Source of the DNA: an uncultured Veillonellaceae bacterium
Lineage (GTDB): Bacteria > Bacillota > Negativicutes > Selenomonadales > Selenomonadaceae
DNA length: 42,449 nucleotides
Direction of reading: 5' to 3'
Assembly (NCBI GenBank): GCA_945949525.1
Contig: CAMFES010000007.1
Coordinates: 1-42,449 of the forward strand
A program made the translations under genes and the position numbers. Positions 1-42,449 of the stretch are shown in pieces; positions within the stretch are counted from its first letter, which is position 1; every line of letters starts with the position of its first letter. The notes beneath the pieces were generated by a model. That model ran no database searches. It saw only the letters and a list, made by a program, of their open reading frames with translations, and was not told where the DNA came from.

Positions 1-180
1 ACCGGCGAGCCCGCTGACAAGGCTGGTGCTTATGGTATTCAGGGACGGGCGGCTGTCTTTATTGAACAAATCAGAGGTTCCTATTCCAATGTCGTAGGTT
101 TGCCGCTCCATTGTCTTGACGGCCTTGCTGAGAAAGCGGGGATTGATTTGTATGGCAATGGTGAGGGAGCTTCCGGTTGA
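1..180 (+). CDS. maf: Maf family nucleotide pyrophosphatase, C-terminal part
   Basis: The first frame is open from the window edge to a TGA at 178-180 and gives 59 residues. They contain the Maf C-terminal signature: [15 protein letters not shown], then a stretch ending SNVVGLPLH. Maf proteins are house-cleaning pyrophosphatases acting on non-canonical or modified nucleoside triphosphates (family knowledge). The 5' part, including the catalytic N-terminal half, lies outside the window. The end overlaps the start of radC by 29 bases, so the two are probably translationally coupled. A maf-radC-mreB order is common in Firmicutes and supports the call. Confidence 0.9.
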
Positions 181-838
181 TGAAAGACCGAGGGAAAGGC
201 TTCTGGCCCTGGGACCGGGGTTTTTGAGCAATGCAGAGCTTCTGGCGATTGTGCTGAGAAATGGCTCAAGGGAAAAGTCAGCACTGCAGGTAGCTCAGGA
301 AATTCTCGGTATGCACAGGGAGGACGGTGTTTCGGCGCTGGCCCGGATGTCGGCAGGTGAGCTGATGGGAATCCGCGGTATTGGCAGTGCCAAGGCGGCC
401 GAGATTATGGCGGCTGTGGAGCTGGGCAAGAGGCTCAGCAGCAGTGCGGTCAGGCAAAGGGCCGTGGTGACCTGTCCGGAGGATGCGGCTGATTATGCCA
501 TGCCGCGCTTCAGGTATGAGGACAGGGAGAATTTTGCCGTTATTTTGCTGAATGTAAAAAATCATATTTTATCTATGCCTATTGTTTCTGTTGGCAGCCT
601 GACGGCCTCCGTGGTGCATCCCAGGGAGGTGTTCAAGGTTGCTATCCAGCAGACGGCGGCATCCATCATTCTGGTTCATAATCACCCCAGCGGTGATCCC
701 ACCCCCAGCAAGGAGGATATTGAGATTACTGCCCGGCTGGTGCAGGTGGGCAGGGTGATGGACATACCTGTACTGGATCACATTATTCTGGGAAATGATA
801 ATTATATTTCCCTAAAGGAAAAAGGTGTGATAAAATAG
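152..838 (+). CDS. radC: RadC family JAMM-domain protein
   Basis: 228-residue protein of normal RadC length. The N-terminal half has the helix-hairpin-helix type region (about residues 10-90, [14 protein letters not shown] and [13 protein letters not shown]). The C-terminal half is an MPN/JAMM domain whose metal-binding motif is visible as [14 protein letters not shown], with the two His near residues 176 and 178. The start was placed at ATG 152 because [17 protein letters not shown] is the normal family beginning and a GCGGGG stretch lies about 10 bases upstream; an in-frame ATG at 116 would only add a non-conserved extension inside maf. The role of RadC is unsettled in the literature: the original DNA-repair assignment is doubtful, and JAMM domains are metallohydrolases. 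It sits between maf and mreB. Confidence 0.93.
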
Positions 839-882
839 AGATTGCTGTATTGAGTTGGATTGAGATATGGCTGCGTCTGTAT

Positions 883-895
883 CTTTTGCTATATC
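883..895 (+). promoter_or_regulatory. Possible extended -10 promoter for mreB
   Basis: In the 80-base gap between radC and mreB there is TTTTGC followed by TATATC at 890-895, an extended -10-like element about 24 bases before the ATG. No good -35 is found 16-18 bases upstream, so this is weak. A GAAGGGAG ribosome binding site follows at about 899-906. Confidence 0.3.
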
Positions 896-918
896 TTTGA
901 AGGGAGTAGTTTTTTATT

Positions 919-1956
919 ATGTGGAACATTTTTGGCGGTTTATCCCATGACATGGGTATTGATTTGGGAACAGCGAACACTTTGGTTCATATCAAGGGCA
1001 AGGGGATTGTCCTCCGTGAGCCGTCCGTTGTGGCAATAAAGAGCGATACCGGGGATGTACTGGCTGTAGGTGATGAGGCAAAGCGCATGATTGGCCGTAC
1101 TCCGGGCAGCATTGTGGCTATTCGTCCTATGAAGGACGGCGTTATTGCTGATTTTGATGTAACTCAGGCCATGCTGAAGTATTTTATCAGAAAGGCCATG
1201 AATACAAAGTCCTTCGTGCGTCCACGGGTGGTAGTGGGCGTTCCTTCCGGCGTTACCGAGGTGGAGAAGCGTGCAGTTATCGATGCGGCTCAGCAGGCCG
1301 GTGCCCGTGAGGCTTATCTCATCGAGGAGCCTATGGCGGCAGCTATCGGTGCAGGGCTGCCTGTAGAGGAGGCTACCGGCTCCATGGTGGTTGATATCGG
1401 CGGTGGTACTACGGAGATTGCGGTTATTTCCCTGGGGGGCATTGTTACCAGCTGCTCTATCCGCATCGGCGGTGATGAGATGGATTCTTCCATTATTCAG
1501 TATATCAAGCGGGAGTACAATCTGCTGATTGGTGAGCGTACTGCCGAGGAGATAAAGATTAATATCGGTACGGCTATTGCAGAGCCTGCCAAGGAGAAGA
1601 GCATGGATATCCGTGGCCGCGATTTGGTCAGCGGACTGCCAAAGACGGTCAAGATTGTATCCAGCGAGATTTGCGGGGCTCTCAGCGAGCCGGTGCAGAA
1701 GATTGTTGATGCAGTAAAGAGTACCTTGGAGAAGACGCCGCCTGAGCTGGCTGCTGATGTTATGGATCATGGCATCATGATGACCGGTGGCGGTTCCCTG
1801 CTGACCAGCCTTGATAAGCTCCTGAGCCGTGAAACCGGCATGCCGGTGCTGGTGTCCGAGGATGCGCTTTCCTGTGTGGGTGAGGGCACCGGACGTTCCC
1901 TTGAGAATATTGAGCTTTTGAAGCGTGTTGTTATGACTACGAAGAAGTTGAGATAA
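919..1956 (+). CDS. mreB: Rod shape-determining protein MreB
   Basis: 345-residue actin-like ATPase, full length. It has the phosphate-1 motif DIGG-type loops of the actin fold: [15 protein letters not shown] near residues 13-27, [18 protein letters not shown] near 157-174, and MMTGGGSLL near 291-299. MreB forms membrane-associated filaments that direct lateral peptidoglycan synthesis with MreC, MreD, RodA and PBP2, all of which are encoded next to it here. ATG 919 is preceded by a GAAGGGAG ribosome binding site. The stop is one base before the mreC start, so mreBCD is one operon. Confidence 0.98.
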
Positions 1957-1957
1957 G

Positions 1958-2896
1958 ATGAACAGGGTACGGCGAGAGAAAAATTCACAGCGCACGGTCT
2001 GGCTGCTGATTTTTGTGGCGGTCAGTGTCTTTGTGATTATATTTTTTGCCGCCAGGGGCAGGTTTGCCGCTCCTGTCAGCAGCCAGGCTGTTACCAGCGC
2101 ACTGGCGCCATTTCAGCGGGCGATTTCCTGGGCAGGCTATCAGGTACACGGCGTTACCTCGGCTATCTGGGAGATGGTGTCGGCCTACTACCAGAATGAG
2201 ATGCTGAAAAACGAGGTGGTGCAGCTCAGGCAGCAGAATCTGACGGCGGCCGAGTATGCTGCGGAGAATGAGCGGCTGCGTAATCTTCTGGACTATAAGC
2301 AGGCTGCCACTCAGTTTGATTTGATGGCGGCCCAGGTTATTGGCCGTGAGCAGGCCACCTGGACAAGCATGATTGTGGTCAACCGGGGCAGTAGCGATGG
2401 TATCGCCAGGAACATGCCAGTGGTGACGGAGAAAGGCCTGGTAGGCGTGGTGACGGAGGTATCTCCCAACGCGTCCAAGGTACAGCTGGTGCTGGATCCC
2501 CGTTGCTCGGTGGGTACTCTGATTCAGAGGCCTGAGTCCAGGGTGGCCGGCATTGTGCAGGGCAGCATCGAGGATGCCCTGAAGCCAAATATGATTAATA
2601 TTCCCAAGAATTCCGATGTAGTGGAGGGGGATACCATTATAACCTCCGGCTTTGGCGGCATTTTTCCGAAGGGGATTATGGTAGGCACGGTAAAGGCCCT
2701 GCGTGACGATGGCGGCGGGCTGCTGGAGATAGCTGTGGTGGAACCGGCCGTGGACTTCCAGAGACTGGAGGATGTGATGATTATTACGGCTTCCCGTGAG
2801 GCTCCGCCTGCGGCCTTGACGCCGCCGGCCCAGACACCTGGCACGGAGACTGACAGGGATGGCAATTTTATCAAGGCAGAGGGCAGTGAAAAATGA
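1958..2896 (+). CDS. mreC: Rod shape-determining protein MreC
   Basis: 312-residue protein with a short cytoplasmic N-terminus, one membrane segment (about residues 12-31, WLLIFVAVSVFVIIFF), a periplasmic coiled coil (about 70-110, rich in E, L, R and Q) and the MreC beta domain (about 115-280; VIGREQATW, VVTEKGLVGVV, ITSGFGGIFPKGI). The tail of about 40 residues is Pro/Ala-rich and probably disordered. MreC links MreB filaments to the periplasmic elongation synthases. It starts one base after the mreB stop and overlaps mreD by 4 bases (ATGA). Confidence 0.96.
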   Translation: MNRVRREKNSQRTVWLLIFVAVSVFVIIFFAARGRFAAPVSSQAVTSALAPFQRAISWAGYQVHGVTSAIWEMVSAYYQNEMLKNEVVQLRQQNLTAAEYAAENERLRNLLDYKQAATQFDLMAAQVIGREQATWTSMIVVNRGSSDGIARNMPVVTEKGLVGVVTEVSPNASKVQLVLDPRCSVGTLIQRPESRVAGIVQGSIEDALKPNMINIPKNSDVVEGDTIITSGFGGIFPKGIMVGTVKALRDDGGGLLEIAVVEPAVDFQRLEDVMIITASREAPPAALTPPAQTPGTETDRDGNFIKAEGSEK

Positions 2897-3387
2897 AGAC
2901 GTTTTTGTGCTGGCTGGCGGCTGTGGTGGCCGTCTATGTAATGCAGACCTCGTTTCTGCCCCTGATTTTTTTTCATGGCATCGGGCCTGACCTTTTGCTG
3001 CTTATTACGGTTTCCTTTGCTTTTCTGAAGGGAAAGCGGCTGGGGTGCTTTATGGGGTTTCTGCTGGGGCTGTTTGAGGATTTGGCTTCCGGCGGATTTT
3101 TGGGAATGAATACATTTTCCAACATGCTGATGGGCTTTGGCTGTGGCGTTTTTTCCAACAGGGTACTTCGGGACAGCTTCGTTCTGCCCATTGCGGCGGC
3201 GTGGGTGAGTACGATTTCCGTGTTCTGCCTGTTTGAGATTATCCTGTTCCTGCTGGGATATGGATTTTATCCGTTGGCGCACATCAAGTACAAGCTGCTG
3301 CCGATGCTGTGCTACAACATAGTTTTCGCCTGGCCTGTACATGTGCTGGTGCGCAGGCTGGACGAGTATGTATCTGAAAAAAAATAA
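2893..3387 (+). CDS. mreD: Rod shape-determining protein MreD
   Basis: 164-residue, very hydrophobic integral membrane protein with about five predicted membrane segments, ending in a charged tail. Size, composition and position directly after mreC identify it as MreD, the membrane partner of MreC in the elongasome. The start ATG overlaps the mreC stop (ATGA), which indicates translational coupling. A hairpin with a T-rich tail follows it. Confidence 0.93.
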   Translation: MKTFLCWLAAVVAVYVMQTSFLPLIFFHGIGPDLLLLITVSFAFLKGKRLGCFMGFLLGLFEDLASGGFLGMNTFSNMLMGFGCGVFSNRVLRDSFVLPIAAAWVSTISVFCLFEIILFLLGYGFYPLAHIKYKLLPMLCYNIVFAWPVHVLVRRLDEYVSEKK

Positions 3388-3389
3388 AT

Positions 3390-3430
3390 TGTGGCAGTGG
3401 ACTCTGCCACATTTTGTTGTTTTTGTTTTG
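3390..3430 (+). terminator. Probable terminator after mreD
   Basis: TGTGGCAG at 3390-3397 pairs perfectly with CTGCCACA at 3404-3411 around a 6-base loop. A T-rich run (TTTTGTTGTTTTTGTTTT) follows. It lies 2 bases after the mreD stop. The tail is broken by G residues, so read-through into mrdA is likely. Confidence 0.6.
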
Positions 3431-3493
3431 CGGCGCCGGGGCAGGGCTGTGCCCAGGCCGGAGCCGTGACGTGGATATGGTTGGGAGAATTAA

Positions 3494-5350
3494 ATGTCGG
3501 ACAAGGATATTTTTAGTGGACGGTTAAGGGTCCTGAGCATCGTCATCGTGCTGGTGATAACCGTTCTTATTGCCAGAATGGGCTATCTGCAGGTGTATGA
3601 TGGCGAGTATTATGCAAATCTGGCAGACGGCAATCGCATACGCCTGGTTCCTTCGGTGGCTCCGAGAGGCACAATGTATGACAGGAATGGCAATATTCTC
3701 GTCACCAATCACCCCGGATTTACCGTTTCCCTGCTTCCTCTGACGGAGCCTATTTCCGAGGAGGTCATAGGCAGGCTGTCGGCGCTTCTGAATGTGCCGG
3801 TGGAGGAAATACACAATAAGATTGCCGCTCATATAGGCTTTGACCCTATCCGCATCAAGACGGATGTGGGGCCTGAGCTGACCACCATCATCGCGGAGCA
3901 GAAGGATTTGTATCCCGGTGTGGTGGTGGAGGTTCTGCCTATCCGTGATTACATATACAAGAACCAGGGGGCTCATGCCTATGGCTATGTAAGTGAAATC
4001 AGCGATGCGGAGCTGGAAAAGAAAAAGGATGAGGGCTACAAGAGCGGTGATATCATTGGCAAATTCGGGCTGGAGAAGGTCTATGACCAATATCTGCGGG
4101 GCACCAATGGCGGCGAGCAGGTAGAGGTGGATGTTACCGGCAAGCCTGTACAGGTGCTGGGCAAAAAAAATCCGATTCCTGGCAATGACCTGCACCTGAC
4201 CATAGATTTGGAAATTCAGGCGGCGGCGGAAAAGGCCATTGATGAGCAGCTGGTGCAGATTGGCGCTCATGCGGCGGCAGCCGTGGCCCTGAATCCCCAG
4301 ACCGGCGAGGTGCTGGCCATCGTCAGCCGTCCGGCCTTTGACCCGAACCTCTTTGTGAATGGCATCTCTTCCAAGGATTGGGCTTTAATCAACAACAATC
4401 CTTATTACCCGATGGACAACAAGGCGATTACGGGCGAGTATCCGCCTGGTTCCACCTTCAAGATTATTACAGGTACGGCGGCGCTTTCCGAGGGCAAGGT
4501 TACGCCGGAGGAGAAGATTTTTGACTCCGGACATCACTGGATTATTCCCAAGGGCAATGCCGGTGGTGAGGCTCTGGGCTGGCTGAATTTTGAGGAGGCC
4601 ATGGCTCACTCCGATAATGTTTATTTCTATGAGATGGGCAACCGACTGGGGATTGACCAGATAGAGCGGTATGCCCGCATGTTCGGCATGGGCAAGCTGA
4701 CAGGGATTGACCTTCCTTATGAGGCTGAGGGGCTGGTGGCCTGCAAGGCATACAAGAAGCGGGTTTTCGAGGAGGACTGGTATCTGGCGGAAACCTTTGA
4801 TGCCGCCATCGGTCAGGGCTTCAACCTGGTGACGCCTCTGCAGGCGGCCTCCATCATGGGAGAGGTTGCCGCCAATGGCAAGCGCTACAAGCCTTATCTG
4901 GTGAATAAAATCGTAGATGTGAATGGCAATGTTGTAAAGCAGTTCCAGCCGGAGCTTTTGAGCCAGCTGGATGTGGAGGACAGGTTTATCCGTCTGGTGC
5001 AGGCGGGACTGCACCAGGTTACAAAGTATGGTACGGCGGCGTTTATTTTTGGCAAGGATTATCCTGTGGAGATTGCCGGCAAGACAGGTACGGCGGAGAA
5101 TCCTCACGGGCGTGATCATGGCTGGTTTGTGGCATACGGGCCTTTTAACAATCCTACCATCGTGGTAGCGGTGATTGTTGAGCAGGGCGGCTACGGGTCA
5201 CAGTCCGCTGTGCCTATAGGCAAAAAGATTCTGGATGCGGCCTTTCATATTCCTGACCCGGCCCAGGTGGCGGCGCAGGCCAAGGCCAAGGCAGAGGCTG
5301 AGGCCAGGGCAAGGGCGGCGGCCACAGCTCAGGTGCAGAAAAAGCAGTAG
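3494..5350 (+). CDS. mrdA: Penicillin-binding protein 2 (elongation transpeptidase)
   Basis: 618-residue class B PBP. One N-terminal membrane anchor (about residues 12-28), then the dimerisation/pedestal domain, then the transpeptidase domain. All three active-site motifs are present: STFK with Ser320 as acylation nucleophile, SDN at 373-375 and KTG at 530-532. It cross-links peptidoglycan on the outer face of the inner membrane together with RodA and MreBCD. The last ~35 residues are an Ala/Lys/Glu-rich tail of low complexity. GGGAG lies about 9 bases before ATG 3494. minC follows after 17 bases. Confidence 0.96.
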   Translation: MSDKDIFSGRLRVLSIVIVLVITVLIARMGYLQVYDGEYYANLADGNRIRLVPSVAPRGTMYDRNGNILVTNHPGFTVSLLPLTEPISEEVIGRLSALLNVPVEEIHNKIAAHIGFDPIRIKTDVGPELTTIIAEQKDLYPGVVVEVLPIRDYIYKNQGAHAYGYVSEISDAELEKKKDEGYKSGDIIGKFGLEKVYDQYLRGTNGGEQVEVDVTGKPVQVLGKKNPIPGNDLHLTIDLEIQAAAEKAIDEQLVQIGAHAAAAVALNPQTGEVLAIVSRPAFDPNLFVNGISSKDWALINNNPYYPMDNKAITGEYPPGSTFKIITGTAALSEGKVTPEEKIFDSGHHWIIPKGNAGGEALGWLNFEEAMAHSDNVYFYEMGNRLGIDQIERYARMFGMGKLTGIDLPYEAEGLVACKAYKKRVFEEDWYLAETFDAAIGQGFNLVTPLQAASIMGEVAANGKRYKPYLVNKIVDVNGNVVKQFQPELLSQLDVEDRFIRLVQAGLHQVTKYGTAAFIFGKDYPVEIAGKTGTAENPHGRDHGWFVAYGPFNNPTIVVAVIVEQGGYGSQSAVPIGKKILDAAFHIPDPAQVAAQAKAKAEAEARARAAATAQVQKKQ

Positions 5351-5367
5351 TTGCGAGAGGTGTTTGT

Positions 5368-6033
5368 ATGGCAAGGGAGTTAGTAAAAATCAAGGGCGGT
5401 GCCGGAGGCTTTCAGCTGATGGTGGACAGCTCCGCAGAGCTGGCTGATGTACAGCAGGAGCTGGAGAAAAAGCTTTCCGAGCATCCTGAGTTTTTCCCCA
5501 AGGGTACGGAGTTTCAGCTGGTGGTGGCAGACCTGAGCAGGTCGGTGCGCAGCGGACTGAAGGAGTTTCTCACCGACAAGGGGCTATCGGTATCGGCCGG
5601 CAGCCAGTCCCTGCCGAAGCGTCAGGAGCAGCAGGATCGCGCTGTCAGGGGATATGCACAGCCGTTCCAGGCCGGACAGCAGGCAGGCGGCCTGACCGGC
5701 GAGCAGCAGGTGATGACAGTGATTAACCGCACGGTCAGGAACGGGGAGGAGATTACATCCCAGGGCTCTGTGATGATTTGCGGCAACGTCAATCCGGGAG
5801 CCAAGATTGTGGCGGCGGGCAGCATTGATGTCCGCGGCAACTGCCGGGGCATCGTTCACGCCGGGGCCATGGGTGATTATCAGGCCTTTGTGGTGGCGGA
5901 CAGGCTGATGCCGATGCAGATTCGCATTGCCAACCTGATAGCCCGTTCACCTGATAATCCGGAGAAAAGCGATTATGCAGAAAAAGCGTATATAAAAGAC
6001 GGTCAGATTATTATTGAACCAATAGAAAGGTAG
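5368..6033 (+). CDS. minC: Septum site-determining protein MinC
   Basis: 221-residue MinC. The N-terminal FtsZ-inhibiting domain (about 1-95) is followed by a variable Gln/Gly-rich linker (about 75-115). The C-terminal right-handed beta-helix domain binds MinD and has the typical GSVMICGNVNPGAKI and AGSIDVRGNCRGIVHAGA repeats. It blocks Z-ring assembly at the poles when recruited by MinD. GAGAGGTG lies upstream of ATG 5368. It forms an operon with minD and minE. Confidence 0.95.
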   Translation: MARELVKIKGGAGGFQLMVDSSAELADVQQELEKKLSEHPEFFPKGTEFQLVVADLSRSVRSGLKEFLTDKGLSVSAGSQSLPKRQEQQDRAVRGYAQPFQAGQQAGGLTGEQQVMTVINRTVRNGEEITSQGSVMICGNVNPGAKIVAAGSIDVRGNCRGIVHAGAMGDYQAFVVADRLMPMQIRIANLIARSPDNPEKSDYAEKAYIKDGQIIIEPIER

Positions 6034-6045
6034 GATTTTGTTCTG

Positions 6046-6834
6046 ATGAGTGAGGTTATTGTAGTTACATCCGGCAAGGGCGGTGTGGGAAAAACCACCA
6101 CCACTGCCAATTTGGGCGTGGGTCTGGCCCAGCGCGGCAAGAGCGTAGTTTTGATTGATACTGATACCGGCCTTCGCAACCTGGATTTGCTGCTGGGGCT
6201 GGAAAATCGTATCATGTATGATTTGGTAGATGTTACCGAGGGGCGTGTGCCCTACAAGAAGGCGCTGGTGCGCCACAAGAAATATGAAAAGTTGTTTTTG
6301 CTGCCTACTTCCCAGATAAAGGATAAGTCCGCGGTAAATCCGGCACAGCTGATGGTGCTGTGCGACGAGCTGCGCAAGGAGTACGACTATGTCATCATTG
6401 ATTGTCCTGCCGGTATAGAGCAGGGCTTCAAGACTGCCATTGCGGCTGCTGACCGCGCCATCGTGGTAACCATGCCGGAGGTGTCCGCTGTCCGGGATGC
6501 GGACAAGATTATCGGCGAGCTGGGACGGGCTGAAAAGGATAATATCAGCCTGATTGTCAACAGGATACGTCCGCAGATGGTGGAGAGCGGTGACATGATG
6601 GACATGAGCGATATTGATGATATTCTCTCCATCAAGTGCATCGGCCAGGTGCCGGATGATGAGATGGTGGTTACCTCTGCCAACAGGGGCGAGCCGCTGG
6701 TGGGCAACCAGAAATCCCAGGCCGGTATGGCCTATGACAATATTGTCCGCCGTCTTCTGGGGGAGGATGTTCCTTTTATGACCTTTGCCAAGGATGGTTT
6801 CTTCTCACGTCTGAAGAAGGCGCTGGGAATGTAA
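6046..6834 (+). CDS. minD: Septum site-determining ATPase MinD
   Basis: 262-residue ParA/MinD-type ATPase. The deviant Walker A motif GKGGVGKTT is at residues 10-18, switch II is near VIIDCPAGIEQG, and a C-terminal amphipathic membrane-targeting helix (FFSRLKKALGM) is retained. ATP-bound MinD dimers sit on the inner membrane, recruit MinC, and are released by MinE. The start is 12 bases after minC, and minE follows after 12 bases with an AAGGAGG ribosome binding site. Confidence 0.97.
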   Translation: MSEVIVVTSGKGGVGKTTTTANLGVGLAQRGKSVVLIDTDTGLRNLDLLLGLENRIMYDLVDVTEGRVPYKKALVRHKKYEKLFLLPTSQIKDKSAVNPAQLMVLCDELRKEYDYVIIDCPAGIEQGFKTAIAAADRAIVVTMPEVSAVRDADKIIGELGRAEKDNISLIVNRIRPQMVESGDMMDMSDIDDILSIKCIGQVPDDEMVVTSANRGEPLVGNQKSQAGMAYDNIVRRLLGEDVPFMTFAKDGFFSRLKKALGM

Positions 6835-6846
6835 GGAGGTCGTGAT

Positions 6847-7104
6847 ATGCTGGATTCACTTTTAAGCATTTTTAAAAAGGAAAAATCTGGTAAGGTTGCC
6901 AAGAAGCGTTTGCAGATGGTGCTGATTCAGGATCGTGCCAGTGTATCCCCTGAGGTTATGGAGAAGCTCAGGGATGATATCATCAAGGTAATTTCCAAGT
7001 ATATGGTAATCAATCAGAGCGATATGGAGATTTCTCTGGAGAATGTGGAGGATTCGGTGGCTCTGGTGGCCAATATTCCGGTACAGAATATGCGTCATCA
7101 CTGA
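6847..7104 (+). CDS. minE: Cell division topological specificity factor MinE
   Basis: 85-residue MinE of normal length. The N-terminal membrane and anti-MinCD part includes KKRLQMVLIQDRA, and the C-terminal topological-specificity domain contains SPEVMEKLRDDIIKVISKY and ENVEDSVALVANIPV. It stimulates MinD ATPase activity and drives Min oscillation, so this organism probably uses oscillating MinCDE rather than DivIVA/MinJ anchoring alone (inference). The ribosome binding site is AAGGAGG. A good terminator lies just after the stop. Confidence 0.96.
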   Translation: MLDSLLSIFKKEKSGKVAKKRLQMVLIQDRASVSPEVMEKLRDDIIKVISKYMVINQSDMEISLENVEDSVALVANIPVQNMRHH

Positions 7105-7119
7105 GCTGCTGTCAAAAGG

Positions 7120-7150
7120 CGCTGGTGCAGAAGCTGCATTGGCGTTTTTT
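7120..7150 (+). terminator. Rho-independent terminator after minE
   Basis: A 10-bp stem CGCTGGTGCA (7120-7129) / TGCATTGGCG (7135-7144), with three G-T wobbles and a 5-base loop, is followed directly by six T (7145-7150). It ends the mre-min transcription unit 16 bases after the minE stop. Confidence 0.82.
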
Positions 7151-7151
7151 G

Positions 7152-7180
7152 TTGTTATTTTTTCTGCTTCGTGCTATCAT
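7152..7180 (+). promoter_or_regulatory. Sigma-A-type promoter for rodA
   Basis: TTGTTA at 7152-7157, a 17-base spacer and TATCAT at 7175-7180, with an extended -10 TG one base upstream of it. It sits between the minE terminator and rodA, so rodA can be transcribed separately from the mre-min operon. Confidence 0.65.
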
Positions 7181-7231
7181 TATGAGGTTAAGATAAAATT
7201 GTTTTCATGGCTGTGACTGGAGGGATGGGCC

Positions 7232-8341
7232 TTGTTTTTTGATAAAAAGCTGCTGCGCAAGATGGATGTGAAGCTTTTGCTGGCAGTGGCGGCAATAATC
7301 ATTATAAGCCTGATTGTGATTGGCAGTGCTACCCATGTAAATACGCCCAGCGAGGAGCGCTACTGGTTTGTGCAGAGGCAGGGCGTTTTTGCCCTGATTA
7401 ATGCGGGCATCGCCATATTCCTGATGAATTTTGACTACAAGATGCTGCAGCGCTATGGCCACAAGATGTACGTCTTCAACCTGATTATGCTGCTGGCGGT
7501 AATGTTTGTAGGGCAATCGGCTCTGGGAGCCCAGCGCTGGATACAGCTGGGGCCTGTTACCCTGCAGCCCTCGGAGTTTTCCAAAATCATCATGATTGTG
7601 TCCCTGGCCTCCCTCCTGCAGGATAAGATTGGCAAGCTGAACACCCTGTCTGACCTAATACCGGTGGCGGCCTATGTGGGTGTGCCCTTTGTCCTGGTCA
7701 TGAAGCAGCCGGATTTGGGAACCTCATTGGTTTTTATGGCGATTTTTTTTGGCATGATTTTTGCCTGCGGCATCAACCTGAAGCTGCTGGCAGGCATCTT
7801 TGGCACAGGGCTGGCCTGCCTGCCCCTTTTATGGCATGTGCTGAAGGATTATCAGAAGATGAGGATAATGGTTTTTCTGGACCCCAATGTTGACCCGCTG
7901 GGGTCCGGCTATCACATTATTCAGTCCAAGATAGCCATCGGCTCCGGCATGCTTTTTGGCAAGGGGCTGTTCGAGGGCACCCAGAGCCAGCTGAATTTTC
8001 TGCCGGAGAACCATACGGACTTCATCTTTGCGGTGGTTGGCGAGGAGTGGGGCTTTATCGGCACGCTGGTGCTGCTGCTTTTGTATCTGGTGGTTTTGTG
8101 GCGGGGCATACAGATTGCCCGGCAGGCTCAGGATAATTTTGGCATGCTGCTGGCGGTGGGCATCACCTCCATGCTGGCATTCCATGTGCTGGTAAATGTA
8201 GGGATGACTGCCGGTATTATGCCGGTGACAGGTATTCCGCTGCCTTTCATGAGCTACGGGGTCAGTGCGCTGACCACTAACATTCTGGCGATTACGATAC
8301 TGCTTAATATATATTTGCGAAATCAGAAGCTGCAATTTTAG
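7232..8341 (+). CDS. rodA: Peptidoglycan glycosyltransferase RodA (SEDS family)
   Basis: 369-residue polytopic membrane protein with about ten membrane segments. SEDS motifs are visible: LGAQRWIQLGPVTLQPSEFSK, QPDLGTSLV, GKGLFEGTQSQLNFLPE and TGIPLPFMSYGVSAL. RodA polymerises glycan strands from lipid II and works with PBP2 (mrdA, upstream). The start is a TTG at 7232 preceded by GGAGGG at 7219-7224; the nearby ATG at 7225 is out of frame and closes at once. It has its own promoter behind the minE terminator. Confidence 0.96.
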   Translation: MFFDKKLLRKMDVKLLLAVAAIIIISLIVIGSATHVNTPSEERYWFVQRQGVFALINAGIAIFLMNFDYKMLQRYGHKMYVFNLIMLLAVMFVGQSALGAQRWIQLGPVTLQPSEFSKIIMIVSLASLLQDKIGKLNTLSDLIPVAAYVGVPFVLVMKQPDLGTSLVFMAIFFGMIFACGINLKLLAGIFGTGLACLPLLWHVLKDYQKMRIMVFLDPNVDPLGSGYHIIQSKIAIGSGMLFGKGLFEGTQSQLNFLPENHTDFIFAVVGEEWGFIGTLVLLLLYLVVLWRGIQIARQAQDNFGMLLAVGITSMLAFHVLVNVGMTAGIMPVTGIPLPFMSYGVSALTTNILAITILLNIYLRNQKLQF

Positions 8342-8414
8342 CCGGGGACAGTATCAGCTATGTGCTGATGGCGGCTATGATAAAGGTAGCATAATAAGGA
8401 AAGAGGTATGAGCT

Positions 8415-10274
8415 TTGATTATAAATTTGGAGCCTGAGATTTTGCAGGCGGTGGAGAAGCCGGCCCGTTATACGGGGCATGAGCTGAACGCTGTTCACAA
8501 GGACTGGGATGGGGTGACGTGTCATTTTGCCCTGGCCCTGCCGGATGTGTATGAGGTGGGGATGTCCAATCTGGGCCTGAAGATTCTCTATGAGGTGCTG
8601 AACAGCAGGGAGGATACGGCCTGTGAACGGGTGTATGCCCCCTGGGTGGACATGGAGGCCGCCATGCGGGAGCGGGATATTCCCCTGTTTTCCCTGGAGA
8701 GCTTTCATGCAATCAAGGATTTTGATTTTCTGGGCTTTTCTCTGCAGTACGAGATGATTTATTCCAACATACTGAATATGCTGGATTTGGCGGGTATCCA
8801 TATATGGAGCAGGGACAGGGGCGAGGATGAGCCTTTTGTGGTAGGCGGCGGCCCCTGTGTCTACAATACGGAGCCAATTGCTGATTTTTTTGATTTCTTT
8901 ATCGTGGGTGAGGGCGAGGAGCTGATTGGAGAGGTTGCCGCCCTCTTCAGCCAGTGGCAAGGGGCAGGCCGCCCTGATGGCCGCAGGGGCTTCTTAAAGC
9001 GTGTGGCCTGCCTGGATGGCATTTATGTGCCATCATTTTATCAGGTGACCTACAATGAGCAGGGGCTTTTTGCCTCTATTGAGCCGACGGAGCCGGAGGC
9101 AAGGCCGGTGATTTACAAGCGGCTGATTAAGGATATGGATGCGGTGCCTTTTGTGGAAAAGCCGGTGCTGCCATACATTGATATTGTCCATGACCGCATC
9201 ATGCTGGAGCTGTTCAGGGGCTGTACCAGAGGCTGCCGCTTCTGTCAGGCAGGCACCTCCTACCGCCCTATCCGTGAGCGGAGCCGCAAAAGGCTCCGGG
9301 AGCTGGCGCGGAGGCTGGTGGACAGCACAGGCTACAACGAGATGTCCCTGACCTCCCTGAGTTCTGCGGATTATTCCTGCCTTGGGGAGCTGGTGGATGA
9401 TCTGTTTGCTGATTTCAAGGATGAAAAGGTGAGCTTTTCCCTGCCGTCTTTGCGCATAGACAGCTTTTCCATTGATTTGGCTCATAAAATGCAGCAGGTG
9501 AGAAAAAGCGGCCTGACCTTTGCCCCGGAGGCCGGTACCCAGAGGCTCCGTGATGTTATCAACAAGGGCGTCACTGAGGAAAACCTCATGGGGGCGGTGG
9601 AAGCAGCCTTCAGGCAGGGCTGGAAGCAGGTGAAGCTGTACTTTATGATGGGGCTTCCTACGGAAACCGATGAGGATGTAGTAGGGATTGCCAGACTGGC
9701 GGAGAAGGTGGCTCAGAAGTACAAGGAGGTTACCGGCAAATGGGGCGTGACCGTCACCATCAGCGTATCCTGCTTTGTGCCGAAGCCTCATACGCCATTC
9801 CAGTGGTATGGACAGGTGTCCAGGGAGGAGTTTGAGCGCCGTCAGCGCCTTTTGCGCAGCAGCATCAAGGAACGGGCGGTGAAGTTCAACTACCACGAGG
9901 CCAGCGTCAGCGTGCTGGAGGGCGCTATAGCCCGGGGTGACCGCCGCATCAGCCAGGTTATCTATCAGGCATGGCAGGATGGGGCAAAGTTTGATGGCTG
10001 GACGGACCATTTCAAAAATGATGTGTGGCTGGCTGCCTTTGAAAAGTGCGGCATAGACCTGACCCTGTACAACCAGCGCACCCGCGAGAGAGGCGAAAAG
10101 CTGCCTTGGGAGCATACTACGCCGGGCGTAAGCAAGGAGTTTTTGCTCAGGGAGTACAAGAAGGCTCTGGCAGGAGAGCTGACGGAGGACTGCCGCCGGG
10201 GCAAATGCTCTGCCTGCGGCGTGTGTCCTTCTTTGGAGGCAAAAATTGTGGACTGGAGGCGGGAGCATGTATAA
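8415..10274 (+). CDS. B12-binding-domain/radical SAM protein (TIGR03960 type)
   Basis: 619-residue radical-SAM protein. The N-terminal ~200 residues form a cobalamin-binding-like domain (FALALPDVYEVGMSNLGLKI, VVGGGPCVYNTEPI). The radical-SAM core carries the 4Fe-4S motif CTRGCRFC in LELFRGCTRGCRFCQAGTS. The C-terminus has further Cys (GKCSACGVC), possibly another metal site. It pairs with the DUF2344 gene that overlaps its end; in many Firmicutes the two are split or fused and stand before rng. The reaction is not known to me; an RNA- or ribosome-related modification is only a guess from the neighbours. The start is TTG 8415 with AAGAGGT at 8401-8407; the ATG at 8408 is in another frame. Confidence 0.88.
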   Translation: MIINLEPEILQAVEKPARYTGHELNAVHKDWDGVTCHFALALPDVYEVGMSNLGLKILYEVLNSREDTACERVYAPWVDMEAAMRERDIPLFSLESFHAIKDFDFLGFSLQYEMIYSNILNMLDLAGIHIWSRDRGEDEPFVVGGGPCVYNTEPIADFFDFFIVGEGEELIGEVAALFSQWQGAGRPDGRRGFLKRVACLDGIYVPSFYQVTYNEQGLFASIEPTEPEARPVIYKRLIKDMDAVPFVEKPVLPYIDIVHDRIMLELFRGCTRGCRFCQAGTSYRPIRERSRKRLRELARRLVDSTGYNEMSLTSLSSADYSCLGELVDDLFADFKDEKVSFSLPSLRIDSFSIDLAHKMQQVRKSGLTFAPEAGTQRLRDVINKGVTEENLMGAVEAAFRQGWKQVKLYFMMGLPTETDEDVVGIARLAEKVAQKYKEVTGKWGVTVTISVSCFVPKPHTPFQWYGQVSREEFERRQRLLRSSIKERAVKFNYHEASVSVLEGAIARGDRRISQVIYQAWQDGAKFDGWTDHFKNDVWLAAFEKCGIDLTLYNQRTRERGEKLPWEHTTPGVSKEFLLREYKKALAGELTEDCRRGKCSACGVCPSLEAKIVDWRREHV

Positions 10275-10977
10275 ATATCGGGCTGAGATTACCAAGGGTG
10301 AGGAAATTCGCTATATTTCCCATCTTGACTACGCCGGAGTGATGGAGCGTGCCATTCGCCGTGCCAAGCTCCCTGCGGCCTACTCCGAGGGCTTTAATCC
10401 TCATATCAAAATGGCCTTTGCCTCCGCCCTGTCACTGGGGGTAATCAGCGATGCGGAGTATATGGATTTTGAGCTGACAAAGTCCCTTTGCCAGCCGGAG
10501 GTGTTTGAAAAGCTCAGCCGGGCCTTGCCGGAGGGTGTGAAGCTCCTGCGCCTGAAGCCTGTGCGGGAGCCGAAGCCCTGCAAGGGGAAAAAGCATAAGG
10601 CACTGATGGCCGAGGTGGAGGAGGCAGAATACGAGCTTTTGCTGCCCATGACGGAAGGGGCGGCATGGGATAGTGCTGTTGCTGCTGTGAAAGCCTATAA
10701 TGAGGCTAAGGAGGCCTTTGTCCATCGCGTCACTCCGAAAACGGACAAGCTTATAGAAACAAAGCAGTATATGCTGCAGCCTGTGAAGCTGTCCATGGCA
10801 GGAGCCTTGCTGAAGCTGCACATGGATATTGCCATTACCCAGACCGGCAGCGTAAAGCCGGGGGAAGTGCTGGAGCTTCTGGCAGGGGAGTATGGACTGC
10901 CGGGGGATACAGGAAGGGTACTTATCAGGCGTACTGCCATGAAGGGACAGGGCAGGCCGCTGATTGATTTGGTATAG
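10267..10977 (+). CDS. DUF2344 (TIGR03936) partner of the radical SAM protein
   Basis: 236-residue soluble protein with the family signature near the N-terminus (RYISHLDYAGVMERAIRRA, SEGFNPHIKMAFASAL). Function unknown. It is fused to, or encoded beside, the B12-type radical-SAM protein in most genomes, so the two probably act on the same substrate. The start was set at ATG 10267 (MYKYRAEITKG), which has GGAGGCGGG just upstream and overlaps the preceding stop by 8 bases. An upstream ATG at 10246 would add seven non-conserved residues. Confidence 0.88.
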   Translation: MYKYRAEITKGEEIRYISHLDYAGVMERAIRRAKLPAAYSEGFNPHIKMAFASALSLGVISDAEYMDFELTKSLCQPEVFEKLSRALPEGVKLLRLKPVREPKPCKGKKHKALMAEVEEAEYELLLPMTEGAAWDSAVAAVKAYNEAKEAFVHRVTPKTDKLIETKQYMLQPVKLSMAGALLKLHMDIAITQTGSVKPGEVLELLAGEYGLPGDTGRVLIRRTAMKGQGRPLIDLV

Positions 10978-10998
10978 TGAAGTGAAGGAAGGGCTTTT

Positions 10999-12426
10999 AT
11001 GAGGTCTATTATCGTCAATGTGATGCCGGAGGAAACGAGGATAGCCGTGGCAGAGGATGGGGAGCTTGTGGGACTGGAGCTGGAGCGGCCACGCCATTCC
11101 CATCTGGTAGGCAACATATACAAGGGAATAGTGCAGAATGTACTGCCTGGTATGCAGGCAGCCTTTGTGGATATAGGCCGGAGCAAAAACGCCTTTCTCT
11201 ATATTGGCGATGGAAGGATGGCCGGAGAAGCCGGTGAGGGAAGACAAAAAATTCACATCGGTCAGGTTCTGCCGGTGCAGATTACCAAGGATGAGGTGGG
11301 GAGCAAGGGGCCGCGGGCAACCATGCACCTTACGATTCCCGGCCGCAATGTGGTGCTGATGCCGAAGTCGGCCTATATAGGCACATCCCATCGCATTGAA
11401 TCCGAGGAGGAGCGCAAAAGGCTGTATGATATTGTCAGCCAGGCCTGCCCGGAGGGGATGGGCGTGATTATACGCACGGCGGCCATGGGGCAGAGCCGTG
11501 AGAGCATTGAGCGGGATATCCGTTATCTGGTCAGGATATGGCAGTCCATAGAGGCCAGGGAAAGGCTCACAAAGAATACAGGCATTTTGTACCGTGATGT
11601 AGATCTGGTCATCCGCATCGTCAGGGATATCTTCAATGACGATGTGGCGCAGATGGTCATTGATGATGCTTCTGTCTGCCAGCGGGTCAGGGAGCTTTTG
11701 AAGGATATTGACGCAGGCTGGGCCGACAGGGTGCAGCTGTATGAGGGCAGGAGAATTTTTGCAGAGTACGGCATTGAGGAGGAAATTGCCAAGCTGGAAA
11801 GCCGCTATGTGGAGCTGAAGTCCGGAGGCTTTCTGGTGATTGACAAGACCGAGGCCATGACTGTAATTGATGTCAACACGGGAAGCTTTGTCGGTGATCT
11901 GAATCTGGCAGAAACGGCCTTTGCCCTGAATCGTGAGGCTGCGGCGGAAATCATGAAGCAGCTTCGGCTCAGGGATATCGGCGGCATTATTCTGGTGGAT
12001 TTCATCGACATGGAAAAGGAGGCGCACAACAGGGAGCTTTTGCAGCAGCTTCGTCAGCTGGCACAGATGGACAGGGTAAAGACGAATGTAGTGGATATCA
12101 CGTCCCTGGGGCTGGTGGAGATTACCCGGAAGAAGTCACGTCACAACGTAGAAAATCTTCTGCACACGGTCTGCCCGCTGTGCGAGGGCTCCGGCAGGGT
12201 GCTGTCACCGGAGGCGGTGGCTGTCAGAATCTGCCGTGATATCCGCCGCATAGAGGGAAGGAAGCATGTGTCAGACGGCTATCTGGTGCAGCTGGCGCCG
12301 GAAACTGCCGGACAGCTGAAGGGGACGGATTTTTTTGCCGGACTGAGCAGGGAGCTTGGTGTTTCTGTGGACATAGAAGCCACCCGTGAGGTTTTGCCGG
12401 GGTGCTATGTGCTTTTGCAGAAATAA
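10999..12426 (+). CDS. rng: Ribonuclease G/E family endoribonuclease
   Basis: 475-residue RNase G/E catalytic region without the long C-terminal scaffold of RNase E, so RNase G-like in length. An S1-type RNA-binding domain spans about residues 35-125 (VGNIYKGIVQNVLPGMQAAFVDIG). The catalytic core carries the Mg-binding acidic residues in MTVIDVNTGSFVGD and IILVDFIDM. The Zn-link Cys pair lies in CPLCEGSGRV near the C-terminus. It acts in rRNA processing and mRNA decay. GAAGGAAGGG lies about 7 bases before ATG 10999. It follows the DUF2344 gene by 21 bases, probably in one transcript. Confidence 0.95.
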   Translation: MRSIIVNVMPEETRIAVAEDGELVGLELERPRHSHLVGNIYKGIVQNVLPGMQAAFVDIGRSKNAFLYIGDGRMAGEAGEGRQKIHIGQVLPVQITKDEVGSKGPRATMHLTIPGRNVVLMPKSAYIGTSHRIESEEERKRLYDIVSQACPEGMGVIIRTAAMGQSRESIERDIRYLVRIWQSIEARERLTKNTGILYRDVDLVIRIVRDIFNDDVAQMVIDDASVCQRVRELLKDIDAGWADRVQLYEGRRIFAEYGIEEEIAKLESRYVELKSGGFLVIDKTEAMTVIDVNTGSFVGDLNLAETAFALNREAAAEIMKQLRLRDIGGIILVDFIDMEKEAHNRELLQQLRQLAQMDRVKTNVVDITSLGLVEITRKKSRHNVENLLHTVCPLCEGSGRVLSPEAVAVRICRDIRRIEGRKHVSDGYLVQLAPETAGQLKGTDFFAGLSRELGVSVDIEATREVLPGCYVLLQK

Positions 12427-12500
12427 ATGCAGGCTTCCATGTTCCCCTGCCTCCTGATAGATTATATATTCTTTAAGACTGTATACGAGGAGGTATCAGT

Positions 12501-12773
12501 ATGGACAAGAAGATGGAAAAGCCGATGGATGATATGAGCCGGTGCGGGGAGTCCGGAAAAAGCAAGTTCAGCACCTATCTTGGCGTGGCCTTGCTGCTTT
12601 TAGGAGCGGCTCTCCTTGTTTTGAAGGGGGTGAGCCCGGAATACCTTGACGCTGACGGCGTCCTGCATGAACGTTTTTTCCTGCTGCCTCTGTCTGCCCT
12701 GTGCTTTTTGGGAGGGGCGGTTGTTTTGGCAGTAGCAGGCATTCGCAGATTGTTCGGAAAATTCGGAAAATAA
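12501..12773 (+). CDS. Small two-TM membrane protein, unknown
   Basis: 90 residues, not recognised. The N-terminal ~25 residues are polar and charged (two Met-Asp/Lys-rich clusters). Two membrane segments follow (about residues 26-45, YLGVALLLLGAALLVL, and about 60-83, LLPLSALCFLGGAVVLAV), ending in a basic tail RRLFGKFGK. The ribosome binding site GAGGAGGT is excellent and 8 bases from ATG 12501, which supports a real gene. It lies 74 bases after rng. The topology (basic C-terminus, short loop) suggests an inner-membrane hairpin protein; no function can be given. Confidence 0.7.
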   Translation: MDKKMEKPMDDMSRCGESGKSKFSTYLGVALLLLGAALLVLKGVSPEYLDADGVLHERFFLLPLSALCFLGGAVVLAVAGIRRLFGKFGK

Positions 12774-12884
12774 GCGGCTGTATGAAGGGAAAAAACGGCT
12801 GGTACGGCATGGGACTGGGCGATTGGAAATATTTTGTATACATGCCGGAAATAAAGAAAAAATATAGCCAAATGACGAGTTGTA

Positions 12885-12893
12885 TGTTATAGT
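12885..12893 (+). promoter_or_regulatory. Possible extended -10 promoter for dat
   Basis: TG-T-TATAGT with TATAGT at 12888-12893 lies about 50 bases before the transaminase start. No convincing -35 is seen, so the call rests on the extended -10 and on position. Confidence 0.38.
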
Positions 12894-12945
12894 AGTAACT
12901 GTGAAAAACGTATATGCCTTAGATTTTGCTTATGAGGTGATTGCA

Positions 12946-13806
12946 ATGTTTAAAGAATTAGCTTACTACGATGGAAAGATTGGTACCCCTGACGAGGTAA
13001 TGATTCCATTCAATGACCGTTCACATTTCTTTGGCGATGGCGTTTATGATGCTACCATTGGCGGCAATCATGTGGTGTATCTTCTGGAGGACCATCTGGA
13101 CAGGTTCTACACCAGCGCCAATTATTTCGATATCAAGGTTCCTATGGCCAAGCGTGAGCTGGGGGAGCTGCTCACCGACCTTCTGCGTCAGGTGGAGGGG
13201 GAAACCCATTTCGTTTACTGGCAGGTAACCCGCGGCGTGGCTTCCCGTGACCATGCCTATGGCAAGGAGATGCCGGGCAAGCTGTGGGTGTGGATTAAGC
13301 AGTCCAAGGCCGGTGACCCGGACAAGGAGCTGAAGCTGATTGTCCGTCCTGATACCCGCTTCCAGCATGGCAATGCCAAGACGCTGAACCTGCTGCCGGC
13401 GGTAATGGGCACCGAGCTGGCTGTCCGTGCCGGAGCTGACGAGTGCGTACTGCACCGTGACGGCTTCGTTACCGAGTGCTGTCACAGCAACATCCAGATT
13501 TTGAAGGATGGCATGCTGATTGCTCATCCTGACGATCAGTTCATCCTCCGGGGGATTGCCAAAACCCACATGATTGAGGCCTGCCGCAGGCTGGGGATTA
13601 CCGTGATTGAGCGTCCTTTCAGCCTGGAGGAGATGTATGATGCCGACGAGGTTATCGTGACGGCTTCCTCCAAGATGTGCCAGCATGCCTGCGAGATTGA
13701 GGGCAAAAAGGTAGGCGGCAAGGACCCTGAAACACTGCACCGCATTGAGAAGGCAGTTATTCAGGAATATCTTGACTACACCGGCAAGGCCACCCTGCTG
13801 GATTAA
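12946..13806 (+). CDS. dat: D-amino acid transaminase (class IV PLP)
   Basis: 286-residue fold-type IV aminotransferase. The PLP-binding lysine falls at Lys145 (NAKTLNLLPAV) and the cofactor-nitrogen-binding glutamate at Glu177 (GFVTECCHSNI), the same positions as in the Bacillus D-amino acid transaminase, which is of similar length (about 282). It would interconvert D-Ala and D-Glu with their 2-oxo acids, feeding D-Glu to peptidoglycan. A branched-chain aminotransferase is the main alternative but is usually longer. The start ATG 12946 has GAGGTGA about 7 bases upstream and gives the normal family N-terminus; an earlier in-frame start at 12880 adds a non-conserved leader. A terminator separates it from pxpA. 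Confidence 0.85.
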   Translation: MFKELAYYDGKIGTPDEVMIPFNDRSHFFGDGVYDATIGGNHVVYLLEDHLDRFYTSANYFDIKVPMAKRELGELLTDLLRQVEGETHFVYWQVTRGVASRDHAYGKEMPGKLWVWIKQSKAGDPDKELKLIVRPDTRFQHGNAKTLNLLPAVMGTELAVRAGADECVLHRDGFVTECCHSNIQILKDGMLIAHPDDQFILRGIAKTHMIEACRRLGITVIERPFSLEEMYDADEVIVTASSKMCQHACEIEGKKVGGKDPETLHRIEKAVIQEYLDYTGKATLLD

Positions 13807-13828
13807 AAGAAAATATTTTTGTTGGAAT

Positions 13829-13886
13829 GGGCCAATCGGCTGATATGAATAGCTTTCTATCAGTTGATGGCCCTTTGTTGTTTTTT
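13829..13886 (+). terminator. Terminator after dat
   Basis: An interrupted stem, GGGCCA (13829-13834) with TGGCCC (13868-13873) and CTGATA (13840-13845) with TATCAG (13858-13863), is followed by TTTGTTGTTTTTT. It lies 22 bases after the dat stop. Confidence 0.72.
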
Positions 13887-13896
13887 CAGGCAAAGT

Positions 13897-13924
13897 TTTT
13901 CACAATGTATGTAATAAATATATT
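13897..13924 (+). promoter_or_regulatory. Possible promoter for the pxp operon
   Basis: TTTTCA at 13897-13902, a 16-base spacer and TATATT at 13919-13924 lie after the dat terminator and 34 bases before pxpA. The AT-rich setting makes chance matches likely. Confidence 0.38.
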
Positions 13925-13957
13925 TTTGATAAACTTTATGAATTTTGGAGGAGTGTC

Positions 13958-14722
13958 ATGAGCTGTGTAGATTTGAACTGCGATTTGGGTGAGAGCTTCG
14001 GGGCGTATACCATGGGGATGGATGAGGCTGTGATTCCTCATGTTACATCTGTCAATGTTGCCTGTGGCTATCATGCCGGGGATCCTGTGATTATGGAGAA
14101 GACCGTGGCGCTGGCGGCAAGGTACGGCGTGGCTGTGGGGGCTCATCCCGGCTTTCCGGATTTATTGGGCTTCGGGCGGCGTCCTATGACGGTGACGCCT
14201 GCCGAGGCCGGTGCCTACGTAAAGTACCAGATGGGAGCGTTGATGGCTTTTGCCAAGGGGCAGGGACTGAAGCTGCAGCATGTAAAGCCTCATGGGGCGC
14301 TGTACAATATGGCCGCCAGGGATGAACAGCTGGCCAGGGCTATTGCCGAGGCGATTGCCAGTGTGGACAGCGGCATCTATCTCATGGGTCTGGCCGGTTC
14401 CGTGATGCTGTCCGAGGCGGAAAAGGCCGGACTACCTGTTATCAGCGAGGTTTTTGCGGACAGGGCTTATAATGATGATGGCTCCCTGGTGAATCGCAAG
14501 CTGCCTGGAGCGGTGATTCACGATGCGGATGAGGCAGTGGCCAGAGCTGTGAAAATGGCGCGGGAAAACAAGGTGGTCAGCATCAATGGCAAAACCATAG
14601 ATATCAGGGCTGACAGCATCTGTGTCCACGGTGATAATGCGGCGGCCGTCCAGCTGGTGACAAAGCTTCGCGCCGCGCTGGAGGCCGGGGGTATTGTCGT
14701 AAAAAGCTTTCAGGGACGTTGA
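13958..14722 (+). CDS. pxpA: 5-oxoprolinase subunit A (LamB/YcsF family)
   Basis: 254-residue LamB/YcsF protein. The start [14 protein letters not shown] and the blocks [27 protein letters not shown] and [11 protein letters not shown] are typical of the family. PxpA works with PxpB and PxpC, both encoded next, to open 5-oxoproline (pyroglutamate) to glutamate using ATP. The ribosome binding site TTGGAGGAG precedes ATG 13958. First gene of a five-gene run to 18356. In this setting, beside two D-glutamate-cyclase-like genes, the physiological substrate may include 5-oxo-D-proline (inference). Confidence 0.94.
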
Positions 14723-14768
14723 AAGGCGGCAGGGAAGCAGTGAGAAAACGAGAGAATGAGGTGGTAGC

Positions 14769-15479
14769 GTGACAGGTGAAGAGGTTCCGGCAGGAGTGCG
14801 GTTCCTGCTTTTGGGAGATAGCGCCCTCTCCGTGGAGTTCGGGCAGGAAATCAGCCCCGCTGTCAACCGGCGTGTCACCGCTCTGCGGCGCTGTATTGAT
14901 GAAGCGGTGAAGGTCGGTCGGCTGACAGGGATTGTAGAAACGGTTCCCACGTACTGTTCACTGATGATTGTGTATGACCCTTTGGCACTGGGCTATGATG
15001 AGCTTAGGGAGAAGCTGGCGGCCATTATTGACGGCATGAAGCTGGCCGATGAGGGAAAGCGGCAGGTAGTGGAAATCCCTGTGGTCTATGGCGGTGAGTA
15101 TGGCCCTGACCTTGAGGAGGTGGCCGATGCTCATGGCATGACGGCAGAGGAGGTCATCAGGCTGCATTCTGCCCCGGAGTACCCTGTCTACATGCTGGGC
15201 TTTGTGGCCGGGTTTCCCTATCTGGGTGGCATGGATGAGCGGCTGGCAACGCCCCGGAAAAAGTCGCCGCGGCTGAAGATTGCCGCAGGCAGCGTGGGTA
15301 TTGCCGGAGGGCAGACGGGAATTTATTCCGTGGAGTCGCCGGGCGGCTGGCAGATTATTGGCCGTACGCCCCTGAAGCTGTACGATGCCGACAGTGAAAA
15401 TCCCGTGCTGTTGTCAGCAGGATGCTATGTGAAATTTAAGCCTGTTTTGGAGGCGGAGTTTAAGGCGATGATGAAATGA
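14769..15479 (+). CDS. pxpB: 5-oxoprolinase subunit B (KipI-like)
   Basis: 236-residue allophanate-hydrolase-subunit-1/KipI family protein (LGDSALSVEFG near the N-terminus; VYMLGFVAGFPYLGGMDERL and GSVGIAGGQTGIY in the C-terminal half). It forms a complex with PxpC and PxpA. The start is a GTG at 14769 preceded by GAGGTGG. The 46-base gap to pxpA shows no terminator. The stop overlaps the pxpC start (ATGA). In Bacillus the homologue KipI also inhibits the KinA sporulation kinase; nothing here indicates that role. Confidence 0.92.
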   Translation: MTGEEVPAGVRFLLLGDSALSVEFGQEISPAVNRRVTALRRCIDEAVKVGRLTGIVETVPTYCSLMIVYDPLALGYDELREKLAAIIDGMKLADEGKRQVVEIPVVYGGEYGPDLEEVADAHGMTAEEVIRLHSAPEYPVYMLGFVAGFPYLGGMDERLATPRKKSPRLKIAAGSVGIAGGQTGIYSVESPGGWQIIGRTPLKLYDADSENPVLLSAGCYVKFKPVLEAEFKAMMK

Positions 15480-16606
15480 GCAGAGAGGTGCAGGCAGGTG
15501 AGAAGATGTCAGGTATCAGGGTAATCAGCGGCGGCATGCTGACCACCGTGCAGGATAAGGGCAGGTATGGCTATCAGGCCAGCGGCATGCAGGTATCAGG
15601 CGTCATGGATGCAGTGGCGGCAAAGCTGGCCAATGCCCTGGTGGGCAACGATGAGCTGGCGGAGGATGCGGCAGTGCTGGAAACCACATATCTGGGGCCG
15701 GAATTGGAATTTGGGCAGGACGCGCTGGCAGCTGTTGCCGGGGGAATGCCTGATGTACAGCTGGATGGTGTAGCAGTTCAGCCTTATGAGGCTATCCGCG
15801 TCAGGGCAGGCCAGCGGCTGAAGATTGCGGCGCAAAAGGCAGGCCTGAGGGCGTATATTGCGGTATCTGGTGGTTTTGCTACAGTCAGTGCCCTTGGCAG
15901 CAGGTCAACCAATCTCAAGCTGGGACTGGGGGGCTTTATGGGCCGCAAGCTGGCAGCTGGTGATGTGCTGCCGATGGGCAGTGCCGGAGATTATGCTGCA
16001 AAGGCTCTTTCCGGCAGGGCAGGTCTTAGGAAGGTGCCGAAGGATTATGTGGAAAACTTCGTAAATCAAGGCTTCAATGCCGCTGATGAGGGCCGAAAAA
16101 ACAGGCAGATAAGGGCTGTTTTGGGGCCTCAGGAGGATTATTTCAGTCAGCAGTCCATAGAGAAGTTTACTGCTTCTGTCTACATTGTTTCTGAAAATTC
16201 AGACCGCATGGGCTACAGGTTGCAGGGAATGGCTGTGGAAAAGGCAAAACAGCAGGATTTGATTACGGATGGCATAGCCTTTGGCTCCATACAGATACCG
16301 CCTGACGGTCAGCCTATCATCATGCTGGCTGACCATCAGACTACTGGCGGATATCCCAAGCTGGCCACCGTGGCCACGGTGGATTTGCCCCTGATGGCTC
16401 AGTCTATGCCGGGGGACAGCCTGCAATTCAGGCTGATTTCCGTGCAGGAGGCTCAGCGGCTTTTGCGGCAGCAGCATGAGGAACTTGCATCGGTTATCAG
16501 CCGGATGCAGCAGCAGGCTGCTGTGGCAGAATCATGTACCGGGGCAAAGCAGTTCAGGCTGACGGTAAATGGTGAGATTTTTGATGTGACTATAAAGCAG
16601 GAGTGA
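15476..16606 (+). CDS. pxpC: 5-oxoprolinase subunit C (KipA-like)
   Basis: 376-residue allophanate-hydrolase-subunit-2/KipA family protein (GGMLTTVQDKGRYGYQ near the N-terminus; SDRMGYRLQG and ILLADHQTTGGYPK-like block in the C-terminal half). It is the partner of PxpB. ATG 15476 overlaps the pxpB stop and was kept as the start; an in-frame ATG at 15506 with a nearby AGGTGAG is an alternative and would begin at MSGIRVISGG, nearer to the conserved region. The C-terminal ~50 residues beyond the conserved domain are Gln/Ala-rich and variable. Confidence 0.92.
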   Translation: MSREVQAGEKMSGIRVISGGMLTTVQDKGRYGYQASGMQVSGVMDAVAAKLANALVGNDELAEDAAVLETTYLGPELEFGQDALAAVAGGMPDVQLDGVAVQPYEAIRVRAGQRLKIAAQKAGLRAYIAVSGGFATVSALGSRSTNLKLGLGGFMGRKLAAGDVLPMGSAGDYAAKALSGRAGLRKVPKDYVENFVNQGFNAADEGRKNRQIRAVLGPQEDYFSQQSIEKFTASVYIVSENSDRMGYRLQGMAVEKAKQQDLITDGIAFGSIQIPPDGQPIIMLADHQTTGGYPKLATVATVDLPLMAQSMPGDSLQFRLISVQEAQRLLRQQHEELASVISRMQQQAAVAESCTGAKQFRLTVNGEIFDVTIKQE

Positions 16607-16611
16607 TTTTC

Positions 16612-17424
16612 ATGGCAGATTATAACAACGCAAGGCCGGAGGAGGTATGGCTGAAAATCAGGAGCGGTGAAATCACCGGGCAGACCTCCGGCATGTGCAA
16701 CGGCTATGCTCAGGCAAATCTGGTGATTATGCCGGAAAAATACGCCGGGGACTTCGAGCAGTTTGCCCGGCAAAATCCCAAGCCTTGTCCTCTTTTGGAG
16801 GTTATTCACGGCAGCAGGTATGTAAAGGACATGGGCGAGGGGGCGAATATCCTGACGGATATTCCAAAGTACCGCATCTTTGAAGACGGCGTGCTGGTAA
16901 AAGAGGTGACGGATGCTACACCTTACTGGCAGGAGGACATGGCAGTATTCCTGATAGGCTGCAGCTTTTCCTTTGAGGAAGCTCTGATGAAAGCCGGGAT
17001 TGATGTGCGCCATATCTCCATGGGACGCAATGTACCCATGTTCCGCACCAAGGTCATGACCAGCCCCGCCGGGCCATTCCGGGGAGAGCTGGTGGTCAGC
17101 ATGCGGCCTATGACGCCGGAGGATGCAGGCCGGGCCAATGAGATTACAGGGCGTTTTCCTAACGTGCATGGTGCGCCTGTGAATATTGGGGAGCCGGAAA
17201 AGCTGGGGATTGCGGATTTGATGAAGCCTGACTATGGTGACCCTGTGGAAATCAGGCCGGGGGAGATTCCTGTGTTCTGGGGCTGCGGCGTGACACCTCA
17301 GTCCGTGATTGAGCATGCGAAGCTGCCGCTGGTGATTACCCATGCACCGGGGCACATGTTTATTACCAATATGAGAAATGATGAGGTTAATGATTTCCTC
17401 GAAAAGAAGAAAGCATGTCGTTGA
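16612..17424 (+). CDS. DUF1445 / D-glutamate cyclase-like hydro-lyase family
   Basis: 270-residue protein of the YcsI/UPF0317 (DUF1445) family: SGMCNGYAQANLVIMP near residue 25, FLIGCSFSFEEAL near 105 and ITHAPGHMFITN near the end. The same domain forms the N-terminal half of the animal mitochondrial D-glutamate cyclase DGLUCY, whose C-terminal half resembles the next gene. It is encoded 5 bases after pxpC. The start was set at ATG 16612 with GGAG 8 bases upstream; a GTG at 16603 is possible but lies inside that ribosome binding site. Likely role: D-Glu/5-oxo-D-proline interconversion with the neighbour (inference from context); the annotation 'putative hydro-lyase' is a family label without a defined reaction. 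Confidence 0.85.
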   Translation: MADYNNARPEEVWLKIRSGEITGQTSGMCNGYAQANLVIMPEKYAGDFEQFARQNPKPCPLLEVIHGSRYVKDMGEGANILTDIPKYRIFEDGVLVKEVTDATPYWQEDMAVFLIGCSFSFEEALMKAGIDVRHISMGRNVPMFRTKVMTSPAGPFRGELVVSMRPMTPEDAGRANEITGRFPNVHGAPVNIGEPEKLGIADLMKPDYGDPVEIRPGEIPVFWGCGVTPQSVIEHAKLPLVITHAPGHMFITNMRNDEVNDFLEKKKACR

Positions 17425-17486
17425 AGTTGTAAAAAAATAACATAGATGTATTTTAATAGTGGATTGAATTGAGAGGTGTGTTTGCT

Positions 17487-18356
17487 GTGGGCTTTTTTAA
17501 GAAACTGGATGAGGCGATGAGGTATGACCCCGGACAAAGGGGGCTTTTGGCTAATGCTCCTGCCAATCCCATGGAAAAATTGCAGGAATCATTGAAGAAT
17601 ATGACAGGCGTTGTTATCCTGACGGGCTTTCCTGTAAGGCTGGGACTGCACAATTTTACCGGCGAAACCGACGGCCCCCTGGGGGCGGCCAATCTGGCCT
17701 TTGCCTTTGAGGCGATCGGTGTACCTGTATGGCTTCTTACAGACGAGGAAGCCTACTGGATAGTGAATGCGGCTCTTACGAAGCGTGGCTGCAGGTGCCG
17801 TCCCCTGATGCTGCCCAGGTATGAGGCAGATGAGTTTATTGCCGCCCAGCTGGATGCCATAAGGCCAAGCCATGTGCTGACCATTGAGCGTCCCGGCAAG
17901 GCCGGTGATGGCCATTACCACAATATGCGGGGCGGTATCATTGACGCCATGTTCGTGGATGCTTCCAGCATTATTGAGGCTGCCAGGCAGCGGGGGATTA
18001 CCACTATTTCCATCGGTGACGGGGGCAACGAAATGGGCATGGGAGCGTTGTCCGAAACTATTGAGAAATATGTGCCTCATGGGGAAGCTATTTGTGCCAG
18101 GGAGGTGGCGGATATTGCCCTTATCAGCGGTGTATCCAACTGGTGGGGCTGGGGCATCAGTGCGGTGCTGTCCAAAATCTATGGTATAAACCTTCTGCCC
18201 AGCAACGAAATGGAGCTGGCCATGCTGCATGAGATGGTGCTGGCAGGCAGCGTGGACGGCTGCACAAAGAAGCCGGAGGAAACGGTGGACAACCTTTCCA
18301 TGGATGTACATCTGGGGGTTTTGGATAACGTCAGGGCTGCTATGCTGGAAAAATAG
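17487..18356 (+). CDS. DUF4392 / D-glutamate cyclase C-terminal-like protein
   Basis: 289-residue protein matching the DUF4392 (D-glutamate cyclase C-terminal) family. Conserved-looking blocks are VVILTGFPVRLG, ETDGPLGAANLA, ERPGKAGDGHYHNMRG, ISIGDGGNEMGMG and GVSNWWGWGISAVL. In DGLUCY this domain is fused behind the DUF1445 domain; here the two are separate adjacent genes. The gap of 62 bases to the preceding gene lacks a terminator. The start was set at GTG 17487 with GAGAGGTG 8 bases upstream; TTG 17469 and GTG 17478 are in frame upstream. A terminator lies about 100 bases downstream, closing the pxp operon. Confidence 0.83.
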   Translation: MGFFKKLDEAMRYDPGQRGLLANAPANPMEKLQESLKNMTGVVILTGFPVRLGLHNFTGETDGPLGAANLAFAFEAIGVPVWLLTDEEAYWIVNAALTKRGCRCRPLMLPRYEADEFIAAQLDAIRPSHVLTIERPGKAGDGHYHNMRGGIIDAMFVDASSIIEAARQRGITTISIGDGGNEMGMGALSETIEKYVPHGEAICAREVADIALISGVSNWWGWGISAVLSKIYGINLLPSNEMELAMLHEMVLAGSVDGCTKKPEETVDNLSMDVHLGVLDNVRAAMLEK

Positions 18357-18396
18357 GCTGCAAGAAATATAGGACGAATAGGTAAAGCCAAGGTTA

Positions 18397-18420
18397 AAGT
18401 TTCGGCGCAGACCGAAATTT
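18397..18420 (+). other. Hairpin downstream of the DUF4392 gene
   Basis: AAGTTTCGG (18397-18405) pairs with CCGAAATTT (18412-18420), one wobble, six-base loop. It is not followed by a T-run, so it is not a terminator by itself. It precedes the true terminator by 35 bases and may protect the 3' end of the transcript. Confidence 0.45.
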
Positions 18421-18454
18421 GCTAGTCTGAAAAACTCGAAAAACTACAAAAAAA

Positions 18455-18488
18455 CGGCACAGGAGGCATTTTCCTGACCGCTTTTTTT
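18455..18488 (+). terminator. Terminator of the pxp operon
   Basis: CGG-CA-CAGGA pairs with TCCTG-A-CCG around a short loop (18455-18480) and is followed by C and seven T (18482-18488). It is about 100 bases after the DUF4392 stop. Confidence 0.75.
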
Positions 18489-18571
18489 GTGGGATATTTT
18501 CAGGCTTTTGATTATTTTTTGTCTATTGGGTGTGGAGTTGAAAATTTAAAGTATTCGTGCAGTGGACTGGT

Positions 18572-18600
18572 TTGACGGTTGTGCTGAAAGAATATAAAAT
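18572..18600 (+). promoter_or_regulatory. Promoter for the AGCS symporter gene
   Basis: TTGACG at 18572-18577, a 17-base spacer and TAAAAT at 18595-18600, in the 320-base gap before the symporter gene. The rest of this gap holds the hairpin and terminator described separately; I see nothing else in it. Confidence 0.6.
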
Positions 18601-18677
18601 ATGTTCACTGCATTTTTATGTATTTCATCTTAGGATGATTTGGTAATTTGGAGAAACTTGTTAGGGGTTGTTATTGT

Positions 18678-20123
18678 ATGGAAAATTTTTCAGTTCTGGT
18701 GAATGAGCTGGATGCTCTGATCTGGAGTATGGCATTGGTCAGCCTGTGTTTGGGAGCAGGCCTGTACCTGTCTGTCCGGCTGGGCTTTCCCCAGGTGCGG
18801 CTGATTGGAGAGATGGTGCGGCTGCTTTTTGGAGACAAGAAAAGCGAGCATGGCATTTCTTCCTTTCAGTCCTTTGCCACCACGGTAGGGGCTAGGGTTG
18901 GCATGGGCAATATTGCCGGTGTGGCTACGGCGATTTTTATCGGCGGGCCTGGTTCTATTTTTTGGATGTGGATGATTACCTTTATCGGGGCGGCTTCTGC
19001 CTTTACGGAGTCGGTGCTGGGACAGGCCTACAAGATAAAAAATTCCAGCGGCGTATTCATGGGTGGACCGGCCTATTATCTGGAGCATGGACTGAAATGC
19101 AAGAATTACGCCCGGCTTTTTGCGGTGCTGGCGGTGATGGGGCCGGGACTGCTTTTGCCCGGCGTGCAGATAAACTCTTTGGTGCTGGTATTTGAGGAAG
19201 CCTTTGCAATAGACCGTACCATTGTAGGCTTCGTTTGCTGTGCTTTGCTGGCCTTTATCATCTTTGGCAGCATCAAGCGCATATCCAAGGTGGCAGAAAT
19301 CCTGACGCCTTTTATGTGTCTTATTTACATGGGCTTTGCGGCTATTATCCTGGGGATGAATTTTGATAAAATTCCTGCTATGCTGCAGATGGTTGTCACC
19401 TCGGCAATAGGTGCTGAGCCTCTGTTTGCCGGTATTATCGGCTCGGCTGTTTCCTGGGGCGTCAAGCGGGGCATTTATTCCAACGAGGCCGGCATGGGCT
19501 GCGGCGCCATCGTTTCCGCGGCGGCAGAAACCTCTCATCCTGCCAAGCAGGGCTTGATTCAAGCCTGCTCCATCTATGTGGACACCCTGCTGATAGGCAC
19601 GGCTACGGCTCTGATTATCATGCTGACGGGCACTTATAATGTGTCTGACGGTCAGGGCGGCATGCTGGTGACAAGCATCGGCGATATTGAGGCGGGTATC
19701 AAGTGGGCGCAGTACGCCCTGATAAACACCTTCGGAGCCTGGAGCGGCAAGGTGCTGGCCATTATTATCGTGCTGTTCGTATTTACTTCCCTGACAGGCT
19801 ACTGCTATCAGGCCGAGGCCAATATCCGCTATCTGTTCAAGCGCAACAATACGGCCCTGAATACAGTGCGGATTATCTTCGTGCTGGCTTCCTTCTTTGG
19901 CTGCCTGGTGAATGCCGATGCTATATGGGCTTTGGGTGACATCGGTTACGGCCTTTTGGGCTGGGCCAATATCATCGCCATTATTTTGATGGCACCAAAG
20001 GCTGTGGCTATTCTTCGGGATTATGAGCAGCAGAAAAAGGCCGGGCGGGACCCTGTCTTTAACCCTGAAAAATTCGGTATTGATGATTATACCGGGGCAT
20101 GGGACAAATACAAAAATCAATAA
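18678..20123 (+). CDS. AGCS family alanine/glycine:cation symporter
   Basis: 481-residue polytopic membrane protein with about eleven membrane segments. Family blocks are visible: FATTVGARVGMGNIAGVATAI near residue 65-85, MGGPAYYLEHGL, and KRGIYSNEAGMGCGAIVSAAAETSHPAKQG near 260-290. AGCS carriers take up L- or D-Ala, Gly and sometimes Gln with Na+ or H+. It stands right after the D-amino-acid/oxoproline genes but has its own promoter, so a link in function is plausible and not proven. The start was set at ATG 18678 (AGGGG about 11 bases upstream); a TTG at 18648 in frame would add ten residues. Confidence 0.92.
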   Translation: MENFSVLVNELDALIWSMALVSLCLGAGLYLSVRLGFPQVRLIGEMVRLLFGDKKSEHGISSFQSFATTVGARVGMGNIAGVATAIFIGGPGSIFWMWMITFIGAASAFTESVLGQAYKIKNSSGVFMGGPAYYLEHGLKCKNYARLFAVLAVMGPGLLLPGVQINSLVLVFEEAFAIDRTIVGFVCCALLAFIIFGSIKRISKVAEILTPFMCLIYMGFAAIILGMNFDKIPAMLQMVVTSAIGAEPLFAGIIGSAVSWGVKRGIYSNEAGMGCGAIVSAAAETSHPAKQGLIQACSIYVDTLLIGTATALIIMLTGTYNVSDGQGGMLVTSIGDIEAGIKWAQYALINTFGAWSGKVLAIIIVLFVFTSLTGYCYQAEANIRYLFKRNNTALNTVRIIFVLASFFGCLVNADAIWALGDIGYGLLGWANIIAIILMAPKAVAILRDYEQQKKAGRDPVFNPEKFGIDDYTGAWDKYKNQ

Positions 20124-20134
20124 GTTTGGCAAGT

Positions 20135-20166
20135 AAAAAGGGCAGTTCCTCATGGGGGAGCTGCCC
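20135..20166 (-). terminator. Shared terminator between convergent genes
   Basis: GGGCAGTTCC (20140-20149) pairs with GGAGCTGCCC (20157-20166), one G-T wobble, seven-base loop. On the minus strand it is followed by five T (the A-run 20135-20139), so it best serves the minus-strand gene ending at 20258. On the + strand the tail TTCT is weak but it may also stop symporter transcripts. Confidence 0.72.
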
Positions 20167-20257
20167 TTCTATCATATAGCTGTCTAATTTTTCAATTTGC
20201 TTTAGTGGTTGATTGAGCCTGAAGCTGGCAAAGCTGGCGGTCAGGCCGAGCTGCTTT

Positions 20258-20830
20258 TTAGAAAAGGGGCAGCATTTCGCTGCTCAGCTCCTTCATGCAC
20301 TTTTTGAATGCTCCCCGCTTGGCACGCAGGTCGCTGGAGAAGGAGTCATCCTCGTTGTTGGATACCTTGCTCTTGAGAATTTTTTCCCTATCAATCAGGA
20401 AGGCATTTATCTGAATGGAGGCGCGGGATTTTTCACCGGACTCCATGAGGGTGATGGCCCAATGCTTTTCTACCACAGGGTCCTTGACAATCATCACCAG
20501 CACCTTGTCAACGCCTAGATATTCAGGCATGGCCAGCAGGTCCTCCTTGGTTGGCTGCTGCTCATCAAGGAAGCCCTTATCCAGCCAGTATTCCTGATAT
20601 TTGCTTTGGATGTCCGCTCCCAGGACAATCTGCCCGGCGTGAGGATTGTTCTTGATAAAATGATTCTCAATCATGGTAAAATACTGGGTGGATTTGAAGT
20701 CATTGCTGCCCATCAGCAGGATGGCTACCCTGTCCCTGCCGTTGCTTCCCTGATTGGCAGCACTGCATACGCCGATAAGCATCATGATGCTTATCGTAAG
20801 GGCGGAAATAAAAATTAGAAACCTCTTCAT
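20258..20830 (-). CDS. Secreted protein of unknown function
   Basis: 190 residues, not assigned to a known function. It begins MKRFLIFISALTISIMML, a clear signal peptide, with a likely signal peptidase I site after VCSA. The mature part has VAILLMGSNDF followed by TMIENHF, an alternating beta/alpha look (LMGS and VLVMIVKDP strands), and a basic C-terminal helix rich in Lys and Arg. No lipobox Cys sits at the right place: the Cys in GVCSA is too close to the cleavage region to be convincing. The start was placed at the second in-frame ATG because GAGGA lies 10 bases upstream of it and would overlap the earlier one. It is the only clearly real, intact gene on the minus strand here. Confidence 0.75.
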   Translation of the reverse strand: MKRFLIFISALTISIMMLIGVCSAANQGSNGRDRVAILLMGSNDFKSTQYFTMIENHFIKNNPHAGQIVLGADIQSKYQEYWLDKGFLDEQQPTKEDLLAMPEYLGVDKVLVMIVKDPVVEKHWAITLMESGEKSRASIQINAFLIDREKILKSKVSNNEDDSFSSDLRAKRGAFKKCMKELSSEMLPLF

Positions 20831-21036
20831 GATGTACATTCCTCATTTCCTAAATAAATATTGTTTACTACCAGCTATATTCGACAAATTGTGCCAAACT
20901 CCTGCCGACAGGTCCGTCTTAGACAGGATTTTTTCCATCATTTCCACATATTATACGCATGAATTGGAATTTTATTACAGGGGAAAGATTTTGCCGGGTG
21001 ACACTTTTTGCCGCTGTAGACATTTCTGACATTTTT

Positions 21037-21064
21037 TGTTACAATTAAGAATCAATCTATGATG
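21037..21064 (+). promoter_or_regulatory. Possible promoter for miaB-mutS-mutL
   Basis: TTGTTA at 21037-21042, a 16-base spacer and TATGAT at 21059-21064, 38 bases before the miaB start. The remaining part of the 260-base gap (20831-21036) contains AT-rich sequence in which I see no further clear signal; it must hold the divergent promoter of the minus-strand secreted-protein gene. Confidence 0.5.
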
Positions 21065-21101
21065 AATTGTATGGAAAATATGTAAAAGGATGATATAAAA
21101 G

Positions 21102-22427
21102 GTGACAGAAAACAAAAAATATGTAAAATTTTTAACCTATGGCTGCCAGATGAATTTCAGTGATGCGGAGCGCATGGAAGGGGAGCTGGCGAGGATTGGC
21201 TATGAACCGACGGAGAGCATGGAGCAGGCGGACCTCATCATGATAAATACCTGCTGTGTGCGGGAGACGGCAGAGGACAAGGTCTACGGCAAGATTGGCG
21301 AAATCAAGGGGTTGAAGCGGAAAAATCCTGATTTGCTGCTGGGCATCACCGGCTGCATGGCCCAGAAGGAAGGGGAAAAGTTAATAAAGCGGGCGCCTCA
21401 TATTGATTTTGTGCTGGGTACCAATAAAATTCATGAGGTGGTCAGCACCGTGCAGAAGCTGGAGGCTGCCGGCGTAAAGCACGTGGTGGACACGGACATC
21501 AAGGAAAGCGAAATGCCGGAGGATGTGGCTATTCATAGAAAGACGGCTCTTTCCGCATGGATTCCTATTATGTACGGCTGCAACAATTTCTGTACCTATT
21601 GTATCGTTCCTTACGTGCGGGGCAGGGAGCGGAGCCGCCTGCCGGAGGATATTGTGAAAGAGGTGCAGGAAGCGGCAGACCAGGGCTTTAAGGAGATTAC
21701 CCTGCTTGGCCAGAATGTGAACTCCTACGGCAAGGACCACGGAAAGGCCAGCTTTGCGGAGCTTCTGGCCATGGTGGACAAGGTGGAGGGGATTGAGAGG
21801 ATACGCTATATGACATCCCATCCCAAGGATTTGAGCGACGAGGTTATTGAAGTCATCAAGAACAGCCGTCACATCTGCAAGCATTTCCATCTGCCTGTGC
21901 AGTATGGCAGCAACAGGATTTTGAAGGCCATGAACCGGGTATATACGGTGGAGGGCTACAAGGAGCTGGTCAAGAAAATCAGGGCAGCTGTGCCGGAGGC
22001 CAGCCTGACTACTGATTTAATCGTAGGCTTTCCGGGGGAAACAGAGGAGGATTTCCAGCAGCTGATGGAATTTTTGGCGGAGATACGTTATGACCAGGCC
22101 TATACATTTATTTACTCAAAACGTTCCGGCACTCCGGCGGCGGAGATGGAAAATCAGGTGGAGGATAGTTGCAAGCATGAGCGTCTGAACAGGCTGATGG
22201 AGCTGCAGAACAGCATCAGTCTGGAAATCAACCGGCAGCTGGTTGGCAGAATACTTGAGGTTATGGTGGAGGGGCCCAGCCAGACGGATGATACTGTCTG
22301 GACAGGACGCACCGATACCAACAAAATTGTGCTATGGAAGCGTGCAGGCTGTGAAAAGCCGGGGGATTTGGTGCAGGTGAAGATACATACTGCCCAGACC
22401 TGGCTGCTCAAAGGCGATTTGCAGTAG
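21102..22427 (+). CDS. miaB: tRNA-2-methylthio-N6-dimethylallyladenosine synthase MiaB
   Basis: 441-residue methylthiotransferase. The N-terminal UPF0004 domain carries the three auxiliary-cluster Cys (YGCQMNFSD, INTCCVRETAED, GITGCMAQ). The radical-SAM core has CxxxCxxC at residues 160, 164 and 167 (GCNNFCTYCIVPYVRGRERSR), and the GRERSR end is MiaB-like. A TRAM domain closes the protein. It adds the 2-methylthio group to i6A37 in tRNA. The start is a GTG at 21102 with AAAGGA about 11 bases upstream. miaB-mutS-mutL order is common in Firmicutes. Confidence 0.95.
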   Translation: MTENKKYVKFLTYGCQMNFSDAERMEGELARIGYEPTESMEQADLIMINTCCVRETAEDKVYGKIGEIKGLKRKNPDLLLGITGCMAQKEGEKLIKRAPHIDFVLGTNKIHEVVSTVQKLEAAGVKHVVDTDIKESEMPEDVAIHRKTALSAWIPIMYGCNNFCTYCIVPYVRGRERSRLPEDIVKEVQEAADQGFKEITLLGQNVNSYGKDHGKASFAELLAMVDKVEGIERIRYMTSHPKDLSDEVIEVIKNSRHICKHFHLPVQYGSNRILKAMNRVYTVEGYKELVKKIRAAVPEASLTTDLIVGFPGETEEDFQQLMEFLAEIRYDQAYTFIYSKRSGTPAAEMENQVEDSCKHERLNRLMELQNSISLEINRQLVGRILEVMVEGPSQTDDTVWTGRTDTNKIVLWKRAGCEKPGDLVQVKIHTAQTWLLKGDLQ

Positions 22428-22459
22428 TTATCCGTAATTGTTAAAGGAGATTTACACTA

Positions 22460-25066
22460 ATGGAACTTACCCCGATGCAGCAGCAGTATATGGAAATAAA
22501 AGCAGCCCATCCCAACGAGATTCTCTTCTTTCGCCTGGGGGATTTCTATGAGATGTTCTTCAAGGATGCGGAGATAGTATCCAGGGAACTGGGGCTTACC
22601 CTGACCAGCCGCAGCGGGGATGTGGATAAAAATCCTATGTGCGGCGTCCCTTATCATGCTTTGGATAGTTATCTGGGCAAGCTGGTGACCAAGGGATACC
22701 GGGTGGCAATTGCCGAGCAGATTGGTGACCCCAAGGCTAAGGGGCTGACCAAGCGGGAGGTGGTGAAGGTTGTCACCCCGGGCACTATCCTTGAGGAAAG
22801 CGTGCTGAAATCTGCCCAGAACAATTATATTGCCCTGGTCTATGAGCAGGATAATCAGATTGTGCTGGCCGGAGCGGATATTTCTACTGGTGAGTGCTTT
22901 TATTGCATATATATGGGGGCTGACCGCCAGCAGGGGCTGTACGACGAGCTGTACCGCATCATGATGCCGGAGCTTTTGGTGCTGGGAGAGCTGTCCTGTC
23001 GCCAGGAGCTGGAGGAGTTTGTTTCCCTCAGGATGGCAAGCTGCCTCTTTACGGATATTGAGGCGCCGGTGAAGAATGTGCAGGAGCTTTTGGTGCAGCA
23101 TTTTGATGTGAACAACCGCCCGGCGGAGCAGCTGGCAGAGGTGGCCGTGGCCACCCTTTTAGGCTATCTCCATGACACGGTGCGGACGGATTTGACCCAT
23201 CTTTCCCAGCTGACCAGACTGGATTATTCGGAAAATCTGGTGGTGGATACCTGTACCCTGCGCAACCTGGAGATTACCCGAAATCTTCGGGATGGCGGCA
23301 AGAAGGATACCCTTCTGGATGTGCTGGATTTTACTCACACGGCCATGGGCACAAGGCTCCTGAAGAAATGGCTGGAATATCCCCTGATGAATATTGGCAA
23401 AATCAATCAGCGGCTGGACAGCGTGGAGGAGCTGGCAGGTGATTTTCTCATGCGTCAGCAGCTACAGGCTGCCTGCAAGAGCATTTATGATTTTGAGCGG
23501 CTTTTAACCCGCATTGAAGTGGGCAGTGCCAATGCCAGGGATTTGGCGGCACTGCGTACCTCCTTTATGGCGCTGCCGGATATTCATGCTGCCCTGAAGG
23601 GAGCCAAGTCAAGACTTTTGCAGAAATGCCGGGAGGGCATCCATCTCTATGAGGATTTTGTGGATTTGCTGCAGCGGTCCATTGTGGATGAGCCGGGCCT
23701 GACCATCCGTGACGGAGGGATTATCCGTGACGGATACAATGAGGAGCTGGACCAGTACAGGCTTATTTCCCGTGACAGCAGGCAGCTTTTGCAGCAGATG
23801 GAGGAGCAGGAGAAGGAAAAGACCGGCATCCGCTTCCTGAAAATCGGCTACAACAAGGTTTTTGGCTATTATATCGAGGTGCGCAACAGCGGCACGGACA
23901 AGGTGCCGCCTCACTATGTACGTAAGCAGACCCTGGCCAATGCGGAGCGTTACATCACGGAGGAGCTGAAGGAATTTGAAACGAAAATCCTGGGAGCCCA
24001 GGAGAAGATTGTTGCCATTGAGTACAATCTCTTTGTGGAAATCCGGGATACCATCAAGGAAAAGCTGGGTGATATTCAGGCTACGGCCAGGGAGATTGCT
24101 TGCCTTGATGTGCTGACGGGGCTGGCGGAGGCGGCGGTAAGCTACAACTATGTACGGCCCAGGCTGGCCAATAACGGCCAGATAGATATCAAGGATGGCA
24201 GGCATCCCCTGGTGGAGCGCATTCTCCAGCGTGATTTGTTTGTGCCTAACGATACGCGGCTGAACCATGAGAATTGCGAGATTATGCTGATTACCGGACC
24301 AAACATGGCAGGCAAGTCCACCTATATGCGGCAGACGGCTCTTTTGGTGCTGATGGCGCAGATTGGCAGCTTTATTCCGGCAAGGGAAGCTGTGATTGCT
24401 CCGGTGGACAGGATTTTTACCCGCATTGGCGCCAGTGATGACCTGGTCAGCGGCCAGAGTACCTTCATGGTGGAGATGAATGAGGTGGCGCAGATTTTGA
24501 AGTATGCCACCAGTGACAGCCTGGTTATCCTGGATGAGATAGGCAGGGGAACCAGCACCTTTGACGGCATGAGCATTGCCAGGGCGGTGATAGAGCATAT
24601 CAGGGAAAAGGTTCATGCCAAGACCTTGTTTGCTACCCACTACCATGAGCTGACTGACCTGGAGGATGACAAAATCAGGAATTTTTGCATCGCTGTCAAG
24701 GAAAAGGGCAAGGATATCACCTTTTTGCGGCGAATTATTGCCGGGGCGGCGGATAAGTCCTACGGCATCCATGTGGCAAGGCTGGCGGGACTGCCCAGGG
24801 CGGTGACAGGCAGGGCGGAAAAAATCCTGGCCGGGCTGGAAAAGGGCGCAGCTGCGTTGCAGTCAGCTGAAATGGTCAAAATAGATGAAACAGCAGAAAT
24901 GACCAGGAATGCCAGGGTGGCAGAAGCGGATATTGGCTCTCTGTTTGCCAGCAGCCTTAGTGATGATTTGCTGAAGCTGGATGTTATGACCATGACGCCG
25001 CTGGAGGCTATGAATGAGCTGTACCGACTGCAGCAGCAGGCGAAGAAGGAGGCTGGTCTGGGATGA
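22460..25066 (+). CDS. mutS: DNA mismatch repair protein MutS
   Basis: 868-residue MutS1. The mismatch-binding Phe-x-Glu is present in GDFYEMFFKDA (residues about 29-39). Connector, core and clamp domains follow, and the C-terminal ATPase has Walker A GPNMAGKST near residues 612-620 and Walker B LVILDEIGRGTSTFDG. It recognises mispairs and recruits MutL, encoded immediately downstream with a 4-base overlap. The ribosome binding site is AAAGGAGAT. Length is normal for the family. Confidence 0.97.
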   Translation: MELTPMQQQYMEIKAAHPNEILFFRLGDFYEMFFKDAEIVSRELGLTLTSRSGDVDKNPMCGVPYHALDSYLGKLVTKGYRVAIAEQIGDPKAKGLTKREVVKVVTPGTILEESVLKSAQNNYIALVYEQDNQIVLAGADISTGECFYCIYMGADRQQGLYDELYRIMMPELLVLGELSCRQELEEFVSLRMASCLFTDIEAPVKNVQELLVQHFDVNNRPAEQLAEVAVATLLGYLHDTVRTDLTHLSQLTRLDYSENLVVDTCTLRNLEITRNLRDGGKKDTLLDVLDFTHTAMGTRLLKKWLEYPLMNIGKINQRLDSVEELAGDFLMRQQLQAACKSIYDFERLLTRIEVGSANARDLAALRTSFMALPDIHAALKGAKSRLLQKCREGIHLYEDFVDLLQRSIVDEPGLTIRDGGIIRDGYNEELDQYRLISRDSRQLLQQMEEQEKEKTGIRFLKIGYNKVFGYYIEVRNSGTDKVPPHYVRKQTLANAERYITEELKEFETKILGAQEKIVAIEYNLFVEIRDTIKEKLGDIQATAREIACLDVLTGLAEAAVSYNYVRPRLANNGQIDIKDGRHPLVERILQRDLFVPNDTRLNHENCEIMLITGPNMAGKSTYMRQTALLVLMAQIGSFIPAREAVIAPVDRIFTRIGASDDLVSGQSTFMVEMNEVAQILKYATSDSLVILDEIGRGTSTFDGMSIARAVIEHIREKVHAKTLFATHYHELTDLEDDKIRNFCIAVKEKGKDITFLRRIIAGAADKSYGIHVARLAGLPRAVTGRAEKILAGLEKGAAALQSAEMVKIDETAEMTRNARVAEADIGSLFASSLSDDLLKLDVMTMTPLEAMNELYRLQQQAKKEAGLG

Positions 25067-27066
25067 GCTTTGTGCATGTTCTGGATGACAACACCATTAA
25101 TAAGATTGCCGCCGGTGAGGTGGTGGAGCGTCCGGCCTCCGTTATCAAGGAGCTGGTGGAAAATGCCATTGATGCCCACGCTGACCGTATCGAGGTGGAG
25201 ATTGCCGCAGGCGGCACCAGCTTTATGCGGGTGTCGGACAACGGCATCGGCATGAGCCGTCAGGATGCGGAGAAGGCCATTCTCCGCCATGCCACCAGCA
25301 AGATTGTAAAGGTGGATGATTTGCTGACTATCGGTACCCTGGGCTTTCGGGGGGAGGCGCTGCCAAGCATCGCCTCGGTATCTCGCTTTTCACTTACTAC
25401 CCGTCAGGCAGGCTCTGAGCTTGGGACGGAGATTAAAATCAGCGGCGGCAGCCAGCCGGAAATCGGGGAAACAGGCTGCGGCATCGGCACTACCATCAGG
25501 GTGGAGGATTTGTTTTTTAATACTCCCGCCAGAAAAAAGTTTTTAAAAACCAACAATACAGAGGGCGGCAAAATCAATGAGTTTATCATAAAGCTGGCTA
25601 TTTCCAATCCGCAGATTGCCTTTAAGCTGATAAATAATAATAAGCTGGCCGTGTCTACGCCTGGCAATGGAGATTTAAAGGATACCCTGCAAAGTATTTA
25701 TGGCGGTACTGTGGGGAGCGCGCTGCTGCCTTTGGAGTTTGAGGACGAGGATATCAGGCTGACCGGCTTTGTTACCAAGCCCTCCGCTATAAGAAGCAGC
25801 CGCAGCTGGCAGACCTTTATCGTCAACGGCAGAATCATTGCCAACCGCGCTATTGCCAAGGCTATTGACAATGCCTACCATGCCCTGATACCCAAGACCG
25901 GCTATCCGTTGGTGGCACTGAACATTCATGTGCCTCAGAATACGATAGATGTGAATGTGCATCCTCAGAAGAGCGAGATGAAGTTTGAGGATGAGGGCAG
26001 GGTGTTCAAGGCCGTCTACAAGGCTGTGCTGGATGCCATCAGGCCAAAGGATGAGGCACGGCAGCTGGGGAATATGGCAGCCGGGGTGGAAAAGGCGGAG
26101 ATAGACAGGCATGTGGCCCATAGCTGGCAATCCATGCAGGAGAGCTTGCAGAATGAGCCTGAGCAGGCGGCGGGGAAGCCTTATATGGAAAGCCTGCTGG
26201 GGGCAAAAGACGCGGGAAGTGCTTCGTCAGCAGCTGTCAGGTATGTGCCTGTGTATGAGGAACGCAGGCAGGCGGCAATGCACTGGCGGGAGGCATCTGC
26301 TGTGCCTGAGGCTGGTTCAGATGTTGTGTCTGACGCTGTTTCTGGTATTGCGGCTGATGTTGTGACTGGCACTGTTTCTGACGCCGTGCCTGATTCGGCG
26401 CCTGCGTCCATGTCTAAGCCTACGTCTATGTCCATGTCCATGTCTAAGCCTACGTCTATGTCTGTACCTGTGGAAAGCGGCGGAGCCGGGGTATGTCCGA
26501 TGGTGCCTATCGGGCAGGTGGACAATACATATATTATTGCTCAGGACGCGGATGGATTGTATATTGTTGACCAGCATGCCGCCCATGAGCGCATTTTGTT
26601 TGACAGGTTTTCAGCCCGGGCGGGGGATATTCCCGTTCAGCAGCTTTTGGTGCATCTGATGCTGGATTTTAGCAGTCATGAGGCGGAGATTATCGAGGCA
26701 AATCTGCCTATGCTGAAAGAGCTTGGATTTGGGCTGGAGCCTGCGGGGCCGAAGCAGTTCCGGCTGACCGAAGTGCCTGCGGATGTGCCATCCGGGGAAG
26801 CGGAGGATTTCATTCGGGAAATTCTGGCGGCGCTGGAGGAGCTGCATAAGCCATCAGCGGCAGAGCTTCGTCAGGCGGCCATTGCCACTGCCTCCTGCAA
26901 GGCGGCCATCAAGGCCGGCTTCAAGCTGAATTTCCGGCAGATGGAGATTTTGCTGACGGAGCTGAACGATACGGCAATGCCCTATACCTGCCCTCATGGA
27001 AGGCCGACAATTATCAAATTCAGCACCGATGAGCTGGCCAAGATGTTTAAGAGGACAGGATTTTGA
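25063..27066 (+). CDS. mutL: DNA mismatch repair protein MutL (endonuclease type)
   Basis: 667 residues. The GHKL ATPase domain spans about 1-330 (IAAGEVVERPASVIKELVENAIDA start, with the ATP-lid block GFRGEALPSIASV). A long low-complexity linker runs from about 340 to 480, with Ser/Met/Pro/Thr repeats. The C-terminal dimerisation/endonuclease domain carries VDQHAAHERILFDRF, ASCKAAIKAG and CPHGRPTI, as in nicking MutL of bacteria lacking MutH. The metal motif DQHA-x2-E-x4-E has Asp instead of Glu at its last position. ATG 25063 overlaps the mutS stop (ATGA). A perfect in-frame 24-bp duplication lies in the linker. Confidence 0.96.
   Translation: MSFVHVLDDNTINKIAAGEVVERPASVIKELVENAIDAHADRIEVEIAAGGTSFMRVSDNGIGMSRQDAEKAILRHATSKIVKVDDLLTIGTLGFRGEALPSIASVSRFSLTTRQAGSELGTEIKISGGSQPEIGETGCGIGTTIRVEDLFFNTPARKKFLKTNNTEGGKINEFIIKLAISNPQIAFKLINNNKLAVSTPGNGDLKDTLQSIYGGTVGSALLPLEFEDEDIRLTGFVTKPSAIRSSRSWQTFIVNGRIIANRAIAKAIDNAYHALIPKTGYPLVALNIHVPQNTIDVNVHPQKSEMKFEDEGRVFKAVYKAVLDAIRPKDEARQLGNMAAGVEKAEIDRHVAHSWQSMQESLQNEPEQAAGKPYMESLLGAKDAGSASSAAVRYVPVYEERRQAAMHWREASAVPEAGSDVVSDAVSGIAADVVTGTVSDAVPDSAPASMSKPTSMSMSMSKPTSMSVPVESGGAGVCPMVPIGQVDNTYIIAQDADGLYIVDQHAAHERILFDRFSARAGDIPVQQLLVHLMLDFSSHEAEIIEANLPMLKELGFGLEPAGPKQFRLTEVPADVPSGEAEDFIREILAALEELHKPSAAELRQAAIATASCKAAIKAGFKLNFRQMEILLTELNDTAMPYTCPHGRPTIIKFSTDELAKMFKRTGF
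26407..26460 (+). repeat. In-frame duplicated 24-bp unit inside mutL
   Basis: A 24-bp unit at 26407-26430 (begins TCCATGTCTAAG, ends ACGTCTATG) recurs identically at 26437-26460, separated by TCCATG (26431-26436). It encodes SMSKPTSM twice. All lengths are multiples of three, so gain or loss of a copy would keep the mutL frame. Confidence 0.95.
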
Positions 27067-27114
27067 ATATCGCACAATAATATCGCGTAATAATATCGCG
27101 TAATAATATCGCGA
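27065..27114 (+). repeat. Three 13-bp tandem repeats plus a partial copy
   Basis: AATAATATCGCGT at 27076-27088 and again at 27089-27101, then AATAATATCGCGA at 27102-27114. A degenerate partial copy (GAATATCGCAC, 27065-27075) overlaps the mutL stop codon. The repeats run directly into the base of the structured element that starts at 27113. Each copy contains a TAATAT box. Confidence 0.93.
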
Positions 27115-27418
27115 ACGGCATGGCAGTACCATTCTTGGGCACGCTCGCGCTATTAGGTGCAGTGCAGTCCAATGGTCTATGTGCTACTTTCGGTCTAAAT
27201 CCCCATCTACGTTGTTGCCGTCGGTCGGCATGGAACCACCATGCCTTCCTCCGGCGCCTAGCAGCTAGGGATTTATCCTCGAAATTAACACATGACCACA
27301 GGACTGCACTGCACCACACGCCTAGCGGTACTAAACTCACACTGCGCCTGTGGCTTGTGTATCGTTAAGTACCGAGGCGCGTCTCAGTGCCCTATGAATG
27401 GTACATGCCATGCCGTTC
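27113..27418 (+). ncRNA. Large structured element, probable novel RNA
   Basis: No convincing gene lies in this gap, and the sequence folds by hand into a long multi-branched structure. Closing helix: GAACGGCATGGCA (27113-27125) with TGCCATGCCGTTC (27406-27418), then TACCATTC (27127-27134) with GAATGGTA (27396-27403), GGGCAC (27137-27142) with GTGCCC (27387-27392), and CGCGC (27146-27150) with GCGCG (27377-27381). Arm 1: GGTGCAGTGCAGTCC (27156-27170) with GGACTGCACTGCACC (27301-27315), GGTC with GACC, ATGTG with CACAT, TTTCG with CGAAA, AAATCCC (27197-27203) with GGGATTT (27268-27274), and an inner hairpin GGCATGG-AACCA-CCATGCC (27227-27245). Arm 2: CGGTACT (27326-27332) with AGTACCG (27368-27374). 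Internal loops and bulges suggest RNA rather than a simple DNA palindrome. Strand and function are not established; a mobile or DNA-hairpin element is the alternative. No T-tract follows on either side. Confidence 0.7.
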
Positions 27419-27443
27419 TTCGTTCCTGCTGAAATGTACATAA

Positions 27444-27473
27444 TTGTCATACTGTCTTTCGTTACTGTTAAAA
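27444..27473 (+). promoter_or_regulatory. Possible promoter for the methyltransferase gene
   Basis: TTGTCA at 27444-27449, an 18-base spacer and TTAAAA at 27468-27473, in an AT-rich stretch 39 bases before the GTG start. A weak match. Confidence 0.35.
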
Positions 27474-27511
27474 ATGTTCGATAAATAAATTTAGTCTGGT
27501 GGTGAAGTTTT

Positions 27512-28291
27512 GTGGTTGCAGTAGTGACTACAGATAGAAAATGTCATAGGGAGAGCCTTGAGCTGGCGGCTGAGATGGCGGAAAGGCTGGGGCTGCAGCT
27601 GGTGCCACGGCAGAAGGAGTCGGTGGCGGAGCTGATGGAGCGCTATCAGGCTGATGCGGTGCTGGTGGCTTTGCAGAAGGAGCTGCGCCTGCATACGGAG
27701 GCAGGGGAGCTGTTTTTTCATCCCAATATGTCACAGCTCCGGCTGAAAAACCTGCGGCTGGGGGACAAGGATCACATGACGGAGGCTATGGGCTTGCGGG
27801 AGGGGATGTCAGTGCTGGACTGCACCCTGGGCTTTGGTGCGGATGCCATAGTGGCCAGCTTTGGCGTAGGAGAAAGTGGCAGTGTTACGGGACTGGAGGT
27901 CAGTCCCCTGCTTGCGGCAGTGACAGGCTACGGCCTGCAGCATTTTCTGCCGGGCAACTATCCTTTGTATGCCGCCATGCGGCGCATCAACGTGGTAAAT
28001 GAGGATTATCTGAGCTATCTTCGCCAGCAGCCGGACAACTCCGTGGATGTGGTGTATTTTGACCCCATGTTCAGAAAGCCCCTGACTGCCAGCAGCAGTA
28101 TTTCGCCCCTGCGGGGGGTGGCTGACCACCGTCCCTTGTCGGAGGAAGCCGTAGCGGAGGCCTGCCGTGTGGCAAGGTCGCGTGTGGTTATGAAGGAAGC
28201 CAGCGGCAGCGGTGAATTTGCCCGCCTGGGCTTCAGCAGATTGGTGGGCGGCAGGTATTCCAAGGTGCATTACGGTGTGCTGGAGCTGTAA
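27512..28291 (+). CDS. RsmJ-like class I SAM-dependent methyltransferase
   Basis: 259-residue Rossmann-fold methyltransferase. The SAM-binding motif I is LDCTLGFGADAIVASFG (about residues 100-116). The catalytic motif DVVYFDPMFRKPL near 184-196 resembles the DPMFP motif of the 16S rRNA guanine methyltransferase RsmJ (DUF548). Substrate is therefore probably a guanine in rRNA or another RNA, an inference from motif IV. The start is a GTG at 27512 with GGTGG about 8 bases upstream. It directly follows the large structured element with only about 90 bases between. A strong promoter for the next gene begins 50 bases after its stop. Confidence 0.8.
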   Translation: MVAVVTTDRKCHRESLELAAEMAERLGLQLVPRQKESVAELMERYQADAVLVALQKELRLHTEAGELFFHPNMSQLRLKNLRLGDKDHMTEAMGLREGMSVLDCTLGFGADAIVASFGVGESGSVTGLEVSPLLAAVTGYGLQHFLPGNYPLYAAMRRINVVNEDYLSYLRQQPDNSVDVVYFDPMFRKPLTASSSISPLRGVADHRPLSEEAVAEACRVARSRVVMKEASGSGEFARLGFSRLVGGRYSKVHYGVLEL

Positions 28292-28341
28292 GCTTGAACA
28301 AAAAATGAAGCTAATTGCCCAGTTATTTGAACAAAAATCGG

Positions 28342-28371
28342 TTGACCATGTATCCATTTTTTGAGTATAAT
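28342..28371 (+). promoter_or_regulatory. Strong sigma-A promoter for the beta-barrel gene
   Basis: TTGACC at 28342-28347, an 18-base spacer and a perfect TATAAT at 28366-28371, leaving a leader of about 35-40 bases before the ribosome binding site and ATG of the outer-membrane protein gene. It is the best consensus promoter seen in the window. Confidence 0.82.
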
Positions 28372-28414
28372 TGTCTCGTGTTTTTTTACAGATGGTTATA
28401 GTGGGGGAATGGAT

Positions 28415-29518
28415 ATGTTAAAAATGATGCCGGAAAGGGCAAAAAGCTCTTTGGCCAAGGTAATGACGGCGCTGACTGTGGTGGCAGGTGCCCAGGGCGT
28501 GGCGGCGGTTGCCGTGCCGGAGCCAAGTACAGAGATTGATGTTGATGCGCAGGTTGATGGCTATGAGCTGTTTGGGCTAAAGGTGGCTGATGCTGCTGCG
28601 TATGATGACGCCGATGAGCTGGCAGCAGTCAATAGAGCCATCTGCAATACGCAGAAGTGCTTCTTCTTTATGTCACGTATTGCCAACAATGATATTCATA
28701 AGCGTATGGGTGACCTGCGGGACAATACAGTCGAGGAGGGCGTTTGGCTCCGCAGCTATGGCGGTGACGGTGACATGGAAGGCGGCATGAGCTATAAGAT
28801 GCTGGGCATTCAGGGTGGCTATGACAGGACTTATGAGCGCAATGACGGCAAGGTGATTGCCGGTGTCAGCTACCTGTATACCAGGGCGGATTTTAACGGT
28901 GCCGGGGCTGATGGCAGTGGCAATGGTAATTTTATCGGTGCCTATGGCAGCTTTGTGGGCAACAAGGGACATTATATTGATGCCATCCTGAAATATGGCA
29001 AGATGTCCAATGAGATTATAGCCAATGATGAAATTACCCATAAGAGATATACTGGTGATACAGGCTCCGGTGTACTGAACACTTCGCTGGAGTATGGCTA
29101 TCGTCAGCAGCTGAAGAATGGCTACTACATAGAGCCGCAGGTGGAGCTGAATTACAGCCGTATGGACGGCGATGATTTCAGCATGAGTAATGGTGCCAGG
29201 ATTAACATGGAGGCTTCTGATTCCCTCGTAGGCAGGGCAGGCTTTAATTTTGGCAAAAAGCTGGACAATGGCAATGTGTATCTGATCTGTTCCCTGCTTC
29301 GGGAGTTTGTGGGTGAAAATACCACCTATATGACCTTTGGAGCGCTTCATGACAAAGCTACGGCTGACTTCAAGGATACATGGATGGAGTACGGCATTGG
29401 CTTCAATCTCAAGACTGCACCACAGCAGAATCTTTACGGCGAGCTGACCCGCACCGCTATGGCGGACAAGCTGTCAGAAAACTGGCGCGTAAATCTGGGC
29501 TACAGGTGGAGCTTCTAA
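28415..29518 (+). CDS. Outer-membrane autotransporter-type beta-barrel protein
   Basis: 367 residues. A basic N-terminus and hydrophobic core (SSLAKVMTALTVVAGAQG) form a signal peptide with cleavage probably after GVAAVA. A region of about 80 residues, acidic then with a Cys pair (AICNTQKC), follows. The C-terminal ~260 residues show alternating amphipathic strands and Gly/Tyr-rich turns (VWLRSYGGDGDM, MLGIQGGYDRTYE, NTSLEYGYRQQL) ending NLGYRWSF, the aromatic C-terminus recognised by the BAM machinery. It looks like an autotransporter beta-domain with no sizeable passenger. Such a protein implies an outer membrane. The start was set at ATG 28415 because GGGGG at 28403-28407 is 7 bases upstream; ATG 28409 is too close to it. 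Confidence 0.82.
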   Translation: MLKMMPERAKSSLAKVMTALTVVAGAQGVAAVAVPEPSTEIDVDAQVDGYELFGLKVADAAAYDDADELAAVNRAICNTQKCFFFMSRIANNDIHKRMGDLRDNTVEEGVWLRSYGGDGDMEGGMSYKMLGIQGGYDRTYERNDGKVIAGVSYLYTRADFNGAGADGSGNGNFIGAYGSFVGNKGHYIDAILKYGKMSNEIIANDEITHKRYTGDTGSGVLNTSLEYGYRQQLKNGYYIEPQVELNYSRMDGDDFSMSNGARINMEASDSLVGRAGFNFGKKLDNGNVYLICSLLREFVGENTTYMTFGALHDKATADFKDTWMEYGIGFNLKTAPQQNLYGELTRTAMADKLSENWRVNLGYRWSF

Positions 29519-29613
29519 CAACAGGATAATGAGCAGATAGGCTTTCTCATGGAAGGATTAGGGATAATTCTGCGTGGGGAAGCCTTGTTTTGTGTTGTAT
29601 GGGGGGAGTAGTT

Positions 29614-30591
29614 ATGCAGGAAAAATTTCATTGTGCCTTTGGCGTGGACGCAAACTATGTAAAATATGCCGGAATTGTCATGACCTCTATTGTGTTGAAA
29701 AATCCGGGACATCCAGTGGTATTTCATCTTTTTGCCAAGGGCATCAATGATGAAGATATGGAAAAGCTGGAGGAAATGGAGAATCTGTACAGCAATGTGG
29801 AGATATGCGTCTATGAGATTACCAAGGAACTGACGGAAATGGATGAGGCACTGGGCAATATCGGCAGAGGCAGGCTGAACAATACAGTGTTAATCAGATT
29901 GCTGGTGCCTGTCATGGTTCCCGATGATGTGAAACGGGTGCTGTATCTGGATGCGGATATGCTGTGCGTCAACAGGCTGGACAGTCTGTGGCAGACTGAT
30001 TTGGAGGGACATCCGCTGGCAGCTGTCAACGAAGATACTCATAAAAGAAGCGCTAAAAGGCTGAATATCAGGACAGAAAATTATCTGAATGCCGGCTGTA
30101 TGCTGATTGATGTGGCAAAATGGCGCGCTATGAATTTGACACAGGCGGTATTGGTTGACTTTAAACAGAATAAGCCGAGATATATAGTGCTGGAGCAGGA
30201 TGCCATCAATCATGTATTGCAGGGGGATTTCAAGATTCTGGACAGCAGCACCATATTGCTTATGGACGCCTTCAATCACAAGAAAATCCATTGCGATGAT
30301 AAAAAGAACATTTTCTGGCATTTTATCGGTGAAGGCAAGCCATGGTTTGAGTATGCAGATGAGCAGATAGCGAAGCCTTACTGGCAGGTAGTAGGGCGTT
30401 CTTTTTGGTATGGCATGGAAAAGCTGGTCAGCAAAAGCATCCAAATATGCTATCTGGCGGGAAAAAATGCGGAGAAGCAGGGGGACTACAAAGCTGCGGC
30501 AAAATACCTAGGGGCTGTGAGCTACAGGCTCATGGAGGATTATCTGCGCAATCATAAGCAAGGCAAATTTGATGAGGATGATGATTTGTAG
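29614..30591 (+). CDS. Glycosyltransferase family 8 protein
   Basis: 325-residue GT8 (LgtC/RfaJ-like) retaining transferase. The start FHCAFGVDANYVKYAGIVM binds the nucleotide sugar, the metal-binding DxD is in RVLYLDADMLCV (about residue 115), and NYLNAGCMLIDVAKWR and EQDAINHVLQGDF follow. GT8 enzymes here usually add glucose or galactose to lipooligosaccharide cores (family knowledge), which fits a diderm. The C-terminal ~60 residues include a helical extension. The ribosome binding site GGGGGGAG lies 6 bases before ATG 29614; ATGs further upstream lack one. Confidence 0.87.
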   Translation: MQEKFHCAFGVDANYVKYAGIVMTSIVLKNPGHPVVFHLFAKGINDEDMEKLEEMENLYSNVEICVYEITKELTEMDEALGNIGRGRLNNTVLIRLLVPVMVPDDVKRVLYLDADMLCVNRLDSLWQTDLEGHPLAAVNEDTHKRSAKRLNIRTENYLNAGCMLIDVAKWRAMNLTQAVLVDFKQNKPRYIVLEQDAINHVLQGDFKILDSSTILLMDAFNHKKIHCDDKKNIFWHFIGEGKPWFEYADEQIAKPYWQVVGRSFWYGMEKLVSKSIQICYLAGKNAEKQGDYKAAAKYLGAVSYRLMEDYLRNHKQGKFDEDDDL

Positions 30592-30617
30592 AAAATGGTG
30601 CCGTGAAATAGGTAATA

Positions 30618-30626
30618 TGCTATACT
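30618..30626 (+). promoter_or_regulatory. Possible extended -10 before the glf remnant
   Basis: TG-C-TATACT, with TATACT at 30621-30626, lies about 55 bases before the GTG of the pseudogene. No -35 match. Perhaps the surviving promoter of the former glf gene. Confidence 0.35.
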
Positions 30627-30681
30627 TGGGTAAAGTTGCATGAATTAGCGTGCAGGAGATTGATTTACGGGAGAGATAACT

Positions 30682-30976
30682 GTGTATGATTATCTGATAG
30701 TGGGCAGTGGGTTGTATGGTGCGGTGTTTGCCCATGAGATGAAGAAGGCTGGTAGGTCTATCTGCCATTAAACATGAACACCTTCAGCAAGATGTGGGGC
30801 GTGGTTACCCCGAAGGAAGCGGCGGCGAAGATTGCCCGGCAGCGCAGGGCGTGGCAGTGATGAACTACACGGAGCGTCAGGTGCCGTATACAAGGGTGAT
30901 CGAGCATAAGCATTTTGAGTTCGGCACCCAGCCTGTGACCTATATCACCAGGGAATATCCTGCTGATTGGCAACCG
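30682..30976 (+). pseudogene. glf: UDP-galactopyranose mutase remnant, three fragments
   Basis: Three pieces of a Glf protein follow each other in three different frames. Piece 1 begins at GTG 30682 (GGGAGAG ribosome binding site upstream) and reads MYDYLIVGSGLYGAVFAHEM, the FAD-binding N-terminus, to about 30761. Piece 2 (about 30762-30846) reads LPLNMNTFSKMWGVVTPKEA, from about residue 80-110 of a normal protein. Piece 3 (about 30848-30976) reads VMNYTERQVPYTRVIEHKHF and FGTQPVTYITREYPADWQPG, from the C-terminal third. A normal Glf has about 370 residues, so at least two internal deletions and a 3' deletion have occurred. Glf would have made UDP-galactofuranose for surface glycans; the neighbouring GT8 gene fits a former glycan locus. 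Confidence 0.88.
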
Positions 30977-30978
30977 GG

Positions 30979-31000
30979 GCAGCCTGCGGGCTGCTTTTTT
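30979..31000 (+). terminator. Terminator after the glf remnant
   Basis: GCAGCC (30979-30984), a four-base loop, GGCTGC (30989-30994) and six T (30995-31000). The last glf fragment runs straight into this hairpin, so a deletion probably joined the coding remnant to a pre-existing terminator. Confidence 0.82.
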
Positions 31001-31068
31001 ATTGCAATACTTATGTTTTTGCTATAAAATGTAGGTGAGGAGATTGTTGCCAAAAAGGGGGGCTGTGT

Positions 31069-32730
31069 ATGTGCAAAATGCCAATAGGCATAGAGAATTT
31101 TCGGGAGCTTATTGAGGGAAATTATTACTTCGTCGATAAGACATTGTTCATAAAAGAACTGCTGGATAGCGGGAGCAAGGTAACGCTGTTTACTCGTCCG
31201 CGGCGTTTTGGCAAGACCTTGTCCATGAGCATGCTGAAAGAGTTTTTTGATATAAATGCAGCTGACAGTGATATTTTTGACGGACTAAAAATAAGCTATG
31301 CCGGAAAGCAGTATATGCAGCACCAGGGAAAATATCCGGTTATTTTCTTGTCTATGAAAGCTGTGGCGGCAGGTGGGTATGCAGAAACCTTTGCTTTGCT
31401 AAAGGCGGTTGTGGCCAGGCTGTACAGGCAGTATGGATTTTTGGAAAAATCCGCCGCAATTGGTGATGACGAGAAGAAATACTATGTAAAAGTGCGGCAG
31501 GGTAATGAGCTTTGCAGTTATGCTGACCTGACTTTGAGCCTTGGAAATTTATCGAATATGCTGTATCGTCATTATGGCATAAAGCCGATAGTGCTGATTG
31601 ATGAATATGATGCCCCGGTGCAGTATGCATGGGAAAAGGGATTTTACGATGAGATGATAAGCTTTATGCGACAGTTTTACAGCGAGGCCTTAAAAGGGAA
31701 TGAGGCACTTGAATTTGCTGTGCTGACAGGTGTACTACGTATAGCTAAGGAGAGCATTTTTAGCGGTTTGAATAATCTGCGTATTTGCTCTGTGACATCT
31801 AAAGCCTATAATACTTCTTTTGGCTTTACGGAGGAAGAAGTATCAGGTATGGCAGAAGATTTACAGCATGAGGATAAGCTGCCGGAGCTAAAGGACTGGT
31901 ATGATGGGTACAATTTTGCCAGTGTCGATATATATAATCCCTGGTCGGTAATTCAGTATTTTCAGGAGGGCTGCAAGGCGGGTGCCTATTGGGTAAATAC
32001 CTCCGGGAACGGGATTATCAGGCAGATGCTGGAGGGGATGGAACAGGAGCAGGCTGAGGATTTGCACAGCCTGATGGAATGGAAGACCGTGGCAAAGCAG
32101 GTCAGTGAAGGTGTTATCTATGAGGATATAGGCAAAAATTCGGATGATTTATATACGCTTTTGCTGAATGCCGGATATTTGAAATGTGTCAGAGTGAGGG
32201 ATGATTTATACGGTCAGGAGGCTGAATTGAAGATACCGAACAAGGAAATTTATAGCTTGTTTGGGCGTGAAATTCTGGCTAATATGATGTCCGGGGGTGC
32301 CGTCAGCGGTTTGCGCAAGATGCTGGATGCCATGCTTTCGGGAAATGTCAGAACTTTTGAGTCTGTATTGGCAACCATCGTGCGCAACAATGTGAGCTGC
32401 TATGATGCTGCCAATGGTGAAAGCTTTTATCATGGCATGATGCTTGGATTTTGCGTGCTTTTAAAGGATACGCACCTGGTGGAATCCAACCGTGAAAGTG
32501 GTTATGGCAGATTTGATTTGGCTCTGATGCCTGTGGATGGAAGGTATTATGGCGTAATATTGGAATTTAAGCGGGCAGAGGATGAGGCTCATTTAGAAGC
32601 AAAGGCATTGGAGGCGCTGGCACAGATTGAGGATTTGTCTTACATTGCCGAATTTGAAAAAAGCCGGATAAACAAGGTCTGGAAATATGGTATTGCGTTT
32701 TGTGGAAAAAGAGTATGCTTGCGCGGATAA
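31069..32730 (+). CDS. AAA-ATPase-like / PD-(D/E)XK nuclease protein
   Basis: 553 residues. The N-terminal AAA-ATPase-like domain (PF09820 type) has YYFVDKTLFIKELLDSG and a Walker A-like RPRRFGKT at residues 43-50, with Walker B VLIDEYDAP at 175-183. The C-terminal PD-(D/E)XK_9 nuclease-like domain shows Asp483 (GRFDLAL) and Glu499-Phe-Lys501, the D...ExK triad. Such proteins occur in many copies in gut anaerobes; their role is unknown, and defence or selfish-element functions have only been suggested. The ribosome binding site GGGGGGC lies 6 bases before ATG 31069. A truncated paralogue follows. It is more AT-rich and uses more rare-looking codons than the housekeeping genes. Confidence 0.85.
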   Translation: MCKMPIGIENFRELIEGNYYFVDKTLFIKELLDSGSKVTLFTRPRRFGKTLSMSMLKEFFDINAADSDIFDGLKISYAGKQYMQHQGKYPVIFLSMKAVAAGGYAETFALLKAVVARLYRQYGFLEKSAAIGDDEKKYYVKVRQGNELCSYADLTLSLGNLSNMLYRHYGIKPIVLIDEYDAPVQYAWEKGFYDEMISFMRQFYSEALKGNEALEFAVLTGVLRIAKESIFSGLNNLRICSVTSKAYNTSFGFTEEEVSGMAEDLQHEDKLPELKDWYDGYNFASVDIYNPWSVIQYFQEGCKAGAYWVNTSGNGIIRQMLEGMEQEQAEDLHSLMEWKTVAKQVSEGVIYEDIGKNSDDLYTLLLNAGYLKCVRVRDDLYGQEAELKIPNKEIYSLFGREILANMMSGGAVSGLRKMLDAMLSGNVRTFESVLATIVRNNVSCYDAANGESFYHGMMLGFCVLLKDTHLVESNRESGYGRFDLALMPVDGRYYGVILEFKRAEDEAHLEAKALEALAQIEDLSYIAEFEKSRINKVWKYGIAFCGKRVCLRG

Positions 32731-32882
32731 AGCTTTTGCTGTCAGACAGCGAGGCATGTTTGCAACAAATGGTGCGCTGGTTTTTATGTTTTCAGAAAAT
32801 CCGGCTTCACCTCCCAGTGTGTGCAATTTACCGAGGAACACAATGTAATCCTTGTGAGTTATGCAGAGATGGTTCAGTGGTG

Positions 32883-32891
32883 TGCTATAAT
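32883..32891 (+). promoter_or_regulatory. Extended -10 promoter of the truncated paralogue
   Basis: TG-C-TATAAT with a perfect TATAAT at 32886-32891, 33 bases before the ATG. No good -35 at 16-18 bases. Confidence 0.5.
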
Positions 32892-32924
32892 AATACCATA
32901 GCTGGTTTCGGGAGGTGTTGGTGC

Positions 32925-33542
32925 ATGGCAAGGAAGATTTTTATTGGCGAGCAGGATTTTGTGACCCTGCGGGAAAATGATTATTTTTACATAGATAAAA
33001 CGGAGTTTATCAGGGATTGGTGGGAGGATGGCGACAATACCACTGCCATCATGAGGCCGCGCCGTTTTGGCAAAACTTTGAATATGAGCATGGTCAATGC
33101 TTTTTTCTCTCTTGACTATAGGGAAAGGGGGCGGGAATTGTTCGGGGATTTGCGCATTTGGCAGCATGAAGGCATGCGTCGGCTGCAGGGCGTATTCCCT
33201 GTGATATTTTTGAGCTTTGCCATTGTAAAGGGGAACAATTATGTAAATTTGCTGCAAAAGATACGGGAAATTATTGCTGCTGCCTTCAAAAAGCATGCGT
33301 ATCTTTTGGAAAGCAATGTGATGGATGATGCGGACAGGGCTTATTTCAAAAGGGTAAGGTTTTGCGAGCAATCTGTGGATTGGGATATTTCAATCAATAA
33401 ATTGTCAGGCTGGCTGTTGGCTTACCATAACAGAAAGGTTATTTTTTATGTTGCTGTAGAAGCTTCCGCTAAGCGTATTTATTTTGATGCAGGAAGAATC
33501 ATTATAGTGTGTTCCTTTGATAGCGTTCAGAACAGCCAGTAA
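32925..33542 (+). pseudogene. Truncated AAA-ATPase-like paralogue
   Basis: The frame reads 205 residues. The first ~173 match the N-terminal part of the same family as the gene at 31069: YFYIDKTEFIRDWWEDG, RPRRFGKT at residues 44-51, and ISINKLSGWLLAYHNRKVI. At Lys171-Val-Ile173 (33435-33443), just where the Walker B IDEYD should follow, the similarity stops. The remaining 32 residues are the antisense of another gene. Walker B and the whole nuclease domain are lost, so it is almost certainly non-functional. ATG 32925 has GGAGGTG about 7 bases upstream; an in-frame extension back to 32700 is not homologous. Confidence 0.82.
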
Positions 33543-33602
33543 ATGGTCTTCTGTACCCATGTATTTGCAGAAGACAGTATCACGCACTTTTGGGTTGGTC
33601 AT
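33425..33602 (-). pseudogene. Rpn-type PD-(D/E)XK nuclease/transposase, N-terminal fragment
   Basis: On the minus strand, MTNPKVRDTVFCKYMGTEDH begins at 33602 and continues LLAVLNAIKGTHYNDSS and INTLSGSFYSNIKNNLS. This matches the start of the Rpn family (recombination-promoting nuclease/putative transposase), which normally continues for over 200 residues. The reading is cut near 33430-33446, where it runs into the truncated AAA gene coming from the other side. The 5' end looks intact: GGAAGGAG about 8 bases upstream and TATAAT just before it (minus strand of about 33618-33623). Confidence 0.7.
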
Positions 33603-33845
33603 ACGGCTTTCTCCTTCCATTATAACAGAAATATTTGCTTTTAGAAAATGGATTTACAGATGTTATACGAAAGTTTATTTCACAAACATTATATCACTTT
33701 TTTATAATAAAAGGAATACATTTTTGAAGAAAATATGATTCTTATTTACGCTTTTTCACTGCCCATTGACAACAGAGAAAATTTGAATACTTACGAAAAA
33801 AACGTTTGCAGATTAGTTTTGCGATGAATTGCATTGTGTTTGGTT

Positions 33846-33872
33846 AAAAAGAGTATGTATGAGCGGATAAAG
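33846..33872 (+). repeat. 27-nt copy of the AAA gene's 3' end
   Basis: This segment matches 32706-32732 at 24 of 27 bases, starting AAAAAGAGTATG and ending GCGGATAAAG, and includes the stop codon of the AAA-ATPase/nuclease gene. In the matching frame it reads KRVCMSG-stop against KRVCLRG-stop. It is probably what is left of the 3' end of the truncated second copy. Confidence 0.6.
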
Positions 33873-33906
33873 GCATCGTTTGACAAAAAAGTCATGCTAG
33901 TTTTTT

Positions 33907-33944
33907 ACAGCAGCGGGTATTTATTGTATACCTGCTGTTTTTTT
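33907..33944 (+). terminator. Terminator upstream of smc
   Basis: ACAGCAG-CG-GGTAT (33907-33920) pairs with ATACC-TGCTGT (33928-33938), a two-base bulge and seven-base loop, followed by a run of T to 33944. It would have ended the now-decayed second AAA gene and isolates smc from the accessory region. Confidence 0.78.
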
Positions 33945-33955
33945 CGTACAATTTA

Positions 33956-33964
33956 TGATAGAAT
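33956..33964 (+). promoter_or_regulatory. Probable smc promoter (extended -10)
   Basis: TG-A-TAGAAT with TAGAAT at 33959-33964, 50 bases before the smc start and directly after the terminator. The -35 position falls in the terminator T-run and does not match. Confidence 0.45.
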
Positions 33965-34013
33965 ATAGATTTGTAAGATGAATCGATTTCATGGAATATA
34001 AAATGGCAGGCTG

Positions 34014-37000
34014 GTGGATTGTTTGCAGTTGAAGAAGCTGGAGGCGTATGGCTTTAAGTCCTTCGCTGATAAGATAGAGGTTGAATTTGATAAGGGCATT
34101 ACGGCTATTGTGGGGCCTAATGGCAGTGGCAAGAGCAATATTTCTGATGCGGTAAAATGGGTGCTGGGTGAGCAGAATGTCCGCAATCTTCGTGGCGTCA
34201 AGGCAGAGGATATCATTTTTACTGGCAGTGAAACCAGGCGGCAGATGGGTGTGGCTGAGGTTTCCCTTTATTTTGACAATGATGGCAGTCTGCCGGTGGA
34301 TTTTAACGAGGTTGTGGTGACAAGGCGCCTTTTCAGGACAGGTGAGAGCGAGTTTTACATCAATAAATCCCGTTGCCGCCTGAAGGACATCACCGATCTT
34401 TTCGCGGATTCCGGCATCGGCCATGACAGCATGGGCATCATCAGCCAGAACAAGATGGATGAGATTCTCAATGCCCGTCCGGAGGAAAAGAGGCTGTTCT
34501 TTGAGGAAGCGGCGGGCATCACCAAATACAGAAACCGCAAGAAGGAAGCTATGCGGAAGCTGGATGATACAGAGGGCAACCTGCAGCGTGTCTATGACAT
34601 TCTTGGTGAGATAGAGAATCAGCTGGAGCCATTGCGGATTAGTGCGGAGAAGGCCGCAAGGCATCAGGAGCTGCAGGGGGAGCTGAAAAGCTTCCAGCTG
34701 GCAGAGCTGTATCACAGGTTTCGGGAGCTGCAGGGCAGGCGGCAAAAGTTTGACAGTGCCATTCAGGAAAAAAAGGATCAGGAGATTGCGGCCAATACAG
34801 CTGTTCAGCTGATTGAAGGGCGCACTGCCAAGCTGGATGCAGAAATTCTGGCACTGGAAAAGCAGCTGGAGGCTTTGGCGGCGAAGAGGAATGAAATCCA
34901 CGGTAGAATCGAGGCGGCAGACAGCGAAATCAAGGTGCTGGAGGAGCGCCGCCGTCAGGGTAAGGCAAACCGCCAGCGTCATCAGCAACTTTTGAAGGAG
35001 CTGGCGGCAACGGCAGAGGAAGCCCGTCAGAATGTGGAGCTGTTGGAAAAATCCGAGGCTCAGGCCAAGGAAAAAAAGCTGGCGGCGGAAAATGCGGTGA
35101 CCGTCAACCGCCAGCAGGCAAAGGTGCTGCGGGAACAGCTGATGTCCATGAAGGGCAGGCGGGATGAGCTGACGCGGCGTCAGCATAATGCGGAGAGGAA
35201 TATCCATACCACCGGCAGCCGTATGCAGGTGCTGGAGAGGTTGCAGAACTCCTATGAGGGTTTTGGCAGGGCGGTAAAGGCGGTGCTGAAAAGCCAGCAG
35301 CCTTGGCGCGGGGGTGTCTGCGGCGCTGTGGCAGAGCTTTTGCAGGTGCCGGGCAAATATGTGACCGCCATCGAGGTGGCTCTGGGAGGCAGCCAGCAGA
35401 ATATTGTTACACAGGATACAGATACTGCTAAGGCCGCCATTGAAATGCTGAAGCGTGACAGGCTGGGCAGGGCAACCTTCCTGCCGCTGTCCTCCATTAC
35501 GGTCAGGCAAAATCGTGAGAGTATCCCGGCGGATGCCAGAGGTGTGCTGGGCTGGGCAAACGAGCTGACAGGCACGGAGCCGAAATATGGCAAGGTGGCA
35601 GATTTTTTGCTGGGGCGCACCCTTGTGATGGATACGCTGGACAATGCCATTGTCTTGAACAGGCAGATGGGGCAGCGGCTGAGGATTGTCACCCTTGAGG
35701 GCGAGCTTATAAGCCCCGGTGGTGCTTTGGCTGGTGGCAGCCAGCAGAATCGGGAAAGCAGCTTTTTGAACCGCCGGGAGGAAATCCGGCAGCTGCAGGA
35801 GGCCTTGTCTGGCTTTGAAAAGGAAAAGCAGGCCCTGACAGAAGAGCTGCAGCAGATGGCTGAGCAATACGCCGCGTTGGACAGGGAGGCTGATGAGCTG
35901 GCTGCTGCCACCAACAAGCTGGAAATGGACAAGGCGGTGCTGGAGCAGCAGGCTATCAGGGCAAGAGAGCAGATTCTGCTGCGGCAAAGGGAGCTGAAGC
36001 GGTGCGAGGATTCCTCCAGGCAGCAGAATGATGAGCTGGAAGCGCTGGAAAAGGAGCTGTCTGCCAGCATGGAGGCCATCGGTGATTTGATGGAAACAAG
36101 TCAGCTGGAAAATCGCAGGTTTGCGGCGGCAGATGAGGAGCATAAGGCTGTCTACCAGCAGCGCATGAGCCGCCTGTCAGATAAGAAGAATAATGACAAG
36201 GAGGTTCGTGAGGCTCACAGCAGGCTGACTGATATTCAGAACCAGCTGCATCAGATTGAGCTGAATGCCTCCAAGGTTGACTATGATATAGAGCAGTGTC
36301 AGCAGGAAATGCTGAGCAGATACGGCCTGGTGCCGGAAAGGGCGGCAGAGGAGGCTCCGGATTTGGAGCCGGCAGAATTGAAGAAAAAGCTTCGTGCCCT
36401 GGAAAATGAGCTGCATGCTCTGGGGGCGGTCAATCCCAATGCGCCTCAGGAGTATGCTGATTTGCAGCAGAGGCACGGCTTCCTGTCCGGCAATGCGGCG
36501 GATCTGGAAAAGGCAAAGGCAGACCTCATGCAGCTGATTGGGGAGATGGAAACCACCATGACGCGGCAGTTCAGGGAGGCGTTTGTTAAAATAAACGAAT
36601 TTTTCGGGGAGATTTTTGTACAGCTCTTTGGCGGCGGACAGGCAAGGATTGCGCTGACGGACAAGGAGAATGTGCTGGAATCCGGCGTGAACATCATGGT
36701 GACCGTGCCGGGCAAGAAAACTCAGAATTTGTCAGTGCTGTCCGGCGGTGAGCGGGCCCTGACGGTGGTGGCGCTGCTGTTTTCCTTCCTGAAGTACCGT
36801 CCGGCGCCTTTTTCCGTGCTGGACGAGATTGATGCGCCGCTGGATGAGGCCAATATCGGGCGATTTGGCACATTCCTGAAGGAATATGCCCGGAATACCC
36901 AGTTTATTATCGTCACTCACCGCAAGGGGACGATGGAGGCGGCTGACACCATGTACGGCGTTACCATTGAGGATGCCGGTGTATCCAAGGTGCTGTCGGT

Positions 37001-37025
37001 GAAGCTGCAGGATTATGAGGAATAA
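34014..37025 (+). CDS. smc: Chromosome segregation protein SMC
   Basis: 1003-residue SMC ATPase. The N-terminal head has Walker A GPNGSGKS at residues 34-41. Coiled coil 1 runs about 165-410, the hinge about 414-575 (YEGFGRAVKAVLKS to GGALAGGS), coiled coil 2 about 580-795, and the C-terminal head carries the signature LSGGE at 909-913 and Walker B FSVLDEIDAPLDE. SMC with ScpAB organises and resolves replicating chromosomes. Typical bacterial SMC has about 1185 residues; the shortage lies equally in both coiled-coil arms, while heads and hinge look complete. The start is GTG 34014 or TTG 34023; the latter has GGTGG just upstream and gives MQLKKLEAYGFKSF. ftsY follows after 31 bases, a usual neighbour. 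Confidence 0.96.
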   Translation: MDCLQLKKLEAYGFKSFADKIEVEFDKGITAIVGPNGSGKSNISDAVKWVLGEQNVRNLRGVKAEDIIFTGSETRRQMGVAEVSLYFDNDGSLPVDFNEVVVTRRLFRTGESEFYINKSRCRLKDITDLFADSGIGHDSMGIISQNKMDEILNARPEEKRLFFEEAAGITKYRNRKKEAMRKLDDTEGNLQRVYDILGEIENQLEPLRISAEKAARHQELQGELKSFQLAELYHRFRELQGRRQKFDSAIQEKKDQEIAANTAVQLIEGRTAKLDAEILALEKQLEALAAKRNEIHGRIEAADSEIKVLEERRRQGKANRQRHQQLLKELAATAEEARQNVELLEKSEAQAKEKKLAAENAVTVNRQQAKVLREQLMSMKGRRDELTRRQHNAERNIHTTGSRMQVLERLQNSYEGFGRAVKAVLKSQQPWRGGVCGAVAELLQVPGKYVTAIEVALGGSQQNIVTQDTDTAKAAIEMLKRDRLGRATFLPLSSITVRQNRESIPADARGVLGWANELTGTEPKYGKVADFLLGRTLVMDTLDNAIVLNRQMGQRLRIVTLEGELISPGGALAGGSQQNRESSFLNRREEIRQLQEALSGFEKEKQALTEELQQMAEQYAALDREADELAAATNKLEMDKAVLEQQAIRAREQILLRQRELKRCEDSSRQQNDELEALEKELSASMEAIGDLMETSQLENRRFAAADEEHKAVYQQRMSRLSDKKNNDKEVREAHSRLTDIQNQLHQIELNASKVDYDIEQCQQEMLSRYGLVPERAAEEAPDLEPAELKKKLRALENELHALGAVNPNAPQEYADLQQRHGFLSGNAADLEKAKADLMQLIGEMETTMTRQFREAFVKINEFFGEIFVQLFGGGQARIALTDKENVLESGVNIMVTVPGKKTQNLSVLSGGERALTVVALLFSFLKYRPAPFSVLDEIDAPLDEANIGRFGTFLKEYARNTQFIIVTHRKGTMEAADTMYGVTIEDAGVSKVLSVKLQDYEE

Positions 37026-37056
37026 CGTTATAAATCGTAATTAGGGGGATTTATCC

Positions 37057-37974
37057 ATGGGATTTTTTGATAAGCTGAAAAAGGGTCTTGCCAAGACGCG
37101 GGAGACCATTACCAATAAGATTGAAAAGCTGGTTATCGGCTATGCTGATATTGATGACGACCTGCTGGATGAGCTGGAAGAGATTCTGATTATGGCTGAT
37201 GTGGGAGTTAATACCACGGAGAAGCTGATGGAGGCCGTGCGCAAGGGCATCAAGAAGAAGGAAATAAACACGCCGGAGGATTTGAAGCCTTTCCTGCAGG
37301 CCAGGATTTCGGAGCTTTTGGCCAACGGCTCTGATGAAACAAGGGTGGCCGCGGAAGGCCCTACCGTCCTGCTGGTTATCGGCGTAAACGGCGTGGGCAA
37401 GACCACTACCATCGGCAAGCTGGCCTCCTACTACAAGGGGCAGGGCAAATCCGTCATGCTGGCGGCGGCAGATACCTTCCGTGCGGCGGCTATTGACCAG
37501 CTGGAGGTATGGGGAGAGCGCACCGGCACTCGTGTTATCCGTCACGAGGAAGGCTCTGACCCGGCAGCTGTGGCCTATGATGCAGTCAAGGCGGCCAAGG
37601 CGCGGAATATCGACGTGCTTTTGATTGACACGGCGGGACGTCTGCAGACAAAGACAAATCTCATGGAGGAGCTGAAAAAGATAAACCGCGTTATTCAGCG
37701 GGAAATCCCTGACGCACCTCATGAAACCCTGCTGGTACTGGATGCTACCACCGGACAGAACGCCATCAGCCAGGCCAATATCTTCACCAAGGCGGCACCG
37801 ATTTCCGGCGTGGTGCTTACCAAGCTGGACGGCACGGCCAAGGGGGGCGTGGTTATCGGCATCAAGGCGGAGCTTTCCATGCCGGTCAAGTGGATTGGCG
37901 TCGGTGAGGGCGTGGATGATCTGCGCCCGTTTGTGGCAGAGGACTTTGCCAAGGCGCTGTTTGCCAAGGCATAA
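37057..37974 (+). CDS. ftsY: Signal recognition particle receptor FtsY
   Basis: 305-residue SRP-type GTPase. The N domain spans about 1-95. The G domain has G1 GVNGVGKTTT around residues 109-118, then the DTFRAAAIDQL block, DTAGRLQTK (G3) and TKLDGTAKGG (G4). It receives the SRP-ribosome complex at the inner membrane for co-translational insertion. There is no long acidic A domain, as in most Firmicutes. A strong TTAGGGGGA ribosome binding site precedes ATG 37057. The cobalamin operon starts 55 bases downstream without a visible terminator. Confidence 0.97.
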   Translation: MGFFDKLKKGLAKTRETITNKIEKLVIGYADIDDDLLDELEEILIMADVGVNTTEKLMEAVRKGIKKKEINTPEDLKPFLQARISELLANGSDETRVAAEGPTVLLVIGVNGVGKTTTIGKLASYYKGQGKSVMLAAADTFRAAAIDQLEVWGERTGTRVIRHEEGSDPAAVAYDAVKAAKARNIDVLLIDTAGRLQTKTNLMEELKKINRVIQREIPDAPHETLLVLDATTGQNAISQANIFTKAAPISGVVLTKLDGTAKGGVVIGIKAELSMPVKWIGVGEGVDDLRPFVAEDFAKALFAKA

Positions 37975-38029
37975 GGCATTGAAGGAAAAGCTACTGTCTG
38001 GTGATGGCAGGTAATGGCAGGTGATGAGC

Positions 38030-39205
38030 GTGGCAAAGGTGCTGAGGGGCGGCTATACAACCGGGGCCTGTGTGGCGGCAGGAGCCAAGGCGGCGGCTTT
38101 GTATCTGCTGGGCGGTCTGGTGGATGATGTGGTGGAAATCACGGCTCTGGATGGTACCAGGCTGACGATACCCGTGAAAAAAATTGAGAGGCTGGCAGAT
38201 AGCCAGCTGCCGGATGGGGAGTCTGTTGTCCGGGCAGAGATTGTGAAGGACGCGGGGGATGATCCCGATATTACCAACGGCACTTCGGTTTTTGTTTCCC
38301 TGACAATGGTTGCTTCTGATAGCTTGGAGCATGGGCTGAAGGCCGTTCCCGGCCGCAGCGTAAGGTATGAAAATATCCTGTTTGAAGCGGGAGAAGGCAT
38401 CGGCCATGCCACGAAGCCGGGGCTGAGCCTGTCCGTGGGGGAGCCTGCCATTAACCCCGGCCCTAGAAAGCTGGTGTATAACAGCCTGCTGGATGTATTT
38501 GGATATCCGAAGCCCTGCAAGGTGCGGATTGATATTCCGGCTGGCAGTGAGCTGGCCCAAAAAACCCTTAATCCCGTGTTGGGCATCGAGGGGGGGATTT
38601 CCGTCATCGGTACTACCGGGGTACTGCGGCCTATGTCGGAGGAGGCCTTTAAGGAGTCCCTGGTTCCTCAGATAAAGGTGGCCAGGGCGGCAGGCTTCAC
38701 TACGCAGATTTTTGTGCCTGGCAAAATAGGCGAAAGGATTGCCGCCAGCTGGGGGCTGCCGGAGGAAGCCATGGTGCAGACCAGCAATTTCATCGGCTAT
38801 ATGCTGGAGGCGGCGGCTGATATAGGGCTGGAGAGGATACTGCTCTTTGGTCACATCGGCAAGCTGGCCAAGGTGGCGGCCGGGGTTTTTCACACTCACA
38901 ATAGGGTGGGGGATGCCCGGCTGGAGGTGCTGGCGGCCTACAGCGGAGCCATGGGCATGCCCCGCGAGGGCATGGAGCGCATTCTGACGGCTGTGACTAC
39001 GGAGGAAGCCCTGCCGGTAATTGCTGAGTACGGCCTGGAAGGGGTATATGAGCGGATTGCCGCCCGCGCCAGCTATCGGGCGGAACGACTGATTTTTAAC
39101 AAGGTGCGAGTCGGTACTGTCCTGGTCACCCTGCAGGGTGAGCTTTTGGGCATGGATGATACGGCACGGGAGATTGGCGGTGATTTTGGTTGGAGCATAA
39201 AATAA
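38030..39205 (+). CDS. cbiD: Cobalt-precorrin-5B C1-methyltransferase CbiD
   Basis: 391-residue CbiD with the conserved start VLRGGYTTGACVAAGAKAAA, the block NPGPRKLVYNSLLDV and the GHIGKLAKVAAGVFHTHN region near residue 285. It methylates C1 in the anaerobic (early-cobalt) pathway of the corrin ring. The start was set at GTG 38030, since AGGTGAT at 38019-38025 is a near-perfect ribosome binding site at the right distance; ATG 38024 and GTG 38021 in frame overlap that site. First gene of cbiD-E-T-F-G-H. Confidence 0.93.
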   Translation: MAKVLRGGYTTGACVAAGAKAAALYLLGGLVDDVVEITALDGTRLTIPVKKIERLADSQLPDGESVVRAEIVKDAGDDPDITNGTSVFVSLTMVASDSLEHGLKAVPGRSVRYENILFEAGEGIGHATKPGLSLSVGEPAINPGPRKLVYNSLLDVFGYPKPCKVRIDIPAGSELAQKTLNPVLGIEGGISVIGTTGVLRPMSEEAFKESLVPQIKVARAAGFTTQIFVPGKIGERIAASWGLPEEAMVQTSNFIGYMLEAAADIGLERILLFGHIGKLAKVAAGVFHTHNRVGDARLEVLAAYSGAMGMPREGMERILTAVTTEEALPVIAEYGLEGVYERIAARASYRAERLIFNKVRVGTVLVTLQGELLGMDDTAREIGGDFGWSIK

Positions 39206-39819
39206 TCGTAGCCGGTATAGGCCCCGGCAATCCTGATTACATGGTGCCGGAGGCGCGGCGCGTTATCAGGGAGGCAAGGGTGCTGGTTGGCGGCAGGAGG
39301 GCTTTGGCGCAGTTTGCAGGTAACAGCGTGCAGGAGCAGTGTGCCATAGGCGCAGACATTCCGGCGGTGCTGGCTTTTATCCGCAGCAGGCTGCAGGAGG
39401 ATGATGTGGTGGTGATGGTGTCCGGGGATCCTGGGTATTATTCCCTGCTGGATGCCCTGCGCCGGGAGTTTCCGGCAGAGGCAATACGGGTGATTCCCGG
39501 CATCAGCGCCATGCAGATGGCCTTTGCCCGGCTGGCCCTGCCCTGGCATGAGGCGGATTTGTGGAGCTTTCACGGCAGGGTGCCGGAGGAGGCCAGGCTT
39601 TTGTATGCGCCGGGGCGGATGGCAGGCATGCTGACCGATGGGAAATACAATTCCCACACTATTCCCCGCCTGTTGATGGAAAAGGGCTGGCCGGGAGATG
39701 CGGGGCTGGCTGTGTGCAGCAGGCTGTCCTATGAGGATGAGGTTATAATCAGGACTACGCTGGCAGAAGCGGAAAATTATCCTGTGTACAGCCATTGTAT
39801 ATTGGTGGTGATAGCATGA
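39190..39819 (+). CDS. cbiE: Cobalt-precorrin-7 C5-methyltransferase CbiE
   Basis: 209-residue SAM-dependent tetrapyrrole methylase fold: IIVAGIGPGNPDYM at the N-terminus, VVMVSGDPGYYSLLDAL and VIPGISAMQMAFARL. It methylates C5 and works with CbiT, encoded next; in many organisms the two are fused as CobL. The TTG start at 39190 lies inside the cbiD end (16-base overlap), with GGCGGTGAT upstream. The stop overlaps the cbiT start (ATGA). Confidence 0.92.
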   Translation: MEHKIIVAGIGPGNPDYMVPEARRVIREARVLVGGRRALAQFAGNSVQEQCAIGADIPAVLAFIRSRLQEDDVVVMVSGDPGYYSLLDALRREFPAEAIRVIPGISAMQMAFARLALPWHEADLWSFHGRVPEEARLLYAPGRMAGMLTDGKYNSHTIPRLLMEKGWPGDAGLAVCSRLSYEDEVIIRTTLAEAENYPVYSHCILVVIA

Positions 39820-40409
39820 AGAAGAAATGGGGCATCGGGATTCCCGATGATGAGTTCATACGGGGCAAGGTTCCCATGACAAAGCAGGAAATCAGGATTC
39901 TGACTATCGCCAAGGCATGTATAAAAAAGGGCGATATGGTACTGGATGTGGGGGCGGGAACAGGCTCCCTCAGCTGTGAGGCGGCCATGCAGGCAGCCGG
40001 TGAGGGCGGCATGGTGTACGCCATTGAGAGAAATCCGGAGGGCATCGGGCTGATTGAAGCCAATGCTGAAAAATTTGGGCTGGATAATATTCGCATAATT
40101 CATGCAGAAGCGCCTGAGGGCATGGAGGAGCTGCCAGAGCTGGATGCTGTGCTTGTAGGCGGCAGTGGCAGCCGTCTGGAGCCGATTCTGGACAGGGCAG
40201 GCAGCCTGCTGAAAAAGGGCGGCAGGATTGTTCTGAACTGCATTACGGTGCAGACGCTGATGCAGTGCCTGAATTATATGCGGGCCAGCGAGCTATATGA
40301 ATATGAAACAGTGCAGGTGCAGGTGAACCGCTGGGAGCAGGTGGGGTGCTATGATATGGCCAAGGCCGCCAATCCCATCTTCATCGTGACCTGTGAAAAG
40401 ATAAAATAG
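39816..40409 (+). CDS. cbiT: Cobalt-precorrin-6B C15-methyltransferase (decarboxylating) CbiT
   Basis: 197-residue class I methyltransferase. The start IPDDEFIRGKVPMTKQEIR is diagnostic for CbiT, and the SAM motif is VLDVGAGTGSLSCEAA near residues 40-55. It decarboxylates the C12 side chain and methylates C15. ATG 39816 overlaps the cbiE stop and has GGTGGTGAT before it, so it was preferred over an upstream in-frame start at 39795. Confidence 0.93.
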   Translation: MKKKWGIGIPDDEFIRGKVPMTKQEIRILTIAKACIKKGDMVLDVGAGTGSLSCEAAMQAAGEGGMVYAIERNPEGIGLIEANAEKFGLDNIRIIHAEAPEGMEELPELDAVLVGGSGSRLEPILDRAGSLLKKGGRIVLNCITVQTLMQCLNYMRASELYEYETVQVQVNRWEQVGCYDMAKAANPIFIVTCEKIK

Positions 40410-40434
40410 CACCCCTCGTCAGGGGAGGATGCTT
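40409..40434 (+). terminator. Weak hairpin between cbiT and cbiF
   Basis: CCCCT (40412-40416), loop CGTC, AGGGG (40421-40425), followed after GATGC by only four T. Probably an attenuating or mRNA-stabilising hairpin within the cbi operon rather than a full terminator. Confidence 0.4.
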
Positions 40435-40505
40435 TTAGAGCAATCGAGAAATGTATGGGCAGTGACTGTTTTTGTCAGCTGATTAATTTTTAGGAGGCAA
40501 TAAGG

Positions 40506-41264
40506 ATGAAGGTATTTATTGTTGGTGCCGGGCCGGGGGATCCGGAATTGATTACTGTCAAGGGACAGAAGCTGCTTGCAGAGGCCGATATTATTATTTA
40601 TGCAGGTTCACTGGTGAATCCTGCCCTGCTGGATTATGCCAAGTCCGGCTGTGAGATTCACAACTCCGCGTCCATGACACTGCCACAGGTGATTGAGGTT
40701 ATCAAAAATGGCGTGGCCCAGGACAAAATGGTGGTAAGGCTCCACACGGGGGATCCAAGCATTTATGGGGCAATTCAGGAGCAGATGGATGAGCTGGACA
40801 GGCTGGGGATTGAATACAAGGTGGTGCCGGGGGTAAGCTCCTTCCTGGCTACGGCGGCGGCGCTGAAGCAGGAGTATACCCTGCCGGGGATTTCCCAGAC
40901 GGTCATCATCACCAGAAATGAGGGCAGGACACCGGTTCCTGACAGGGAAAAGCTGCGCTCGCTGGCAGAGCATCAGGCCACCATGTGCATCTTCCTGAGC
41001 ATTACCATGCTGGACAAGGTGGTGGAGGAGCTGATTGCCGGCGGCTATAGGCCGGAAACGCCGATTGCCATCGTGCAGAGGGCATCCTGGCCGGAGGAGA
41101 AGATTGTCCGGGCTACCCTTGCCACCATCTGCGAGGAAATTGCGGATAAGGGCATTGACCGCACGGCTATGATTGTGGTGAGCAATTGCCTGGCGGCGGA
41201 CTATGAGCTTTCAAGGCTCTACGCTCCTGAGTTCAGCCACATGTTCAGGGAAGCCAGCAAATAG
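40506..41264 (+). CDS. cbiF: Cobalt-precorrin-4 C11-methyltransferase CbiF
   Basis: 252-residue SAM tetrapyrrole methylase: VFIVGAGPGDPELITVKGQKLL at the start, ADIIIYAGSLVNPALL, VRLHTGDPSIYGA and VVPGVSSFLATAAAL. The YAGSLV block and length fit the CbiF/CobM C11-methyltransferases. The ribosome binding site TAGGAGG lies about 8 bases before ATG 40506. cbiG starts 2 bases after its stop. Confidence 0.95.
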   Translation: MKVFIVGAGPGDPELITVKGQKLLAEADIIIYAGSLVNPALLDYAKSGCEIHNSASMTLPQVIEVIKNGVAQDKMVVRLHTGDPSIYGAIQEQMDELDRLGIEYKVVPGVSSFLATAAALKQEYTLPGISQTVIITRNEGRTPVPDREKLRSLAEHQATMCIFLSITMLDKVVEELIAGGYRPETPIAIVQRASWPEEKIVRATLATICEEIADKGIDRTAMIVVSNCLAADYELSRLYAPEFSHMFREASK

Positions 41265-41266
41265 CT

Positions 41267-42436
41267 ATGAGATATGCAGTTTTTGCTTCTACGGGTAATG
41301 GATGCTCACTGGCAGGAAGGATTGCCGCGGCATGTGACGGGGCGCAGGTGACCGTGTTTTTGCAGGAAAAGCTTTGGGCAAAGCATGGTGATGTACAGGG
41401 GCAGAACAAGGCGGAGCATGGCGATGGGGCATTGACAGCCGCCTCGGAGGTGCGGTATTACAAAAAGCTTTCGGAGGAAATGGCAGATGCCTTCGCCCGT
41501 TATGATGCCCTGATTTTCATCATGGCGGCAGGGATTGTGGTGCGCTCAATTGCCCCTTATATTGTCAGCAAGCTGTCGGATCCGGCGGTGCTGGTGCTGG
41601 ATGACAGGGGGCGGAATATCATCAGCCTGCTGTCAGGTCATGTGGGCGGTGCTAACGAGCTGACCCGCTTTCTGGCGGAAGGGCTGGGCAGTAATCCCGT
41701 GATTACTACGGCGACGGATGTCAATCAGCTGCTGGCTCCCGATGCTCTGGCAGGACGGCTGGACATGGTGCCATATCCCAAGGAAAATCTGGTGGTTTTC
41801 AACGGAGCGCTGCTGCGGGGCAGGGAGCTTGCCTATCTGCTGGACAGGGGACTAAAATGCAGGGCTGAGTACGAGAGGCGGCTGATTGCCAATCGTGTGC
41901 CCTATGAGCTGGTGGATGGTGAGGAGCTGGCAGGCAGTCCGGGCGGTATAGCCGCGGCAGCTGACAGCTGTGAAGGGGCCGGGCAGGAGAGGCTGTATGT
42001 CGTTCTCAGTGACCGGACCGGGGTGCCGGACAGCCGGGTGCTTTATCTGCGTCCAAGGCGGCTGATAGCAGGCGTTGGCTGTCGCAGGGGAACACCTGCC
42101 GAGCTGGTGCTGGCGGCGCTGCAGGATGCCTGCGGGCTTCTGGGCTGGCGGGCAGAGAGGCTTGACCGGCTGGCCAGTACGGTGGTCAAGTCCGATGAAG
42201 AGGGGCTTTTGGCGGCGGCCAAGGGTTTGCAGGTGCCCATTGATTTTTTTGACAATCAGCAGCTGGCAGCGGCCATTGAGCGTTATGACCTGAAGGAGTC
42301 AGATTTTGTGAGGAAAAATATCGGCGTGGGGAATGTCTGCGAGGCGGCGGCATTGTGCTGTGCAAAGCGGGGAAGGGTTGCCCTGCCGAAGAGGAAATAC
42401 GAGAAAGTGACGGTAGCATTGATATGGGAAAGATAG
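41267..42436 (+). CDS. cbiG: Cobalt-precorrin-5A hydrolase CbiG
   Basis: 389 residues. The N-terminal region has DALIFIMAAGIVVRSIAPYI and LLSGHVGGANELTRFLA, and the C-terminal CbiG/CobE domain has LIAGVGCRRGTPAELVL. It opens the delta-lactone and expels C2 as acetaldehyde in the anaerobic pathway. ATG 41267 follows the cbiF stop by 2 bases and has only a weak AGGGAAG about 12 bases upstream, so translation is probably coupled. Its end overlaps the next reading frame. Confidence 0.94.
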   Translation: MRYAVFASTGNGCSLAGRIAAACDGAQVTVFLQEKLWAKHGDVQGQNKAEHGDGALTAASEVRYYKKLSEEMADAFARYDALIFIMAAGIVVRSIAPYIVSKLSDPAVLVLDDRGRNIISLLSGHVGGANELTRFLAEGLGSNPVITTATDVNQLLAPDALAGRLDMVPYPKENLVVFNGALLRGRELAYLLDRGLKCRAEYERRLIANRVPYELVDGEELAGSPGGIAAAADSCEGAGQERLYVVLSDRTGVPDSRVLYLRPRRLIAGVGCRRGTPAELVLAALQDACGLLGWRAERLDRLASTVVKSDEEGLLAAAKGLQVPIDFFDNQQLAAAIERYDLKESDFVRKNIGVGNVCEAAALCCAKRGRVALPKRKYEKVTVALIWER

Positions 42437-42449
42437 TTGTAGTGGGCAT
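42424..42449 (+). CDS. cbiH: Start of the next cobalamin gene, probably CbiH
   Basis: An ATG at 42424, overlapping the cbiG end by 13 bases, opens MGKIVVVG, the usual beginning of precorrin-3B C17-methyltransferase (CbiH). The window ends after eight codons. The call rests on the operon order and on those few residues. Confidence 0.55.

What the first reader, a model, noticed from the sequence alone, without database searches (positions are those of the whole stretch)
27113..27418. Large, ornately paired element of ~306 nt with no recognised family
Seen directly: the first and last segments are complementary over about 21 bp with one small asymmetric bulge, and pairing continues inward through GGGCAC/GTGCCC and CGCGC/GCGCG. 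It then splits into a long arm closed by a perfect 15-bp helix (27156-27170 with 27301-27315) with at least four further helices and a terminal 7-bp hairpin, plus a second arm closed by CGGTACT/AGTACCG. Internal loops are unequal on the two sides, as in structured RNAs. No convincing coding gene lies in it. I do not see the conserved cores of RNase P RNA, tmRNA, SRP RNA or 6S RNA. It sits between mutL and an RsmJ-like methyltransferase. It could be a novel non-coding RNA, a long 5' leader, or a mobile hairpin element.
Basis: partly seen in the sequence, partly recalled or inferred. Interest (0 to 1): 0.88.

Follow-up and report, generated by a model that had tools for sequence, protein, structure and literature searches.

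The report
Nested folding repeats between bacterial genes
The folded stretch between mutL and a methyltransferase gene is real: it is one copy of a family of large, mix-and-match hairpin repeats scattered between genes in a family of gut bacteria, and this copy carries a second hairpin repeat inside it.

Summary
The fold is real (z -14.9 plus strand, -20.1 minus strand) and matches no Rfam family. It is not a single-copy RNA but two modules. OUTER (27113-27155 + 27317-27418) also sits between mutL and the methyltransferase gene in two related genomes; INNER (27156-27316) is only here, and both relatives show the site without it. The family is dispersed: 45 matches in this genome; a model of its core hairpin matches 50 of 151 Selenomonadaceae genomes, in 10 of 30 genera. 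Helices covary (16 of 26 pairs), outer stems differ by locus yet mostly pair with their own partner, and the minus strand folds better in 49 of 53 OUTER and 22 of 22 INNER copies. Orthologous copies are 94-99% identical, mostly above nearby genes. No mobilising enzyme (only Y1/RAYT types were sought), target duplication or transcript evidence was found. Best reading: a modular, strand-specific palindromic repeat family that spread as non-autonomous mobile DNA and is now constrained. It works like REP or MITE repeats but is not shown to be either.

The parts
27113..27418 (-). whole composite element; minus strand is the better-folding one
   Evidence: z -14.9 plus, -20.1 minus, -12.3 plus as DNA
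27113..27155 (-). OUTER module, one side: locus-specific outer stem, clamp and conserved unpaired motif
27317..27418 (-). OUTER module, other side: core hairpin, clamp and outer stem
27156..27316 (-). INNER module: nested palindrome closed by a perfect 15-bp helix; the two relatives have TC in its place
27319..27379 (-). core hairpin (second arm), shared by the family; helices covary
   Evidence: model R1
27141..27151 (-). conserved motif ACGCTCGCGCT on plus (AGCGCGAGCGT on minus), beside the junction where INNER sits
   Evidence: alignments A1 and A2
27113..27134 (.). 5' half of the locus-specific outer stem; 3' half is 27396-27418
27396..27418 (.). 3' half of the locus-specific outer stem

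Best explanation
It is a composite copy of a modular palindromic repeat family of Selenomonadaceae. SHOWN: many dispersed copies; a shared core hairpin whose helices covary; outer stems that differ by locus yet stay self-complementary; a nested module absent from the same site in two relatives; better folding of one strand (window minus) whatever the direction of the neighbouring genes; orthologous copies more conserved than most of their surroundings. INFERRED: copies spread as non-autonomous mobile DNA, with the folded minus strand (single-stranded DNA or its RNA) as the recognised form, and the junction beside AGCGCGAGCG is a preferred landing place for further hairpin modules. INFERRED: fixed copies are kept by selection as intergenic structures, perhaps as gene-end boundaries. 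The enzyme that moves them is unknown.
For: 45 matches in the own genome; 50 of 151 family genomes, all 16 of the genus. INNER absent at the same site in G001 and G014 and an INNER module absent at L014's site in G014. No element or only a remnant in at least one relative at 9 of 12 sites read in full. Covariation: 82 two-sided cells against 23.6 in shuffles, 98.2% of cells paired against 20.6-44.1% when slid. Own-partner pairing of outer stems: mean 29.9 against 16.4, best of all in 14 of 25 groups. Strand. Conservation. At L017 one relative keeps a ~20-nt local hairpin sequence and the other its inverse, while the element here is flanked by both.
Against: No autonomous partner, direct target duplication or new insertion was seen. 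Relatives lacking a copy may have lost it by deletion; polarity is not proved. The long form's positions are mostly shared with G014, so recent movement is not evident. A first crude count showed no strand bias (186 G.T, 203 A.C in 27 copies); distant copies have too few G.U/A.C mismatches (2 and 1) to test it; full long elements fold nearly equally on both strands. 11 of 25 outer-stem groups do not beat every cross-pairing. One shuffle measure (further pair types, 30 against 27.9, 93 of 500) is not exceptional. Only Y1/RAYT enzymes were sought, no DDE transposases.
Confidence: 0.5

Rival explanations
1. A multi-copy structured non-coding RNA made from the minus strand, for example a protein-binding or sponge RNA; the copies are RNA genes that also happen to disperse.
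For: Minus strand folds best and prefers G.U over A.C; covariation; orthologous copies strongly conserved; paired positions change less than unpaired ones (13 of 28 changed bases are unpaired, though only 18-26% of positions are).
Against: No conserved promoter or terminator: flanks vary between copies and the scan of the window gives near-chance numbers. Single-stranded DNA would show the same mismatch preference. No RNA data were available.
Confidence: 0.18
2. Cis-acting gene-end structure (terminator, mRNA stabiliser or boundary) that is recruited from dispersed repeats, as described for REPs.
For: At L010 and, on the side that could be aligned, L006, both relatives have a plain terminator-like hairpin where this genome has the element; several long copies start just after a stop codon; in distant genera several copies follow a terminator hairpin and T run.
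Against: Orientation to genes is mixed and 5 of 33 copies lie between divergent genes; no T run follows the outer stem here.
Confidence: 0.2
3. Selfish repeat without function; arms are kept complementary by self-templated repair of palindromes, and outer stems arise by copying neighbouring DNA.
For: Two-sided changes with few intermediates on the plus-strand alignment; locus-specific stems; the inverted flank pair at L017; many gains or losses between relatives.
Against: Orthologous copies are 94-99% identical, mostly above nearby genes, and unpaired parts of the core are conserved too. It does not predict a strand preference. Yet between orthologues only one two-sided change was seen against 7 broken pairs.
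Confidence: 0.12

Closest known systems
REP / BIME repeats mobilised by RAYT (HUH tyrosine) transposases
   Same: Dispersed intergenic palindromes, tandem and inverted arrays, strand-specific folding expected; passages of PMC3733652 describe GTAG- and CGTC-tagged REPs and RAYT action on single-stranded REP DNA.
   Different: REPs are 20-40 bp (that paper); here 145 to about 1000 bp, multi-armed and nested. No RAYT in 16 of 17 genomes searched; the one RAYT has its own GTAG repeats.
MITEs (miniature inverted-repeat transposable elements)
   Same: Non-coding, dispersed; the long form has inverted ends TTTCAGTTTGTCGTAGTG.
   Different: No parent transposase and no locus-varying direct target duplication seen in 18 long copies; structure is kept along the whole length.
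PATEs / IS200-IS605-derived palindromic elements
   Same: Palindrome-bearing short elements; distant units begin at T-rich TTTTAC sites.
   Different: Recalled resemblance; PMC3119063 was seen only as a search listing. No link to Y1 transposase genes beyond one core hit about 1 kb from one.
Repetitive hairpin-forming and double-hairpin elements of mitochondrial genomes
   Same: Proliferating hairpin elements, double hairpins formed by insertion of one beside another (passages of PMC2800124).
   Different: Mitochondrial, shorter; no conserved junction motif or strand bias was looked up for them.
Integron attC sites
   Same: Structure rather than sequence kept, one strand used (recalled).
   Different: Dispersed singly, not cassette arrays; core boxes and integrase not searched.

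Membership tests
Known Rfam RNA family | match at or above gathering score | tested here: not met
   window: 0 matches; 26950-27550 permissive: one chance-level hit, E 3.4; 16 loci with family members: only glmS, RAGATH-18 and a group II intron fragment elsewhere in them
REP/RAYT system | a RAYT gene flanked by the repeats, in genomes that carry them | tested here: not met
   RAYT query found only its own genome among 17
REP/RAYT system | GTAG tag at the foot of the hairpin | tested here: not met
   by reading alignments A1 and A2
MITE | terminal inverted repeats | tested here: met
   long form: 18 copies with inverted TTTCAG...CTGAAA ends; the window copy is not in the long form
MITE | direct target-site duplication | tested here: inconclusive
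   flanks are A-rich and T-rich (AAA before, TTT after), no locus-specific direct repeat; no clean empty site found
MITE | parent transposase with the same ends | tested here: inconclusive
   only Y1 and RAYT types were searched; ORFs between inverted ends not identified
Structured non-coding RNA | covarying helices | tested here: met
   (with the caution that related rows inflate it and that DNA-level palindrome repair could give the same)
Structured non-coding RNA | transcript | not testable with these tools
   no expression data
attC site | core boxes and integron integrase | not tested
   -

The most novel reading that the evidence does not exclude
A class of genetic element defined by a folded strand rather than a sequence: hairpin modules that land in a reserved junction of other hairpins, take an inverted copy of neighbouring DNA as a private outer stem, and are then held by selection at each locus, with an unknown enzyme or host protein reading the minus strand as RNA or single-stranded DNA.
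Probability: 0.2. Interest if true: 0.85.

Novelty: new variant of a known kind. Interest (0 to 1): 0.6.

Why it matters
A repeat family with covariation like that of true structured RNAs, yet built from interchangeable nested modules, tests the common claim that covariation proves an RNA. Conservation above neighbouring genes suggests that palindromic 'junk' can be kept by selection. The filled and unfilled sites in three close species give a direct way to ask how long palindromes are born, grow and are lost in bacterial chromosomes.

Tried and rejected
Known RNA family: no match. Protein gene: no Pfam match for the two ORFs; frame open in the window and L002, broken in L031. RAYT/IS200 mobilisation: not supported. 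Transposon between inverted copies: the ORFs between two inverted long copies in L187 do not look like a transposase by reading, and L191 holds ATP synthase genes by reading. Phages and plasmids: no match to the 331-base query at that sensitivity; one pattern in viral contigs, 0 hits. Direct target duplications and empty sites of the long form: not seen. Extension of inverted repeats through 27 copies was too noisy and showed no strand bias. A group II intron fragment beside L005 was found in 1 of the 10 loci and seems incidental.

Papers: listings showed no paper on such repeats in Anaerovibrio, Selenomonas or Negativicutes (titles and abstract starts only; 12 of 574 listed, 20 of 43). Passages were read in PMC3733652 and PMC2800124. 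The library lacks most subscription journals, so a printed description elsewhere is possible.

Full report
Observation. The pairing described is in the sequence at the stated place. The plus strand folds at -167.7 kcal/mol, 0 of 100 shuffles as low, z -14.9; the minus strand at -192.6, z -20.1. No Rfam family matches the window; the permissive search of 26950-27550 gave one hit at E 3.4.

A repeat with two modules. In the window's own genome 45 matches were found (46 candidates, 40 scored). They fall into an OUTER part (27113-27155 and 27317-27418) and an INNER part (27156-27316) that occur in different combinations. In G001 and G014 the same mutL-methyltransferase gap holds OUTER alone, with TC where the window has INNER. 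In 12 other genomes of the genus with the methyltransferase gene (13 gene copies) I saw no copy in the 520 bases before it; one of the 16 genomes had no match to the gene. An inner module is also absent from the site of L014 in G014, and L011's site in G014 holds a smaller form. In L014 the inner module is inverted relative to its host.

Sites in relatives. Flanks of 18 own-genome copies were searched; 16 sites were fetched in G001 and 15 in G014; all were compared by BLAST and 12 were read in full. At 9 of these 12 at least one relative has no element or only a remnant: L006, L010, L011, L012, L014, L017, L020, L026, L027. L017 and L026 look like remnants; L027 was not seen in G014; L006 aligned on one side only. 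L002 has other, smaller hairpins in the relatives; L005 and L030 have elements in all three. At L010 and L006 both relatives have a terminator-like hairpin instead, by reading. At L017 one relative keeps a ~20-nt hairpin sequence and the other its inverse, and the element here is flanked by both as an inverted pair: either the outer stem was copied from local DNA, or both relatives are deletion products.

Covariation. In 29 OUTER copies 12 of 27 predicted pairs have two-sided changes. In 21 minus-strand core sequences from 8 genomes, 16 of 26 pairs do: 82 two-sided cells against 23.6 in shuffles (0 of 500 as high), 98.2% of cells paired, slid controls 20.6-44.1%; further pair types (30 against 27.9) are not exceptional. 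On that strand I count 17 G.U and 3 A.C cells. Outer stems: 25 groups from 47 copies score 29.9 on average with their own partner and 16.4 with others; the own partner is best in 14 of 25. L043 and L049 show no own stem, and L040 joins the left flank of L039/L044 to the right flank of L033, so it looks recombinant.

Which strand. With wobble pairs forbidden in the fold, single mismatches inside helices of the minus strand are G.T 47 and A.C 9 in 53 OUTER copies (distinct contexts 17 and 8), 16 and 5 in 22 INNER copies (13 and 5); T.T (OUTER) and G.A (INNER) mismatches recur. The minus strand has the lower energy in 49 of 53 OUTER and 22 of 22 INNER copies with RNA parameters, 53 of 53 and 22 of 22 with DNA parameters. 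Its z is lower in 43 of 53; medians -7.7 and -6.5, some copies near zero. In 30 distant copies the corresponding strand is lower in energy in 28, but G.U and A.C counts there (2 and 1) tell nothing. An earlier crude count showed no bias (186 and 203 in 27 copies). Orientation to flanking genes is mixed, so the preference belongs to the element. Single-stranded DNA and RNA would both favour G.T and G.A over A.C and T.C (general knowledge), so this does not say which is folded.

Spread. A covariance model of the core matches 50 of 151 Selenomonadaceae genomes in 10 of 30 genera and all 16 genomes of the genus; at most 25 candidates per genome were scored. Distant genera carry a simpler unit, TTTACTATGAAATCTTAGCGAG...GTGTAAGGGCG plus a second hairpin, singly or in tandem, in several cases just after a terminator-like hairpin and T run. 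In the window's group many copies sit in a longer palindrome bounded by TTTCAGTTTGTCGTAGTG and its inverse: 49, 84 and 64 ends in G000, G001 and G014 with up to 2 mismatches, controls 0, 0 and 2. The 18 such stretches fetched from G001 are 803 to 2916 bases long; the 13 shorter than 1100 bases fold at -375 to -489 kcal/mol against means of -222 to -297 in 8 shuffles each, nearly equal on both strands. Flanks are A-rich and T-rich without a locus-specific direct repeat. Most of 14 such sites are shared with G014.

Constraint. At the mutL site OUTER is identical at 142 of 145 bases with G001 and 143 of 145 with G014; the mutL end is 82.2% and 81.0% and the methyltransferase gene 89.1% and 87.3% identical; the 93-base leader behind the element is also high, 94.6% and 95.7%. 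In seven further orthologous comparisons the element is 134/141, 138/140, 146/153, 143/152, 151/152, 135/141 and 141/147 identical; the next 60 bases are often far less so (L020: 16 of 38 and 29 of 60; L026: 9 of 15 and 38 of 60), but at L011 they are nearly as conserved (59 of 60, 47 of 50). Flank blocks 150-500 bases away with at least 250 aligned bases are 79-92% identical. Over six pairs 28 bases changed: 13 unpaired (18-26% of positions are unpaired), 5 one-sided changes that keep a pair, 1 two-sided pair change, 7 broken pairs. I read this as purifying selection; gene conversion between copies is less likely because the private outer stems are conserved too, but it is not excluded.

Mobilising enzyme. 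Y1 transposase genes exist, but only 1 of 19 such loci holds a core hit (L178 in G068, 32 bits, about 1 kb from the gene), and BLAST found no family DNA in the 12 loci of the three focal genomes. A RAYT query found only its own genome among 17, and that gene has its own GTAG repeats. DDE transposases and reverse transcriptases were not searched. The means of spread is unknown.

Verdict. Real, not a known RNA, not a single gene: a modular, nested, strand-specific palindromic repeat family. Structure, covariation, strand preference, nesting and conservation are shown; mobility and function are inferred.

Noticed in passing
window 27066-27113: Three copies of a 13-base repeat (AATATCGCGTAAT type) between the mutL stop and the element; the number of units differs in the two relatives.
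   Followed up: partly
L005:1830-1991 (minus): Rfam group-II-D1D4-3 match, 45.1 bits: 5' fragment of a group II intron next to an element copy in the window's genome.
   Followed up: partly
L179:1126-1761: RAYT-like gene in G024 (NF047646, 74.4 bits, cut-off 80) with its own array of GTAG-type REPs, unrelated to this family.
   Followed up: yes
L040 (G007): An element copy whose left flank equals that of L039/L044 and right flank that of L033, as if chromosomes recombined at the repeat.
   Followed up: no
L162, L153, L160: Tandem arrays of a ~94-base hairpin unit in G056, the last unit with a different second hairpin.
   Followed up: no
L187:1473-1832: Short ORF between two inverted long copies; it looks like a fragment of a larger gene (reading only).
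   Followed up: no
L024, second module after the element: A separate palindrome (GCTGACGAAACCTGTAA...CGTCAGC) sits between two inverted long copies, giving BIME-like arrays.
   Followed up: partly
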